A DNA stretch of 64,000 nucleotides, taken from positions 1-64,000 of the forward strand of contig JAICHV010000007.1 in the NCBI GenBank assembly GCA_025924715.1. Direction: 5' to 3'. Below, one piece after another: positions 1-64,000 of the stretch. The stretch's first letter is position 1. Each line of letters opens with the position of its first letter. The stretch comes from Alphaproteobacteria bacterium. GTDB taxonomy: Bacteria; Pseudomonadota; Alphaproteobacteria; Micropepsales; Micropepsaceae. Both the position numbers and the translations under genes were made by a program. The notes beneath the pieces were generated by a model. It saw nothing but the letters and a program-made list of their open reading frames with translations. It searched no databases and was not told the origin of the DNA.

Positions 1-730
1 AAGACCTCGCCTCGCCTGCGCGATTGTCGAACGGCACCGCGGTTTCGCTGGTGGTGTCGGCTTTGGGGCGATTGGCGTTGAGATGGTCGGCCCGCACCAT
101 GTGATAGACCACTTCGGCGATATTGGTGGCGTGGTCGCCGCTGCGCTCGATATTCTTGGCGACAAACAGCAGATGGGTGCAGAGCCCGATGGTGCGCGGG
201 TCTTCCATCATATAGGTGAGCAGCTCGCGGAACAGGCTGTTGTAGATTTCGTCGATCTCGCCGTCCTGCCGCCACACCGCTTCGGCCAGTTCGGCATTGC
301 GGACGGCATAGGCATCCAGCACCTGTTTGAGCTGGCCGAGCGCGGCGCGCCCCATGCGGGCCAGGCTTTGGGTCAAGCGGATCGGCGGCTCGCGGTTGAG
401 CACCAGCGCCCGCTTGGCGATATTCTTGGCGAGGTCGCCGATGCGCTCCAGCTCCGCCGCGGTCTTGATCGCTGCCAGGGTCTCGCGCAGATCCACTGCC
501 ATGGGCTGGCGCAGGGCCAGCAATTTCAAGGCGCGGTCTTCGATCTCCTGCTGCAAGGCATCGATACGCGCGTCGCCGCCAACCGCGGCTTCCCCGGCAT
601 GGCTGTCGCGCCGGGCGATGGCTTCGATCGCGCAGGCGAATTGCGCCTCCGCCAGCCCGCCCATCTGGGCGACCAGGGCGGTCAGCGTGTCGAGTTGATC
701 GGTGAAGGATTTGACGGTGTGCTCTGTCAT
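1..730 (-). CDS. phoU: Phosphate transport system regulator PhoU (3' end truncated by window edge)
   Basis: Reverse-strand translation begins MTEHTVKSFTDQLDTLTALVAQMGGLAEAQF and contains AELERIGDLAKNIAKRAL and NIERSGDHATNIAEVVYHMV, typical PhoU repeats. The supplied + strand ORFs here are antisense shadows. Confidence 0.9.
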   Translation of the reverse strand, partial: MTEHTVKSFTDQLDTLTALVAQMGGLAEAQFACAIEAIARRDSHAGEAAVGGDARIDALQQEIEDRALKLLALRQPMAVDLRETLAAIKTAAELERIGDLAKNIAKRALVLNREPPIRLTQSLARMGRAALGQLKQVLDAYAVRNAELAEAVWRQDGEIDEIYNSLFRELLTYMMEDPRTIGLCTHLLFVAKNIERSGDHATNIAEVVYHMVRADHLNANRPKADTTSETAVPFDNRAGEARS

Positions 731-794
731 CGCGACTCGCGTGTTGCAGCCTTCCCTTGGGATAGGGGTTTACCGCCAATTCTATGCGACAGTT

Positions 795-2072
795 TTATAA
801 CAGTTCCGTGACGGCCAGGGAGTCCGGGGATTTTGCGGCATTCTCCGCCGGAATAATCGGCAGGGAAACGGTGAAGGTGGCGCCCCCGCCGGGCTGGCTT
901 TCGATGGTCAGCCGCCCCTGATGCCGGCTGACGATATGTTTGACGATGGCCAGCCCCAGGCCCGTGCCGCCCTTTTCCCGGCTGCGCTTGACGTCGACGC
1001 GATAGAACCTCTCGGTCAGGCGGGGGATGGCGCCGGCGGGGATGCCTTCGCCGTCATCGCGGATCGTCACGAAAACCTGCTCGTCGACCGCCTGCCCCAG
1101 GGTGATCCAGACATGGCCCTGCTGGCGGCCATATTTGATGGCGTTGTGGATCAGGTTCTGGAAAAGCTGCACCAACTCGTCGCGATCGCCCATCACTTCG
1201 GGCAGTCCGGCCCCGCCCTGGACCGTCACCTCGATGTCGTCGGCTTCGGCCAGCGGCGTCAGGGCGGCGGCGGCCTCGCGCACCACATGCTCCAGCACGA
1301 TGCGGCCCTGGGGCGGGACATGTTCGTTCAATTCGATGCGGGCCAGCGACAGAAGATCGTCGATCAATCTTCGCATCCGGGCGGCTTCCACGCTCATGAT
1401 TTCCAGGAACTGATCGCGCGCCTCCGCGTCGTTCTTGGCATGGCCGCGCAAGGTGTCGATGAATCCGGTCACGGCCGCCAATGGCGTGCGCAATTCATGG
1501 CTGGCATTGGCCACGAAGTCGGCGCGGGCCTGCTCGCTGCGGCGAATGGCGGTCAGGTCGTGAAGCAGCAGCAAGGTCACCGGCGGCGCGGTGCTGATGG
1601 TGGCGCTATAGGCCTGGAAATGCCGCTCGATCGGCACCGGCAGGGTAAAGGGCACGCTGGCGGGCTGGCCGCTGCGGGCGGTGTGGCCGAGCACCTCCAG
1701 CACTGCCGGATTGCGAAACAAGGTGCTGACATGGCTGCGCAGCGCGCCGGGGCCCAGCAAGCCGCGCATCGGCTCATTGACGAAGAACACCCGCTGGTCG
1801 ACATCCAGCAACATCACCGGCAGGGGCAATTGCTCCAGCAGCAGCCGGGTCATGGGCGGCAATTCCGCGATCCGCCCGCCGCCGCGCGGCAGCGCCGGCT
1901 GAGGAAGTGGCGGCGGCACCATGAAGCGGATCACCAGTGCGCAGGCCAGCGCAAAGGCGATCAGGCTCCACAGCCCCGCCTGGCCCAGCGCCAGCACCGC
2001 TACGCCAGCCAGCACCAAACCCGCTGTCAGGGTCCAGATCCGGCTGCGCAGGAAATTTCCGATCTGCGCCAT
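795..2072 (-). CDS. phoR: Phosphate regulon sensor histidine kinase PhoR-like
   Basis: Two N-terminal TM segments, PAS-like region, FVANASHELRTPLAAVTGFIDTL H-box, HNAIKYG N-box, GTGLGLAIVKHIVSRH G-box; directly upstream of phoU. Confidence 0.85.
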   Translation of the reverse strand: MAQIGNFLRSRIWTLTAGLVLAGVAVLALGQAGLWSLIAFALACALVIRFMVPPPLPQPALPRGGGRIAELPPMTRLLLEQLPLPVMLLDVDQRVFFVNEPMRGLLGPGALRSHVSTLFRNPAVLEVLGHTARSGQPASVPFTLPVPIERHFQAYSATISTAPPVTLLLLHDLTAIRRSEQARADFVANASHELRTPLAAVTGFIDTLRGHAKNDAEARDQFLEIMSVEAARMRRLIDDLLSLARIELNEHVPPQGRIVLEHVVREAAAALTPLAEADDIEVTVQGGAGLPEVMGDRDELVQLFQNLIHNAIKYGRQQGHVWITLGQAVDEQVFVTIRDDGEGIPAGAIPRLTERFYRVDVKRSREKGGTGLGLAIVKHIVSRHQGRLTIESQPGGGATFTVSLPIIPAENAAKSPDSLAVTELL

Positions 2073-2109
2073 GTCTCTCCGTACACCTTGTAGCCGCGCC
2101 GGCCACCGG

Positions 2110-2131
2110 CTGTCACCTTGGATCGTGACAG
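2110..2131. promoter_or_regulatory. Palindrome CTGTCAC-N8-GTGACAG upstream of phoR; possible Pho-box-like element
   Basis: Perfect 7-bp inverted repeat 38 bp upstream of the phoR start; the half site resembles the PhoB CTGTCA(C/T) repeat, but the arrangement is inverted rather than direct. Confidence 0.3.
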
Positions 2132-2160
2132 GGGCGCGTCAACGTCCTTCCGTGCAAGGA

Positions 2161-2592
2161 TCAATCCAGCGGCGGCCGTCCGCGCCCCTGTTTGATCTGC
2201 CCCCTGCGCTGCTTGGTCTCGCGGCGCCTGGATTTGCTGGAGCGGGGCACTTTGGTGGGGCGGCGCGGTTTGACCGGCTTTGCTGCCTCCTCGATCAGCG
2301 AGGCCAGCCGCGCCCGCGCATCGGCGCGGTTGCGCTCTTGCTCGCGGAAGCGCCGGGCCGTGATGGTGAGAATGCCCTCTTTCGAAAGCCGGCTTCCCGC
2401 CAGCGCCCGCAAGGCATCGCGCACATGCGGCGGCAGGCTGGTGCTGCGGCCCAGGTCGAAGGACAGTTGCACCGCGCTGGCCACCTTGTTGACATTCTGG
2501 CCGCCGGGGCCGGACGCCTGGATGAACCGCTCGGACAATTCGCTTTCGGGCACGAAAAATCCCCGCGCCCATATGCCGTCGCCCCGCGTCAT
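2161..2592 (-). CDS. arfB: Alternative ribosome-rescue peptidyl-tRNA hydrolase ArfB
   Basis: MTRGDGIWARGFFVPESELSERFIQASGPGGQNVNKVASAVQL: GGQ-containing RF-1 domain, with a Lys/Arg-rich C-terminal tail. Confidence 0.88.
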   Translation of the reverse strand: MTRGDGIWARGFFVPESELSERFIQASGPGGQNVNKVASAVQLSFDLGRSTSLPPHVRDALRALAGSRLSKEGILTITARRFREQERNRADARARLASLIEEAAKPVKPRRPTKVPRSSKSRRRETKQRRGQIKQGRGRPPLD

Positions 2593-2676
2593 GGGACGGG
2601 GTGCGGCTTGGCGCAGAAGGGTTTGTTCGCGGACATGTGAACCAGTATAGCTGGACCGCGTTTTTGGGAAACCAGC

Positions 2677-3900
2677 ATGAGCGGCGGCTTCGCCCCCGAC
2701 CGGCTTGACCGCGTCACCGCGACGATCAAAGCCCGCTATGTCGACAGCGGCGCCATTCCCGGCGCCCTCACCCTGATCTGGCGCAAGGGCGCGGTCCATC
2801 ATCTGGGCATGAGCGGGATGATCGATCTGGCGCGCGGGTGTGCGATGCGCGAAGACGCCATTTTCCGCATCTATTCCATGACCAAGCCGATCACCGCGGT
2901 GGCGCTGCTGATGCTGTTGGAAGAGGGCAAGATCGCCCTGGACGATCCGGTGTACCGCTTCATCCCGGGCTTCGAACATCTGAAGCTTTATGCCGGCGGC
3001 ACGCTGGCTGGCGGTTTTACCACCACGCCGTCGCCGCGCCCGATGCGGGTGGTGGATCTTCTGCGCCAGACCTCGGGCTTGACCTATGGAATCCTCAACC
3101 GCACCGATCTGGACGCCGCCTATCGCAAGCTGGGCGTGGCGGAATTCAACACCCACGGCGGTCTTGCGGCGATGATCGCGCAGCTCGAAAAGCTCCCACT
3201 GGAATTCGCCCCGGGCGAGACCTGGAATTATTCGGTGTCGATCGATGTGGCCGGCTATCTGGTGGAAAAACTTTCCGGCCAGGGCTTTGGCGATTTTCTT
3301 CGGCGGCGGATTCTAGAGCCCCTGGGCATGACCGATACCGATTTCTTGGTTCCGGAAACCCAGCGCGACCGCTTGGCGACCTGCTATTATGCCCAGGATG
3401 GCAAATTGCTGGTTTCCGACGATGCCGCCCATTCCACCTATTTCGCCCCGCCCCCGCTGGAATCGGGCGGCGCCGGCTTGGTCGGGACGGCGGCCGATTA
3501 TTTGCGCTTCTGCCGCATGCTGCTTGCGGGCGGCGAACTGGACGGGGTGCGGCTCCTCAGCCCCAAGACCATAAGCCTGATGACGATGAACCATCTTCCC
3601 GGCGGACGCGAGATGACCGACATGATGCCGGTCACCGCCACCTTTAACGAAGCCGGCTATAACGGCGTCGGCTTCGGGCTGGGTGTGGCTGTCACCCTGG
3701 ACCCCGTTCGCGCCGCCCTGCCCGGCACGCGGGGCGAATTTTCCTGGGGCGGAGCGGCTTCGACCTATTTCTTCGCCGATCCGAAGGAAAATTTGGCGGT
3801 GGTGTTCATGACCCAGGTGCTGAGCGCGCCCGAGCGTATCCGCCTGCGCCGCGATCTGCGCACATTGGTTTATTCTGCGATGACGGAGAGTTTGGCGTGA
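2677..3900 (+). CDS. Serine hydrolase, beta-lactamase class C / EstB-like family
   Basis: FRIYSMTKPITAVALLMLLEEGKIALDDPV (SxxK) and WNYSVSIDVAGYLVE (YxV) motifs. Confidence 0.85.
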   Translation: MSGGFAPDRLDRVTATIKARYVDSGAIPGALTLIWRKGAVHHLGMSGMIDLARGCAMREDAIFRIYSMTKPITAVALLMLLEEGKIALDDPVYRFIPGFEHLKLYAGGTLAGGFTTTPSPRPMRVVDLLRQTSGLTYGILNRTDLDAAYRKLGVAEFNTHGGLAAMIAQLEKLPLEFAPGETWNYSVSIDVAGYLVEKLSGQGFGDFLRRRILEPLGMTDTDFLVPETQRDRLATCYYAQDGKLLVSDDAAHSTYFAPPPLESGGAGLVGTAADYLRFCRMLLAGGELDGVRLLSPKTISLMTMNHLPGGREMTDMMPVTATFNEAGYNGVGFGLGVAVTLDPVRAALPGTRGEFSWGGAASTYFFADPKENLAVVFMTQVLSAPERIRLRRDLRTLVYSAMTESLA

Positions 3901-4769
3901 TCCGGGAAGAATTCGCGCTGTCTGAGTGGCACGGCCCCTTCGATGCGGCGACACAAGCGCGCGCCCTGGCCGCGCTGGAAAAGGGCCAGGTGCTTTATTT
4001 CCCTGGGCTCGCATTCCCTTTGGGTGAGAACGAGCGCGAATTCCTGGACCCGGCCCTGACCGACGGCAAAGCCAAGAACATCAGCCTCAATCATACGACC
4101 GGAAAATTGCAGGGCACCTCGGCCGCCGGCGAGAAAGCGGAGCGGCTCGCCGCGATGATCGAACGCTTCGGCGCCGGCGCCACCCGGCTGGTGGAAGATT
4201 TGCTGCCCGGCTATGCCGGATTGGAGCGGGCGCGCACCTCGTATCGGCCGGTGGAAGTGGAAGACCGGCCCTATTCGGTGATCCAGGACGACCGCCTGCT
4301 CCATATCGACGCCTTTCCCTCGCGCCCCATGCAGGCGGGGCGGCGCATCCTGCGGTTCTTTTCCAATGTGGCGCCGTCCGGATCGCGGTGCTGGGAGGTC
4401 GGCGAACCCTTTGAGGATTTTGCCCGCCGCTTTGCGCCGCGGGTGAAACCGCATCTGCCGGGCCAGAGCTGGCTCTTTGCCCGCCTGGGCGTCACGCGCG
4501 GACAGCGCAGCGCCTATGACGAAACCATGCTGTCGCTGCATGATGCCGCCAAGCGCGACAGCCGCTATCAGAAAAACGCGCCCCATACGGCGCTGGATTT
4601 CCCGCCGGGCTCATCCTGGCTGGTCTATACCGACCAGGTGCTGCATGCGGCGCTGAAAGGCGAATTTGCCCTGGAACAGACCTTCCATCTGGATATCGCC
4701 AAAATGGCGGAGCCGCAGCGCGCACCCATCAAGGTGCTGGAGCGGCTGACGGGCAGGCGCCTGGCCTAG
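3897..4769 (+). CDS. kdoO: Kdo 3-hydroxylase (KdoO family, Fe(II)/2-oxoglutarate dioxygenase)
   Basis: LLHIDAFPSRPMQAGRRILRFFSNV (HxD) and SWLVYTDQVLHAALKGEFALEQTFHL are like Kdo hydroxylase family proteins; overlaps the preceding ORF by 4 bp. Confidence 0.75.
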   Translation: MIREEFALSEWHGPFDAATQARALAALEKGQVLYFPGLAFPLGENEREFLDPALTDGKAKNISLNHTTGKLQGTSAAGEKAERLAAMIERFGAGATRLVEDLLPGYAGLERARTSYRPVEVEDRPYSVIQDDRLLHIDAFPSRPMQAGRRILRFFSNVAPSGSRCWEVGEPFEDFARRFAPRVKPHLPGQSWLFARLGVTRGQRSAYDETMLSLHDAAKRDSRYQKNAPHTALDFPPGSSWLVYTDQVLHAALKGEFALEQTFHLDIAKMAEPQRAPIKVLERLTGRRLA

Positions 4770-5140
4770 CCGACCGCCGACACTCCGATTTCGGCCAGCT
4801 TGGCGCGCAGCACCAGGCGGTCGAACGGCTTCATGATGAAATCATTGGCGCCCGCCGCCATGGCATTGGCGATCTCGCCGGCGTCGTTTTCGGTGGTGCA
4901 AAACAGAACCACCGGCCGGGCGCCGCCGGGCTGGCCGCGCAGGCTTTTGACGAATTCGGCGCCGGTCATCGACGGCAGATTCCAGTCCAGGAAGATCACG
5001 TCCGGCATTTGCTCTCGGCAGGCACGCAGCGCCGTCATGCCGTCCTCCGCCTCGCCGGTGGAGAATTGCAGTTCTTCAAAGATACGCCGGGCGACCGTGC
5101 GGATCACGCGGCTGTCATCGACCACCAGACATTGTTTCAT
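4766..5140 (-). CDS. CheY-like single-domain response regulator
   Basis: CLVVDDSRVIRTVARRIFEELQF...DVIFLDWNLPSMTGAEFV...GANDFIMKPF; receiver domain only. Confidence 0.85.
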   Translation of the reverse strand: MKQCLVVDDSRVIRTVARRIFEELQFSTGEAEDGMTALRACREQMPDVIFLDWNLPSMTGAEFVKSLRGQPGGARPVVLFCTTENDAGEIANAMAAGANDFIMKPFDRLVLRAKLAEIGVSAVG

Positions 5141-5244
5141 GGGCGGATGTATCCCTGTCACCTGGCGCCCTCAAAAAGCAACGCAAGGCAAGGGGATGCT
5201 ACCTAAGGAAAGTAAAGAAGGACTTGCCGGGGAACCCGCGCCCG

Positions 5245-5865
5245 TTAACCGGCGGTGAGCTCGACCAGGCCGTCCGCGGCGCGAATGGTGAGGCCGGCGT
5301 TAACCGCGCGCGACAGTTTGTGGGTCAGAAAGGGCTGAACCCCGCGGGCATCGACCTCGCTCACGGGCTGTTCGCCCCGGATGGAGCGCTCGACATCCTC
5401 GGCCAGGCGGATATGGGTGCCGGTCGCCCGAATGATGAAGGACGGCGCGGCAGGATCGGCCCCCGCCTCCACCCGCACCAACCCGCCGCGCGGCAAACAA
5501 TCGGCGCCCAGCAGGGTCGCGTTCATCAGCAGCTTGGCCCAATCCTTGCCCCAATGGGCCTGGGGGACATGCCATTCCAGGGTGACCTTGCCGCCTTCCA
5601 GCAGGCCCGAGACCAGGCGTCCGACCTCGTTCAGATCCAGTTCGGCGCCTGCCGAGCCGGCGGCGCCAAAGGCGATGCGCATGAATTGAATGCGGGCCAG
5701 CGCCTGGTTGGCGCTGGAGGCCACCAGCTTGAGAGCGTCCTCGCGCATCGCCGCGTCGCGCTCGTCCTCCAGCACTTCCAGGCCGTTGACCACAGCGCCC
5801 AGAGGCCCGACAAGGTCATGGCAAACCCGGCTCACCATAAGGGCGGAGAATTCTATCTCGTTCAT
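5245..5865 (-). CDS. chpT: Histidine phosphotransferase ChpT
   Basis: SALMVSRVCHDLVGPLGAVVNGLEVL followed by a degenerate ATPase-like domain; next to a receiver protein. Confidence 0.82.
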   Translation of the reverse strand: MNEIEFSALMVSRVCHDLVGPLGAVVNGLEVLEDERDAAMREDALKLVASSANQALARIQFMRIAFGAAGSAGAELDLNEVGRLVSGLLEGGKVTLEWHVPQAHWGKDWAKLLMNATLLGADCLPRGGLVRVEAGADPAAPSFIIRATGTHIRLAEDVERSIRGEQPVSEVDARGVQPFLTHKLSRAVNAGLTIRAADGLVELTAG

Positions 5866-5913
5866 GGCGCTTTCTACTCAGACTTTACGCTTGGTAACTG
5901 ACTCCAGCGCGTC

Positions 5914-5928
5914 TTAAGGAATTCTTAA
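5914..5928. promoter_or_regulatory. Putative CtrA binding site TTAA-N7-TTAA
   Basis: TTAAGGAATTCTTAA between divergent chpT and cysQ, 49-63 bp upstream of the chpT start; a GANTC (GACTC, 5900-5904) lies between site and gene. Confidence 0.55.
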
Positions 5929-5929
5929 T

Positions 5930-6703
5930 ATGGGTGCAACCGCAGCTATGCTGGCCGCGATCGCCGCCGAAGCCGGCGCGGTGGTGATGCGCCATTACCA
6001 GGCCGGTACCCAGGCGCGGTTCAAAACCGATGCCTCGCCCGTGACAGATGCCGATCAAGAGGCCGAAAAGCTGATCCTGGACCGGCTCGGGCGGCACTAT
6101 CCGAGGGTGGCGGTGGTGGCGGAGGAAGAAACCGCGGCCGGGCGAGTGGCGGCGATCGGCCATCATTTCTTCCTGGTCGATCCGCTGGACGGCACCAAGG
6201 AATTCCTCTCCCGCAATGGAGAGTTCACGGTGAACATCGCCGAGATTGTGGACGGCGTGCCGGTGTCCGGCGCGGTCTATGCCCCCGCGGTTTCGCGGCT
6301 GTTCTATGCGGACGCGGAAGGCGCCTTTGAATTGGCGCTCGCGCCGGGAACAGAGCCCGATTTCACGCGAGGCCGCCGGCTGTTCGCGCGGCAGCCCGCT
6401 GCCGAAGGCTTGGTGGCGGTCGGCAGCCGCAGCCATGGCGATCCGGCGACGGACGCGTATCTGAAACGCTTTGCAATCTGCCGTTTCACCAGCGCGGGTT
6501 CCTCGCTGAAATTCTGCCTGCTGGCGGCGGGCGAAGCCGATATCTACGCGCGCGGCGGCCGCACCATGGAGTGGGATATCGCCGCCGGCCATGCCGTGCT
6601 GGCGGCGGCAGGCGGCAGCGTCAAGACCTGGGACGGTATGGCGCTGCACTATGGCAAAACGGGTTTTGAAAATCCGCCCTTTGTGGCCAGGGGCCTGGTT
6701 TAA
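5930..6703 (+). CDS. cysQ: 3'(2'),5'-bisphosphate nucleotidase CysQ
   Basis: Inositol monophosphatase superfamily: DPLDGTKEFLSRNGEFTVNIA and EWDIAAGHAVLAAAGG. Confidence 0.85.
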   Translation: MGATAAMLAAIAAEAGAVVMRHYQAGTQARFKTDASPVTDADQEAEKLILDRLGRHYPRVAVVAEEETAAGRVAAIGHHFFLVDPLDGTKEFLSRNGEFTVNIAEIVDGVPVSGAVYAPAVSRLFYADAEGAFELALAPGTEPDFTRGRRLFARQPAAEGLVAVGSRSHGDPATDAYLKRFAICRFTSAGSSLKFCLLAAGEADIYARGGRTMEWDIAAGHAVLAAAGGSVKTWDGMALHYGKTGFENPPFVARGLV

Positions 6704-6936
6704 CGATCCAGGTCATGCCGTGAGGAATAAAACACCAGGCCCATCAAGCCGGCGCCGAGCAGGAAGGTCACCACCGCGCCCAGGATCATGAAAAACCAGC
6801 CCAGCGGGCTCATATGCACGCCGGTCATCGCCTGCCAGGCGCCGATCGCATACCAGCCCGCCCAGACCAAAAGCCCCAGCAGGATCACCAAAGTGAGGAT
6901 TACGGCGGGGGAAAAACTGCTTTTTTTCATGGTCAC
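6700..6936 (-). CDS. Small membrane protein, two predicted TM helices
   Basis: 78 aa ORF with two hydrophobic segments (FSPAVILTLVILLGLLVWAGWY; GWFFMILGAVVTFLLGAGLMGLVFY). Confidence 0.5.
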   Translation of the reverse strand: MTMKKSSFSPAVILTLVILLGLLVWAGWYAIGAWQAMTGVHMSPLGWFFMILGAVVTFLLGAGLMGLVFYSSRHDLDR

Positions 6937-7028
6937 TCCTGCCTTCCACTATAGCGGGGCTGTAAAAAAGCCAAAATCTAGGCGAAACTACAAAAGGGCG
7001 GGAAACGAGAATGGACAAGGGAGCTGTC

Positions 7029-7595
7029 ATGAACCGTAAGCAATTCCTCGCCGGCCTGGCGGCCACAGTCGCCGCTCCGGGTGCCGCGCTGGCCGACCAA
7101 TTCACCGACGATGCCAAATATACCGCCAATGAAATCACCCAGGCGGGTGCGGATTTCTTCGGGATCACCACCGAAGCGATGGCCAAAGGCGTACAGCATG
7201 TCTTTGCCGATCTGGGGGAACCCGATGCCTATATCAAGGGCGATGAAGGCTCCGGCGCCTTTATTGTCGGGCTGCGCTATGGCTCTGGCTGGCTGATCCG
7301 CAAGACCCGCGAGCCGATGAAAGTGTATTGGCGGGGTCCCTCGGTGGGCTTCGATGCGGGCGGCAATGCTTCGAAATGCTTCACCCTGGTTTACAATCTC
7401 AAGGACGACAAAAGACTGTTCCAGCGCTTTCCGGGTGTCGAAGGCAGCTTCTATTTTGTCGCGGGATTGGGTGTGAACTATCAACGCAGCGGCGGTGTCA
7501 CCTTGGCGCCGATTCGCACCGGCGTCGGCCTGCGCGCCGGCGCGAACGTCCACTATCAAGTCTATTCCGACAAGCGCGACTGGTTCCCTCTATAA
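7029..7595 (+). CDS. DUF1134 protein (EipA family envelope-integrity protein)
   Basis: Signal peptide MNRKQFLAGLAATVAAPGAALA, then FGITTEAMAKGVQHVFADLGEPDAYIKGDEGSGAFIVGLRYGSGWL, characteristic of DUF1134. Confidence 0.8.
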   Translation: MNRKQFLAGLAATVAAPGAALADQFTDDAKYTANEITQAGADFFGITTEAMAKGVQHVFADLGEPDAYIKGDEGSGAFIVGLRYGSGWLIRKTREPMKVYWRGPSVGFDAGGNASKCFTLVYNLKDDKRLFQRFPGVEGSFYFVAGLGVNYQRSGGVTLAPIRTGVGLRAGANVHYQVYSDKRDWFPL

Positions 7596-7632
7596 TCGCC
7601 GCGATCCTCGCGGCTGGGGCGCCTAAATTTGG

Positions 7633-8598
7633 CTACGCCTTGGCGGGTTCGGGGGGGCCTCCGACGGCTCCTGCCGGGGCGGGAAGATAGAGCAGCAGGG
7701 CGGCGGCGACATAGATGGACGAGAACGTGCCCACCACGATGCCGAACAGGATCGGGCCGGAAAAATCGGTCAGCGCCGGACCGCCGAAGAAATAAAGCGG
7801 CAGGATCGAGACCGCCGTGGCCGCCGATGTCAGGATGGTTCGCGTCACCATCTGGTTGGTGGATAGGTTGATCAATTCCGCCAGTTTCATCCGTTTGTAT
7901 TTGCGGCGATTTTCGCGGATTCGGTCGAACACCACCACGGTATCGTTGATCGAATAGCCGGCCAGGGTGAGCAGCGCCGCCACCGAGGTCAGGCCGAATT
8001 CCAGATGGAAAACCGAGAACAACCCCGCCGTCACCAGCACGTCATGGCCGGTGGCGACCGCAGCCCCAATGCCGTACTGCCATTCGAAGCGCACCGCGAC
8101 ATAGATCGCGATCAGCACAATGGCGATCAACGTCGCCTTGATGCCCGCGTTGAGCAGGTCCTGGCTCACCGCGGCGCCGACCACATCCTGTTTGAGGGTG
8201 GTGAATCCCGGCCCCAATTTGGCTTTGATCGCGCTGACCACCTGCTGGTCCAGTTTGTTCTGGTCTTGGCCGGCACTAGCCTGGTGCGGCAGAACGCGGA
8301 TCATGGCGCAGCTTCCCGCCGGCTTGTCGCATCCGCCCGTGCCGCCGTAAGTCTGCACCACCGGATCGCCATAGCCCAGGCTGATGATATCGGTCCGCAT
8401 CTTGCCGATATTGATCACCTGCGCCGCCTTGACCTCGATCAGCACGCCGCCTTTGAAGTCGATGCCCAGATTGAACCCCTGCCAGGCGATGGAGACGATC
8501 GAAACCAGCAGCAGCAAGCCGTCGATGGCGAAGGCGAAATACCGCGCCCCGACAAAATTGATGTTGGTGGCCTCGGGGATGAACCTGAGCAAGGGCAT
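7633..8598 (-). CDS. secF: Protein translocase subunit SecF
   Basis: GFNLGIDFKGGVLIEVKA, LLTLAGYSINDTVVVFDRIRENRRK and six-TM architecture. Confidence 0.95.
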   Translation of the reverse strand: MPLLRFIPEATNINFVGARYFAFAIDGLLLLVSIVSIAWQGFNLGIDFKGGVLIEVKAAQVINIGKMRTDIISLGYGDPVVQTYGGTGGCDKPAGSCAMIRVLPHQASAGQDQNKLDQQVVSAIKAKLGPGFTTLKQDVVGAAVSQDLLNAGIKATLIAIVLIAIYVAVRFEWQYGIGAAVATGHDVLVTAGLFSVFHLEFGLTSVAALLTLAGYSINDTVVVFDRIRENRRKYKRMKLAELINLSTNQMVTRTILTSAATAVSILPLYFFGGPALTDFSGPILFGIVVGTFSSIYVAAALLLYLPAPAGAVGGPPEPAKA

Positions 8599-8744
8599 GG
8601 AGGAACTCGCAAAAAAAGAGCGGCGAACCTACAGGTCGGCCGGCCGCGGAACAAGCAAAGGCGGGACGTTTATGTGTACGGCAACAACTTAAGGCAACAT
8701 CCCCGGATTTCAAGGCTCAAGGGCTGGACCGACCTGCGTTGCGG

Positions 8745-9782
8745 TCAGTTCGGTTTGGCGGGGGACGCAGGGTTGGGTTGCGGCGGCGGCGCCACGGGCG
8801 TCATGTACAGGACCTTATCCTTGTAAGAAATATAGGTATGCAGGCGCCGCAAAGTTTCTGCGCCAAGGATCATGTCGACGGTTTTGGAAGGGGTGGTTCC
8901 GGCGTCTCGGACAAGGATCCTGGGATTGTTGATGGTGATATCGCCCAGGGTCAGCGTTTTGAAGGGGTAGTTGTACAAAGGGATTTGGCCGGGCTTATCC
9001 GCATTGGCGCGCGTCAACTCCGGTGGATTGCTTTGCCAGTTGAAGAGGGACCGGGCCTGCACCAACGACATGATCGAGACCGAGGTGGCCGTGTTGATGA
9101 GAACCTTGACGTTGACGCCGTTGAGTTGACCTTGGGTGATGATGGCCTTGCTCGGGAAAGGCAGAGATCGCCGCTCCAGCACGGTCACGGTATTAATGGC
9201 CTCGTTGGTTAAGACGCTCGTCTCGTCCTTTTCGGAATTGTCGGGAAAGTCGAAGGGCAGTTTGGCGACATCGCCTGCCCAATAGACCGGACCAGCCGCG
9301 CAAGTGACCGGTTCCATCAAATTCAGTTTTTTGTTCGGAAAATCCAGGTCGAGATCCAATAGCCCGAGCAAGTCGGTACCCAGCAGGCCATCCAGGCCGT
9401 TCATATTGGTATCGTACAGGACTTCAAAGGCATAATTCGGAATCGGTATGGCTCCCAAAGTGAAGCCCTTGCCCTCGGCGGTATAGGGCAGAATATTTCT
9501 ACCCATCCCGCGCACCGCGCGCGTGGGCATTACCACATGCTTCAGACCCAATCGTTCCGCGGTCGATTGGGTGACCGCGCTGAAAGCGCCGTCGGTGTCG
9601 ATGAGCATATTGACGGTCGTGCCCGCCAATTTGACCGGCACCACGGGGCGGCCTGCGGAATCAAACTGCAAATCAAAACTCGCCAGCCTTTTGATCTGAC
9701 AGGGTGCTTCTGCGGCCTGAGCCGCATAGGCGCCGCCGCAGCACAGCGCGGCAAAGACCAAAATCGTTGTCCAGGATTTCAT
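8745..9782 (-). CDS. Retropepsin-like (clan AA) aspartic protease-fold protein, secreted
   Basis: Signal peptide plus two repeats, LAGTTVNMLIDTDGAFSAVTQSTAERLGL and LNGVNVKVLINTATSVSIMSLVQARSLF. Confidence 0.7.
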   Translation of the reverse strand: MKSWTTILVFAALCCGGAYAAQAAEAPCQIKRLASFDLQFDSAGRPVVPVKLAGTTVNMLIDTDGAFSAVTQSTAERLGLKHVVMPTRAVRGMGRNILPYTAEGKGFTLGAIPIPNYAFEVLYDTNMNGLDGLLGTDLLGLLDLDLDFPNKKLNLMEPVTCAAGPVYWAGDVAKLPFDFPDNSEKDETSVLTNEAINTVTVLERRSLPFPSKAIITQGQLNGVNVKVLINTATSVSIMSLVQARSLFNWQSNPPELTRANADKPGQIPLYNYPFKTLTLGDITINNPRILVRDAGTTPSKTVDMILGAETLRRLHTYISYKDKVLYMTPVAPPPQPNPASPAKPN

Positions 9783-9941
9783 TCATGTCTCCCCAGCGTG
9801 GTCGTCTTAATTCGATACGGGCGCCAAAGCGCCCCGTAGATGTCGATGGCGAGATCGACCTCTTCGAATACTTCCCCCACCATTCTTGCACCGGGGCATG
9901 GGGACATCGCCCGGCCGATTATGACAACACGTTGATTTTGC

Positions 9942-10016
9942 TGGCGCTCCCAAGGGGAATCGAACCCCTGTTTCAGCCTTGAGAGGGCCGCGTCCTGACC
10001 GCTAGACGATGGGAGC
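9942..10016 (-). tRNA. tRNA-Glu (anticodon CTC), CCA encoded
   Basis: Reverse complement GCTCCCATCGTCTAGCGGTCAGGACGCGGCCCTCTCAAGGCTGAAACAGGGGTTCGATTCCCCTTGGGAGCGCCA folds as a cloverleaf: acceptor GCTCCCA/TGGGAGC, anticodon loop CTCTCAA, T-arm AGGGG-TTCGATT-CCCCT. Confidence 0.95.
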
Positions 10017-10132
10017 CGCGGCGGGCCGTTTATAGCGGTGCCATGGCGGAACCGGCAAGGTTTCACTTCGCGGACCGGAACGGGGGGCCGTCTTGTCCGT
10101 TGATTTCGCACAACCTCTGCGAACGGGCTGAA

Positions 10133-10432
10133 ATGCCACGCTATTTTTTCCATGTCCGAGAACAATCGCAGTTCAGCCGCGACACCGAAGGCCAGGAACT
10201 TGCGAACCTCGAAGCCGCGAAACGCGAAGCGGTCAATGTCGCCCGGGAAATGATCGGCGAACGGCTGCTGCATGGTGGCGACATCGATGGCCGGATCGTC
10301 GTAATCGCCGACGAGCAGGACCAGATGCTGGACGAGGTCCATTTCTGCGATGTGCTGTTCGAAGGCGGCACCGCCCGCAGCTATGGCGACGATGTGACCA
10401 AATCGGCGCCCGTCACCAACCCGATCCGCTGA
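10133..10432 (+). CDS. Small conserved protein, DUF6894-like
   Basis: MPRYFFHVREQSQFSRDTEGQELANLEAAKREAVNVAREMIGERLLHGGDIDGRIVVIAD matches the common short alphaproteobacterial MPRYFFHv..D.eG.el..le.A..eA pattern. Confidence 0.6.
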   Translation: MPRYFFHVREQSQFSRDTEGQELANLEAAKREAVNVAREMIGERLLHGGDIDGRIVVIADEQDQMLDEVHFCDVLFEGGTARSYGDDVTKSAPVTNPIR

Positions 10433-10833
10433 AACCCGCCCCGTTGATCGGCCCAGTAAACAAAGCCCTGCAACACCGCCGGCGCCCGCGGCCCTGGCAA
10501 AGCCGCGATCAGCCACAAGAAGCCGTCCTCCCCCGCTCCCGCCAGATCGTGGGGTGAAGGTTCCGCCGCACCGCCGGGATGGGAATGATAGCAGCCGACC
10601 AGATCCCGTCCGGCGGCGCGCGCCGATTTCAGTGCCGCGAAATGGCTTTGAGGTTCGATTTCGAAGCGGTCCGGCGCCTCCGCAATATTGACGGCCGGAT
10701 ACAAATCCAGCGCCTGGGCCGCCGCGCCTTCCCAGGTTCCCCCGATCAGGCCGCAGCATTCGCGGGGAAAAGCCGCGCGCGCTTCGTGCTCGACCCGCAT
10801 TCGCAAAACTTCGGGCAATATCAATTGAATCAT
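10381..10833 (-). CDS. M67 family metallopeptidase (JAMM/MPN+)
   Basis: FPRECCGLIGG and CYHSHPGGAAEPSPHD (HxHP-x7-D JAMM motif). Confidence 0.78.
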   Translation of the reverse strand: MIQLILPEVLRMRVEHEARAAFPRECCGLIGGTWEGAAAQALDLYPAVNIAEAPDRFEIEPQSHFAALKSARAAGRDLVGCYHSHPGGAAEPSPHDLAGAGEDGFLWLIAALPGPRAPAVLQGFVYWADQRGGFQRIGLVTGADLVTSSP

Positions 10834-11189
10834 GGCGCCGCGCCGGCGGGCGCCGTGCGCACCTGGCCGGTTAGTCTGCCGGTGCTCAGATCGATGATCT
10901 CGACCTCGGTGCCGCCGGCGGCCCCGACCTCGAGCACCAGCTTGCCGGCCTCGGTGCGGACCGAGAGGATGCGGGCGCCCGGCGCCAAAGTCAGCACCGC
11001 CGCGGCCGGTGCCGCCTGCGTCACCGGCGCGGCCCGTTTGGCGATCAAAATCCGGGCCTGGCGCGCGAATCCCCAAATCACCGCGACAAGGGCGAGCAGG
11101 AAGAGCACGGTCATGATAAGGACCATCGCCCAGGCGAACCGGCGGCCGACCGCCGGGCGCGGCGCGGCGTCAAGGTTTGGCAACGGCAT
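10830..11189 (-). CDS. Membrane-anchored hypothetical protein
   Basis: One TM helix (FAWAMVLIMTVLFLLALVAVIWGF) plus a C-terminal beta-rich domain; ATGA overlap with the JAMM gene; divergent from rluD. Confidence 0.55.
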   Translation of the reverse strand: MPLPNLDAAPRPAVGRRFAWAMVLIMTVLFLLALVAVIWGFARQARILIAKRAAPVTQAAPAAAVLTLAPGARILSVRTEAGKLVLEVGAAGGTEVEIIDLSTGRLTGQVRTAPAGAAP

Positions 11190-12198
11190 GTCTGACACAA
11201 TGTCCTCCGTGGACGGAACGATACACCGGGCCACCGCGGATGCGGATCATGCCGGCTGGCGGCTGGACCGTTTTCTCGCCGCAGTCCTGGCGGATTTCAG
11301 CCGCGCCCGGCTGCAGCAACTGTTGGGCGAAGGCGCGGTCAAACTGGGCAGCGCGACGATAAAAGACGCCAACCACCGGGTCAAACCCGGCGAGACCTAT
11401 GCCGTCCTGGTGCCGACCGCCCTACCCGCCCAGCCGCAAGGCCAGGACATCCCGCTCAGCGTCATCTACGAAGACAAGGATCTCATCGTCATCGACAAGC
11501 CGGCGGGCCTGGTGGTGCATCCGGCGGCCGGCAATCCCGACGGAACATTGGTCCATGCCCTGATCGCCCATTGCGGCGACAGCCTCATCGGCATCGGCGG
11601 CGAAGCCCGGCCGGGCATCGTTCACCGGCTGGACAAGGATACTTCCGGTTTGCTGGTGGCGGCCAAGACGGAACGGGCCATGGCCTCGCTCGCCAAGCAA
11701 TTCGCCAACCACACCATCGAACGCGCTTACAATGCGGTGGTCTGGGGTGCGCCGCGCGCCGCCGAAGGCTTGATCGAAGGCCAGATCGGCCGAAGCCCTT
11801 TCGATCGCAAACGCATGGCGGTGCTGCGCGGCGGCGGCAAGACGGCGCGCACCCGCTATCGCACCTTGGAAAAATTCGGCGATCCCACGCGCCCCTTTGC
11901 CGCCCTGATCGAATGCCGGCTGGAAACCGGGCGCACCCACCAGATCCGCGTTCACCTGACCCATCTGGGCCATCCCCTGATCGGCGATCCCGCCTATGGC
12001 CGCGCCCGCCAGCCGCCCCGCCCCAAAAGTCCTGCCGAGGAAACCGCCTTTACAATCGCGGGGAATTTTCCCCGTCAGGCGCTGCATGCCTTTGTGCTGG
12101 GATTTCAGCACCCTAGCCTGCACAAGACCATGCGTTTCACGTCACCCTGGCCTGCCGATTTTGCCGAACTGGTCGGGGCCTTGCGCGCCTTGGGATGA
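11188..12198 (+). CDS. rluD: 23S rRNA pseudouridine synthase RluD-like
   Basis: S4 domain (AGWRLDRFLAAVLADFSRARLQQLLGEGAVKL), ARPGIVHRLDKDTSGLLVAAKT (HRLDxxTSG) and RTHQIRVHLTHLGHPLIGDPAYG. Confidence 0.9.
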   Translation: MSDTMSSVDGTIHRATADADHAGWRLDRFLAAVLADFSRARLQQLLGEGAVKLGSATIKDANHRVKPGETYAVLVPTALPAQPQGQDIPLSVIYEDKDLIVIDKPAGLVVHPAAGNPDGTLVHALIAHCGDSLIGIGGEARPGIVHRLDKDTSGLLVAAKTERAMASLAKQFANHTIERAYNAVVWGAPRAAEGLIEGQIGRSPFDRKRMAVLRGGGKTARTRYRTLEKFGDPTRPFAALIECRLETGRTHQIRVHLTHLGHPLIGDPAYGRARQPPRPKSPAEETAFTIAGNFPRQALHAFVLGFQHPSLHKTMRFTSPWPADFAELVGALRALG

Positions 12199-12225
12199 GC
12201 GGTGGCCTGGGCTCTCCCGCACCGG

Positions 12226-12254
12226 CTTGAAAAAGCCAAATGGGGTTCCCATTT
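12226..12254 (+). promoter_or_regulatory. Candidate heat-shock (sigma-32) promoter for rpoH
   Basis: CTTGAAA-N14-TCCCATTT closely matches the sigma-32 consensus CTTGAAA-N13-17-CCCCATnT; 83 bp upstream of the rpoH ATG. Confidence 0.4.
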
Positions 12255-12336
12255 TTTCCAGTCACAGGGGACCTGATCCATAATCCGGGTCGGGCGTTAC
12301 AATCGGTGCACCCGCGCCGGATGAAGGGGGTTTTGC

Positions 12337-13200
12337 ATGAGTGGTCGTGGGGTTCCAGCCCTTTCTTCCGATGCCGGGCTTTCGCGTTACTTGAGCGAAA
12401 TCCGCAAATTTCCGCTTTTGTCTCCCGAAGACGAATACATGTTCGCCAAGCGGCTGAAGGAACATGGCGATCCGGAAGCCGCGCGCAAACTGGTGACCAG
12501 CCATCTGCGCCTGGTGGCCAAGATCGCCATGGGCTATCGCGGTTATGGGCTGCCGATTTCCGAAATCGTTTCCGAAGGCAATGTCGGCCTGATGCAAGCG
12601 GTCAAGCGCTTCGAGCCGGACCGGGGCTTTCGCCTCGCCACCTATGCGATGTGGTGGATCCGCGCCGCGATCCAGGAATATGTGCTGCGCAGCTGGTCGA
12701 TGGTGAAGATGGGCACCACGGCGGCGCAAAAGAAACTGTTCTTCAATCTGCGCAAAGCCAAGACTCGTATCGGCGCTATCGAAGAAGGCGATCTGACGCC
12801 CCAGCACACCGCCAAGCTGGCCGACCAACTGGGCGTCACCGAACGCGAGGTCACCGATATGAACCGGCGGCTATCGGGTCCGGATTCCTCGCTCAACGCC
12901 CCGCTGCGTTCCGAATCGGAAAGCGAATGGCAGGACTGGCTGGCCGACGACACGGCGGACCAGGAAACGCGCCTGGCCGAACGGGAGGAACTGGGCGATC
13001 GTCACCAACTGCTGGGCCGGGCGATGGACAAGCTGACCGAGCGCGAACGCGACATCATACAGGCCCGGCGCCTGCAGGATGAACCGGCCACGCTGGAAGA
13101 GTTGTCGCAGAAATACGGCGTCAGCCGCGAACGGGTACGCCAGATCGAAGTGCGGGCGTTCGAGAAGCTGCAATCGGCGATGCAAAGCGCTGGCGCCTAG
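12337..13200 (+). CDS. rpoH: RNA polymerase sigma factor RpoH (sigma-32)
   Basis: LSRYLSEIRKFPLLSPEDEYMFAKRLKEHGDPEAARKLVTSHLRLVAKIAMGYRGYGLP and the RpoH-box region AAQKKLFFNLRKAKTRI. Confidence 0.95.
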   Translation: MSGRGVPALSSDAGLSRYLSEIRKFPLLSPEDEYMFAKRLKEHGDPEAARKLVTSHLRLVAKIAMGYRGYGLPISEIVSEGNVGLMQAVKRFEPDRGFRLATYAMWWIRAAIQEYVLRSWSMVKMGTTAAQKKLFFNLRKAKTRIGAIEEGDLTPQHTAKLADQLGVTEREVTDMNRRLSGPDSSLNAPLRSESESEWQDWLADDTADQETRLAEREELGDRHQLLGRAMDKLTERERDIIQARRLQDEPATLEELSQKYGVSRERVRQIEVRAFEKLQSAMQSAGA

Positions 13201-13300
13201 AGCTTACCGAAGAGCTTCCCTGCCCTTGTGTCGAGGAACCAAGCCCATTATACCTACACTGTAGAAGAAATGGGAGGGGCAGATTCAGGGCAAAAGCCTA

Positions 13301-14020
13301 TTGCGCGCCCTGGCGCTCGCCGGGTGCGCCGCCGCCCTCATTGTCTACAACTGGCGCGCGGTGTTGGAGCCTCAGCATCGCCCGATGGCGCTGATGCTGC
13401 TGACGGGAGCGTTTGCCTTCGCGCTTTTCTTCGAACTCATGGCGCGCGAGGCCGCCATCGAATGGATCCTCGCAGCCTTGTTCGGGGTCATCGGCGCCGC
13501 AGGTCTGGTTTGGGCGGCCCTGGCGCTATTTTATGTTCCCTTACCCAATGATCGAGCGCCCTTGCTGCCCGAGCGGACACAAATTGGGGATACCGGCTGC
13601 CCGATTTCGAAGAACGGATTGAGCGTGGCGCTGGGGCAGGGCTGGACCAGCGGCAACGCCATCGCCTTCGTTCCCTTTCGCGCCGGAATCTGCCCCGGTC
13701 CCCATCTGACGCGGACTCCGCGAGGCCTCATGATCGATTTTTCCGGCTATGACTCGTCGGGCGCCATCATCTTCCGAATCCAAAACAATCAATTCTCCTT
13801 GCTCCAAGGCGATTATCTGCACATCCACCGGCCCAGCCGCAGCACCCTGGGGCTCTATGGCAAGAACGAGTCGGAAATTTTCTTTGTCCGCTATTTGGCG
13901 GCCGGAGCGGTTCGTATCCGCGGACGCTTTCTCTGCGGCGATATTGCCCCCCAGATTATCGCAGACGACAGCCCTATGCCTCCATGCTCGCGCGGAACGA
14001 TTTCGCTGGGAGCGCCGTAG
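13301..14020 (+). CDS. Hypothetical membrane protein
   Basis: 239 aa ORF with three N-terminal hydrophobic segments; start uncertain. Confidence 0.5.
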   Translation: MRALALAGCAAALIVYNWRAVLEPQHRPMALMLLTGAFAFALFFELMAREAAIEWILAALFGVIGAAGLVWAALALFYVPLPNDRAPLLPERTQIGDTGCPISKNGLSVALGQGWTSGNAIAFVPFRAGICPGPHLTRTPRGLMIDFSGYDSSGAIIFRIQNNQFSLLQGDYLHIHRPSRSTLGLYGKNESEIFFVRYLAAGAVRIRGRFLCGDIAPQIIADDSPMPPCSRGTISLGAP

Positions 14021-14566
14021 CTATTGCCGCGGCGGCTTGTCGGGCATGTTGCCGAGCGGCTCGTTCTCGCGATTGAGGCCCTCGCGTTCATCGGCGTCAT
14101 CGACCAGGCCTTCGTCAAACATGGCCAGGCCGTCTTCCAGGTAATCGCCCAATAGCGGCAGGCCGAGCAGATATTCCGCCGCGCGCCTGCGATGTTCGTT
14201 CTGCGCGGTCGACACTGCTTCATCCCATTCGTCCAGGCCATAGGTGCCGCGTCCCAGCCATGCCAAGGCGATCAGGCGCATGCGCTGGTCTTCATTCAGG
14301 CTGCGAATCGCGCCGATCAATTCTTCGCGCACCGGATCGTCGTGCCGGTCTTCCAGCACATCGGCTTGGCCGTCATCGGTGGGATTGGAGCCCTCATTGG
14401 GGTCGCTATCCTCCTCCTTAACGTCATATTCACGCGCCTTGAGGATGATGAAAGTGACCTTGTCGAGCGGCAGGTCGAGCGAAGGCAGGCCCCGTGAGGG
14501 CGTGCCGGCCGATGCGGCGTCCATGGATGTGCGGGGCATGGCATCCTTCATTTTCAAAAATGTCAT
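14021..14566 (-). CDS. DUF3775-like conserved hypothetical protein
   Basis: LPLDKVTFIILKAREYDVKEEDSDPNEGSNPTDDG...LNEDQRMRLIALAWLGRGTYGLDEWDEAV...YLLGLPLLGDYLEDGL. Confidence 0.65.
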   Translation of the reverse strand: MTFLKMKDAMPRTSMDAASAGTPSRGLPSLDLPLDKVTFIILKAREYDVKEEDSDPNEGSNPTDDGQADVLEDRHDDPVREELIGAIRSLNEDQRMRLIALAWLGRGTYGLDEWDEAVSTAQNEHRRRAAEYLLGLPLLGDYLEDGLAMFDEGLVDDADEREGLNRENEPLGNMPDKPPRQ

Positions 14567-14696
14567 GGGGGAAACGCGCCAGTGCAAATACATGTTCCAC
14601 CCGATTGCGGTTGACTGGAACCTGGCCCCGGCCTATACCGCGCCTGGGCCACGCCTCCCCAACGAGGTGCTATCATTCTGGAAGGAATGAACTGAC

Positions 14697-15866
14697 ATGA
14701 CTGAGAATTCCAAACCGGCTGTGCGTCCCGCGCGGCCTTTTTTTTCGTCCGGACCTTGCGCCAAGCGGCCCGGCTGGACCCCTGAAGCCCTCAATGCCGC
14801 CCTGGTGGGACGCTCGCACCGTTCCAAGCCCGGTAAGGCCAAGCTCAAAGACGCGATCGACCGCACCAAGAAGATCCTGGGCATTCCCGCCGATTATCGC
14901 GTCGGCATCACGCCCGCCTCCGATACCGGCGCGGTCGAGATGGCGATGTGGTCGCTGCTCGGACCTCGCCCGGTCGATCTGTTCGCCTGGGAAAGCTTTT
15001 CCGAAGACTGGGTGACCGACGCGGTCAAGCAGCTCAAGCTCAAGGACACCCGCATCTTGAAAGCGGGTTACGGCGAATTGCCGGACATGAAGCAATACAA
15101 TCCGGCGCATGACGCGGTGTTCGTGTGGAACGGCACCACCAGCGGCGTGCGCATCGCGAGTGGTGACTGGATTCCCGCAACCCGCGAAGGCATCACCATC
15201 TGCGACGCCACCAGCGCCGCCTTTGCCCAGGACCTGCCCTGGGACAAGCTCGATGTCGTCACCTTCTCCTGGCAAAAAGCGCTGGGCGGCGAAGCCGCGC
15301 ATGGCATGCTGGTGCTCAGCCCCCGCGCCGTCGCCCGGCTGGAAAGCTACACCCCGCCTTGGCCGATGCCGAAAATCTTCCGCATGACCAAAGGCGGCAA
15401 GATCGTCGAAGGCATTTTCGAAGGCGAGACCATCAACACGCCGTCGATGGTGGCGGTGGAAGATTATCTCGATGCCCTGAGCTGGGCGGAAAAGATCGGC
15501 GGCCTGAAAGCCCTGATCGGCCGCGCCGATGCCAATACCAAGGTGCTGGCGGACTGGACGGCGAAATGCGGCTGGGCCGGTTTCCTGGCCAAGGATGCCG
15601 CGATCCGCTCCAACACTTCGGTCTGTATTTCGATCACCGATCCGTGGTTTGCCGGCCTCAGCGACGACGCCAAGGCGGAAGCGGCCAAGAAAATCGCCTC
15701 CCTGCTCGATAAGGAAGGCGTGGCCTTCGACATCGCCGGCTATCGCGCCGCCCCGCCGGGCCTTCGCATCTGGTGCGGCGCCACCGTCGAGAAAGCCGAT
15801 CTCGAAGCCCTGACGCCTTGGCTCGATTGGGCCTGGTCGCAGGTCAAACAGCCCGCCGCCGTCTGA
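14697..15866 (+). CDS. serC: Phosphoserine aminotransferase SerC
   Basis: [71 protein letters not shown]; upstream of serA. Confidence 0.92.
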
Positions 15867-15906
15867 TTTCCCCCTCATCGGCCGGTCTTGAAAACAGAAC
15901 CGGCCG

Positions 15907-15928
15907 CCTTCTCCCCGAAGGGAGAAGG
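15907..15928. repeat. Perfect 9-bp-stem hairpin between serC and serA
   Basis: CCTTCTCCC-CGAA-GGGAGAAGG in the serC-serA gap; no T-tract. Confidence 0.7.
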
Positions 15929-15947
15929 AATTCATCTGGAGCATTCC

Positions 15948-17525
15948 ATGCCCAAGGTCCTGATCGCCGATAAATTGTCGCCTGCCGCCGTCGCCATCTT
16001 CAAGGAACGCGGTGTCGAAGCCGATGTGAAGACCGGCCTGTCGAAAGAAGATCTGCTCAAGATCGTCGATCAATATGACGGCATCGCCATCCGCTCGGCC
16101 ACCAAGATCACCGCCGATGTGATCAAAGCCGCCAAGAATTTGAAAGTGGTCGGCCGTGCCGGTATCGGTGTCGACAATGTCGATATCCCCGCCGCCACCG
16201 CCGCCGGCGTTATCGTGATGAACACCCCTTTCGGCAATTCCATCACCACCGCCGAACACGCCATCTCGCTGATGCTGGCGCTGGCACGCGAACTTCCCGC
16301 CGCCAATGCCAGCACCCAGGCGGGCAAATGGGAAAAGAACCGCTTCATGGGCGTGGAGATCACCGGCAAGGTGCTGGGCCTGATCGGCGCCGGCAATATC
16401 GGCTCCATCGTCGCCGACCGCGCCAAAGGCCTGAAGATGCGGGTGGTCGCCTATGATCCCTTCCTGTCGGCCGAACGGGCCGAGGATCTCGGCGTCGAGA
16501 AAGTCGAACTGAACGACCTGCTGGCGCGCGCCGATTTCATCACCTTGCACGTGCCGATGACGCCGGAAACCAAGAACATCCTTTCGGCCGAAGCCCTGGC
16601 CAAGACCAAGAAAGGCGTGCGCATCGTCAATTGCGCCCGCGGCGGCTTGATCGACGAAAAGGCGCTGAAGGACGCAATCGACAGCGGCCATGTCGCGGGC
16701 GCCGCGCTCGACGTCTTCGAAGTCGAACCGGCCAAGGACAATATCCTGTTCAACAATGAAAAAGTGGTGGCGACGCCGCATCTGGGCGCCTCGACCAGCG
16801 AAGCGCAGGAGAATGTCGCGCTGCAGGTGGCCGAGCAGATTTCCGATTACCTGCTCACCGGCGCCATCACCAATGCCCTCAACATGCCGTCGATCTCGGC
16901 GGGCGAGGCCCATAAAGTCCGGCCCTGGATTTCGCTGGCGCAGAATCTGGGCTCCTTTGCCGGCCAACTCACCGGCTCCAGCCTCACCCAGGTCGAGATC
17001 ATCTATGAAGGCACCGCCAGCCAGCTCAACACCCGCGCCTTGACGCAAGCGGCCTTGGCCGGACTGCTCAAGCCGATGCTGTCGGAAGTCAACATGGTGA
17101 ATGCCCCGGTCGTGGCCAAGGAACGCGGCATCAAGGTCAGCGAGACCCGCCGCGACCGCCAAGGCATTTATGAGGGCTATATCAAGATCGTGGTCACCAT
17201 GGGCGACACCACCCGCCGGGTCGCCGGCACGGTGTTCTCGGACGGGCGCCCCCGCCTGATCCAGGTCAAGGACATCAACCTGGATGCCGAGTTCGGTCCC
17301 CATATGCTGTACGTCGTAAACGAGGACAAGCCGGGCTTTATCGGCAAGCTCGGTACGCTTCTGGGCGATGCCAAGGTCAATATCGCCAATTTCACCCTTG
17401 GCCGCAGCGCCCCGGGCCAGGACGCCATCGCCCTGATCGAAGTCGACGGTCAGGTTCCGGACAGTGTGATCGACGCGCTGCACAAGCTGCCGGCGGTGAA
17501 GACGGCCAAGGAACTGGTGTTCTAA
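15948..17525 (+). CDS. serA: D-3-phosphoglycerate dehydrogenase SerA (with ACT domain)
   Basis: VGRAGIGVDNVDIPAATAAGVIVMNTP, GKVLGLIGAGNIGSIVADRA, VNCARGGLIDEKAL, C-terminal ACT domain. Confidence 0.95.
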   Translation: MPKVLIADKLSPAAVAIFKERGVEADVKTGLSKEDLLKIVDQYDGIAIRSATKITADVIKAAKNLKVVGRAGIGVDNVDIPAATAAGVIVMNTPFGNSITTAEHAISLMLALARELPAANASTQAGKWEKNRFMGVEITGKVLGLIGAGNIGSIVADRAKGLKMRVVAYDPFLSAERAEDLGVEKVELNDLLARADFITLHVPMTPETKNILSAEALAKTKKGVRIVNCARGGLIDEKALKDAIDSGHVAGAALDVFEVEPAKDNILFNNEKVVATPHLGASTSEAQENVALQVAEQISDYLLTGAITNALNMPSISAGEAHKVRPWISLAQNLGSFAGQLTGSSLTQVEIIYEGTASQLNTRALTQAALAGLLKPMLSEVNMVNAPVVAKERGIKVSETRRDRQGIYEGYIKIVVTMGDTTRRVAGTVFSDGRPRLIQVKDINLDAEFGPHMLYVVNEDKPGFIGKLGTLLGDAKVNIANFTLGRSAPGQDAIALIEVDGQVPDSVIDALHKLPAVKTAKELVF

Positions 17526-17557
17526 GCGCCGCGACCTGCGAGATTGGTACTTATTGG

Positions 17558-17592
17558 GACCCTGATCGGACGAGCGCCGGTCAGGGTCTTTC
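17558..17592 (+). terminator. Putative rho-independent terminator after serA
   Basis: GACCCTGA ... TCAGGGTC stem followed by TTTCGTTT. Confidence 0.6.
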
Positions 17593-17641
17593 GTTTCGGA
17601 CAGCCTGAAATCGTAGGGCGCCGCTGCCGCGGCGCGATGGT

Positions 17642-17929
17642 TTATTTTTGGCTTGAGCGGATCGCGCCATGATGGCGGATCACTTCCCGGACCACGAAAT
17701 TGAAGAATTTCTCCGCGAAATCCGGGTCCAGCCGGGCATCCTGCGCCAGCCGCCTCAGCCGCGCGATCTGCGTCTGCTCGCGCGCCGGATCGGCCGGCGG
17801 CAGATTGTGCAGCGCCTTATACTGACCGACGGCCTGGGTGCATTTGAACCGCTCGGCAAGCAGATGAATCAGCGCGGCGTCGAGATTGTCGATGCTGTCT
17901 CGCAGCCGCAGGAGTTCCGGATCGGTCAC
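17642..17929 (-). CDS. Chorismate mutase (AroQ type)
   Basis: LLRLRDSIDNLDAALIHLLAERFKCTQAVGQYKALHNLPPADPAREQTQIARLRRLA. Confidence 0.85.
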   Translation of the reverse strand: MTDPELLRLRDSIDNLDAALIHLLAERFKCTQAVGQYKALHNLPPADPAREQTQIARLRRLAQDARLDPDFAEKFFNFVVREVIRHHGAIRSSQK

Positions 17930-18129
17930 GCGTTTACCCTTGTTCCTCGCCGCCCGTCTCGGGGCATGGGCTAGTTCTAAGCGAAGCCGGCCCCCCCGCC
18001 AAGTTTGCGTCCCCCGGTTACCACGCCGTCATTATTGCCGTTACAGGGCGCAAAAAGCCTGTCTATAGTTTGGCCGACAGGGTGGCAACGGGGCGCATCC
18101 GGCGCAAAAGCCAGGGCGGATCGGGGGAG

Positions 18130-18861
18130 ATGAGGGCAAGGCTTCTGCTGGCGGTTTTGGCGTTGGGCCTTGGTCTGGCCGGCTGTGCCGCGCCCCAAAA
18201 CCAGGAAGCGATCGCCGCCGACGATCCCCTGGAGCCGATGAACCGGCTTTTCTTCGACTTCAACCAGAAACTGGACCGTCACGCCGCCCTGCCGGCAGCG
18301 ACCTTTTACACCAGCACGATGCCGGGGCCGGTGCGAAGCGGCTTGCACAATTTCCTGGGCAATCTTTCAGGGCCGGTCGGGGTCGCCAACAATCTGCTGG
18401 AGGCGCGCTTCGTCAATGCCGGCGCGGAAGCGGCACGTTTCATCATCAATACCACCGTGGGTGCCGCCGGGATCTTCGACGTCGCCACGGATTGGGGCCT
18501 GCCCGATCGCAGCCGCGATTTCGGCGAGACCCTGGGGGTCTATGGCCTGGACCAGGGACCTTATCTGGTGCTGCCGTTCCGCGGCCCCACCGCGCTGCGG
18601 GACCTGGCCGGCAATTATGTCGACGGGTTTTTCTCGCCGCTTTACTACATCCATCTGGAATTCGCCGGAAAGCAGTATGTGGGGCTGCTCAAATCCACCA
18701 TCGGCTCGATCGACAACCGCGCCAACAACATCGTCACCTACCGCGACATCGAGCGCAATTCGGTGGATTTCTACGCCACCATGCGCGACTATTACCGTCA
18801 GCGCCGAGCCCGCCAGGTCGAGGATTTTCCCGTACAGACCGCGGCCCTGCCCGACTTCTAG
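18130..18861 (+). CDS. mlaA: MlaA/VacJ family outer-membrane lipoprotein
   Basis: Lipoprotein signal (LGLAGCAAPQ), DPLEPMNRLFFDFNQKLD, NFLGNLSGPVGVANNLLE, YVDGFFSPLYYI. Confidence 0.88.
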   Translation: MRARLLLAVLALGLGLAGCAAPQNQEAIAADDPLEPMNRLFFDFNQKLDRHAALPAATFYTSTMPGPVRSGLHNFLGNLSGPVGVANNLLEARFVNAGAEAARFIINTTVGAAGIFDVATDWGLPDRSRDFGETLGVYGLDQGPYLVLPFRGPTALRDLAGNYVDGFFSPLYYIHLEFAGKQYVGLLKSTIGSIDNRANNIVTYRDIERNSVDFYATMRDYYRQRRARQVEDFPVQTAALPDF

Positions 18862-18927
18862 GCTTTCGTTTCCATGGCCCGGAAAACAGGCTAAAGGCTT
18901 GGACGCATTAGGGGCCCTTAGCCGGCA

Positions 18928-21534
18928 ATGACGTTCATCGAAACCATCGTGAATTTCTGCTGCCGTTTTGCCTGGGCAACCGTGGCCGGGGCCTTGCTGC
19001 TGGCCGGCGCTGCGGGCTGGTTTACCAGCGCCCATTTCGCCATGAACACCGACAGCGAAAAACTGATCTCGGCGGATGTCGGCTGGCGCCAGCGCGAAAT
19101 CCGTTTCGATACCCTGTTTCCGCAGCAAACCAATTTGACCCTGGTGGTGGTCGATGGCGCGACCCCGGAATTGGCGGAATCCGCCGCCGGCGCGCTGTCC
19201 GCCAGATTGGCTGCCAACCCCAAGCTGTTCCCCTCAGTGCGACGTCCCGACGGCGGGGAATTTTTCAATCACAATGGGTTGCTGTTCCTTTCCCTGCCCG
19301 AAGTGCAGCAGACGATGCAGCAATTGTTCAAGGCCCAGCCTTTTCTAGGGGCGCTGGCGGGCGATCCCTCCTTGCGCGGCGTGATGGAGTCCCTCTCCAC
19401 GGCGCTGCTGGGGATCGAAAACGGGCAGGCCCGGCTCGCCGATCTGCAGGCGCCCATGTCGACCTTCGCAGATAGTCTGTCGGCGGCGGCCTCAGGCCGG
19501 ACACAGTTTCTGCCCTGGCGCTCCCTGGTCACCGGCGCAGCCCCTCGCCCTGAGGAAATGCGTCGCTTCATCGAAGTCAAGCCGCGGCTGAATTTCGAGG
19601 CCCTGGAACCGGGCGCTCAGGCCAGCCGCGCCATTCGCGCCCAGGCCCGCGCCCTGGGGCTGGGCCCCGAAGGGGGCGTGCGGATCCGGCTCACCGGCAG
19701 CGTGCCGCTATCGGATGAGGAATTTGGCACTCTGACAGACCGCGTCGGGCTGATGATCGGCGCGATGATGGCAGGCGTACTCGCCACGCTGTGGCTGGCG
19801 CTGCGCTCGGCGCGGGTGATCTTTGCGATTTTGCTGACCCTGATGGCCGGGCTGGCCATCACCATGGCGATCGGGCTTGCCGCGGTCGGAGTCTTCAACA
19901 TCATCTCCATCGCCTTCATCGCCCTGTTCGTGGGGCTGGGCGTGGATTTCGGCATTCAGTTTTCTGTGCGCTATCGCAGCGAACGTTTTCATCAGCCCGA
20001 CCTCTCCAAGGCACTGTGCCATACGGGGCGCAGCGTCGGCGTTCCCTTGGCGCTGGCGGCGGCGGCGACCGCGGCCGGCTTCTTTTCCTTCCTGCCCACC
20101 GAATATACCGGCGTCGCCGAATTGGGTCTGGTCGCCGGTGTCGGCATGATCGTGGCGTTCCTCACCTCCATCACCATGCTGCCCGCGTTGCTGATGCTGC
20201 TGAAGCCCCGCGGCGAAGAGCACGATGTCGGCTTCGCGGCCCTGGCGCCGGTGGATGCTTTCCTCGGCCGTCATCGCCGCGCCGTGCTGCGCGCCGCGGC
20301 GCTGGCCGGGGTCGTTTCCCTGGTGCTGACCACTTTGCTGCGCTTTGATTCCAATCCGCTGGATTTGCGCAGTCCCAAGGTGGAATCGGTTTCCACCTTG
20401 TTCGACCTGATGAAAAATCCGCAGACGTCGCCCAATACCATCGATGTGCCGGCGCCCAACCTGGCACAGGCCGATGCCTTGGCGGCACGGATATCGCGCC
20501 TTCCCCTGGTGGCGCAGGCGCTGACCCTGTCCAGCTTCATTCCGGAAGACCAGGACGCCAAACTGGCGGCCATCGCGGATGCGCAAAGCCTGCTCGACCC
20601 CACGCTCAATCCCTTTGACGTCAAACCGCCGCCTTCCGATGCCGAGCTGGTGGCGAGCTTTCGCGCCACGGCGCAGCGGCTGGACGCTGCCGCGGCCAAG
20701 GATAGCAGCCCGGCCGGCGCGACGGCGCACCGCTTGGCCACGGCCTTGAATGCATTGGCGGCCGGACCTGCCACGAACCGCGCCCATGCGACGCAGGCTT
20801 TTGTGCCGGGACTGAAAGTGCTGCTGCGCCAATTGTCGGATTCCTTGAGTCCGCAGAAAGTGACGCTGGCTTCGCTACCCGCCGACATGAAAAGCGAATG
20901 GATCGCCAAGAACGGCACCGCCCGAATCCAGGTCTTCCCCAAGGACACCAGCAACGATCCCGCCGCCTTGTCCGCCTTCAGCGATCAGGTGCTCGGCGTG
21001 GCGCCGGACGCCACCGGCGCGCCGATCTCGATCCGCGAATCCGGCCGCACCATCGTGCGCGCCTTCATCGAGGCCGGCGTGCTGTCGTTCATCGTCATCA
21101 TCATCCTGTTGTTCGCGGTGCTGCGGCGCAGCGGCGATGTCATGCGCACCCTGGCGCCGCTGGTGCTGGCCGGGCTCTTGACCCTGGCAAGCTGCGTGGT
21201 CCTGCATATGAAGCTGAATTTCGCCAATATTATCGCCCTGCCGCTGCTGATGGGGATCGGCGTCGCCTTCAACATCTATTTCGTGGTCGCCTGGCGTGCG
21301 GGCGCGAAGAATTTCCTGCAGTCCAGCCTGACGCGGGCGGTGCTGTTCTCCGCCCTCACCACGGCCTCGGGCTTCGGCACGTTATGGCTGAGCCAGCATC
21401 CCGGCACCGCCAGCATGGGCGAATTGCTGATGATCTCGCTGGGCTGGACTATCATCACCACCCTGTTCGTCAGTCCGGCCCTGCTCGGTCCGCCGCCGCC
21501 GCGCAAGGAACGCGCGCATGAGAAGCTGATCTAG
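18928..21534 (+). CDS. hpnN: Hopanoid-associated RND/MMPL transporter HpnN
   Basis: 868 aa, 12-TM MMPL/RND layout (FIALFVGLGVDFGIQFSVRYRSER; IIALPLLMGIGVAFNIYFVVAW) next to mlaA and hpnM. Confidence 0.87.
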   Translation: MTFIETIVNFCCRFAWATVAGALLLAGAAGWFTSAHFAMNTDSEKLISADVGWRQREIRFDTLFPQQTNLTLVVVDGATPELAESAAGALSARLAANPKLFPSVRRPDGGEFFNHNGLLFLSLPEVQQTMQQLFKAQPFLGALAGDPSLRGVMESLSTALLGIENGQARLADLQAPMSTFADSLSAAASGRTQFLPWRSLVTGAAPRPEEMRRFIEVKPRLNFEALEPGAQASRAIRAQARALGLGPEGGVRIRLTGSVPLSDEEFGTLTDRVGLMIGAMMAGVLATLWLALRSARVIFAILLTLMAGLAITMAIGLAAVGVFNIISIAFIALFVGLGVDFGIQFSVRYRSERFHQPDLSKALCHTGRSVGVPLALAAAATAAGFFSFLPTEYTGVAELGLVAGVGMIVAFLTSITMLPALLMLLKPRGEEHDVGFAALAPVDAFLGRHRRAVLRAAALAGVVSLVLTTLLRFDSNPLDLRSPKVESVSTLFDLMKNPQTSPNTIDVPAPNLAQADALAARISRLPLVAQALTLSSFIPEDQDAKLAAIADAQSLLDPTLNPFDVKPPPSDAELVASFRATAQRLDAAAAKDSSPAGATAHRLATALNALAAGPATNRAHATQAFVPGLKVLLRQLSDSLSPQKVTLASLPADMKSEWIAKNGTARIQVFPKDTSNDPAALSAFSDQVLGVAPDATGAPISIRESGRTIVRAFIEAGVLSFIVIIILLFAVLRRSGDVMRTLAPLVLAGLLTLASCVVLHMKLNFANIIALPLLMGIGVAFNIYFVVAWRAGAKNFLQSSLTRAVLFSALTTASGFGTLWLSQHPGTASMGELLMISLGWTIITTLFVSPALLGPPPPRKERAHEKLI

Positions 21535-21566
21535 CCTGCGACAGGATAGAGCCTATCCCAAGATTC

Positions 21567-21800
21567 CACCCTCCCCTTGAGGGAGGGTCGAGAAATCTTA
21601 GAGCGTCAGCGAGAAGATTTTTCGGGGAGGGGTAAGCGCCGAAACGCACTCTCGCCCCGTCGTTGTCCGGCAGGCGACAGCGTCAAACAGAGAGTTCGCG
21701 AGAAATACTTACCCCTCCCCGAAATTTGCTTCGCAAATTTCGACCCCACTGGGCGCGCTTGGGCGCCCGCCCGTCCTTCGGACCCCTCAAGGGGAGGGTC
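21567..21800. repeat. Composite inverted-repeat element between hpnN and hpnM
   Basis: Outer arms ACCCTCCCCTTGAGGG / CCCCTCAAGGGGAGGGT; inner arms CGGGGAGGGGTAAG / CTTACCCCTCCCCG; internal hairpin GAAATTTGC-TTC-GCAAATTTC. Confidence 0.8.
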
Positions 21801-21817
21801 AAGTTAACCCTAGCTGC

Positions 21818-22402
21818 TCAAGTCAGCATCTGGTCGGCCAGGGCATTGATCTTCTTCGCCAGGCCCTGCGCTCCGCCGCCGCTCAAGCTGGCGGCGAAGT
21901 CGGCGCGTTTTTGCGCCAGGGTGCTGATATTGCCGGCGAGATAGACGTCGATGATTTTCCACACCCCGCCCGCCTGATGCAGGCGATAGTTGAACGCCGT
22001 GCCTGCAAACATGCTCTTGACGTATTTGTCGTTGCCGCGCTGGTTCACCGCCGGATCGACGATGAATTTCTCGCCGTTATAGCTTTCGAAATTGCGGGCG
22101 TAATTTGCGACGGTGAAGCGGCTGAAGGCATCGGTCAGCGCCTTCTGGTCGGCGGCGGGGATCGAGGCCCAGCTGGGGCCGACCGACAGGGCCGTCATCC
22201 CGGGCAGGTCGAAGGTCTGCTCGACCACCGGCTTCAGCTTTTCATACCGGCTCTTGGCGGTGCCGCCGGCCTTCATCGCAGCGGTCAGGCCATCATAAAA
22301 TGTCTGGACGGTGGCGGCGGCGGGGTCGGCGCCCTGGGCGCTCAAGGGGGAAATACCGGCGCCGATCAGGACAAAACCGAGTGCAAAATCTCTACGATTC
22401 AT
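21818..22402 (-). CDS. hpnM: HpnM, MlaC/Ttg2D-like periplasmic hopanoid-associated protein
   Basis: Signal peptide; VQTFYDGLTAAMKAGGTAKSRYEKLKPVVEQTFDLPGMTALSVGPSWA; MlaC fold signature; next to hpnN. Confidence 0.85.
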   Translation of the reverse strand: MNRRDFALGFVLIGAGISPLSAQGADPAAATVQTFYDGLTAAMKAGGTAKSRYEKLKPVVEQTFDLPGMTALSVGPSWASIPAADQKALTDAFSRFTVANYARNFESYNGEKFIVDPAVNQRGNDKYVKSMFAGTAFNYRLHQAGGVWKIIDVYLAGNISTLAQKRADFAASLSGGGAQGLAKKINALADQMLT

Positions 22403-22494
22403 GGAAATGCCTCATCAAATGGAACTTGCCCTCTCACGCTTCAACGCACGAAAGGGCGAATATGCCTCGCAATTCGGGCAGAAATTGGCGCCTG

Positions 22495-23406
22495 CTAGGC
22501 CTCCCGGTCCAGCAGGAAGAGCGGCAAGCCGCTCAGTTCGGGCGAACGGGCGGCATGGGGGCCCAGGGCCGCGATGGCGGCATCGGCGCGGCGGCGCGCT
22601 TCGGCCCGCGCCCCCTCGACGCCCAAGAGCGTCACCAAAGTCGCCTTGCCCATATCGGCATCCTTGCCCACGGCCTTGCCGGTCTTTTCGGCCGTCGAGG
22701 TGACGTCGAGCAGATCGTCGGTGATCTGAAACACCACGCCCATTTCGCGGGCATAGGCCCGCAAACGCATCCGGTCTTGGTCCGAGGCCTGGCCCAGGAT
22801 CGGCCCCGCCTCGCAGGAGAATTCGAACAATTGGCCGGTCTTGAGGCGCTGCAGATTGACAACATCCTCGACACCGAATTTCTCGGTCGCCAGCATGTCG
22901 ATCACCTGGCCGCCGATCATGCCGTCATGGCCGCTGGCCTGGGCCAGCCGCGTTACCAGCGCCACCCGCACCTCGGCGGTGGGATGGGTCTGCAGATCGG
23001 CCAGTATCTCGAATGCCAAAGTCAGCAGGGCGTCGCCCGCCAGCACCGCGGTCATTTCGTCAAAGGCGATATGGGTGGTGGGACGGCCACGGCGCAGCGC
23101 GTCGTCGTCCATGCAGGGCAGATCGTCATGAACCAGCGAATAGGTATGCAGCGTCTCGATCGCGGCGCCGACCCGGAGCGCCCGCGCATCCGGCACCCCG
23201 AAGAGCCGGGCGGCATGCAGGACCAGAAAGGGCCGCAGCCGCTTGCCGCCGGCGAAAATCGCATAGCGCATCGCCTCCTGCACCCGGCCTTGGGGGCCAT
23301 GGGGGCGCGGCAGCACCATTTCCAGCACCGAATCGACGGCCGCCGCGCTGGCTGCGATGGCGCGCGGCAAGGCGGACGATTCGGCCGGCTTGCTGTGTGT
23401 GGTCAT
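22495..23406 (-). CDS. ispA: Polyprenyl (farnesyl) diphosphate synthase
   Basis: GGKRLRPFL, LVHDDLPCMDDDALRRGRPTTH (first Asp-rich motif), VFQITDDLLD (second). Confidence 0.9.
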   Translation of the reverse strand: MTTHSKPAESSALPRAIAASAAAVDSVLEMVLPRPHGPQGRVQEAMRYAIFAGGKRLRPFLVLHAARLFGVPDARALRVGAAIETLHTYSLVHDDLPCMDDDALRRGRPTTHIAFDEMTAVLAGDALLTLAFEILADLQTHPTAEVRVALVTRLAQASGHDGMIGGQVIDMLATEKFGVEDVVNLQRLKTGQLFEFSCEAGPILGQASDQDRMRLRAYAREMGVVFQITDDLLDVTSTAEKTGKAVGKDADMGKATLVTLLGVEGARAEARRRADAAIAALGPHAARSPELSGLPLFLLDREA

Positions 23407-23652
23407 ATTGAAGGCCCCATTCGCCCGTATGGCCGACCCGCCTAGCGCAAATCCAGCCCCAAGCTTGGTATGCGACAATCTGGTATCCCAAAAACCCGTG
23501 CTGGCAACGGATTTCTCCCGGGCAGCCTAAGGGAACTTGACCACACCGCTTGAGGGGTTGATTTGGGGGGGGCCGATGCGGGAAACTGCAATGCTGCGCT
23601 GCAATCATACCGCCCCTGGAGCGCTCGGGCGGGCGGGGCAGGAAGGGATCTG

Positions 23653-24576
23653 ATGCGTGTTATTCTAGCCCAGCCGCGCGGCTTCTGCGCCGGCGTCGTC
23701 CGAGCCATCGACATCGTCGAAAAGGCGCTCGATAAATATGGCCAGCCCGTCTATGTGCGCCATGAGATCGTCCACAACAGGCATGTGGTCGACGCCCTGA
23801 AAAGCAAAGGCGCCCGCTTTGTCGAGGAATTGCACGAGGTCCCCGAAGGCGCTGTGACCGTGTTCAGCGCCCATGGCGTGCCCCAATCGGTGGTCAAAAA
23901 TGCCCAGGACCGGGGGTTGCCGGTGCTGGATGCCACCTGTCCGCTGGTCTCCAAGGTCCACAACCAGGGCAAGCGCTATGTCACCAAGGGCCGCACCATT
24001 GTCCTGATCGGCCATGCCGGTCATCCCGAAGTGGAAGGCACGATGGGCCAGGTCGGCGCGCCGGTGCATCTGGTACAGAACGAAGCGGATGTCGCCGCCC
24101 TCGACCTGCCCGACAGCACGCCGCTGGCCTATATCACCCAGACCACGCTTTCGATCGACGACACCAAGGAAATCATCCTGGCGCTGAAGCGGCGCTTTTC
24201 CGACATCCTGGGCCCGGAAACCTCCGACATCTGCTACGCGACGCAAAACCGCCAGACCTCGGTGCGGGACCTCGCCAAGGTGGCGGATGTGATCTTGGTG
24301 GTGGGGGCGAAGAATTCCTCCAATTCCAACCGGCTGCGCGAGATCGGCATCGAAGAAGGCATTCCGTCCTATCTGATCGCCGACGGCAGCGAGCTGAAAC
24401 CCGAATGGGTGCGCGGCAAGAAGGTTGTCGGCCTGACCGCCGGCGCCAGCGCCCCGGAAGAACTAGTGCGCCATGTCATCGCCGCGCTGGGCGAAATCGA
24501 AGACGTGGAAGTGGAACAGATGGACGGCAAGAAGGAACATATCGAATTCCGCCTGCCGGCCGAATTGAGGGCATAG
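23653..24576 (+). CDS. ispH: 4-hydroxy-3-methylbut-2-enyl diphosphate reductase IspH
   Basis: [58 protein letters not shown]. Confidence 0.96.
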
Positions 24577-24581
24577 GCATC

Positions 24582-25727
24582 ATGGGACTTCCGTTGCGGC
24601 AGGCAGCCAAGATCGGCGCCTATGTGATCAAGAAGCACCTGTCGGGCGGCAAATACCCGCTGGTGCTGATGCTGGAGCCGTTGTTCCGCTGCAATCTGGC
24701 CTGCGCCGGCTGCGGCAAGATCGACTATCCGGACGAGATCCTCAACCAGCGCCTGTCCTATCAGCAATGCATGGACGCGATCGATGAATGCGGCGCGCCC
24801 GCGGTTTCCATCGCCGGCGGCGAGCCCCTGCTCCACCGCGACATGGCCCGGATCGTCGAAGGCTATATCGAGCGGGACAAATTCGTCATCCTTTGCACCA
24901 ATGCGCTGCTGTTGACCAAGAAGATCGATCAATACAAGCCGCATCCCAATTTCACCTGGTCGATCCATCTGGACGGCGACCAGGTCATGCACGACAAATC
25001 GGTCTGCCTGGACGGCACCTATGCCAAGGCCGTTGCCGCCATCAAGTTGTGCAAAGAGCGCGGCTTTCGCACCCAGATCAACTGCACCCTGTTCGACGGC
25101 GCCGATCCCGAACGCACCGCCAAATTCTTCGACGAGATGATGGCGATGGGCGTGGACGGCATCACCGTTTCTCCCGGCTATGCCTATGAACGCGCCCCCG
25201 ACCAGCAGCATTTCCTCAACCGGGAGCGGACCAAAACCATGTTCCGCGAGATCCTGAAACGCGGCAATGGCGGCAAGGCCTGGGACTTCACCAATTCCTC
25301 GCTGTTCATGGATTTTCTGGCGGGCAACCAGACCTATGAATGCACGCCCTGGTCGATGCCGCTGCTGACCGTGTTCGGCTGGCAGAAGCCCTGCTATTTG
25401 CTGGGCGAAGGCTATGCCAAAACCTTCACCGAGCTGATGGAAGGCACGGAGTGGGAGAAATACGGCGTCGGCAAATATGAGAAATGCGCCAACTGCATGG
25501 TGCATTGCGGCTTCGAAGGCACCGCCGCCACCGATGCCATTCGCCATCCGCTCAAGATGCTGCCGATCCTGATGCGCGGGGTGAAGACCGAAGGTCCGAT
25601 GGCGCCGGAAATCGATCTGTCGAAGCAGCGCCCGGCGGAATTCATGTTCGCCAAACATGTCGAACAGAAAATGTCAGCCATCAAGGCCGGCAAGTCCGAC
25701 ACCACAGAGATCGCGGCAGCGGAGTAA
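24582..25727 (+). CDS. hpnH: Radical SAM adenosylhopane synthase HpnH
   Basis: LEPLFRCNLACAGCGKIDYP (CxxxCxxC), SIAGGEPLLHRD, CANCMVHCGFEGTA; between ispH and hpnG. Confidence 0.95.
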   Translation: MGLPLRQAAKIGAYVIKKHLSGGKYPLVLMLEPLFRCNLACAGCGKIDYPDEILNQRLSYQQCMDAIDECGAPAVSIAGGEPLLHRDMARIVEGYIERDKFVILCTNALLLTKKIDQYKPHPNFTWSIHLDGDQVMHDKSVCLDGTYAKAVAAIKLCKERGFRTQINCTLFDGADPERTAKFFDEMMAMGVDGITVSPGYAYERAPDQQHFLNRERTKTMFREILKRGNGGKAWDFTNSSLFMDFLAGNQTYECTPWSMPLLTVFGWQKPCYLLGEGYAKTFTELMEGTEWEKYGVGKYEKCANCMVHCGFEGTAATDAIRHPLKMLPILMRGVKTEGPMAPEIDLSKQRPAEFMFAKHVEQKMSAIKAGKSDTTEIAAAE

Positions 25728-26336
25728 TTCGGCAAAGGCCTTGTTCGAGGCCCGCGCCGTACGGACCAGCGCCGGCACCTGCAAAGGGTGGCGCAACAGC
25801 GATTTGAGCACCCGTCCCAGCGCGATGCCGCCGTCCGGCTTCATCGCCACCAGCGCCGCCGGCGGCAGGATGTGGCGGGCATCGTCGGAAATCACCCGCA
25901 GCACCGCAAAAGGCAGGCCCCGGGCCGCTGCGAACCGCGCCGCCACCTGGCTTTCCATATCCACCGCCAAGGCGCCGCTGCGCTCGTAAAGCGCGGCTTT
26001 GGCCTCGGCGCTGTCCAGGATCACATCGCTGCCGAAGACCGGCCCGGTATGCGCCGATGGCAGCCGCGCCGCCAGCCGCACCCGCCAATCGGCATCGCAG
26101 CGCCAACGCTCGGCATCCCCAATGGCGGTTTCGCCGACCACCACATCGCCCACTTTGAGATGCGGCGACAGCGCCCCACCGATCCCAATGGAAATCACGC
26201 CGGTGATGTCGCCATGCAGGGCGTCGAGCTTTTCCGCCAGCGAGGCCGCATCGCCCCCGCCCGCCACCGCGACCACGCCTTGCGTGCCGACAATCTCGGC
26301 TTCGCGCTTCAGGCCCGTGACGGCGAGAATGGTCAT
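25674..26336 (-). CDS. hpnG: HpnG, hopanoid-associated nucleoside phosphorylase
   Basis: ITGVISIGIGGALSPHLKVGDVVVGE and SGALAVDMESQVAARFAAARGLPFAVLRVISDDA; PNP/nucleosidase fold, next to hpnH and shc. Confidence 0.85.
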   Translation of the reverse strand: MTILAVTGLKREAEIVGTQGVVAVAGGGDAASLAEKLDALHGDITGVISIGIGGALSPHLKVGDVVVGETAIGDAERWRCDADWRVRLAARLPSAHTGPVFGSDVILDSAEAKAALYERSGALAVDMESQVAARFAAARGLPFAVLRVISDDARHILPPAALVAMKPDGGIALGRVLKSLLRHPLQVPALVRTARASNKAFAELLRCRDLCGVGLAGLDG

Positions 26337-26581
26337 CTGTCTTTGAATTCTTCCGGATAGTCCTCGCGATCGTGCATTTCCCTTTCCTCTTTCATCCAAG
26401 CCTCCATTTGTGGCCCGAAGATCAAGTACCAAAGAAGCGCCACCAAAAGCGCACCCCAAAAGACTTCTTCGTCGTAGGGCCGGAACCAATAATATTTTCC
26501 CATATGGTCGATCAATGCGGCTGCGCACAGCGACGCCATTAGGCCGGATGCCACTCTTGTGACGACCGGAAGTTTGGCCAT
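26333..26581 (-). CDS. Small membrane protein of unknown function inside the hopanoid operon
   Basis: 82 aa: MAKLPVVTRVASGLMASLCAAALIDHMGKYYWFRPYDEEVFWGALLVALLWYLIFGPQMEAWMKEEREMHDREDYPEEFKDR; TAATG junction with shc and ATGA overlap with hpnG. Confidence 0.7.
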   Translation of the reverse strand: MAKLPVVTRVASGLMASLCAAALIDHMGKYYWFRPYDEEVFWGALLVALLWYLIFGPQMEAWMKEEREMHDREDYPEEFKDR

Positions 26582-28518
26582 TACAACCCAAACTCCACCC
26601 GGCGCGAATTGCCCTGCTTGAGATTGCGATAGCGCGCCAGGGCCCAGAGGGGGAAGAATTTGGGATAGCCGTGATAGCGCAGATAAAACACCCGCGGGAA
26701 TCCGCCGCCGGTGTAATGCGCCTGGCTCCATAGCCCATCCTCGTCCTGGTTCTGCTTGAGCCATTGGATGCCCCGCGTCACGGATGGATGATCCACCTGC
26801 CCCGCCGCCATCAGGCCCATCAGGGCCCAGGCCGTCTGCGACGCGGTCGAGGGCGCCGGCTCGTAACCCGCGTAATCCAGCTTGTAGCTGTCGCAATTCT
26901 CGCCCCAGCCGCCGTCTGGATTTTGAATTGCCACCAGCCAATCGGCGCCGCGTTTCATCGTGAGATCATCCGCCGCAAGCCCGGCACCGTTCAATCCCGC
27001 CAGGGCCGACCAGGTGCCGTAAATATAATTGACTCCCCAGCGCCCGAACCAGGAGCCGTCTTTCATTTGCGTACGCCGCAGATAGGCGATGCCATCCGCC
27101 AGCCGCTTGGGATCGCCGCCCAGTTGCGCGATCATGCCGACACAGCGCCCCGAAACATCCTCGGTGGGCGGATCCAGCAACGCCCCATGATCGGCGAAGG
27201 GGATATTGTTCAGGCTGTAATGGGCATTGTCGGCATCGAAAGCGCCCCAGCCGCCATTGCCGCTTTGCATGCCGTCGACCCATTCCGCCGCCCTGGCGAT
27301 GGCGCCGTCATAACCAGGGGCGATACCCGCTTTCTGGGCCCGGTCCATCGCCATCACCACCACGGCGGTGTCGTCCAGATCGGGATAGTGATCATTGCGA
27401 TATTGAAAGGCCCAGCCGCCGGGGCGCACGTCCGGGCGCTCTTCGGCCCAGTCGCCGGCGACATCCAGAACCTGCAAGGGCCTCAGCCATTCCAGGCTGC
27501 GCGCGGCCGCGGCTTCGGCCTTGGCGTCCTTGGTTTCCAGCAACGCATGCGCCACCAGGGCGGTGTCCCAGACCGGCGAAAAACAGGGTTGGCAATAGGC
27601 TTCGTCATCCTTGACCACCAAAAGCGCATCGACGGATTTGCGCGCGATGGCGCGGTCGGGATGATCCGGCGCATAGCCCAGCGCATCGAACATCATCACG
27701 CTATTGGCCATGGCGGGATAGATCGCGCCCAGCCCATCCTCGCCATTCAGCCGCTGCGTCACCCATTGGCGGCAGGTTTCGATGGACCGCGCCCGCAAAC
27801 CTTTCGGCCAGAACGGGTCAAACCGCTTCAGGCCCCAATCCAACATGTTGAAGAAGGCCGACCAGCCCGCACTCTGGTGCGGGGCACGGGCGCCCGCCGC
27901 GGGAACGCCGGGCACGAACAATTCGGGCACATGAATCCCGCGCTTGTTTCTGGCGCGCGGTCTCAGCGCCGCCAGCACCAGCAGCGGCACGATCACCGTG
28001 CGCGCCCAATAGCTCATCTTCGACAGATGAATGGGAAACCAGCGCGGCAGCAGGATCAATTCCGGCGGCATGGTGGGAATGATGTTCCAACCGACCTCCC
28101 CATACAGCGCCAATTGCAGACGGGTGAAAACATTGGTCCGGATCGCGCCGCCGCGCGCGCGGATGGCATCACGGGCGCGCTTCATATGCGGCGCCTCGAT
28201 ATCGTCGCCGATCATCTTGAGCGCGAAATAGGCTTTCACCGAAGCGGAGATGTCGAAGGCGCCGTCGTGATAAAGCGGCCAGCCGCCATGATCGGCCTGG
28301 ATGCGGCGCAGATAGACGCCGATCTTGCGCTCCAGCTCCACATCCGCGGGCTCACCCAGATAATGCACCAGCAACACATATTCGGACGGAATCGTGGCAT
28401 CGGCTTCCAGTTCATAAACCCAATGGCCGTCGGGGCGCTGCTGGCGCAGAATGGCGTCGGTGGCGGCGCGGATGCTGCCGTCCAGATCGCCGAATTCCCC
28501 GGGGCTGAGCTGGTTCAT
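26581..28518 (-). CDS. shc: Squalene-hopene cyclase
   Basis: DLDDTAVVVMAM (DxDD) and several QW repeats (DGHWVYELE, GNGGWGAFD, DGSWFGRWGVNYIYGTW, DGGWGENC). Confidence 0.97.
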   Translation of the reverse strand: MNQLSPGEFGDLDGSIRAATDAILRQQRPDGHWVYELEADATIPSEYVLLVHYLGEPADVELERKIGVYLRRIQADHGGWPLYHDGAFDISASVKAYFALKMIGDDIEAPHMKRARDAIRARGGAIRTNVFTRLQLALYGEVGWNIIPTMPPELILLPRWFPIHLSKMSYWARTVIVPLLVLAALRPRARNKRGIHVPELFVPGVPAAGARAPHQSAGWSAFFNMLDWGLKRFDPFWPKGLRARSIETCRQWVTQRLNGEDGLGAIYPAMANSVMMFDALGYAPDHPDRAIARKSVDALLVVKDDEAYCQPCFSPVWDTALVAHALLETKDAKAEAAAARSLEWLRPLQVLDVAGDWAEERPDVRPGGWAFQYRNDHYPDLDDTAVVVMAMDRAQKAGIAPGYDGAIARAAEWVDGMQSGNGGWGAFDADNAHYSLNNIPFADHGALLDPPTEDVSGRCVGMIAQLGGDPKRLADGIAYLRRTQMKDGSWFGRWGVNYIYGTWSALAGLNGAGLAADDLTMKRGADWLVAIQNPDGGWGENCDSYKLDYAGYEPAPSTASQTAWALMGLMAAGQVDHPSVTRGIQWLKQNQDEDGLWSQAHYTGGGFPRVFYLRYHGYPKFFPLWALARYRNLKQGNSRRVEFGL

Positions 28519-28525
28519 GGCGCGA

Positions 28526-29785
28526 TTATAGAGATGAATGACGCAGGGCCAAAGCCGCCGCCTGATCGCCCGAACGGATGGCGCCTTCGATGGTGGCCGG
28601 CAGGCCGGTCTGGGTCCAATCGCCGGCCAGGACGAAATTGCGCCATTTGGTCTGGGTGGGCGGGCGTTTGGCGTCTTCCGCTGGGGTCGCGGCAAATGTG
28701 GCGCGCTTTTCCTTGACGATCTGCCAGGTGGGAAGCGGGTCCTTGATCCCCAGCGCGGCGCCGATATCGGCCCACAAGGTTTGGGCCAATTCTTCGCGGT
28801 CGCGCTCGACCAGGCTATCGGCCGCCGAAATCGTCACCGAAATGCGGTCGGGGAAGGAAAATATCCATTCCGCGGTGCCGCCGATCACGCCCAGGATCTG
28901 CGGCGCGCCGGCCGGGGCCGGATATTGGAAATGTCCATTGACGATGGCGCGGAATTCGCCCGGCGGGTTCAGACCCGGCACCAACTCCTTTGCCGTCCAA
29001 GGCGGCACCGCCAGCACCACGGTATCTTTGTGTCCCAAGGGAATGGTGGCATCCGGAAATTCCAGCGCGGTGGCGCTGCGGTTATCGAAGACGATTGCCC
29101 GCAGCCGCTCGCCGAAACGAATCTCGCCGCCCTTGGCGCGCAGAAATTCCAGCGCCGGGTCGATGAACGCGGCGGCCAGGGTGGGCGCGGCGATGCGCGG
29201 ACGGCAGGCCTGGCCGCCCTTTGCCAAAGTCTCGCGCAACACCGCGCCGGCCAAGGCGGCCGAGGCTTGCTTCGGCTCGGTGTTCAGCGCCGCCAGCAAA
29301 AAGGGGCACATCAAACGGTCCCACAAAGCGCCTTTGGCCGGCACCACATCGGCGATGGTCTTGCGTTTTCCCGCCCAGAGCAGCGCGGCATAGGCCATGT
29401 AATCGCGCGCACTTGTGCCCGGAACATGGCGCGACTTCACTCCCACCCACCAGGGCAAGGGGCCTTCATTGGGATGAAGCACCCAGCGCTCGCCGGTTTT
29501 GATATCGGTAAAGGGGATCAGCGCCGAAGACGGCCCGCTCAGCGCGCCTTGCGCACCGATGCGCGCCAGATAGGCATGCACCGCCCGGTTTCCCGACAGC
29601 ACCAGATGATTGCCGTTATCGATCATCCCGCCGAAGGCCGGATCGAAATAAGACCGGCAGCGGCCCCCGGCCTGGCCCGCTGCTTCGAACACAGTCACCT
29701 GTGCACCGCGCGCCGCCAGCGCCGTGGCGGCGGACAACCCGGCCAAGCCGGCCCCGATCACGAAGGCGCGGTGTGTGCTGCTCAT
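28526..29785 (-). CDS. hpnE: HpnE, FAD-dependent hydroxysqualene reductase
   Basis: FVIGAGLAGLSAATALAARGAQVTVFEAAGQAGGRCRSYFD; in the hpnCDE block. Confidence 0.93.
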   Translation of the reverse strand: MSSTHRAFVIGAGLAGLSAATALAARGAQVTVFEAAGQAGGRCRSYFDPAFGGMIDNGNHLVLSGNRAVHAYLARIGAQGALSGPSSALIPFTDIKTGERWVLHPNEGPLPWWVGVKSRHVPGTSARDYMAYAALLWAGKRKTIADVVPAKGALWDRLMCPFLLAALNTEPKQASAALAGAVLRETLAKGGQACRPRIAAPTLAAAFIDPALEFLRAKGGEIRFGERLRAIVFDNRSATALEFPDATIPLGHKDTVVLAVPPWTAKELVPGLNPPGEFRAIVNGHFQYPAPAGAPQILGVIGGTAEWIFSFPDRISVTISAADSLVERDREELAQTLWADIGAALGIKDPLPTWQIVKEKRATFAATPAEDAKRPPTQTKWRNFVLAGDWTQTGLPATIEGAIRSGDQAAALALRHSSL

Positions 29786-30633
29786 AACCAGGCGGACCTG
29801 AGCACCAGCAACAGCAATTTTTTCCGGCTCAGCGAAACCCGGCGGCGCGGCGGGGCGAAGCCGGCCTGTTCGGTGGCGGTGAGGATTTGCGAATAGACCG
29901 CGCCCATCAGCCAGGGCGTGCGGATGCGGCCCTTGGGCTTTTGCGCCAGGATGGCGGAAGCGGCATCATAATGGCGGTGCGCATCGGCGGCGACCTGACG
30001 GCAGACCGCATCCACCTTGGGGTCCGACGCAACCATTTTGGGATCCAGGGATTTGAATCCCGCCGCGAACAGATATTCGCGCGGCAGATAAAGCCGCCCG
30101 ATATCGGCGTCCTCGTCGATGTCGCGCAGGATATTGGTAAGCTGCAAGGCGCGGCCCAGATGATGGGCGAGCTGGAAGCCTGGCCCCTCCTCCATCCCGA
30201 ACACCTTGATCGACAGCCGTCCCACGGCGCTGGCGACCCGGTCGCAATACAGATCCAGCGTCGCCAGATCGGGCGCCACAATGTCTTCGGCGACGTCCAT
30301 TTCCATCCCGTCCAAGACGGTGCGGAAATCTTCTTGCCTGAGGCCAAAGCCCGCGATCGCCGGCGCCAGGAATGCGACACGGCCGGGCGATTGGCCGGCG
30401 TAAAGCGCCGCCAGGTCGCGCCGCCAGGCTTCCAATTTCTCGTGCCGTTCGGGGCGGGTGCCGATGCCGTCATCGGCGATATCGTCGACTTTGCGGCAAA
30501 AGGCATAGATCGCGAACATGGCGTCGCGTTCGACCTTGGGCATCAGCCGCATTGCCAGATAAAACGAACTGCCGCTGGCCTTTTTGCGCACGGCTTTGGC
30601 CTGGGGCGCGCCCAATGTTTCGGCGGCGCTCAT
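29782..30633 (-). CDS. hpnD: HpnD, presqualene diphosphate synthase
   Basis: FYLAMRLMPKVERDAMFAIYAFCRKVDDIADD and QLTNILRDIDEDADIGRLYLP. Confidence 0.94.
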   Translation of the reverse strand: MSAAETLGAPQAKAVRKKASGSSFYLAMRLMPKVERDAMFAIYAFCRKVDDIADDGIGTRPERHEKLEAWRRDLAALYAGQSPGRVAFLAPAIAGFGLRQEDFRTVLDGMEMDVAEDIVAPDLATLDLYCDRVASAVGRLSIKVFGMEEGPGFQLAHHLGRALQLTNILRDIDEDADIGRLYLPREYLFAAGFKSLDPKMVASDPKVDAVCRQVAADAHRHYDAASAILAQKPKGRIRTPWLMGAVYSQILTATEQAGFAPPRRRVSLSRKKLLLLVLRSAWL

Positions 30634-31475
30634 CGCGGGGTCAGCCGCGACAGCAGGAAAGCGGGAAGACGTTTGACGAACAAGGTTGCGACATCCAGTT
30701 TGGAGTGATGGACTTTTTCGGACAAGGGATCGCGGCTGGCCAGCCGGGCATTGAGATCCTCGGCCAGGGTTTGGATCAGATCGACTTCCAGGGCAAGTCT
30801 GCGGTTGCGAATCTGGCCAGAGAAAGCGCGGGACTGTTGCAACAGGCCGGCATTTTTCGCCGCCAGCGCCGCGATGGCGCTGCGCAGTTCGGGCGAGGCG
30901 GGTGGCGCCGCCAAGGCGGTGATGAGCGCGCCGGCCTGGGCGAAATGGTCGGCAGGGATATAGACCCGGTCCAATTCCGCATAATCCTTGGCGCAATCCT
31001 GCAGATGATTGATCACCTGCAGGGCGGCGCAAAGCGAGTCATTGGCCTCCCAGCAGGCCTGGTCCTCGCCATGCACATCCAGCACGAAGCGCCCGACCGG
31101 CATGGCGGAATAGCGGCAATAATCCAAGAGGTCATCCCAATCGCGATAGCGCAGCTTGACCACATCGCGGCGGAAGGCTTCGAGCAGGTCTAGGGCGTGG
31201 GTCGGGGCGAGATCGCGCTCCGCCAGAAGTTTGCGCAGAGCGACGCCCTGCTCCACCGCATCGCTTTCGCCCACCAGGCTGGCGCGCATTTGCTCCAGCA
31301 GCGCCAGCTTGCGTTCCGGCGCCGCGGTCGGATGATCGGCGACATCGTCGGCGGCGCGCACGAAGCGATAAAAGGCCAGCACCGGCGCACGATGGCGCGG
31401 CGCGATCAGGAACGACGCGACCGGGAAATTCTCGCCGCGATGATCCTTGCCGGATTGGAAATCGGCGACGCTCAT
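30630..31475 (-). CDS. hpnC: HpnC, hydroxysqualene synthase
   Basis: GENFPVASFLIAPRHRAPVLAFYRFVRAADDVADHP and QVINHLQDCAKDYAELDRVYIP. Confidence 0.94.
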   Translation of the reverse strand: MSVADFQSGKDHRGENFPVASFLIAPRHRAPVLAFYRFVRAADDVADHPTAAPERKLALLEQMRASLVGESDAVEQGVALRKLLAERDLAPTHALDLLEAFRRDVVKLRYRDWDDLLDYCRYSAMPVGRFVLDVHGEDQACWEANDSLCAALQVINHLQDCAKDYAELDRVYIPADHFAQAGALITALAAPPASPELRSAIAALAAKNAGLLQQSRAFSGQIRNRRLALEVDLIQTLAEDLNARLASRDPLSEKVHHSKLDVATLFVKRLPAFLLSRLTPR

Positions 31476-32611
31476 GCGTCCGCCCTCGCCTGAACGCGGC
31501 CTTTCCACATCCCGCCTTTGCCCGACCAGTGCAGCAGCGCCGATTCAAAGGTAAAGGCGGCATAGAAAGCGCCGACCAGAGGCAATGTCGGGGCCCAGAT
31601 CGGCGAGAGTCGATAGAAGCGCAGGATGGGCAGGAACATCACCGCCATGATCAACCAGGCGGCCCAGCCGGCCATCTGCGAGATTCCCCAGGCGAACAGC
31701 GCCGTCATCACCGGCGCGATATAGATCAGGATCAAGCCCAACATGGTGCCGGCCAGCTGCAGCGGCGAATAGCCGAGCTGGGCATAGGCCGAGCGGGCCA
31801 CCATTTTGCGGATATCGGCGAGATGCTGGTAGGGGCGCAGCGACTCGGCGCGATTGGTGAGGCCCAGCCAGATCGGTCCCTGCCGTTTCATCGCCCGCCC
31901 CAAGGCGCAGTCATCGATCAGCTGGGATCGGATCGCTGCGATGCCGCCCGCCCGGTCCAGGGCGGAACGGCGCGCCAACATGCAGCCCCCCGCCGCCGCC
32001 GCGGTCCGGCGCGACGGATCGTTCACCGCGCCAAAGGGATACAGCATGTCGAAAAAGAACACGAAGGCGGGAATGAGGAAATGTTCGGCCGCGGTTTTGC
32101 AGCTCAGCCGCGCCATCAACGAGACCAGCACCTTGCCGTTTTCTTCCGCCCGGGCCACCAATTGGGAGAGATTGTCGGGACCATGCGCGATATCGGCATC
32201 GGTGAACCAAAGAAATTCGGGACGAAAGTCGGCCGCGTGCTGCGCGCCCTGGTGCATCGCCCATAATTTTCCCGTCCAGCCGGCCGGGCGGGGCGCACCT
32301 GCGAGCACGGTCAGGCGCCGATCGCCAAACCCGCGGGCAAGATCGCCGGTTCCGTCGTCGGACTGATCGTCCACCAGCACGATGCGAAATTCGCCGGCAT
32401 AGTCTTGGGCCAGCAGGCTGCCCAGACTGCGCCCAATCACATCGGCCTCATTGCGCGCCGGCACCACCGCCACCACCGAGGGCCAATGCGAAGGCGGCGG
32501 CGGCGCATCGGCGCTGTCGCGCTCGCGCAGCCGCCAGAACTGATTGCGGCCCAGCAGCAGATAGAGCCAGATCACCAAAGGCAGAAATCCGAAAACGAGT
32601 CCCGCGATCAT
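31472..32611 (-). CDS. hpnB: HpnB, hopene-associated glycosyltransferase
   Basis: GT2: VVAVVPARNEADVIGRSLGSLLAQDYAGEFRIVLVDDQSDDGT, LWFTDADIAH; 4-bp overlaps with hpnA and hpnC. Confidence 0.9.
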   Translation of the reverse strand: MIAGLVFGFLPLVIWLYLLLGRNQFWRLRERDSADAPPPPSHWPSVVAVVPARNEADVIGRSLGSLLAQDYAGEFRIVLVDDQSDDGTGDLARGFGDRRLTVLAGAPRPAGWTGKLWAMHQGAQHAADFRPEFLWFTDADIAHGPDNLSQLVARAEENGKVLVSLMARLSCKTAAEHFLIPAFVFFFDMLYPFGAVNDPSRRTAAAAGGCMLARRSALDRAGGIAAIRSQLIDDCALGRAMKRQGPIWLGLTNRAESLRPYQHLADIRKMVARSAYAQLGYSPLQLAGTMLGLILIYIAPVMTALFAWGISQMAGWAAWLIMAVMFLPILRFYRLSPIWAPTLPLVGAFYAAFTFESALLHWSGKGGMWKGRVQARADA

Positions 32612-33600
32612 GCCAGATACCCATTGGCGCCGAACCAGGCCAGGGCATCGGCAAGCGCCTCGACGGGCGGACGCGCCATATAGCCAAGTTCGGTCTTGGC
32701 CTTGGCGGAGGAAAAAAACATCCGGTAGCGCGACATGCGCAGGGCATCGGCAGTCAGGAACGGCTCCTTGCCTGTCATGCGGGCCACCGCTTCCGCCATG
32801 AAGGCCAGCGGAAACAGCGGTGCCCGAGGCATTTTGAGCTTGGGCGGGCGCCGGCCGCTGAGACGGGCAATCTCGCCCAGCATGGCCTGAAGGCTCATAT
32901 CCGTGCCGCCCAGGATATAATTATGTCCGATGCGGCCCCGCTCCAGCGCCAGCATATGGCCTTCGGCGACATCGTCGACATGCACCAGATTGAGCCCCGT
33001 ATCGACAAAGCCCGGCATCTTGCCTTTGGCGGCTTCGACGATGATGCGCCCCGTGGGCGTGGGCTTGATGTCGCGCGGACCGATGGGGGTGGAGGGCGCC
33101 ACGATCACCGCGGGCAAACGGGAATCGGCGATCAGGCGCTCGACCTCACGTTCCGCCACCAATTTGCTGCGCTTATAGGCGCCGATCACGCTTTGCGGAG
33201 AATGGCGGGAAGTTTCGTCCACCGGCTCGCCGCTGCCCGGCTTCAGGGCGGCGACCGAAGAGGTATAGACCACCCGTTCGACGCCGGCCGCCAGCGCCGC
33301 CTGCATGGTAGCGCGGGCGCCCATGAGATTGTTGCGTTCGATCTCGGAAGGATCGGGTGCCCAAAGCCGGTAATCCGCCGCGACATGGAAGAAATAGCGA
33401 GTGCCCTGCAAGGCCCGGGTCATAGAGGAGACATCGCGCATGTCGCCCGCCACGGTCTCGATCTCCAGCCCCGCGATATTGGCGTGACTGGCCGTGGGGC
33501 GCATCAAGGCCCGGACCTTGAAGCCGCGTTTCAAGGCGGCGCGGGCGACAGCGGCACCCACAAACCCAGAAGCACCGGTGACTAGAACGGTATCGCTCAT
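32608..33600 (-). CDS. hpnA: HpnA, hopanoid-associated NAD-dependent sugar epimerase/dehydrogenase
   Basis: MSDTVLVTGASGFVGAAVARAALKRGFKVRAL Rossmann motif and YKRSK active site; in the hpn operon. Confidence 0.92.
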   Translation of the reverse strand: MSDTVLVTGASGFVGAAVARAALKRGFKVRALMRPTASHANIAGLEIETVAGDMRDVSSMTRALQGTRYFFHVAADYRLWAPDPSEIERNNLMGARATMQAALAAGVERVVYTSSVAALKPGSGEPVDETSRHSPQSVIGAYKRSKLVAEREVERLIADSRLPAVIVAPSTPIGPRDIKPTPTGRIIVEAAKGKMPGFVDTGLNLVHVDDVAEGHMLALERGRIGHNYILGGTDMSLQAMLGEIARLSGRRPPKLKMPRAPLFPLAFMAEAVARMTGKEPFLTADALRMSRYRMFFSSAKAKTELGYMARPPVEALADALAWFGANGYLA

Positions 33601-33743
33601 TGCCCGGGCTCCCCCCCGGCCGCTCGCTCGTGCTCGCGGCGCTCGTCGCTGTCGCGGGTCCACTGGACCCGCTCCCGCGCTATGCGCACCGCTCCTTGCC
33701 CCACAAACCGAGAAGCGCCGGTGACCAGAGCGATATCGCTCAT
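33597..33743 (-). pseudogene. Truncated duplicate of the hpnA 5' end (hpnA'), 48-codon ORF
   Basis: MSDIALVTGASRFVGQGAVRIARERVQWTRDSDERREHERAAGGEPGQ; its N-terminus mirrors HpnA MSDTVLVTGASGFVG; ATGA overlaps with hpnL and hpnA. Confidence 0.75.
33611..33675 (-). repeat. Dispersed hairpin repeat, copy A (inside hpnA')
   Basis: Minus strand: GCGGGTCC-AGT-GGACCCGC hairpin followed by AGCGACGAGCGCCGCGAGCACGAGCGAGCGGCCGGG; second copy at 59567-59632. Confidence 0.75.
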
Positions 33744-34717
33744 TGCGCGGGGTCCGGTTTGCGCAGCGCCGCGCGGCCCTCCAGGCCCTGCCAATATAGC
33801 AGCGCCGGCACGCCCAGCGTGATCTCCCGAGCCCGTTTGAGCAGCGACACCGCCAAGCCCAATTCCGCCGGCAAGCCGAACAGCGGCGCCAGCATGGCAT
33901 AGCCGGCTTCCTGCACGCCGATCGCGGCGGGCACAAAGGCTGCAACCGAACGCAGCGTGCAGAGCAGCGCTTCCAGCGCCATGGCATTGATCAGCGAGAC
34001 CTTGCCCCCCACCAGGCGAAAGGCAACATAAGTGGTCAGCCCGGCCGACATCCAAGCCACCAGATGCAATGTGGCGGATACCGCCAGCCGCGCGGGGGAA
34101 TCATAAAGCGCGTGGATCGCCTCGCCGAAACCGGCGCCTTGCTTGAGGCCCGGCAGAAAGCGCGCCGCCATGCGTTCGGCCAGGCCGGCGCCGCGCCGCT
34201 GCACCATCACCAGCAGCACGATTGCCGGCACCGCCAGCACCAGCACCGCCACCATCGCGGTCAGCAAGGCATCGCTGTTGGGAAGCTCGCCCAGATGGCG
34301 CAGGCTGAGCGCCACACCGAACGCCAGGAACGGCACCTGCGCCATGGCCTCGGTGGTCATGTCCGCGGTGACGGACGCCGCCGCATAAGCACCGTTCATG
34401 CCATAGAGGATCGCCAGCCGTACCGCCGTGACCAAGCCGCCCACCGGCGAGAAAGGCGATATTTCCGCGATGGCCTCGCGCACCTGCCGCGCCAGAAAAA
34501 AGCGTCCCAGCGAAAGGCGGAAAGCGGGCGGCACCACCACCCACCAGGCCAGCGCCAAGACGCCGGTCACCGCAAGCTGACACAGGCACAACAGGAACAG
34601 CCCGCCCAGCCCCGCGCGGGCCACCGCGTCCCACACGGCGCCGAATCCGATCACGGCATAGAGATAGACGGCGGCAATCAGCCCCGCGATCAACGCGATG
34701 ACGACGCCGAGCTTCAT
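33740..34717 (-). CDS. hpnL: HpnL, hopanoid-associated integral membrane protein (UPF0104/LPG-synthase TM fold)
   Basis: Multi-TM protein with SVAAFVPAAIGVQEAGYAMLAPLFGLPAELGLAVSLLKRARE; in the hpn operon. Confidence 0.85.
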   Translation of the reverse strand: MKLGVVIALIAGLIAAVYLYAVIGFGAVWDAVARAGLGGLFLLCLCQLAVTGVLALAWWVVVPPAFRLSLGRFFLARQVREAIAEISPFSPVGGLVTAVRLAILYGMNGAYAAASVTADMTTEAMAQVPFLAFGVALSLRHLGELPNSDALLTAMVAVLVLAVPAIVLLVMVQRRGAGLAERMAARFLPGLKQGAGFGEAIHALYDSPARLAVSATLHLVAWMSAGLTTYVAFRLVGGKVSLINAMALEALLCTLRSVAAFVPAAIGVQEAGYAMLAPLFGLPAELGLAVSLLKRAREITLGVPALLYWQGLEGRAALRKPDPAQ

Positions 34718-34722
34718 CGGGT

Positions 34723-35574
34723 TCAGGCCGGCAGCGGCTTGGCGCGGAAGCTCCACAAGCGCAGCGCCCCCAATGCGGTTTCGGCCAGTTGCGGCAGGAA
34801 GGCGGGGCGCAGCAGATCCGGTTCGAAGGCGTCCATGCGGCGGCGGTTCTCCGAATAGCAATCTTCCAGGAAGCGGCGGAAGGTAAAGCCGTCCAGGAAA
34901 ACGCTGGCCTGGGTGGCGGAGAATTCCTTGCCGTCGTTCATCTCCTTGCCGCGCTTGGCGGTGCCGATCATCCGGCCCAGAGCGCGCATGTAATAGCGGA
35001 ATGAGGTCAGCGGCAGCAGGGTGCGCGCGACAAAACCTTTGCGCGCCTGGGTATAAGCCATCCAGTTGACGAAGAAGACGATATGCCGGGTTTCCTCATA
35101 CATCAGCGTTTCAAAGATCGCGAACATCTCCTTGGGCAGGAACTGCGATTGCATGGCGATCTTGAAGACGCCAAAGCCCAGGAAAGAATCCATGCATTCG
35201 CCGAAGCCGAAATCCTTGAAGCGGGTTTCGACATTGTCGCTGACATCTTCCAGGGGACGCTCGGCGGCATCGATCCCGTATTTTTCGATCATCGCCCGGA
35301 TCAATTGGGCATGACGGGTTTCTTCCAGCCCCTGCAGCGCCACCGCTTCCTTGATCACCGGATCTTCGATGGTGTCGGTGAAGGCCTTGACGATCGCGCC
35401 GGCGCGCCGCTCGGTATAGAAAACCTCTTCCCAGAACGGCACCGATTTCAGCCGCTGCAACGCGGCCGCATCCAAGTCCGGCCAGGGCAGCGTTTGCGGG
35501 TCATAATCCGTATAGGTTTGGATGAAGTGCCGGCAGAACGTGTCGCGGTGTTCCTGGGATCCGATTTTCATCAC
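34723..35574 (-). CDS. Ferritin-like (putative diiron) protein 2 in the hopanoid operon
   Basis: ERRAGAIVKAF, LQGLEETRHAQLI, CMDSFLGFGVFKIA, LMYEETRHIVFFVNWMAY: E/ExxH...ExxH pattern; homologous to the adjacent gene. Confidence 0.75.
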   Translation of the reverse strand: MMKIGSQEHRDTFCRHFIQTYTDYDPQTLPWPDLDAAALQRLKSVPFWEEVFYTERRAGAIVKAFTDTIEDPVIKEAVALQGLEETRHAQLIRAMIEKYGIDAAERPLEDVSDNVETRFKDFGFGECMDSFLGFGVFKIAMQSQFLPKEMFAIFETLMYEETRHIVFFVNWMAYTQARKGFVARTLLPLTSFRYYMRALGRMIGTAKRGKEMNDGKEFSATQASVFLDGFTFRRFLEDCYSENRRRMDAFEPDLLRPAFLPQLAETALGALRLWSFRAKPLPA

Positions 35575-36467
35575 GTCTTCTTCCTCAGAAACTTCAGCGC
35601 AAGCCGCGCCATGAAGGGCACGAAGCGCGGGCGTTTCAGCCTGGGATCATAGGGCGCCAGACGGCGATTGTTTTCCGCCAGGCAGATCGCCACCAGTTCT
35701 CCCACATCGATATCGGAGCCCAAGGCCTCGGCGCCATTGACGGTGAAATTGTTGTCCTGCTGGCCGTTGGAGACATCGCTGGCGATGCCCAGGCGTTCAT
35801 AAATCAGGAACAGCCAGACCGCGAACACCTTGAGTTCGAAATAAGGCCGCCGCCACCACGGCATGTTGCGCCGGTGCCAGGCCACCCAGTTGACGAAGAA
35901 CAGGATGTGACGGGCTTCTTCATTGACCACCGGATCGAAGGTCTGAACCAGCTCGGGGGGGAAATAGCCGGTATCCTTGGCCGCCTTGAACAGGCCGAAG
36001 GCAAAAAAACTATCGATGCATTCGCTATAGCCGGTGACCATGAAGGCCCATTCGGGATTTTTCGGCTTGAGGTACACCGGCTCCGGCGCCAGTTTGATGC
36101 CATAGGCCTCAACCAAATTGGCCAGGACATGGCGATGGCGGCGTTCCTCGAATCCGTTCAGCTCGATCGCCTTGCGCAGCAGCGTATCGGGCACGCTCTC
36201 GGCATAGGTACACACATTCAGCCCGGCGCGGTTTTCGGTCTGCACCGCGATGTCCCAGATCGGCAGGGCGGTGATGCGCTTTTGCGCCTCTTCGCCCAAT
36301 CGCGGCCAATCCAGCACCGCCGGTTTGTAGGGATCATGGGTGTCGAGCAGCGTCTTGCAGAACAGCCGCTTATGCTCATCGCTGCCCCATTTGATCGGAC
36401 CGTCGCCGGGCATGGTGCCGGTGTCGCGCGTCAGATCGGGCGGAATGGCAAACGCCGGACTGCTCAT
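35571..36467 (-). CDS. Ferritin-like (putative diiron) protein 1 in the hopanoid operon
   Basis: TENRAGLNVCTYAE, LNGFEERRHRHVL, CIDSFFAFGLFKAA, VVNEEARHILFFVNWVAW; same layout as its neighbour; ATGA overlap. Confidence 0.75.
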   Translation of the reverse strand: MSSPAFAIPPDLTRDTGTMPGDGPIKWGSDEHKRLFCKTLLDTHDPYKPAVLDWPRLGEEAQKRITALPIWDIAVQTENRAGLNVCTYAESVPDTLLRKAIELNGFEERRHRHVLANLVEAYGIKLAPEPVYLKPKNPEWAFMVTGYSECIDSFFAFGLFKAAKDTGYFPPELVQTFDPVVNEEARHILFFVNWVAWHRRNMPWWRRPYFELKVFAVWLFLIYERLGIASDVSNGQQDNNFTVNGAEALGSDIDVGELVAICLAENNRRLAPYDPRLKRPRFVPFMARLALKFLRKKT

Positions 36468-36523
36468 GAAATCACTCTAAGTCCTTGATAAGTATGGGCC
36501 TAGCCCGGCCCGATGCCCCGGTC

Positions 36524-37366
36524 TCATTGTACCGGAAAGTCTGCAAAGCCGCCAAGGCGAATATGGCCCGCCGCAATCCGGCTCTTTATATCCCCATCCA
36601 GCAGCGCCGCGAGTTCCGCGCCATAGCGATAGCCCGGCGCCGAGCCTGGATAGGGGCCGGTGGCAGGATGCAGATAAATCTCGGTCAGGCCTTCGGGCAG
36701 ATGTTCCACCAAGCCGGCCAGGCGCGGCGTGGTCATCGCGCCCGACCAGGCCAGACCAAAGACCTGGTTCGGCGCGGCGATGCCTTGGCGGCGCAAGCGG
36801 CGGCTCAGGCTGCGCGCAAAGGGCGCCGTCAGCATCGTCACCGGCGAGGCGCGGTAAGGTTCGACTTGGGCGAGCACATTTTGCGGCTCCAGCGGCACTC
36901 GCACGCCTGTGGCGCGGGCCGCCTTGGCACCGCGCAGCATCAGGGCGGCGATGGTGGGATGAAGATGAAAATGCTTATGGGCATTGACATGGTCCAGCTT
37001 CAGGCCGGTGGCGGCAAATGCGGCAAACTGGGCCTCGATCTCCGCGGCCAGCTGGGCCTTGACCTTCGCTGAGAAAAACATCGCAGCGCCGGCGCGGGCC
37101 ATGTCGTCGCGGAAATTGCCCCTTGCATCCACCAGATCCGGCACCGAGGACGCGGGCAGCACCGGCCTGCCGTCCACCAGCACCAGATGCAGCCCCACAC
37201 GCAAACGGCGCATGGATTTGGCGCGGCGCACCGCATCGGCCGCGGCGGCGCCCGAAACCATCAGGCTGGCGGCGGTCAGAACGCCCTCGTTATGGGCCCG
37301 TTCCACCGCTTCGTTGACTTCCCGCGCGGCGCCGAAATCGTCGGCGGTGAGGATGAGATTTTTCAT
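36524..37366 (-). CDS. hpnK: HpnK, YdjC/ChbG-family deacetylase
   Basis: MKNLILTADDFGAAREVNEAVERAHNEGVLTAASLMVSG and LDHVNAHKHFHLHPTIAALML. Confidence 0.9.
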   Translation of the reverse strand: MKNLILTADDFGAAREVNEAVERAHNEGVLTAASLMVSGAAAADAVRRAKSMRRLRVGLHLVLVDGRPVLPASSVPDLVDARGNFRDDMARAGAAMFFSAKVKAQLAAEIEAQFAAFAATGLKLDHVNAHKHFHLHPTIAALMLRGAKAARATGVRVPLEPQNVLAQVEPYRASPVTMLTAPFARSLSRRLRRQGIAAPNQVFGLAWSGAMTTPRLAGLVEHLPEGLTEIYLHPATGPYPGSAPGYRYGAELAALLDGDIKSRIAAGHIRLGGFADFPVQ

Positions 37367-37427
37367 GCGCGACAAGGGGAGCGGTGTGCCCCCTCCCCCC
37401 AAGATTTTCGCCGGCGCGAAACCCTTG

Positions 37428-37450
37428 CCCCCTCCCTCCGGGGGAGGGGG
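37428..37450. repeat. G/C-tract hairpin between hpnJ and hpnK
   Basis: CCCCCTCCC-TCCG-GGGGAGGGGG; sequence style matches the 21567-21800 element. Confidence 0.65.
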
Positions 37451-37463
37451 AAATGGCCATGCG

Positions 37464-38888
37464 TCACGAAACGATCATGTCTTCGCGGTTGCGCAGGAAC
37501 TGGAAGAATTCCACGCCCTCGCGCAGGCGGCGCACCAGCATGTCGCGGCTGGTGAGCATTTCGCCCACGATCTCGGCGATCTTGGAGGGGCGGAAATAGA
37601 ACTTTTTGTAGAACTCCTCCACCGAATTGAAAATTTCGGTATGGCCGAGATGAGGGTAGTTCAGCGGCGCGATCTGGGTGCCGTCATCGGTCAAAAGATC
37701 GACATCCGAAGCGAACCAGCCATTTTCCTTGGCCTGCTTGTACAGGAAGGTGCCGGGATAAGGCGCCGCCAGCGACACCTGCAAAGTGCGCGGATTGACT
37801 TCCTTGGCGAAAGCCAGGGTTTCCTGGATGGTCTCGCGGGTCTCGCCCGGCAAGCCCAGGATGAAGGTGCCGTGGACGACAATGCCCAGTTCGCGGCAAT
37901 CGCGCGAGAAGCGCTTGGCGACGTCGACCAAGAGGCCCTTCTTGATGTTGTGCAGGATCTGCTGATTGCCGGATTCATACCCCACCAGCAGCAGGCGAAG
38001 CCCATTGGCCTTCATCACTTCCAGCGTCTTGCGCGGCACATTGGCCTTGGCATTGCAGGACCAGGTCACGCCCAGCGGGCCCAAGGCGCGGGCCAGTTGT
38101 TCGACGCGGTCGTGATTGTCGGTCAGGGTGTCGTCGTCGAAGAAAATCTCCCGCACCTGGGGGAAATTCTCCTTCACATATTTGACGTCCGCGACCACGC
38201 GGTCGATCGACATGAAGCGATATTTGTGCCCGCCGATGGTCTGGGGCCACAGACAGAAGGTGCAGCGCGATTTGCAGCCGCGCCCGGTGTACCAGGACAT
38301 GTAAGGATGCAGCAGATAGCCGCCGAAATATTTCTCGACCTTGAGCTGCTTATAAAGCGGCAGCACCGAGGGCAGCTTGTCCATATCGACCAGGATTTCG
38401 CGCTCGGGATTGGAGACGATCTCCCGCGCGGCATTGCGCCAAGTCAGCCCTGCGATGGTGGACCACTCCGCGCCATTGGCCAGTTCCTGGATGGTGAAGT
38501 CATATTCATTGCGCGCAACGAAATCGAGCGCGGCGCAGGCTTCCATGCTTTCCACCGGCTCGACCGCGACCTTGGCGCCGATGAAGCCGATCTTGGCGGT
38601 GGGATTGATCTGGCGGATCATTGTCGCCGTGCGGCAATCCGATTTGAAGCTGGGGGTCGAGGTGTGGATGACGATCAGCTCATGCGCCTTCACATCCTCT
38701 TCGATATCCTTGAACGACAGATTGTGCGGCGGCGCATCGATCAGGCGCGAACCCGGCACCATGGCGGCGGCCTGGGCCAGCCAGGTCGGAAACCAGAAGC
38801 TCTTCACCTCGCGCTTCATCTGATAACGCGCCCCGGCGCCGCCGTCATAACCGTCAAAGGACGGCGCCTGCAGGAATAGCGATTTCAT
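37464..38888 (-). CDS. hpnJ: HpnJ, radical SAM protein of hopanoid cyclitol-ether synthesis
   Basis: SLFLQAPSFDGYDGGAGARYQMKREVKSFWFPTWLAQ and SWYTGRGCKSRCTFCLWPQTIGG (CxxxCxxC). Confidence 0.94.
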   Translation of the reverse strand: MKSLFLQAPSFDGYDGGAGARYQMKREVKSFWFPTWLAQAAAMVPGSRLIDAPPHNLSFKDIEEDVKAHELIVIHTSTPSFKSDCRTATMIRQINPTAKIGFIGAKVAVEPVESMEACAALDFVARNEYDFTIQELANGAEWSTIAGLTWRNAAREIVSNPEREILVDMDKLPSVLPLYKQLKVEKYFGGYLLHPYMSWYTGRGCKSRCTFCLWPQTIGGHKYRFMSIDRVVADVKYVKENFPQVREIFFDDDTLTDNHDRVEQLARALGPLGVTWSCNAKANVPRKTLEVMKANGLRLLLVGYESGNQQILHNIKKGLLVDVAKRFSRDCRELGIVVHGTFILGLPGETRETIQETLAFAKEVNPRTLQVSLAAPYPGTFLYKQAKENGWFASDVDLLTDDGTQIAPLNYPHLGHTEIFNSVEEFYKKFYFRPSKIAEIVGEMLTSRDMLVRRLREGVEFFQFLRNREDMIVS

Positions 38889-38907
38889 AGGCATGATTTT
38901 TCTATCC

Positions 38908-40059
38908 TCAAGACTCAGACAAGACGCCGCTGGGCGCGATCGAAAAGCGGTTGCCCCGCCAATGGACCGTTTCACCGAATTGCGACGCCACGAAAACCGC
39001 GAAACTCAGCAGGTCGCGCAGGGGCAAAAGCCAGAACGGACCGGCAGTGCCGCCGAAAATAGCATCGATACGCATTTTCAGGAACAGCCGGGCGGTCAGC
39101 GCCAGGCCGATGGCTGCCAGCGACAACACCGAGAAATCCAGCAAAACTGCGGCCATCAGGGCCAGCGGCAAGGCGAAGGTGACGACACTGCCCAGATGGC
39201 CCCAGGGGCTCACCGTGCGGATGGTGCGGGTCCAGCGCAGCTCATGCTGGAACAACTCGCGGGCATTGCGCTCGGTGGCGGTATGGGCGACGCCCAGCGC
39301 CGGAATCGCGGTGGCATAGCCCTTGGCACGAACCGCTTGGCCGATCTCATAATCATCCGCCAGATAATCGGCGAAAGCGGCGAAACCGCCGATCTCATCC
39401 AGCACGTCGCGGGTCAGCGCGATGGTCGAGCCCATGCAAGGCTCGGCAATACCGAAGCTGGTGCCCAAAACCACATTGGGCAGGAAATCATAGGAGGTGC
39501 CCATCGCCGCCAGCCGCGCCCAGGCATTGGGTTCGGCGACGGCCCCTTGATAAAGACAGGTCACCAGGCCGACCTGGGGCTGATCCAGCGCGCCTGTCAC
39601 CTTGCGCAGCCAATCGCGCGGCACCGCGATGTCGCTGTCGCTAAGCACCAAGATGTCGTGCCGGGCGACGGGAAACATGTTGATCAGGTTGGAAACCTTG
39701 GCATTGGCGCCGTAAAGGGCGTTATCGGCCACCACCGCGGTATCGACTCCCGGATAGCGGGCCTGCAGCGCCCGCACCACATCCAGCGCGGGGTCTTGCG
39801 CGTCATGGACGCCGAACAGGATCTGCACCTCGCCGGGATAATCCTGGGCAAAGAAGCTTTCGAGATTTTCCAAGAGCCCGGGCTCGCCGCGATGCAGGGG
39901 CTTGAGAATGGTCACGGCGGCGAAATGCGCCGGCTCGGCATGGCCGGCGCGCATGAAGCGGCCCACCAATAGGGCCGCCAGGACCGCATAAAGCGCTCCG
40001 ATCATCGAAAGCCCAGCCAAAGCCAGGCCCAGTCCCGTCGCAATGATAGTCATGCCCAT
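38908..40059 (-). CDS. hpnI: HpnI, hopanoid glycosyltransferase (GT21-like)
   Basis: VTILKPLHRGEPGLLENLESFFAQDYP, LVLSDSDIAVPRDWL, ELFQHELRWTRTIR (QxxRW). Confidence 0.92.
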   Translation of the reverse strand: MGMTIIATGLGLALAGLSMIGALYAVLAALLVGRFMRAGHAEPAHFAAVTILKPLHRGEPGLLENLESFFAQDYPGEVQILFGVHDAQDPALDVVRALQARYPGVDTAVVADNALYGANAKVSNLINMFPVARHDILVLSDSDIAVPRDWLRKVTGALDQPQVGLVTCLYQGAVAEPNAWARLAAMGTSYDFLPNVVLGTSFGIAEPCMGSTIALTRDVLDEIGGFAAFADYLADDYEIGQAVRAKGYATAIPALGVAHTATERNARELFQHELRWTRTIRTVSPWGHLGSVVTFALPLALMAAVLLDFSVLSLAAIGLALTARLFLKMRIDAIFGGTAGPFWLLPLRDLLSFAVFVASQFGETVHWRGNRFSIAPSGVLSES

Positions 40060-40228
40060 CTCGGTGCCCCCACCGCAATACGCTTTATATCTAATGCGGG
40101 GGGCAGGGTGGTGAAAGGGTAAACGGCGCACCGATCACGGAACTTGGGTCTGATTTCGCTCAATAAAAGGCAATAATCCGCCTCTAGGGGCGATTTCGCG
40201 GGACCGTGGCCATGCGGCCACTGTGGCG

Positions 40229-41221
40229 TCAGGCCCGTTTACGCTCCGCCGGGGCCCGCAGGGCGGCGCGCCGGGCCTTTTCGGCCGCGATGGTCGCCAG
40301 CCAATTGGCGAACAACCGGACCGTGTGGCCGCGCCAGGAAACCAGGGGCACCGCCCCCGTAACCAGGACGCTGTAGCGCTCGGGGTCGGTAACGCCATCC
40401 TCCGCCAGTTCGCGCAGACGGATCTCGGTGAGGCGGTCGAAATAATGTTCCGGGATGGCCGGAGCCTCGCCTTCCCCGCGCAAGGCGCGGCCGATATCGC
40501 GCAGATATTCACGCCCCAGCATGGCGCCGTCATATTCCGGATGGCCCTGGGCAAAGACGAAGAGGCTATAGGCTTTGCGGGTAAACAGATCGGCCCCGCC
40601 GCCGGCCAGCCGGCGCACAATGCGATAGCCATAGGCCGCCAATTCGCCTTCCGAAACATCGTCGCGGCGGCAATGCGGCACCTGGGCAAAGGGGGCGGCG
40701 CCGGTCAACAGCGAACTGCCCTCGCCGGCCGGCTCGGCGCTGAACACGCCCGACAATTTGCGCGGCAGCCGGCGGGGCGCAATGTTGTCGAGATGCAGCA
40801 CCGCGGCATGCGCGGCGGAAGCGGAGAAATAGGTGGAGACGGTGCCGATCTCCGCCCAGTCGATCAGCCGGGTCAAGGCATCCCAATAAGGTTCGCCCTG
40901 CAGATCGCCGGCGCCCGCCTCGGCGCCCGTGACGATCAGGCCGTCCAGCCCGGCGCCGGGCAAAGTCGCCGCATCGGCATAAAAACCCTGCATGCGGGAA
41001 AGAGCGACTTCGCCGCGCGCGATCTCGCCCATCGAGAACAGGTGTAATTCGACATCGAGGGCCTGGGCGCCCGGCGCCGCCGATGCGTGTTTCAGCAGTT
41101 TGGCGAATTGCAGTTCGGTGGCGCGCAACGCCGCATCGGGCATGTTGTTGACCAAGCCGATATGCAGCGGACCGCGATGACCCGGGTTGCCGCCCAGGGT
41201 GAATTTCTCAATGCCGGACAT
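40229..41221 (-). CDS. MetA-like homoserine O-acyltransferase family protein
   Basis: LHIGLVNNMPDAALRATELQFAKLL, LIVTGAEAG, FVFAQGHPEYDGAMLGREYLRDI; the expected catalytic Cys (STxxxCW) reads STYFSAS. Confidence 0.8.
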   Translation of the reverse strand: MSGIEKFTLGGNPGHRGPLHIGLVNNMPDAALRATELQFAKLLKHASAAPGAQALDVELHLFSMGEIARGEVALSRMQGFYADAATLPGAGLDGLIVTGAEAGAGDLQGEPYWDALTRLIDWAEIGTVSTYFSASAAHAAVLHLDNIAPRRLPRKLSGVFSAEPAGEGSSLLTGAAPFAQVPHCRRDDVSEGELAAYGYRIVRRLAGGGADLFTRKAYSLFVFAQGHPEYDGAMLGREYLRDIGRALRGEGEAPAIPEHYFDRLTEIRLRELAEDGVTDPERYSVLVTGAVPLVSWRGHTVRLFANWLATIAAEKARRAALRAPAERKRA

Positions 41222-41313
41222 CACACCACTCGTAATACAAGAATCTCGGCGACGGCATCAGGCCGTGCCGCCTGGCCCAAGCCAAAATGAATCGCGATGA
41301 TTTCGGGGCGCAT
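41221..41313 (-). CDS. Short ORF (30 aa) coupled to the metA-like gene
   Basis: MRPEIIAIHFGLGQAARPDAVAEILVLRVV*; its TGA overlaps the next ATG (TGATG). Confidence 0.45.
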   Translation of the reverse strand: MRPEIIAIHFGLGQAARPDAVAEILVLRVV

Positions 41314-41571
41314 CCGGCAAAGTCCTTCGCAGCGCCGGGATTTTAGAAGCCGCGGGATTAATGAAATCTGCTCGCGATCTCCGACAGCCCGTTAACGCGG
41401 GTTTGCCACAGTATTGTTTTGAGACACGGCAAACCGATCTGCCGGCGGCGATCCGAACCTTGCATGGTTTAAGGGCCGAGACGCCGGTTGATCGGCGCAA
41501 CATTCGCCAATTTTACCCTACCCGGCCGGTACCTTGCATAGCACGGTATCTTGTGATACATAGGTCTTGAG

Positions 41572-41898
41572 ATGGCCGATTCCCTGCAGATACAGCTCAA
41601 GAAAGGCGTGTTGGAAATGTGCGTGCTGGCACTGCTCTCCAAAAGCGACAATTACGCCTATGACATCGCCAGCCGCATGGCCGAGGCGGTGGGGATGGGC
41701 GAAGGCACCGTTTATCCCTTGATGCGCCGGATGCAGAATGACGGCCTGGTCAGCACATATTTAATGGAGTCCGCCAGCGGTCCCCCGCGCAAATATTATA
41801 AAATCACCCGCACCGGCATGACGGCGTTGAAGGCGCAAAGCGCCGACTGGATGCAGTTCGAAACCTCGGTGCGCAAGATATTGGGAGATGTCCTATGA
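41572..41898 (+). CDS. PadR family transcriptional regulator
   Basis: LKKGVLEMCVLALLSKSDNYAYDIASRM...GTVYPLMRRMQNDGLVSTYL...PPRKYYKITRTG. Confidence 0.92.
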   Translation: MADSLQIQLKKGVLEMCVLALLSKSDNYAYDIASRMAEAVGMGEGTVYPLMRRMQNDGLVSTYLMESASGPPRKYYKITRTGMTALKAQSADWMQFETSVRKILGDVL

Positions 41899-42476
41899 AC
41901 CGGATTGAATTTCTCTACCGCTTCCGCCGCGGCTTGACCGGGTTACCAAGCTCCCAGATCGAGGATCTGGTGCTCGACACCGAATCCCATTTCAGCGAAG
42001 GCCGCGCCGCGGGCCGCAGCGAGGAAGAAATCGCCGCCGCCCTGGGCGACCCCTCGCGGCTGGCGCGCGAGCTGCGGGCCGAGGCCGGCTTCAAGCGCTG
42101 GGAGAGTGAGGGCACCCCCAGCAGTCTGGCCGGGCTGGTGCTGGCGCTGCTGGGATTGGCGACCGTCGATGTGATGTTCCTGATCCCTTTCCTGTTCACT
42201 TTGGGCGCGCTCTTCCTGGGCTTCGGCGCCGTGGCGCTGGGGCTGTTCATCGCCGGCACCTTGTTGTCGGTGATTTCGATATTTCCGGGCCTGGCCTGGT
42301 TCGCCTTGACCGGCGGGATGGCCACGCTGCTGGCCTTGGGACTGGCCGGCATCGGATTGATCGCCGGCGGCGTGGGACTGGCCGCCCTGCTCTGGCTGGC
42401 GGTCAATTTCCTGGTGCAATTGCTGATCCGCTATGTCCGGCTGCATTTTCAGCTCATCGACGCCGTTTCGGCTTGA
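41895..42476 (+). CDS. DUF1700 family membrane protein
   Basis: FLYRFRRGLTGLPSSQIEDLVLDTESHFSEGRAAGRSEEEIAAALGDPSRLARELR plus TM segments; overlaps padR. Confidence 0.85.
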   Translation: MNRIEFLYRFRRGLTGLPSSQIEDLVLDTESHFSEGRAAGRSEEEIAAALGDPSRLARELRAEAGFKRWESEGTPSSLAGLVLALLGLATVDVMFLIPFLFTLGALFLGFGAVALGLFIAGTLLSVISIFPGLAWFALTGGMATLLALGLAGIGLIAGGVGLAALLWLAVNFLVQLLIRYVRLHFQLIDAVSA

Positions 42477-42488
42477 AGGGAGAACGAC

Positions 42489-43217
42489 ATGGCAAACAAA
42501 TTCGCGGTGGTGGGCGTGTCGGGTCTGGTGGTCTGCGTCGCTTGCCTGACGACGGCGGCGGCGATCGGCGGCCGGGAATTGGCCCATTCCAATTTCGCCG
42601 GCATCGGCGACGGCACAAACTGCGGCTTCGAGCCTTCCAACAATCAAGGCAGCCGCAGCATGGCCTGGAACGGCGGCGACAGCGTCGCCATCGCCATTCC
42701 CGCCAAAGTGCAATATCGCCGCGGCACCGGCGATCAGGTGGTGGTCAGCGGCGATAGCGCGATCCTGCCGCATATCCGGATCAGCGACAGCACCATCAAA
42801 CTGGATTGCCGTTGGCAAGATCGCGGGCCCGGTATCGAGATTACTTTGCCGGGCCGTCAGTTCAGGGGCTTCAAGCTCGCCGGCGCCGGCAGTCTGACCC
42901 TGGACGATATCGATCAGCCCAATCTCAATCTCAGCATCGCGGGGGCCGGAGAGATCAGGGCCAATGGCAAGACCGATGATCTGGATCTGAACATGGCCGG
43001 GGCCGGCAATGCGGATCTGGGCGCGCTGGCGGCCAGCCGCGTCCGCGTGCGCATGGCGGGCGCCAACAACGCGGAGGTTTCGCCGCAAGACGATCTCCAT
43101 GTCAGCATCGCCGGTTTGGGCGATGTGAAATTGCTGACGGAACCGCGCAAGATCGAAAGCGAGATCGCGGGCGCCGGCCACATCACCCATCTCGCCCATC
43201 TCGACAAGGCCATTTAA
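42489..43217 (+). CDS. DUF2807 (GIN domain) adhesin-head-like protein
   Basis: Repeated AGAGSLTLDDIDQPNLNLSIAGAGEIRANGKTDDLDLNMAGAGNADLGAL strands. Confidence 0.85.
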   Translation: MANKFAVVGVSGLVVCVACLTTAAAIGGRELAHSNFAGIGDGTNCGFEPSNNQGSRSMAWNGGDSVAIAIPAKVQYRRGTGDQVVVSGDSAILPHIRISDSTIKLDCRWQDRGPGIEITLPGRQFRGFKLAGAGSLTLDDIDQPNLNLSIAGAGEIRANGKTDDLDLNMAGAGNADLGALAASRVRVRMAGANNAEVSPQDDLHVSIAGLGDVKLLTEPRKIESEIAGAGHITHLAHLDKAI

Positions 43218-43235
43218 AACAGGCATTCACTGGCC

Positions 43236-44255
43236 ATGAGCCAGACCTTGCGGATCGGCGATGTCACCATTCCCGGCCGGGTGCTGACCGCGCCCATGAC
43301 CGGCGTTTCCGACCTTCCCTTCCGCAAGACCGCCTGCGGTTTGGGCGCGCCCTATGTCGCCACCGAAATGGTGGCTTGCGATAATTTCGCCAAAGGCCGC
43401 CCCGATGTGGTGCGACGCGCCGCGATCGGCGAAGGCCTGCCTTTGATGGTCATCCAACTGGTCGGGCGCGAGGCCGAGTGGATCGCCAAAGGCGCCAAGC
43501 TGGCCGAACAGGCCGGCGCCGACATCATCGATTTCAACATGGGCTGCCCGGCCAAGGAAGTAACCGGCGCCTTGTCCGGCTCCGCCCTGATGCGCGAGCC
43601 GCAATTGGCGGCGCGATTGATCGGCGCCGCGGTCGAGGCAACGAGCCGGCCGGTGACGCTGAAAATGCGCCTGGGCTGGGACGAGCATTGGCGCAACGCG
43701 CCCGAAATCGCGCAGATTGCCGAAAATTTGGGCATCGCCGCCATCACCGTGCATGGCCGCACCCGCCAGCAATTCTATGGCGGGACCGCCGATTGGCGCG
43801 CGGTGGCCGAGGTCAAGCAAGCGGTGCGCATTCCCGTCATCGTCAATGGCGACATTGTCGATCTTGCCTCCGCCAGGGGCGCGCTGGAGCAATCGGGCGC
43901 CGATGCGCTGATGGTCGGGCGCGGCTCTTATGGACGGCCCTGGATCGCCGCGGCGTTGGACCGCGCGCTTGGCCGCGGCGAAGCGCTGGAAGAACCGACG
44001 CCGGCACGGCGTCTGGAAATCCTTCACACGCATTTGGCGGAGACCCTGAAATTTTACGGCGAGGCGCTGGGCCTGAAAGTTTTCCGTAAACATCTGGGGT
44101 GGTATGTCACCGGCGCCCCCCTTGGCGATGCCGCCAGCCGCCGTGAGGCCAAGGCGCAACTGTGTCAAATTGATCGCGTTGCGGCGCTGGAAACGGCGCT
44201 GATGTCATTTTGGACCTCCATGCCCCTTTCAATCGCCGCGGCTACGCCTATTTAG
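43236..44255 (+). CDS. dusB: tRNA-dihydrouridine synthase DusB-like
   Basis: VLTAPMTGVSDLPFRKTA, DFNMGCPAKEVTG, ITVHGRTRQQFYGG, MVGRGSYGRPWI. Confidence 0.9.
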   Translation: MSQTLRIGDVTIPGRVLTAPMTGVSDLPFRKTACGLGAPYVATEMVACDNFAKGRPDVVRRAAIGEGLPLMVIQLVGREAEWIAKGAKLAEQAGADIIDFNMGCPAKEVTGALSGSALMREPQLAARLIGAAVEATSRPVTLKMRLGWDEHWRNAPEIAQIAENLGIAAITVHGRTRQQFYGGTADWRAVAEVKQAVRIPVIVNGDIVDLASARGALEQSGADALMVGRGSYGRPWIAAALDRALGRGEALEEPTPARRLEILHTHLAETLKFYGEALGLKVFRKHLGWYVTGAPLGDAASRREAKAQLCQIDRVAALETALMSFWTSMPLSIAAATPI

Positions 44256-44327
44256 CGCAAAGCCGGGTTGGGAATTGCGGCGGTGTTCTGCTAGGGAATG
44301 CCGCCTTTTTGGCTTGAGGGATTTTCC

Positions 44328-45428
44328 ATGCGTCATTGGACAGTGATCGCGCTGGCAGCGCTGGCTTTGAGCGCTTGCGGCCGGCAGCAGCAACAGCCGA
44401 AATTCCCTCCCCCCGTTGTGGGCTTTGTCACTTTGCACGAACAGACCGTGCCGCTGGCGGTGGAATTGCCGGGGCGCACCGATCCTTTCGCCGTTTCGGA
44501 AATTCGTCCGCAGGTGTCGGGGATTATCAAGCAGCGCTTGTTCACCGAGGGCTCCGTGGTCAAGGCGGGCCAGCCGCTTTATCAGATCGATCCCGCACCC
44601 TATCGCGCCGCTTACGACAGCGCCGCCGCCAATCTGGCCAGCGCCAAATTGAAGGCCGAACGCTATGCCGCCCTGCTGAAGCAGAATGCCATCGCGCCCC
44701 AAGACAACGACACCGCCCAGGCCGCATATAAACAGGCCTTGGCCGCCACCGAAGGCGCCAAGATCAATCTGGATTATACCCGCATCACCGCGCCGATCGG
44801 CGGGCGCATCGGCGCCTCCAGCGTCACACCCGGCGCCCTGGTGACCGCCAACCAGGCCCAGGCGCTGGCGACGATTTCCACCCTCGATCCGATCTATGTC
44901 GATATCGACCAGTCCAGCAGCGAAGTGCTGGCGCTCAAACGCGCCGTCCAGTCCGGCGAGATCGAGAAAGGCGCCGGCCTCACCGCCAAGGTGACGCTGA
45001 CCTTGGATGACGGCACGCCTTATGACCGCCCCGGCAAGCTGCAATTCACCGATGTGATGGTGAACCAGGCCACCAGCACGGTGCAGCTGCGCGCCCTGTT
45101 CCCCAATCCGGAAGGTCTGCTGCTTCCCGGACTCTATGTCCGCGCCACCATCGTCGAAGGCATCGATCCGCATGGCCTGCTGGTGCCGCAACAGGCGATC
45201 GGCCGCGATGCCAAGGGTGACGCCACGGCCCTGGTGGTGGACGACAAGAATTTCACCCGGCTGCGCAAGGTGAAGACCGGCCGCGCCGTGGCCGGACAAT
45301 GGCAGGTGCTGGACGGCCTGAGGCCGGGCGACAGAGTGGTGATCGAAGGGCTGTCCAAGGTGATGCCGGACATGCCGGTCCAGCCGCAGGAAATGGCCGT
45401 ACCGGGATCCAAGCCGGCGAGGCAATAA
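44328..45428 (+). CDS. RND efflux periplasmic adaptor (AcrA/MexA-like lipoprotein)
   Basis: MRHWTVIALAALALSACG; PGRTDPFAVSEIRPQVSGIIKQRLFTEGSVVKAGQPLYQIDPAPY. Confidence 0.93.
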   Translation: MRHWTVIALAALALSACGRQQQQPKFPPPVVGFVTLHEQTVPLAVELPGRTDPFAVSEIRPQVSGIIKQRLFTEGSVVKAGQPLYQIDPAPYRAAYDSAAANLASAKLKAERYAALLKQNAIAPQDNDTAQAAYKQALAATEGAKINLDYTRITAPIGGRIGASSVTPGALVTANQAQALATISTLDPIYVDIDQSSSEVLALKRAVQSGEIEKGAGLTAKVTLTLDDGTPYDRPGKLQFTDVMVNQATSTVQLRALFPNPEGLLLPGLYVRATIVEGIDPHGLLVPQQAIGRDAKGDATALVVDDKNFTRLRKVKTGRAVAGQWQVLDGLRPGDRVVIEGLSKVMPDMPVQPQEMAVPGSKPARQ

Positions 45429-45430
45429 AC

Positions 45431-48400
45431 ATGTTGTCGCGCTTTTTCATCGACCGGCCCGTTTTTGCCTGGGTGATCGCCATCGTCATCATGCTGGCGG
45501 GCGGCATCGCCGCGCTCAGCCTGCCGGTGGAGCAATATCCCGTGATCGCCCCGCCCGCGGTGGTGATCAGCGCCGTCTATCCCGGCGCCGACGCCGAAAG
45601 CCTGCAGAATTCGGTCACCCAAGTGATCGAGCAGCAGCTCACCGGCGTCGACCATCTGCTCTATTTCTCGTCCTCCTCGACCGCCGCCGGCACCGTCTCC
45701 ATCACCGCCACCTTCGAGCCCGGCACCGATCCCGACATCGCCCAGGTCCAGGTCCAGAACAAATTGCAGCAAGCAGTGCCGATCCTGCCCGCCGAGGTGC
45801 AGCAGCAGGGCATCACCGTCGCCAAGGCGCAATCGAACTTCATCATCGTCATCGCGGTGGCCGACCAGAGCGGCCGTTACGACAATGTCGATATCGCCGA
45901 TTTCGTCGTCAGCCGCATGCAGGACCCGATCAGCCGCGTGTCCGGCGTCGGCAATGTGGAGGTGTTCGGCTCGCAATACGCCATGCGCATCTGGCTGGAT
46001 CCCTTCAAGCTGCACAATTACGGCTTGGAGCCGTCGGATATCCGCGCCGCCATCCTCGCCCAGAACACCCAGGTTTCCGCCGGCCAGATCGGCGGGCAGC
46101 CCGCCGCGCCGCAAACCCAGCTCAACGCCACGGTGACGTCGCAGTCGCGGCTGCAGACCCCGCAGCAGTTCCGGGACATCATTCTCAAAACCTCGCCCAG
46201 CGGCGCGGTGGTGCATCTGTCGGACGTGGCGCGGGTGGAAATCGGCGCCGATGCCTATGTCTTCAAAAGCCTGCTGAACGGCAAGGCGGCCTCGGGTATG
46301 GCGGTGATGCTGGCGCCCGGCGCCAATGCGCTGCGCACCGTCGACATGGTCAAACAGCGCGCCGAGTCGCTGCGCGCCGATCTGCCGCCCGGCATGGTGA
46401 TGTCCTTTCCGCTGGACAATACCGAATTCATCCGCCTGTCGATCCATGACGTGGTCGTGACCCTGATCGTCGCCATCTTCCTGGTGGTGCTGGTCATGTT
46501 CATTTTCCTGCAGAACTGGCGCGTGACCCTGGTTCCGGCGGTCGCGGTGCCGGTGGTGCTGCTGGGCACTTTCGGCGTGCTGGCCGCTTTCGGCTACACC
46601 ATCAACACTCTGACCTTGTTCGCCCTGGTGCTGGTGATCGGGCTTCTGGTCGACGATGCCATCGTGGTGGTGGAGAATGTCGAGCGCATCATGCGCGAGG
46701 AGCGATTGCCGCCGCGCGAAGCGACCTTGAAAAGCATGCAGGAAATCACCGGCGCCCTGATCGGCATCGGCTTGGTGCTGACCGCCGTGTTTCTGCCGAT
46801 GGCCTTTTTCGGCGGCTCGACCGGGGCGATCTATCGCCAGTTTTCGGTCACCATCGTCTCGGCCATGGTATTGTCGATCATGGTCGCCCTGGTTCTGACG
46901 CCGGCGCTCTGCGCCACCCTGCTGAGGCCCTATGACGACGTCCATGCGCTGCATGGACGGTTCTTCACCTGGTTCAACCGCAGCTTCGAGCGGATGCGCC
47001 TGGGCTATGCCCGGTGGCTGCAGGGCGTGCTGTCCGTCTCTCTGATCACCATGCTGGTCTATGGCGGAATCGTCGCCGCGCTGGTGGTGTTGTTCCTGCG
47101 GATGCCGACGGGCTTTCTGCCGGACGAAGACCAGGGCTATTTCATGACCCTGATCAGCCTGCCCTCGGGCGCGATGCAGGACCGCACCATGGCCGTGGCG
47201 GAGCAGGTCAGCGACTATCTGGAGAAAAACGAAGGCAAGAATATCGAATTCAATTTCACCGTCGCCGGCTATGGGTTTTACGGCACCGGGCAGAATACCG
47301 GCATTGTCTTTACCCGGTTGAAGGATTTCGACCAGCGCAAGGGGCGGGCAAACAGCGCCCAGGCGATCACCCAGCGCGCTTTCGGCGCCTTCATGCAAAT
47401 CCGCGACGCCATGGTGTATCCTATTGTGCCCCCGTCGGTCAGCGAGCTTGGCAATTCCAGCGGTTTCGACATCCAAATGGAAGACCGCGGCAATCTGGGT
47501 CATGACGGCTTGATCCAGGCCCGCAACATGCTTTTGGGCATGGCGGCGCAGGATCCCAAACTGGCCGGGGTGAGACCCGCCAGCCTGGAAGACACCGCCC
47601 AACTGCATCTGGACGTGGATAAGGCCAAGGCCAATGCGCTGGGGCTGTCGCTCAGCGACGTCAACGCCACTTTGTCCACCGCCTGGGGCGGCAGTTTCGT
47701 CAACAATTTCGTCGATCGCGGCCGCATCAAGCGGGTCTATATCGAGGGCGATGCGCCCTATCGCTCCAAGCCGGACGATCTTTCGCTTTGGTATGTGCGC
47801 GGCAGCAGCGGCGAGATGGCGCCGCTGTCCGCCATCACCACGCCGCATTGGACGCAAGGGCCCGCGGCGCTGACCCGCTACAACGGCCTGCCTTCTGTCG
47901 AGCTCAATGGCCAGGGCGCGCCGGGCGTCAGTTCGGGCGAGGCGCTCAAGGAAATGGATGCGATCTTCCAGAAACTGCCCAAGGGTGTCGCCTATGAACT
48001 GACCGGCCTGTCCTATCAGGAACAGGCGGCGGGCGCTCAGGCCCCCGCGCTTTATGCTTTGTCGATCCTGGTGGTCTATCTGTGCCTGGCGGCGCTGTAT
48101 GAGAGCTGGGCCATCCCGCTCTCGGTGATGATGGTGATTCCGTTGGGCGTCATCGGCGCGGTGATCGCGGCCAGCTTGCGGGGCCTGTTCAATGACATCT
48201 ATTTCCAGGTCGGCCTCCTCACCACCATCGGCTTGTCGGCCAAGAACGCCATTCTGATCGTCGAATTCGCCGTGGATTTCGAGAAGCAGGGCATGAAAGC
48301 CCGCGAAGCGGCGCTGACGGCGGCGCGCATGCGACTGAGGCCCATCCTGATGACCTCGATCGCCTTCATCGCCGGCGTCTCGCCGCTGGTGGTGGCGGGC

Positions 48401-48535
48401 GGCGCCGGGGCCGGCAGCCAGAACGACATCGGAACCGGCGTGGTCGGCGGCATGATCTCGGCCACCGTGCTGGCGATTTTCTTCGTGCCGGTGTTCTTCC
48501 AGCTCATCAACAAGGGCCTGCAGCACCACGAGTGA
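45431..48535 (+). CDS. RND efflux inner-membrane permease (HAE1/AcrB family)
   Basis: MLSRFFIDRPVFAWVIAIVIMLAGGIAAL...VLVIGLLVDDAIVVVENVERIMREE...FVPVFFQLI; 1034 aa. Confidence 0.95.
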   Translation: MLSRFFIDRPVFAWVIAIVIMLAGGIAALSLPVEQYPVIAPPAVVISAVYPGADAESLQNSVTQVIEQQLTGVDHLLYFSSSSTAAGTVSITATFEPGTDPDIAQVQVQNKLQQAVPILPAEVQQQGITVAKAQSNFIIVIAVADQSGRYDNVDIADFVVSRMQDPISRVSGVGNVEVFGSQYAMRIWLDPFKLHNYGLEPSDIRAAILAQNTQVSAGQIGGQPAAPQTQLNATVTSQSRLQTPQQFRDIILKTSPSGAVVHLSDVARVEIGADAYVFKSLLNGKAASGMAVMLAPGANALRTVDMVKQRAESLRADLPPGMVMSFPLDNTEFIRLSIHDVVVTLIVAIFLVVLVMFIFLQNWRVTLVPAVAVPVVLLGTFGVLAAFGYTINTLTLFALVLVIGLLVDDAIVVVENVERIMREERLPPREATLKSMQEITGALIGIGLVLTAVFLPMAFFGGSTGAIYRQFSVTIVSAMVLSIMVALVLTPALCATLLRPYDDVHALHGRFFTWFNRSFERMRLGYARWLQGVLSVSLITMLVYGGIVAALVVLFLRMPTGFLPDEDQGYFMTLISLPSGAMQDRTMAVAEQVSDYLEKNEGKNIEFNFTVAGYGFYGTGQNTGIVFTRLKDFDQRKGRANSAQAITQRAFGAFMQIRDAMVYPIVPPSVSELGNSSGFDIQMEDRGNLGHDGLIQARNMLLGMAAQDPKLAGVRPASLEDTAQLHLDVDKAKANALGLSLSDVNATLSTAWGGSFVNNFVDRGRIKRVYIEGDAPYRSKPDDLSLWYVRGSSGEMAPLSAITTPHWTQGPAALTRYNGLPSVELNGQGAPGVSSGEALKEMDAIFQKLPKGVAYELTGLSYQEQAAGAQAPALYALSILVVYLCLAALYESWAIPLSVMMVIPLGVIGAVIAASLRGLFNDIYFQVGLLTTIGLSAKNAILIVEFAVDFEKQGMKAREAALTAARMRLRPILMTSIAFIAGVSPLVVAGGAGAGSQNDIGTGVVGGMISATVLAIFFVPVFFQLINKGLQHHE

Positions 48536-48575
48536 GGGACTGTGCTAAGGCCGCCTTGGCTGGGGCTTGAAGCGC

Positions 48576-49127
48576 TTATTTTCCACTCTTGGCCTGGCCG
48601 GCCTTTGCTGCGTTATAGGCACCCAGCTGATCCGCCTTGAGCTTGGTCACTTCGATCCTGGGACCTTCCGGGGTTTGGACCTTTCCCATCAAAATGCGGT
48701 CCCCGCTTTCCAGCTTTCCCAAATACACGCCGCGTTCCGGAAGAATGACCGTCGCCTCCCCGTTTTCCATGACCGTGACCATTCCACCCGCCTCCACCGC
48801 TTTGGCGGACATCTTCCGCAGGGCCGAAAAATAAGGCTCCCGCCGCCAGGATTGCGACGCGCCATCGTCGACCTGAACGACCACATGCCGATCGCTTTCC
48901 GCCACCAGCACCATCTTGCAATTGTTCGGCTTCCAGGCCTCGTCCAAATGCGGATCCATGAGCCACAGGCAGTGAAAGCTCCGGCAGGATTGCGGCCGCT
49001 CGCTGTAGATGGCGCAGCCCTTGCTCCCGTCCACATGCACGCATAGCCGGCCCTGGGGCTTTTCGAGCTCCGAAACTTGCAGCAACTTGCAGCATAGGGT
49101 GCAGTCGCCACATTCCTTGACCATCAC
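48576..49127 (-). CDS. YkgJ-family cysteine cluster protein
   Basis: CGDCTLCCKLLQVSELEKPQGRLCVHVDGSKGCAIYSERPQSCRSFHCLWL. Confidence 0.8.
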   Translation of the reverse strand: MMVKECGDCTLCCKLLQVSELEKPQGRLCVHVDGSKGCAIYSERPQSCRSFHCLWLMDPHLDEAWKPNNCKMVLVAESDRHVVVQVDDGASQSWRREPYFSALRKMSAKAVEAGGMVTVMENGEATVILPERGVYLGKLESGDRILMGKVQTPEGPRIEVTKLKADQLGAYNAAKAGQAKSGK

Positions 49128-49241
49128 TTGGACCTTTATCTACCCCCGCCTTTGGCAAGGCGGCGCCTGCCACTATAATGGGATATGGTGAGACGGCGAA
49201 ATGCCGCAAATGCCCGTCACATCCTTTGGTGCCAAGGAATA

Positions 49242-50225
49242 ATGCGCAAAGATCAACACCCTATCATCGCCGTCGCCCCGATGATGGACTGGACAGACAG
49301 CCATTGCCGGGTGTTGCACCGGCTGCTGACCGCGCGCACGTTGCTCTATAGCGAAATGGTGACCGCCGACGCGGTGCTGCGCGGCGACCGCGCCCGGCTG
49401 TTGGGCTTTGACGCCAGCGAACATCCCCTGGCGCTGCAACTGGGCGGCAGCGAGCCGGCCAAATTGGCTGAGGCGGCCCGCATCGGCGAGGATTTCGGTT
49501 ATGACGAGATCAATCTCAATGTCGGCTGCCCCTCGGACCGGGTGCAATCGGGACGGTTCGGCGCCTGCCTGATGAAGGAGCCGGCGCTGGTGGGTGATTG
49601 CATGGCCGCGATGGCCCGCGCGGTGCGCCTGCCCGTCACCGTCAAATGCCGGCTGGGCGTGGACGAACAGGACCCCGAACTCAGCCTGCGCGATCTGATC
49701 GGCCAATGCGCCGCCGCCGGCGTAACGAATTTCGCGGTCCATGCGCGCAAAGCCTGGCTGGACGGGTTGTCGCCCAAGGAAAACCGGGACATTCCGCCTC
49801 TGGATTACGAACTGGTCTATCGCGTCAAACGGGAAAATCCCCGGCTCACCATCACCTTGAATGGCGGCATCCAGACTTTGGAGACGGCGGAGGCTCATCT
49901 GGCCCATGTCGATGGCGTGATGCTGGGCCGTGCCGCCTATCAAAGCCCTGCCCTGCTGGCGGAGATCGATGCGCGTTTTTTTGGGGGCGCAGCGGTCGAT
50001 CTCGATCAGGCGGTGAGCGCTTATTGCGAGTATGTCGAACGCAAGTTGGCGCAAGGTGTGCGGCTCAACTCCATGACCAAACATATGCTGGGGCTTTATA
50101 ACGGCCGCAAGGGCGCCCGCCCGTTCCGCCGCCATCTCAGCGAGAACGCCACGCGAGAGGGCGCCGGCATCACCGTGCTGCGCGACGCGCTGGCTTTCCT
50201 GCAACGCGACTCCATCGAGGCTTAG
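49242..50225 (+). CDS. dusA: tRNA-dihydrouridine synthase DusA
   Basis: IIAVAPMMDWTDSHCRVLHRLL, INLNVGCPSDRVQSGRFGACLM, NFAVHARKAWLDGLSPKENRDIPPL. Confidence 0.92.
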   Translation: MRKDQHPIIAVAPMMDWTDSHCRVLHRLLTARTLLYSEMVTADAVLRGDRARLLGFDASEHPLALQLGGSEPAKLAEAARIGEDFGYDEINLNVGCPSDRVQSGRFGACLMKEPALVGDCMAAMARAVRLPVTVKCRLGVDEQDPELSLRDLIGQCAAAGVTNFAVHARKAWLDGLSPKENRDIPPLDYELVYRVKRENPRLTITLNGGIQTLETAEAHLAHVDGVMLGRAAYQSPALLAEIDARFFGGAAVDLDQAVSAYCEYVERKLAQGVRLNSMTKHMLGLYNGRKGARPFRRHLSENATREGAGITVLRDALAFLQRDSIEA

Positions 50226-51241
50226 CCCCGAAAAAAGCCGTGGCTCCTGGCCCAGGCCACCAGCAGCTCCGGCCAGATGGCACCGGGCTTGCCCGCCATC
50301 TTGGCGATGCCGAAGCCATGGCCCCCCTGCTCGAAGACATGCAGCTCTGCCGGCACGCCCGCGGCGCGAAGGCCTGCGAAGAACGCGATACCGTTCGGAG
50401 CCGGCGGAACAAGCGGGTCGTCCGCGGCCAGGGCGATAAAAACCGGAGGCGCCGCCGCGGTGACGTTCTTCTCGCAGGAATAAAGATCGATCTGTTCCGG
50501 CGTGGGCGCGGCCCCCAACAAGGCAAGACGCGAGCCGTTATGTGCGCCTTCGCCCATCGTCACCACCGGATAGAGCGTCACCACGAAATTGGGCTTGGCA
50601 TCGGCATTGTCGGCGGCATCTACCGGCCGGTAAACCGGCGCTGCGAACCGCGTGGCCAGAGAACAGGCGACATGGCCACCCGCCGAAAAGCCCAGGAAAC
50701 CGACACGCGCCGGATCAAGACCGAAGCGGGCGGCATTGGCGCGCACCAGCCGCATGGCCCGCTGGGCATCCTGCAGCGGCACATTCGAGCGCTCGGCCCA
50801 GCCCTCGCCGGGGAGCCGGTAGCGCAGGACGAAACAGGTGACGCCGAATCCGGTCAGGCGGCGCGCGGTTTCGAAGGCCTCTCCGTCCAGATATTCGCGG
50901 ACATAGCCGCCGCCCGGCGCCAGGATCACGGCCGAACCGTCAGGCCGGTCCGGGCGAAACACATCCAGGCGCGGCACGCCGATATGGTCGGCGGACCGGT
51001 CGGGCGGCATGCCCGCGATGGCGTGGTTGGTGACGCGCTGCGGTGGCAGGTCAAGACCGGCACCCCCGGGTGGCGTCCCCGGCCACAGGACAAGATTTTC
51101 GCCTGGATCGCCGGGCAGGATGCCGTCGCCCGGCATCACGGTTTGCGCCTGGGCTCCCGTGGTCAGCACGGCCATGCCGGCCAGGCCGAAGCCGATGGCG
51201 GCGCGGCGATCCAGGCCGATGCGTGCTGCGGTCTCATCCAT
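50222..51241 (-). CDS. Alpha/beta hydrolase (BD-FAE/acetyl-esterase type), secreted
   Basis: AVILAPGGGYVREYL, VGFLGFSAGGHVACSLATRF (GFSAGG), HVFEQGGHGFGI. Confidence 0.85.
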   Translation of the reverse strand: MDETAARIGLDRRAAIGFGLAGMAVLTTGAQAQTVMPGDGILPGDPGENLVLWPGTPPGGAGLDLPPQRVTNHAIAGMPPDRSADHIGVPRLDVFRPDRPDGSAVILAPGGGYVREYLDGEAFETARRLTGFGVTCFVLRYRLPGEGWAERSNVPLQDAQRAMRLVRANAARFGLDPARVGFLGFSAGGHVACSLATRFAAPVYRPVDAADNADAKPNFVVTLYPVVTMGEGAHNGSRLALLGAAPTPEQIDLYSCEKNVTAAAPPVFIALAADDPLVPPAPNGIAFFAGLRAAGVPAELHVFEQGGHGFGIAKMAGKPGAIWPELLVAWARSHGFFRG

Positions 51242-51255
51242 GACCGCAGGATATA

Positions 51256-52752
51256 TCAGATTTTCTGGTCGTATTCGCCGACTTCCGGATATTTGGAAAG
51301 ACGCGTGTCGATGTCCTTGAACATCGCCCGCATCTTCTCTTCCGAGACCGGGCTTTCCACCACCACCACCAGCGACGGCTTGTTGGATGACGCCCGCACC
51401 AGACCCCAGGTGCCGTCTTCCAGGGTGACGCGTACCCCATTGACGGTGACCACGCTGGTGATGGTTTGGCCCAGCAGCTTTTCGCCGCGGGTTTTCATGC
51501 CGGCATAATCGCGGGTGACCGCTTCGACCACAGCATATTTTTTGTCGTCCGGGCAGAAGGGCGACATGGTGGGCGAGCCCCAGGTCTTGGGCAGCCCGTC
51601 ATAAAGCGCGGACAGACTTTTGCCGCCGGCGCGATCCAGCATCTCCAGCACCGCGATGCCGGCGACGATGCCGTCGTCATAGCCATGGCCGACCGGCGGA
51701 TTGAAGAAGAAATGGCCCGATTTCTCGAAGCCGGCCAGGGCCTTCAGCTCGGCGGTGCGGCGCTTGATATAGGAATGGCCGGTCTTCCAGTAATCGGTCT
51801 TGACCCCGCGGGCCTGCAAAACCGGATCGGTCAGATAAAGCCCGGTGGATTTCACGTCCACCACGAATTGCGCATCCGCGTGCTTGGCCGACAGATCGCG
51901 GGCCAGCAAGACGCCGATCTTGTCGGCGAAAATCTCCCGCCCGGTATCGTCGACCACGCCGCAGCGGTCGCCGTCGCCGTCAAAACCCAGGCATAGATCG
52001 GCGCCATGCGCGCGCACCGCATCGCCCATGGCATGCAGCATGTGAAGGTCTTCGGGATTGGGATTGTATTTGGGGAAGGTGAAATCCAGCTCGGTGTCCA
52101 TGTCGATCACCTCGGCGCCGATGCGGCGCAGGGCTTCGGGGGCAAAGGCGCCGGCGGTGCCGTTGCCGCAAGCCGCCACGACCTTGAGGGGTCGCGAAAG
52201 CTTATGGCCCTTGGTCACCGCCGCCAGATAAGTCTCGCGCATGTCGGCGACGGCGACATAGCGGCCGCCGTCACGCTCCTGCCCCTGGCCTTCCAGCACG
52301 ATCTTGCGCAAGGCGCCCATCTCGTCCGGACCGAAAGTGAGCGGGCGCTGTGCCCCCATCTTAACCCCCGTCCAGCCGTTTTCATTGTGGCTGGCGGTGA
52401 CCATCGCCACCGCCGGGCAATCGAGCGCGAACTGCGCGAAATAGGCCACCGGCGACAGCGCCAGTCCGATGTCATGGACTTCGCAGCCGGCCCGCATCAA
52501 CCCGATGGTGAGGGCCTGTTTGATCGACAGGGAATAGGAACGGAAGTCATGGCCGGTGACGACTTTCGGCTGAACCCCGATCTGGCGCAGATAGGTGCCC
52601 AGGCCCAGCCCCAGCGCCTGGATACCCAGCAGGTTGATCTCCTTGCCGAACAGCCAGCGCGCATCATATTCGCGAAAGCCGTTGGCGGTGACCAAAGGCA
52701 GATTCTCATAATCCGCGGAATTGGGGACCAGGTTGGAAAGCGGCTTCATCAT
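51256..52752 (-). CDS. Phosphomannomutase/phosphoglucomutase
   Basis: FREYDARWLFGKEIN, MVTASHNENGWTGVKMG (TASHN), GFDGDGDRCGVVDDTG. Confidence 0.93.
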   Translation of the reverse strand: MMKPLSNLVPNSADYENLPLVTANGFREYDARWLFGKEINLLGIQALGLGLGTYLRQIGVQPKVVTGHDFRSYSLSIKQALTIGLMRAGCEVHDIGLALSPVAYFAQFALDCPAVAMVTASHNENGWTGVKMGAQRPLTFGPDEMGALRKIVLEGQGQERDGGRYVAVADMRETYLAAVTKGHKLSRPLKVVAACGNGTAGAFAPEALRRIGAEVIDMDTELDFTFPKYNPNPEDLHMLHAMGDAVRAHGADLCLGFDGDGDRCGVVDDTGREIFADKIGVLLARDLSAKHADAQFVVDVKSTGLYLTDPVLQARGVKTDYWKTGHSYIKRRTAELKALAGFEKSGHFFFNPPVGHGYDDGIVAGIAVLEMLDRAGGKSLSALYDGLPKTWGSPTMSPFCPDDKKYAVVEAVTRDYAGMKTRGEKLLGQTITSVVTVNGVRVTLEDGTWGLVRASSNKPSLVVVVESPVSEEKMRAMFKDIDTRLSKYPEVGEYDQKI

Positions 52753-52817
52753 GAGAGGGCGGGCTCGGCAAAACGCGGGCGGTTGTAACCGCCTCGCCGC
52801 CGAACCTCAACCGCCGG

Positions 52818-53009
52818 TCAGCCGGGTTCGTGCGGACCCAGGCTGCCGTCCTGGCGCTCGAAGCGCGGATTGGACAGGTCATAGGTGTCGAACCCGCAAT
52901 GCGGGCAGACCGTGATCAAGCTGCCGCGGCCAAAGGGGGTGGTGTTGTGGCAGCGCTCGCACCTGTAATCGGCGCTTTCACGCGCCATTTCGCCAACCTT
53001 CTCGGTCAT
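52818..53009 (-). CDS. Small zinc-ribbon protein
   Basis: 63 aa with CERCHNTTPFGRGSLITVCPHCGFDTYDLSNPRF (CxxC-CxxC). Confidence 0.6.
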   Translation of the reverse strand: MTEKVGEMARESADYRCERCHNTTPFGRGSLITVCPHCGFDTYDLSNPRFERQDGSLGPHEPG

Positions 53010-53102
53010 TACGGGCTCCTCGAACTTGGGACCCAACGCCCGGCCGCGCCCGGTCGTTCCTGAAAAAGATGTTTCCGCCGCCCGGCTTTGTATAATGGAG
53101 CG

Positions 53103-53909
53103 ATGGACCGGACCGACATCGCCCACGCCCTCAAATTGCCGGTTTTCGAAAAAGGCTGGGTCTGGCTGGTGGGCGGCGGCCCGGGCGATCCCGGCTTGAT
53201 CACCGCCCTGGGCCTTCATGCCTTGGCGCAGGCGGATTTCGTCCTTTATGACGCCTTGATCGACGAAACACTGCTCACCCTGACCAAGCCGGGCGCGGGG
53301 TTGATCTTTGCCGGCAAGCGCGCCGGCATGCGCTCCTGCAAGCAGAGCGATATTTCCGCCATGCTGGTGGATCTGGCGAAACAGCAAAAGCGGGTGCTGC
53401 GGCTGAAAGGGGGCGATCCCTTCGTCTTCGGCCGCGGCGGCGAGGAAGCCGGCGCCCTGGCCAAGGCCGGCATTCCCTTCCGCATCGTGCCGGGGATCAC
53501 CGCCGGCATCGGCGGCCTTGCCTATGCCGGGATTCCCGTCACCCATCGCGACACCAATTCCGCCGTCACCTTCATCACCGGTCATGACGCGGACGGAAAA
53601 CTGCCCCAGTTGAACTGGGCGGGACTGGCGGCGGGTTCGCCGACCCTGGTGCTCTATATGGCGCGCAAACATGCCGGCGAGATCGCCGCCGCCCTGATCG
53701 CGGCGGGACGCAGACCGGACGAACCCGCCGCCATTGTCGCCAATGCCGCGCGCCCGCAGCAGAGCGTCGTCGTCACCACTTTGGCGCAGATGGGGGACGC
53801 CGCCGCCGCCAGTCCTGCCGTCGCGATCATCGTGATCGGCGAAAATGTGAAACTGCGGGGCGAACTGGATTGGCTGACCCGCGCCGCCGCAGAACTTAGC
53901 CCCGGCTGA
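53103..53909 (+). CDS. cobA: Uroporphyrinogen-III C-methyltransferase
   Basis: VWLVGGGPGDPGLITALGLHALAQADFVLYDALI, VLRLKGGDPFVFGRGGEEA, GITAGIGGLAYAGIPVTHR. Confidence 0.93.
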   Translation: MDRTDIAHALKLPVFEKGWVWLVGGGPGDPGLITALGLHALAQADFVLYDALIDETLLTLTKPGAGLIFAGKRAGMRSCKQSDISAMLVDLAKQQKRVLRLKGGDPFVFGRGGEEAGALAKAGIPFRIVPGITAGIGGLAYAGIPVTHRDTNSAVTFITGHDADGKLPQLNWAGLAAGSPTLVLYMARKHAGEIAAALIAAGRRPDEPAAIVANAARPQQSVVVTTLAQMGDAAAASPAVAIIVIGENVKLRGELDWLTRAAAELSPG

Positions 53910-54066
53910 TGGCTTTCAGCCGCGCCGGCAGTTCCGCCATGATGGCGGCGCGCTGCGCTTCGCTGAGCGCGGTCCATTGCGCGATTTCGTCCAGGGTCCG
54001 GCCGCAGCCCGAACAAAGCTGCCGGGCCGGGTCATAAAGACAGATTTTGGTGCAGGGGTTTTCCAC
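53896..54066 (-). CDS. DUF1289 small Cys-rich protein (GTG start)
   Basis: VENPCTKICLYDPARQLCSGCGRTLDEIAQWTALSEAQRAAIMAELPARLKAISRG; absent from the supplied ORF list because it is <60 aa. Confidence 0.8.
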   Translation of the reverse strand: MENPCTKICLYDPARQLCSGCGRTLDEIAQWTALSEAQRAAIMAELPARLKAISRG

Positions 54067-54169
54067 CAAAACAGCCTAAAAGGCTCGACCGTTCAAAGCC
54101 AGGCGATGGTCTTAACCGATGCTTCAACAGCACGGGCCTACCATTTTCGCGGATTGTACGGAACTTCAG

Positions 54170-54700
54170 ATGGCCAAAGCGCAGTTCCACAAGAACCAGC
54201 GGGTTTACGTCAAGCCGGTCGGCACCTGGGCGCTGGTCGAGCATGTCGTGCCGCATTGGGCCAAGGGCATCGATGAGCCGATCCGCATCCATTACGATGT
54301 CGGACTGGGACGCGAATTCGCCGCCGAAGAATTGCTCAGCGAAGAACCGATGGGCGACCAGGTGCAGGCCGAGGGCGAACAGTGGCGGGTGGTGCGGGCC
54401 CGCAACAAATGGCAGCCGGCGGAAGGCTGCGCCGCCCATCCCGTTCCGGGCACTTTTCCGGTGGTGATAACCGGCGAGGCCGATTGGGGCGGCTGGCGGG
54501 TGCCGGGCGCGGAATATGATCTCTACCCCGCCAAGGTCGAAGAGCAGGCGCGGCTGATCGCCAGCGCACCCAAACTGGCCTCCTTCGCCAGCGGATTGGT
54601 CGAATGGGCGCGCAAATCCGGCGAGGATATGCCCAGCGCCCTGGCCGAGCTGGCCCACAATGCCCAGGACATCCTGGCCCAGGTAAAAGGCCAGGGTTAA
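54170..54700 (+). CDS. Conserved hypothetical protein
   Basis: MAKAQFHKNQRVYVKPVGTWALVEHVVPHWAKGIDEPIRIHYDVGLGREFAAEELL. Confidence 0.55.
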   Translation: MAKAQFHKNQRVYVKPVGTWALVEHVVPHWAKGIDEPIRIHYDVGLGREFAAEELLSEEPMGDQVQAEGEQWRVVRARNKWQPAEGCAAHPVPGTFPVVITGEADWGGWRVPGAEYDLYPAKVEEQARLIASAPKLASFASGLVEWARKSGEDMPSALAELAHNAQDILAQVKGQG

Positions 54701-54780
54701 TCGGCGAATAAAATCTTCCACCCCCCTGGCGCGGCGCGGCAAAGCTGCCAAGCTGAGGTCGTTTTGGGTTGGGGAACCTG

Positions 54781-55860
54781 ATGGACAAGATCGAGACCGG
54801 GGCGGCGCCCGACTTCGCCACACGTCACGCCATGCGCTTCGAAGGCAGCGGCGGGGAATATTTCAAAATCTGGATCGTCAATCTTGCGCTGACGCTGCTG
54901 ACATTGGGCATCTTCAGCGCCTGGGCCAAGCTGCGCAACCGGCGCTATTTTTACGGCAACACCTATCTGGAGCAGCACAGTTTCGATTACCACGCCTCGC
55001 CCTGGCGGATCTTGTTGGGACGGGTGATCGCCCTGGCGCTGCTGCTGGGCTATTCGCTGACCGCGTCGCTGGCGCCCAAGGCGGTTTTCGGCTGGGCCCT
55101 TCTGTTTGTGGTGGCACTGCCCTGGCTGGTCAAATCCAGTCTGCGCTTCAACGCCCGCAACACAAGCTACCGCAATATCCGCTTCGACTTCGGCGGCACG
55201 TATGGGGGCGCGTTCAAGGCCTATGTCCTGTGGCCCCTCCTGGCGGCGATTACGCTCTTCACGACTTTTCCGCTGAGCCACAGAGCGCGGGATTATTACA
55301 ACATCAACAATCATGCTTTTGGCGGAAAAACTTTCGAGGCCAAAATTCCCGCCGGCAGATTATACCTGATTTATCTGGTGGCGCTGGTCGGGCTGGTTTG
55401 CGCCCTCGGCATCGTAATAACCATGGCGGTGTCGGCGGGCCTGGCTGCCGGTTTCAAGCCCGGTGGCCATGGCGTTCCGCCGGTCACCGTGTTGGCGCCC
55501 GCCATCATCACGACCAGCGTTCTGTATGTCGTCATGCTGCTATTCCTCACCGTGTTCGTCAGCACCCTGACCTTCAACCTGGCGCTCAACAACACAAGGC
55601 TGGGCGACAACCTCCAACTGGAATCGACGCTGTCGCCTTTCGCCATGGTGTGGATCGCCGCCAGCAATCTGGTGCTCATACTCTTGACCCTGGGATTGTT
55701 TTATCCCTGGGCGCGGGTGCGCCAATTCCGGTATGCGGCGACCCATCTGGCCGTCATCGGCAGCGCTGACGCGGGCGCCTTCACCTCCAACTTTGACGGC
55801 CGCCAGGGCGCGATCGGAGAGGAGATCGCCAGCTTCTTCGATATCGATTTCGGGCTCTGA
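54781..55860 (+). CDS. DUF898 (YjgN-like) membrane protein
   Basis: RFEGSGGEYFKIWIVNLALTLLTLGIFSAWAKLRNRRYFYGNTYLE and a second half-repeat LVLILLTLGLFYPWARVRQFRY. Confidence 0.88.
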   Translation: MDKIETGAAPDFATRHAMRFEGSGGEYFKIWIVNLALTLLTLGIFSAWAKLRNRRYFYGNTYLEQHSFDYHASPWRILLGRVIALALLLGYSLTASLAPKAVFGWALLFVVALPWLVKSSLRFNARNTSYRNIRFDFGGTYGGAFKAYVLWPLLAAITLFTTFPLSHRARDYYNINNHAFGGKTFEAKIPAGRLYLIYLVALVGLVCALGIVITMAVSAGLAAGFKPGGHGVPPVTVLAPAIITTSVLYVVMLLFLTVFVSTLTFNLALNNTRLGDNLQLESTLSPFAMVWIAASNLVLILLTLGLFYPWARVRQFRYAATHLAVIGSADAGAFTSNFDGRQGAIGEEIASFFDIDFGL

Positions 55861-55862
55861 GC

Positions 55863-56873
55863 TTGCAGGCGGCCGGCCAATATTTCCTGCCCGGTTCCGC
55901 CCGCTATGTAGAAGCGGCGCTCGAGGCCGATGGCGGGTCGCTGCGCGTGTGCGGGGCCGACGGCGCCGAACTCGACACGGCGCCGCGCACCCAAGTGCGC
56001 GCCACCTCGCGGCTGGGCCGGCTGACCCGCAAGCTCGACTTCCCCGGCGGCGGTCGCTTCGAAACGACTGAGGACGATGCCATCGACGCCATGCTGCAAG
56101 GCGGCGTGCTGCATCGGTTGGAAAAATCCTGGCGCGCGGTTCTGGCCTCGGTGGTGGCGGCGGCCGCGGCTGTGGCCTGGTTTGCTTTCTACGGCGCCCC
56201 TCTGGCCGCCGATCAATTGGCGCGGCATACGCCGGCGTCGATCTCGATCTTCATGACCGGACAGGCGCTTTCCACCCTCGACGGACGCGTTCTTCTTCCG
56301 ACCAAGCTGGACGCCTCGGCTAGGGCCCGTGCCCAGGCATTGTTCGACAAAGTGGCGGCCAGAGAGGGGCATCCCGCCGGCGCCTATCGGCTGTTGCTGC
56401 GCAACGCGCCGGTCATCGGCCCCAACGCCTTTGCCTTTCCGGATGGCCGCGTGGTGCTGACCGATCAATTGGCGCTGATGATCGCCAAAGACGCGGAACT
56501 GGAAGGCGTGTTCGCCCATGAGATGTCGCATGTCAATCATGCCCATACGTTGCAGCGGGTTTACCAGGCCTCACTGGTGCCGGCGGTCGTGGCCCTGATC
56601 ACCGGCGATGCCACCCAAGCCGGGCACATTGCCACTTTGATGCCCGGCATTCTGCTGCAGCAATCCTATTCCCGCGCCTTCGAGCAGCAGGCGGATGATG
56701 ACGCGGCCCGCCTTCTTCTTGGCATGAACGAGGATCCCGCCGCTCTGGCGGAACTGCTGGAACGCATGCAGAAAAAGCTATGCGGTGCTGCCGACTGCGA
56801 ACCCAGTTGGCTGGGCTCGCATCCGGCCACCGCGGAACGCGCGGCCCATTTGCGCCATCCGACAAAACTATAG
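55863..56873 (+). CDS. M48 family metallopeptidase
   Basis: GVFAHEMSHVNHAHTLQRVYQ (HExxH), SRAFEQQADDDAARLL; follows the DUF898 gene; TTG start likely. Confidence 0.85.
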   Translation: MQAAGQYFLPGSARYVEAALEADGGSLRVCGADGAELDTAPRTQVRATSRLGRLTRKLDFPGGGRFETTEDDAIDAMLQGGVLHRLEKSWRAVLASVVAAAAAVAWFAFYGAPLAADQLARHTPASISIFMTGQALSTLDGRVLLPTKLDASARARAQALFDKVAAREGHPAGAYRLLLRNAPVIGPNAFAFPDGRVVLTDQLALMIAKDAELEGVFAHEMSHVNHAHTLQRVYQASLVPAVVALITGDATQAGHIATLMPGILLQQSYSRAFEQQADDDAARLLLGMNEDPAALAELLERMQKKLCGAADCEPSWLGSHPATAERAAHLRHPTKL

Positions 56874-56925
56874 GCAATGGCGTTTGTTTCCGGCTAGTGT
56901 CCCGGCCTTTTCCGCCGAGGACATC

Positions 56926-59544
56926 ATGCGTACCGAAGAGCCGCGCGCCATCCATCTTGCCGATTACAAAGCCCCCGATTTTCGCATCACCCATGTGCAG
57001 CTGGATTTCGCGCTTCATCCCGAAGCGACGCGCGTCACTGCCAGGCTCCAGATCGTTCGCAAGACGCCGGACGCGCCGCTGGTCCTGAACGGCGAAGAGC
57101 TTAAGCTTGTCTCGGTGACGATCGATGGCCGGGCGCTGGCCGCCGGCGATTATCGCGTCGATGCCGGCAGCCTCAGCATCGCCCATGTGCCGGACCGCTT
57201 CACGCTGGAAACCGTGTGCGAGATCGCCCCGGCGCGGAACACCGCGCTGGAAGGTCTTTATCAATCGGGCGGCATGTTCTGCACCCAATGCGAGCCGCAG
57301 GGCTTCCGCCGCATCACCTATTTCCTGGACCGTCCCGACAATCTTTCGGTCTTCACCGTGCGCATCGAAGCGGACAAGGAGCAATATCCGGTCCTGCTCT
57401 CCAACGGCAATCGCGGCGAATCCGGCGATCTGGAAAATGGCCGCCATTTCGCCGTCTGGCACGATCCCTGGCCAAAGCCGTCTTATCTGTTCGCATTGGT
57501 GGCCGGCGATCTGGGCGCCATTCGCGATTCCTTCACCACCATGAGCGGAAGAGTGGTCGAACTAGTGATCTATGTCGATCACGGCAACGAGCCACGCGCC
57601 ACCTACGCCATGGGCGCGCTGAAGCGGGCGATGGCCTGGGACGAACAGGCCTATGGCCGCGAATATGATCTCGACATCTTCATGATCGTGGCGGTCAGCG
57701 CTTTCAACATGGGAGCTATGGAGAACAAAGGCCTCAACATCTTCAACGACAAGGTGCTGCTGGCCTCGCCGGAAACCGCGACCGACGACGATTATGCCCG
57801 CATCGAAAGCGTTGTCGCCCATGAATATTTCCACAACTGGACCGGCGACCGCGTCACCTGCCGCGACTGGTTCCAGTTGTCGCTGAAAGAAGGCCTGACG
57901 GTCTTTCGCGACCAGAATTTCTCCGGCGACATGCGTAGCCGCGCCGTGCAGCGAATCCAGGATGTGCGCGCGCTGCGGGCGCGGCAATTCCAGGAGGATG
58001 CCGGCCCCCTCGCCCATCCGGTGCAGCCGCAGAGCTATATCGAGATCAACAATTTCTACACCGCCACGGTCTACGAAAAAGGTTCGGAAGTCATCGGCAT
58101 GCTGAAGACGCTGGTGGGCGATGAGGCCTATCGCAAAGGGGCCGATCTGTATTTCCAGCGTCATGACGGCCAGGCCGCCACGGTGGAAGACTGGGTCAAA
58201 TGTTTCGAGGATGCCTGCGGCCGCGATCTTTCCCAATTCCGTCTCTGGTATCGCCAGGCCGGCACACCGGTGATCGAGGCCAAGGGCGCTTATGATGCGC
58301 GGGCCAAGACCTACACCCTGGATGTGACCCAGAGCCTCGCCACCACGCCCGGCCAGCCCGACAAAAAACCGATGCATGTGCCGGTGCGCATGGGACTGGT
58401 GGGCAAAACCGGCGCACATCTGCCGTTGACCTTGCAGGGCGAGAACCATCCCGGGCCCGAAACCCGGGTGCTGGAGGTGACGCAGGCTTTCGAACGTTTT
58501 GTGTTTGTCGATGTTGCCGAAGAACCCCTGCTTTCGCTGGGACGCGGGTTTTCCGCTCCGGCGCTGTTCAAGACCGCGCTGGAGCGCGCCGACCGCGCCA
58601 TCCTGATGGGCCGCGACAGCGATGCCTTCAACCGCTGGGAATCCGGACAGATCCTGGCAGCCGAGATCATGCTGGAAGTGGCCGGCACCGCCGGCACCGG
58701 CGCCCACACCGACTATCTGGACGCGCTTGGCGCGGTGCTGGACCAGGCGCATGAGGATCCCGCCTTTGCCGCCCTGATGCTGATGCCGCCCACCGAAAAT
58801 GAACTGGCGGCGCGCAAGGCCCCGGTCGATCCGGACGCCATCCATCATGCCCGTGTGGCGCTGGTGCGGGCCATCGCGGCCGCCCATGGCCCCGCCATCG
58901 CCATGCTGTATGAACATGCGCGCGACAGCGCCGATTACAGTCCGGATGCCAAATCCGCCGGGCGCCGGGCCTTGCGCAATGCCTGCCTGCGCTATCTGAC
59001 CGCGGCCGATGACGAGGCCGCGGCGGGGCTGGCCCATGCCCATTACCTGTCTGCCGACAACATGACCGACATGATTGCCGGCCTGGCGGCGCTGACGCGG
59101 ATGGAGAGCCCCTTGCGCGACACCGCCTTCACCCATTTCCACGACCGCTTCAAACAGGATCCGCTGGTGCTGGACAAATGGATGAGCCTGCAAGCCGGCT
59201 CGCCGCTGCCCGAGACCCCCGTGGCGGTGCGGGCGCTGATGCAGCACCCGGCCTTTGACATCAAGAACCCCAACCGGGTGCGCGCCCTGATCGGCGCCTT
59301 TAGCGGCAATCACCTGCGCTTCCATAGCGCCGATGGCAGCGGTTATGCGCTGCTGGGCGAAGTGATCCGCACCCTGGACCCCATCAACCCCCAGATCGCC
59401 GCCCGCCTCGCCGGGGGTTTTGAAAGCTGGCGGCGTTACGACCCCGCTCGCCAGGCGATGATGCGCCGGGAGCTGGAGGCCATCCTGGGCCTCAAGGGCA
59501 TCTCGCCCAATTTGTTCGAGATCGCCTCCAAGATGCTGGGGTGA
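56926..59544 (+). CDS. pepN: Aminopeptidase N (M1 family)
   Basis: NMGAMENKGLNIFNDK (GAMEN), VVAHEYFHNWTGDRVTCRDWFQLSLKEGLTVFRDQ. Confidence 0.96.
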   Translation: MRTEEPRAIHLADYKAPDFRITHVQLDFALHPEATRVTARLQIVRKTPDAPLVLNGEELKLVSVTIDGRALAAGDYRVDAGSLSIAHVPDRFTLETVCEIAPARNTALEGLYQSGGMFCTQCEPQGFRRITYFLDRPDNLSVFTVRIEADKEQYPVLLSNGNRGESGDLENGRHFAVWHDPWPKPSYLFALVAGDLGAIRDSFTTMSGRVVELVIYVDHGNEPRATYAMGALKRAMAWDEQAYGREYDLDIFMIVAVSAFNMGAMENKGLNIFNDKVLLASPETATDDDYARIESVVAHEYFHNWTGDRVTCRDWFQLSLKEGLTVFRDQNFSGDMRSRAVQRIQDVRALRARQFQEDAGPLAHPVQPQSYIEINNFYTATVYEKGSEVIGMLKTLVGDEAYRKGADLYFQRHDGQAATVEDWVKCFEDACGRDLSQFRLWYRQAGTPVIEAKGAYDARAKTYTLDVTQSLATTPGQPDKKPMHVPVRMGLVGKTGAHLPLTLQGENHPGPETRVLEVTQAFERFVFVDVAEEPLLSLGRGFSAPALFKTALERADRAILMGRDSDAFNRWESGQILAAEIMLEVAGTAGTGAHTDYLDALGAVLDQAHEDPAFAALMLMPPTENELAARKAPVDPDAIHHARVALVRAIAAAHGPAIAMLYEHARDSADYSPDAKSAGRRALRNACLRYLTAADDEAAAGLAHAHYLSADNMTDMIAGLAALTRMESPLRDTAFTHFHDRFKQDPLVLDKWMSLQAGSPLPETPVAVRALMQHPAFDIKNPNRVRALIGAFSGNHLRFHSADGSGYALLGEVIRTLDPINPQIAARLAGGFESWRRYDPARQAMMRRELEAILGLKGISPNLFEIASKMLG

Positions 59545-59566
59545 GGAGCGACGGCCGAGGGCCGGC

Positions 59567-59632
59567 AAAACCGTCCAGCGGACGGTTTTGAGCGACGAAC
59601 GCCGCGAGCTTGGGCGAGCGGCCGGGTGCCGA
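59567..59632 (+). repeat. Dispersed hairpin repeat, copy B (after pepN; may also act as terminator)
   Basis: AAAACCGTCC-AGC-GGACGGTTTT hairpin, then AGCGACGAACGCCGCGAGCTTGGGCGAGCGGCCGGG; tail differs from copy A at 4 of 36 nt. Confidence 0.75.
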
Positions 59633-59828
59633 CGCAAGCGCCAAAGAATTCAACCGCCATGCCTTCTCGTTGCTATCGACTGGCAAGCGGCCGCTTTTGG
59701 CCCAAAGCGGACATTGCCTAGGGACGACAATTTACGATTGTGTTAGATACAGCTAGCGCCACTGATGGAAGGCGGGATCAGCAGAAGGTGTGCAGACAAT
59801 CAGACACGCAGCAACAACGGGAACGGAG

Positions 59829-60220
59829 ATGAGGTCAGTTGTGATACCGGGCGGCTTGGGGCTCGTTGCGGCGATGTTAGGTCAGTATGTTGCGTGGGGG
59901 CTGAATGGCGGAGGAGAGGGGTGGATAGAGCCCTTTTGTTTTCACTAACGTCGTGGGTTCTCTTTCCGATCGTCTTCATTAGAGGAAGTAAAATGGCCCG
60001 TCGCGGCGAAAAATCCGCGTTTGACTGGACCCTTTTATCGGCGGCTGCCGCGCTAGATGTTCCTTTAGTAGCAATGACATTAATGGACGGCGGAGAGCAT
60101 TTTGGCCGGGCCATGAACTTCGTTCCTGCGTACGTTTATATTTGGATTCTATTATGGCTTTCCTGGCAAATTATTGCGATTAGGCCGTTTTTGCGAAGGC
60201 AGGCGCGCTCGGCGAAATAG
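59829..60220 (+). pseudogene. Small multi-TM protein gene, apparently split by a -1 frameshift
   Basis: Frame from 59829 gives MRSVVIPGGLGLVAAMLGQYVAWGLNGGGEGWIEPFCFH*; the -1 frame continues SLTSWVLFPIVFIRGSKMARRGEKSAFDWTLLSAAAALDVPLVAMTL...YVYIWILLWLSWQIIAIRPFL. Confidence 0.4.
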
Positions 60221-60286
60221 GATCGGGGTCACAGTATGAACGAACGGGGAAGCGAATTGACGTGCAATGCATGCTAGGAGTTTGAG

Positions 60287-60613
60287 ATGAGCTTGCGGTG
60301 GTTTGCGGCGCTCCCGGTAGTGGCGATTGCAGGCCCCGCTTTGTGGTTGTTATGGTCTGTGAGAGGATATCCGGCATACGAAGAGAAGGAGTCGGGGACT
60401 TACGCCGATCACTTCGTCAGAATAGATGCCTCCGGCGCCGTGCACGAACTAACCCAGGATGAGCGCGACTATCTAAACACGAGATTTCATGGGGCTGACG
60501 GGGCTCGTCCGTACATCAAAGACAGGTACTGGGAGCGGACCCCTGACGGCAAACTTCACGGGTTCTTGCTCAGAAAGCGAGTACCTCGGGGAAGTCCTAT
60601 GTTGCAGAGATAG
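60287..60613 (+). CDS. Small hypothetical membrane-anchored protein
   Basis: 108 aa, one N-terminal TM segment (WFAALPVVAIAGPALWLLW), polar C-terminal part. Confidence 0.5.
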   Translation: MSLRWFAALPVVAIAGPALWLLWSVRGYPAYEEKESGTYADHFVRIDASGAVHELTQDERDYLNTRFHGADGARPYIKDRYWERTPDGKLHGFLLRKRVPRGSPMLQR

Positions 60614-60723
60614 ATCGAATGACCGCTTTTGGGCGCAAACGATCATTGCTGGCGCCACCCTGCCATCCCGTTCCTCAGGCCAACGGGCCATTCGTAACCC
60701 GCGTTAACGCCCATGGACAGAGC

Positions 60724-60765
60724 GACTCCCTGATTCGCATAATCGATTCAAGCGAATCAGGGGAG
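60724..60765 (+). promoter_or_regulatory. Inverted repeat with four GANTC sites covering the SD of the sensor kinase
   Basis: GACTCCCTGATTCGCATAATCGATTCAAGCGAATCAGGGGAG; arms CTCCCTGATTCGC / GCGAATCAGGGGAG (one bulge); kinase ATG at 60770. Confidence 0.6.
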
Positions 60766-60769
60766 CTTG

Positions 60770-62320
60770 ATGCGGGTATTGTCCGCGCCGTTCGACGCCG
60801 CCGCCGGGTTGGGCGACGGCGTGGCGCGTCTGGCGACCCGCAATATCCGCCTCACCGTACCGATCTGCCTGGTGCTGATCTTCGGCAGTTTCGCCGCCGC
60901 CACGGCGCTGTCGATGCGGATGGACCGCAGCCATGCCTTAAGCGAGGCCGCCCTGTTCGAAAGCGCCCGGGCGCGCGATCTGGCCGCCGTGGCGGGCGCC
61001 GGCCTGGACCGCTTCGCTGCGATCGCCAGCGCCTATGCCGCCCATCCCGATACCGACCCGCAAGTACCCGGCCTCATCAACATCGCGGTGTTCGACAAGA
61101 GCGGCGCCATGCTGGCGCTGCTGCACCGGCGCAATGTTCCGTCGCCGCCACGGGCCTTTGCCGGCCCGCATATGGTCTATTCGGACGGCAAGCGGGCCGG
61201 GATCGGCTTTGCCCAAGCCGGCAAGATCATCGCCGTGACCTTCGACCCCGCCAGTTTGGCGCCCCCGTCCCTGCTTTCGCGCGCCGCCCTGCTGCTGCCG
61301 GGTTCGCCGCCCCTGGCCGGTAGCTGGCGCGCCGGCGATATGCGCAGCGCGGTGGTTCCGGGCGTCAACGGCAATTGGCCGGTCACCGCGGTGACCTTCC
61401 TGGACTCCGATTCGGCGCTGGATGCCTGGTACGGCACACTGCCGCTGTATCTGTTCGTCATCCTGGGCCCCGCCCTGGCCGGCGGATGGCTGGCGGCCTT
61501 GTTCGTGGGCGCCTTTGAGCGCCAGCAGAAAGCGGCCCATGCCATCCGCAATCTCAAATCGCTGCGTCCGGTGGAAGCCAAACTGATGGTCCGCCTGGCG
61601 GGGGCGGAGCGCGCCGCGGTCGAGGCCAGCCGCGCCAAGTCCGAATTCATCGCCCATATGAGCCATGAGCTGCGCACCCCGCTGAATGCGGTGATCGGAT
61701 TTTCCGAAGTGATCGGCGAAGGATTTTATGGTCCGCCCGGCCATCCCAAATATGTCGAATATGCCCGCGACATCGCCGAAGCCGGACGCAGCCTGCATGC
61801 CAAGATCGGCGACATCCTGGAATTCGCCAATATCGAGGCGGGGCGCTACCCGATGGCGCCCCAACCGCTCGAGCTGGCCGAGCTGCTGCAGGCCTGTATC
61901 GACGAGCAGCAGGGCCGCGCCTTTTCCCGCCGCATCGATCTCGCCTTCGGGTTCGCGGAGCCCGGCATGGTGCGCGCCGATCCCCGCGCCCTGAAGCGCA
62001 TTTTCGGCAATCTGCTGGTCAATGCCCTGGACTACACGCCGGATGGCGGCCGGGTGCGGGTCGAGATTCGGGGCAAGGGCATAACCTTGGTCGCCACCAT
62101 CGCCGACAGCGGGACGGGATTTGCCGCCAAGGAACGAGAGCGGGCAGGCCTTCCCTTCCAGCGCTTCGACCGCCCCGGCTGCGTCACCGGCGCCGGATTG
62201 GGCCTGGCCATCGCCATGGAGCTGGCGCGGCGGGTGGGCGGCGCGCTGCGCCTGGCTTCCGGCCCCGGCAGCGGCGCGGTCATGGAGTTGCGTCTGCTGC
62301 GCTACGACCCGCCCCGCTGA
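60770..62320 (+). CDS. Membrane sensor histidine kinase (PleC/DivJ-like HisKA)
   Basis: Two TM segments; SEFIAHMSHELRTPLNAVIGFSEVIGEGFYGPPGHPKYVEYARDIAEAG; N-box NLLVNALDYTPDGG; G-box GLGLAIAMELARRVGG. Confidence 0.88.
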   Translation: MRVLSAPFDAAAGLGDGVARLATRNIRLTVPICLVLIFGSFAAATALSMRMDRSHALSEAALFESARARDLAAVAGAGLDRFAAIASAYAAHPDTDPQVPGLINIAVFDKSGAMLALLHRRNVPSPPRAFAGPHMVYSDGKRAGIGFAQAGKIIAVTFDPASLAPPSLLSRAALLLPGSPPLAGSWRAGDMRSAVVPGVNGNWPVTAVTFLDSDSALDAWYGTLPLYLFVILGPALAGGWLAALFVGAFERQQKAAHAIRNLKSLRPVEAKLMVRLAGAERAAVEASRAKSEFIAHMSHELRTPLNAVIGFSEVIGEGFYGPPGHPKYVEYARDIAEAGRSLHAKIGDILEFANIEAGRYPMAPQPLELAELLQACIDEQQGRAFSRRIDLAFGFAEPGMVRADPRALKRIFGNLLVNALDYTPDGGRVRVEIRGKGITLVATIADSGTGFAAKERERAGLPFQRFDRPGCVTGAGLGLAIAMELARRVGGALRLASGPGSGAVMELRLLRYDPPR

Positions 62321-62364
62321 ACGCGGCAGGCGCTGCCTTTCGGATGGGTCGCAGGCGCAAGCAA

Positions 62365-62393
62365 AAGGGGCGGAAAGCCAGTTTCCGCCCCTT
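62365..62393. terminator. Hairpin terminator between convergent kinase and speD
   Basis: AAGGGGCGGAAA-GCCAG-TTTCCGCCCCTT, perfect 12-bp stem; T-run on the minus strand suits speD. Confidence 0.7.
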
Positions 62394-62417
62394 CAGAGTT
62401 GCTCCCGCAAATACGGT

Positions 62418-62903
62418 TTAGACGACGCCGCGCTTGTGCTCGCCGACCACGATACGGCCGGGATTGAAGGCGCGCTTGAAAACGTCCAGCGCCTTGCGAG
62501 GCTCGGCGTCGCCGCACATGAAAACGTCGAAAGCGGCATAGCCTTTTTCGGGCCAGGTGTGGACGGAGATATGGCTCTCCGCCAGCACGGCCACGCCGGA
62601 GATGCCGCCGCCTTCCTCGAAAGTGTGGAGGTGGATATGAAGCAGGGTGGCGCCGGCCGCGGTCACCGCGTCGATCAGCGCGGCCTCGATTCGCTCACGG
62701 TCGTTCAGGCCTTCGGCTTCCCACAGATCGATGATCAAGTGGCTGCCGGCATAGGACAGGCCGTTCTTGGTAATAAAGTGGTCCTTCTGGTCGTCGTTCG
62801 AAGGGGGAACGATCACCGGAACCGGATGCGCTGCCGCCCGGACCCGCGGGGCCTTTTCCTTGGGAGCTTCCTTGTTCGTCGCCACCAGATTCAGTCGAGC
62901 CAT
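62418..62903 (-). CDS. speD: S-adenosylmethionine decarboxylase proenzyme SpeD
   Basis: VLAESHISVHTWPEKGYAAFDVFMCGDAEP; Ser of ESH is the pyruvoyl precursor. Confidence 0.93.
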   Translation of the reverse strand: MARLNLVATNKEAPKEKAPRVRAAAHPVPVIVPPSNDDQKDHFITKNGLSYAGSHLIIDLWEAEGLNDRERIEAALIDAVTAAGATLLHIHLHTFEEGGGISGVAVLAESHISVHTWPEKGYAAFDVFMCGDAEPRKALDVFKRAFNPGRIVVGEHKRGVV

Positions 62904-63239
62904 TGAGCACCTACCCGTCTTGGAGTTGACACCTACGCCTTGGCCTTGTGGACTTCCGGACGCGCCTTAAAGAAGAAAGCGACGCACGGGGGTCACCCGG
63001 TCGCCGCTTTGTCCCGCTTTTTTTCTCGCGGGGTCGATTTGCAAATAAGGCCTAGCGCCCCCCCATGCAAGAAAAAATTTCCCCCAGGGCAAATTATTTT
63101 CCCCCGCCTCAGCGGCGCAGAAGTCGCCGCGAGCGCCTGTAAGGCGTCGCGCGCGCCGGTGGACTCGCTGGCCCCGCGGCCTTATACGCGCTCGCCAAGC
63201 GGCCTCGCGCCGGCTGTCACAATTGCTAAGGAAGTGTTT

Positions 63240-64000
63240 ATGGCCAAGCTCTCCCAAGTTAAGGAACGCCTGCACAAGGGCTACGCCCAGTCCATGGACG
63301 TGACCAAAGTCCTGGCCGACGAACGCAGCAAATATCAGCACATCCGCATCTTCGACACCGTCGCCAATGGCCGGGTGATGACACTGGACGATATCGTCCA
63401 GATCACCAGCCGGGATGAGAGCGCCTATGCCGACATGCTGACCCATCTGCCCATGCTGGAGCATGGCAAGGTGGAGCGGGTGATGATCGTGGGCGGCGGC
63501 GATCTGTCCATCGCCGACGAGGCCCTCAAGCACAAAGGCGTCAAGGAAGTCGTTCTTGTGGATATCGACGGCCGGGTGATCAAGCTGTGCCAAAAGCTGT
63601 TCGGGGGAATCAACGCCAAGGCCTTCAAGGACCGGCGCATGACCATCGAAGTGGCCGATGCTTTCGAATATCTGGGCCGCAAAGCCAGCAAAAACCGATT
63701 CGATCTGATCATCGCCGACCGCCCCGACCCGGTGGGCCCCGGCAAGGCGCTGTTCGGCGAGACCTTCTATGACCGCGTCAAGGGCGCCTTACGCCCCGGC
63801 GGCTACGCCACCTTCCAAACCGGGGTGCCGTTCTACCAGCCCTGGGAGATCACCGAGGCGCTCGAGGAACTGAAGCAGTTCTTTCCCCGTTCGGGTCTCT
63901 ATCTGACGGTGGTTCCGACTTATATTGGCGGCTTCATGGCGCTGAGCTGGGCCTCAAAGGGCGGCAAAGCGCTGGGCACGCCGGCCGGCCTCAAACGCGC
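63240..64000 (+). CDS. speE: Polyamine aminopropyltransferase (spermidine synthase)-like, truncated by window end
   Basis: ANGRVMTLDDIVQITSRDESAYADMLTHLPML, VMIVGGGDLSIADEALKHKGVKEVVLVDID, FDLIIADRPDPVGPGKALFGETFYD; divergent from speD. Confidence 0.82.
   Translation, partial: MAKLSQVKERLHKGYAQSMDVTKVLADERSKYQHIRIFDTVANGRVMTLDDIVQITSRDESAYADMLTHLPMLEHGKVERVMIVGGGDLSIADEALKHKGVKEVVLVDIDGRVIKLCQKLFGGINAKAFKDRRMTIEVADAFEYLGRKASKNRFDLIIADRPDPVGPGKALFGETFYDRVKGALRPGGYATFQTGVPFYQPWEITEALEELKQFFPRSGLYLTVVPTYIGGFMALSWASKGGKALGTPAGLKR

Follow-up and report, generated by a model that had tools for sequence, protein, structure and literature searches.

A family of putative R2-like diiron oxygenases associated with extended hopanoids as candidate side-chain hydroxylases

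We describe a previously unnamed and undescribed protein family within the known diiron class, represented by two adjacent genes, A and B, in a 64,000-nucleotide contig stretch from a micropepsaceous alphaproteobacterium (the window). The family is almost confined to producers of extended hopanoids. A and B are probably soluble R2-like diiron oxygenases for extended hopanoids, with B as a C-31 hydroxylase and A as a C-30 hydroxylase, desaturation being the alternative for A. More specifically, we propose tentatively, and at rather less than even confidence, that two O2-dependent diiron hydroxylases act in sequence, B at C-31 to yield bacteriohopanepentol and A at C-30 to yield bacteriohopanehexol. 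The substrate, the carbon position (numbered as is customary for these lipids) and the way in which the two proteins share the work are those that we infer, and no better candidates have so far emerged for the enzymes that add extra hydroxyls to the hopanoid tail. Since bacteriohopanepentols and -hexols serve as sediment biomarkers, the family offers concrete, testable candidate genes; if the proposal is true, it would explain lineage differences in pentol and hexol content, make the trait predictable from genomes and turn the A/B genes into lipid markers.

Two paralogous genes in a hopanoid operon

The original prediction of two adjacent homologous genes between hpnL and hpnK holds: both open reading frames are present (Table 1), and the two proteins align without gaps over 271 residues at 33% identity (E=2e-59). 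A search of the source genome found no further copy of either. As assigned with NCBIfam, the gene run in the window reads HpnI-J-K-B-A-L-A-B-C-D-E-SHC, our B and A standing between HpnK and HpnL.

Table 1. Coordinates of A, B and the hpn genes discussed in the text (window numbering)
Feature	Position	Strand	Basis and assignment
Protein B, putative diiron oxygenase	35571-36467	minus	ORF, 298 aa; proposed BHT side-chain (C-31) hydroxylase
Protein A, paralogous putative diiron oxygenase	34723-35571	minus	ORF, 282 aa with ATG start; proposed second hydroxylase (C-30) or desaturase
hpnK (deacetylase), flanking	36524-37402	minus	TIGR03473, 346.9 bits vs cut-off 232.6
hpnL, flanking	33740-34717, longest ORF to 34861	minus	TIGR03476, 248.8 bits vs cut-off 195.65
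hpnJ (radical SAM, cyclitol ether), neighbour	37464-38975 (longest ORF)	minus	TIGR03471, 742 bits
hpnI (glycosyltransferase), neighbour	38908-40131 (longest ORF)	minus	TIGR03472, 448 bits
hpnH (adenosylhopene transferase)	24582-25535	plus	TIGR03470; presence predicts the A/B family

The two genes had been described as joined by an ATGA overlap, which needs correcting, as the overlap does not arise from an ATG start in that way: the junction is GTGATGA, and A begins either at the GTG at 35572-35574 (ORF 34723-35574, 283 aa), with a 4-nt overlap (GTGA), or at the conserved ATG, with a 1-nt overlap (TGATG). Homologues of A begin with MKIG, matching the ATG. The likely ATG of hpnL lies 5 nt past the stop codon of A and, taken together with the GTGATGA junction, this makes A and B look like part of one operon.

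Within the window's genus B holds its position between hpnK and hpnL, which bears out the hopanoid tie that had been suspected. In four same-genus genomes lacking B (L163, L165, L166 and L167), hpnK is followed directly by hpnL. A further locus (L164, G010:C67) retains a decayed remnant of B at about 5676-5960, between hpnL and hpnK, in a genome otherwise without the family, indicating recent loss. The genes inserted between B and hpnK at same-genus loci are unrelated (acyltransferase, beta-lactamase-like, pentapeptide repeats). In one same-genus genome the gene between B and hpnK is of the Acyl_transf_3 type (L047 10530-11732); acylated hopanoids occur in some Rhodospirillales.

A conserved six-ligand site and a predicted R2-like fold

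The paired ExxH motifs noticed in the original prediction are both present; two further ligands had been overlooked, and the full predicted set comprises six residues. In B these are E78, E108, H111, E149, E184 and H187, in the order E, ExxH, E, ExxH, and in A they are E54, E84, H87, E125, E160 and H163. The shared C(M/I)DSF segment matters because a ligand Glu immediately precedes its Cys. Conservation was read from three successive alignments, the first of 23 members, the second of 31 diverse ones and the third of 178 non-redundant ones: in the last of these E78, E108, E149, E184 and H187 never vary, and one protein has Q in place of H111. As judged by these alignments, the conservation of the putative 2-His/4-carboxylate set is more than chance.

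AlphaFold2 models, built from the window and related sequences, reached a mean pLDDT of 85.6 for B and 86.4 for A, and in both models the predicted ligands lie on four successive long core helices, where they would form one cluster. When the models were compared with the PDB using Foldseek, the best 50 matches of each were all R2 or R2-like proteins (NrdF/NrdB and R2-like ligand-binding oxidases), with probabilities mostly of 0.96-1.0, modest E-values of 0.004-0.08, TM-scores of about 0.5 and identities of about 10-16%. The six conserved ligands, their four-helix placement in the models and these matches lend weight to the earlier suggestion of a dinuclear-metal, ferritin-like/R2-like fold; A and B would bind metal and use O2. 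Residues ~203-228 of B, located after the ligand helices, form a Trp/Arg-rich hydrophobic stretch that is absent from A and is a possible site of membrane contact.

No Pfam or NCBIfam family covers A or B above threshold. In Pfam all matches stay below the gathering cut-offs, those of AurF (PF11583; 13.8 vs 29.6 bits), Ferritin_2 (PF13668; 19.3 vs 24.7) and Rubrerythrin (PF02915; 17.3 vs 22.8), and the faint similarity to these three families involves part of the helical bundle. The Ferritin_2 and Rubrerythrin matches, sub-threshold as they are, would suit iron storage or stress proteins of ferritin or rubrerythrin type that merely travel with hpn genes; we consider this most improbable, as the nearest folds are R2-like and not ferritin-like, and the tie to HpnH described below is strict even where the gene lies far from the hpn cluster (Acetobacteraceae). 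The sole NCBIfam family touched is AcsF (NF010172), reached by 10 of 34 members with a best E-value of 1e-4, and A scores 13.4 bits there against a curated cut-off of 391. The best PDB profile match is MiaE (5ux1) at a non-significant E-value of 0.17. With faint profile contact to MiaE and AcsF and no curated cut-off passed, the family stands apart within the ferritin-like/R2-like class.

R2lox and the class I ribonucleotide reductase beta subunits (NrdF/NrdB) share with A and B a helical fold of similar length, and their carboxylate-bridged dinuclear metal site can be likened to the predicted one. They differ in context, which is hopanoid and not nucleotide metabolism for A and B, and no sequence-level relation was detected: a phmmer search with A and B against the PDB found no chain up to E=10, and so detected no sequence homology with NrdB/NrdF. 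MiaE, the tRNA ms2io6A hydroxylase, uses a diiron site to hydroxylate a carbon of isoprenoid origin, although both its substrate and its context differ from those of A and B. AcsF, the aerobic Mg-protoporphyrin monomethyl ester cyclase, is likewise of the diiron type and oxidises a CH2 in a side chain, but in a chlorophyll context, where that of A and B is hopanoid.

Distribution with HpnH and HpnJ

HpnH is the entry enzyme of extended hopanoids. Among 386 Alphaproteobacteria surveyed, the family was found in 26 genomes, HpnH in 105 and HpnJ in 31. All 26 family genomes carry HpnH (p=2e-16 against 105/386 overall, and 1e-13 with the window's own genus left out), p-values that overstate independence, as the surveyed genomes are related. 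By the names of plasmid contigs that matched sampled genomes (Commensalibacter melissae, Formicincola oecophyllae, Kozakia baliensis DSM 14400, Acidibrevibacterium fodinaquatile and Methylobacterium bullatum), one sampled family is Acetobacteraceae and one sampled order is that of Methylobacterium. In Acetobacteraceae the family is present in 60/120 genomes and HpnH in 103/120, with HpnH found in 59 of the 60 family genomes; in the Methylobacterium order the family is present in 0/150 and HpnH in 27/150 (p=5e-9 for the contrast between the two groups). In one genome of the latter order we noted a tandem pair of HpnH genes (G612:C59:120431-122756). Finally, HpnH is present in 15 of 17 further family genomes reached via loci, including those of Caulobacter, Burkholderia, Cupriavidus, Dyella and Sphingomonas, and the two without it are metagenome bins.

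A scan of GTDB species genomes yielded at least 559 confirmed relatives, and the 80 loci fetched are mostly hpn clusters of Alphaproteobacteria, Sphingomonas, Dyella, Nevskia and Cupriavidus. The phylum-wide sample yielded no family genomes beyond the alphaproteobacterial ones found before and is of little help for beta- and gammaproteobacterial lineages, whose coverage comes from named loci and not from even sampling. Beyond the lineages surveyed, more-hydroxylated hopanoids are also produced by methanotrophs, Azotobacter and cyanobacteria.

As judged by a tree of 178 proteins, A and B are ancient paralogues that form two deep clades (38 proteins in the A clade, 140 in the B clade; support 1.0), with 1.33 substitutions per site on the branch between them. 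In most genomes B is present alone, and A is found only together with B: in 16 of the 60 family-bearing Acetobacteraceae, in G102, G150, G419 and G405, and in the window's subclade. In the one apparent A-only genome (G018), A sits at a contig end. In Acetobacteraceae, B-then-A tandems recur at a distance from the hpn genes. At two loci of that family (L221 and L209) B, away from the hpn genes, adjoins a ClpP-type protease gene; another (L266) holds two B copies with equal match scores, 13.5 kb apart (G448:C1:1003715-1004602 and 1017221-1018108). G102 (L171/L172) is a hopanoid producer that lacks HpnJ, and its hpnH/G lies between A (77% identical) and B. No reductase or partner gene was found beside A or B at the Acetobacteraceae, Burkholderia and G102 loci, where the neighbours encode ClpP, a nitronate-monooxygenase-like protein, an AAA ATPase and unrelated proteins.

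These distributions bear on the earlier proposal that A and B work as a heteromer alongside HpnI/J/K in the formation or maturation of the cyclitol ether. In the window's genus A and B do lie within an hpnI-J-K-B-(A)-L run, and a similar B-containing run is seen in Sphingomonas, Dyella and Nevskia. However, HpnJ is present in 13 and absent from 13 of the 26 family genomes, which leaves the role unsupported, the family is missing from 18 of the 31 HpnJ genomes, and once HpnH is taken into account it shows no significant association with HpnJ outside the window's genus (p=0.13). Methylobacterium bullatum (G317), from the genus in which the BHT cyclitol ether was first identified, has HpnJ but no family member. 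We therefore reject the partnership on HpnJ co-occurrence; in addition, B remains beside hpnL in two same-genus genomes while hpnJ is located elsewhere. An obligate A/B heteromer is likewise rejected, as B is common without A. Overall, we regard assistance to HpnI/J/K as very improbable.

Correspondence with bacteriohopanepentol and -hexol production

A 2025 study that measured hopanoids in 54 strains reported pentols and hexols as common in Rhodospirillales and Sphingomonadales and absent in Hyphomicrobiales; the responsible genes were given as unknown, and inspection of the surroundings of hpn clusters produced no candidate (PMC12583986). Strong pentol producers measured there include Sphingomonas mali (90% pentol plus hexol), Komagataeibacter europaeus and Enhydrobacter aerosaccus, the hexol makers include Asaia siamensis, Nitrospirillum amazonense and Enhydrobacter, and Novosphingobium rosa and Sphingomonas changbaiensis are pentol-negative strains from family-bearing lineages. 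Among the papers that we searched, none connects hopanoids with a ferritin-like protein or identifies a gene for pentol. The family's presence in Acetobacteraceae and Sphingomonadales and its absence from the 150 genomes of the Methylobacterium order parallel the published distribution, a strong correspondence between lineages, though one clustered on the phylogeny. A reaction that needs extended hopanoids, does not need the cyclitol-ether enzymes and occurs in these lineages fits the pentol/hexol trait.

The named pentol matches comprise two measured type strains, matched strain for strain, and one at the level of the species, all of them positives. Sphingomonas formosensis CC-Nfb-2, which carries B (L079), has 23% pentol plus hexol and 1% unsaturated hopanoids (PMC12583986); Kozakia baliensis DSM 14400, which carries B and A (G441, 100% plasmid match), has 29% and 56%, respectively (PMC12583986). 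Burkholderia cenocepacia carries B (species-level match) and produces pentol cyclitol ether and Delta6 forms (PMC8560942). One measured strain counts against the pentol reading: Rhizomicrobium palustre, which may be close to the window's genus, has 1% pentol only (PMC12583986).

Since unsaturated hopanoids are found in Kozakia and in B. cenocepacia as well, these two cannot separate a hydroxylase from a desaturase. The family could thus be the missing hopanoid ring desaturase (Delta6 and/or Delta11) instead of a side-chain hydroxylase: desaturases occur among R2-like and ferritin-like folds, and the hopanoid desaturase gene is likewise without assignment. We consider this unlikely for the family as a whole, given that S. 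formosensis combines B and abundant pentol and hexol with hardly any unsaturation, that the measured Sphingomonadales have 0-1% unsaturated hopanoids while B is standard in the fetched Sphingomonas hpn clusters, and that Afipia broomeae (Hyphomicrobiales) has 43% unsaturated hopanoids while the family is missing from the sampled Methylobacterium order (Afipia was not identified among these genomes). These points bear on B, and a desaturase remains the alternative for A. The O2-dependent hopanoid modifiers already proposed for unsaturation, HpnX and sterol desaturase family proteins, are of the sterol-desaturase/fatty-acid-hydroxylase type, a protein family different from that of A and B (PMC12583986, PMC6460317).

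Returning to the hydroxylase reading, hexols are rarer than pentols and, in the strains measured, restricted to Rhodospirillales (PMC12583986), a pattern mirrored by A, which is less common than B and occurs within the distribution of B, and it is on this basis that we propose C-31 for B and C-30 for A. Most likely, B would activate O2 at its predicted diiron site and hydroxylate the unactivated CH2 beside the tetrol of bacteriohopanetetrol (C-31), yielding bacteriohopanepentol. HpnI/K/J may then convert the pentol to pentol cyclitol ether, or leave it as pentol. A would most likely perform the next hydroxylation (C-30) to give the hexol, with Delta6/Delta11 ring desaturation as its main alternative.

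A different O2-dependent reaction on hopanoids, either oxidation of ribosylhopane or BHT at C-32 to a ketone or a modification not yet seen, would share the nesting of the family in HpnH genomes, and a 32-oxo intermediate towards pentol has been proposed (PMC12583986). However, nothing specific favours the C-32 ketone over direct hydroxylation, and a separate hydratase would be required, so we regard such a reaction as rather doubtful. If the proposed hydroxylases do need O2, pentols and hexols made by this route would record oxic conditions. Hydroxylated aminohopanoids are also made by anaerobes, Desulfovibrio among them, and an O2-independent route must therefore exist elsewhere.
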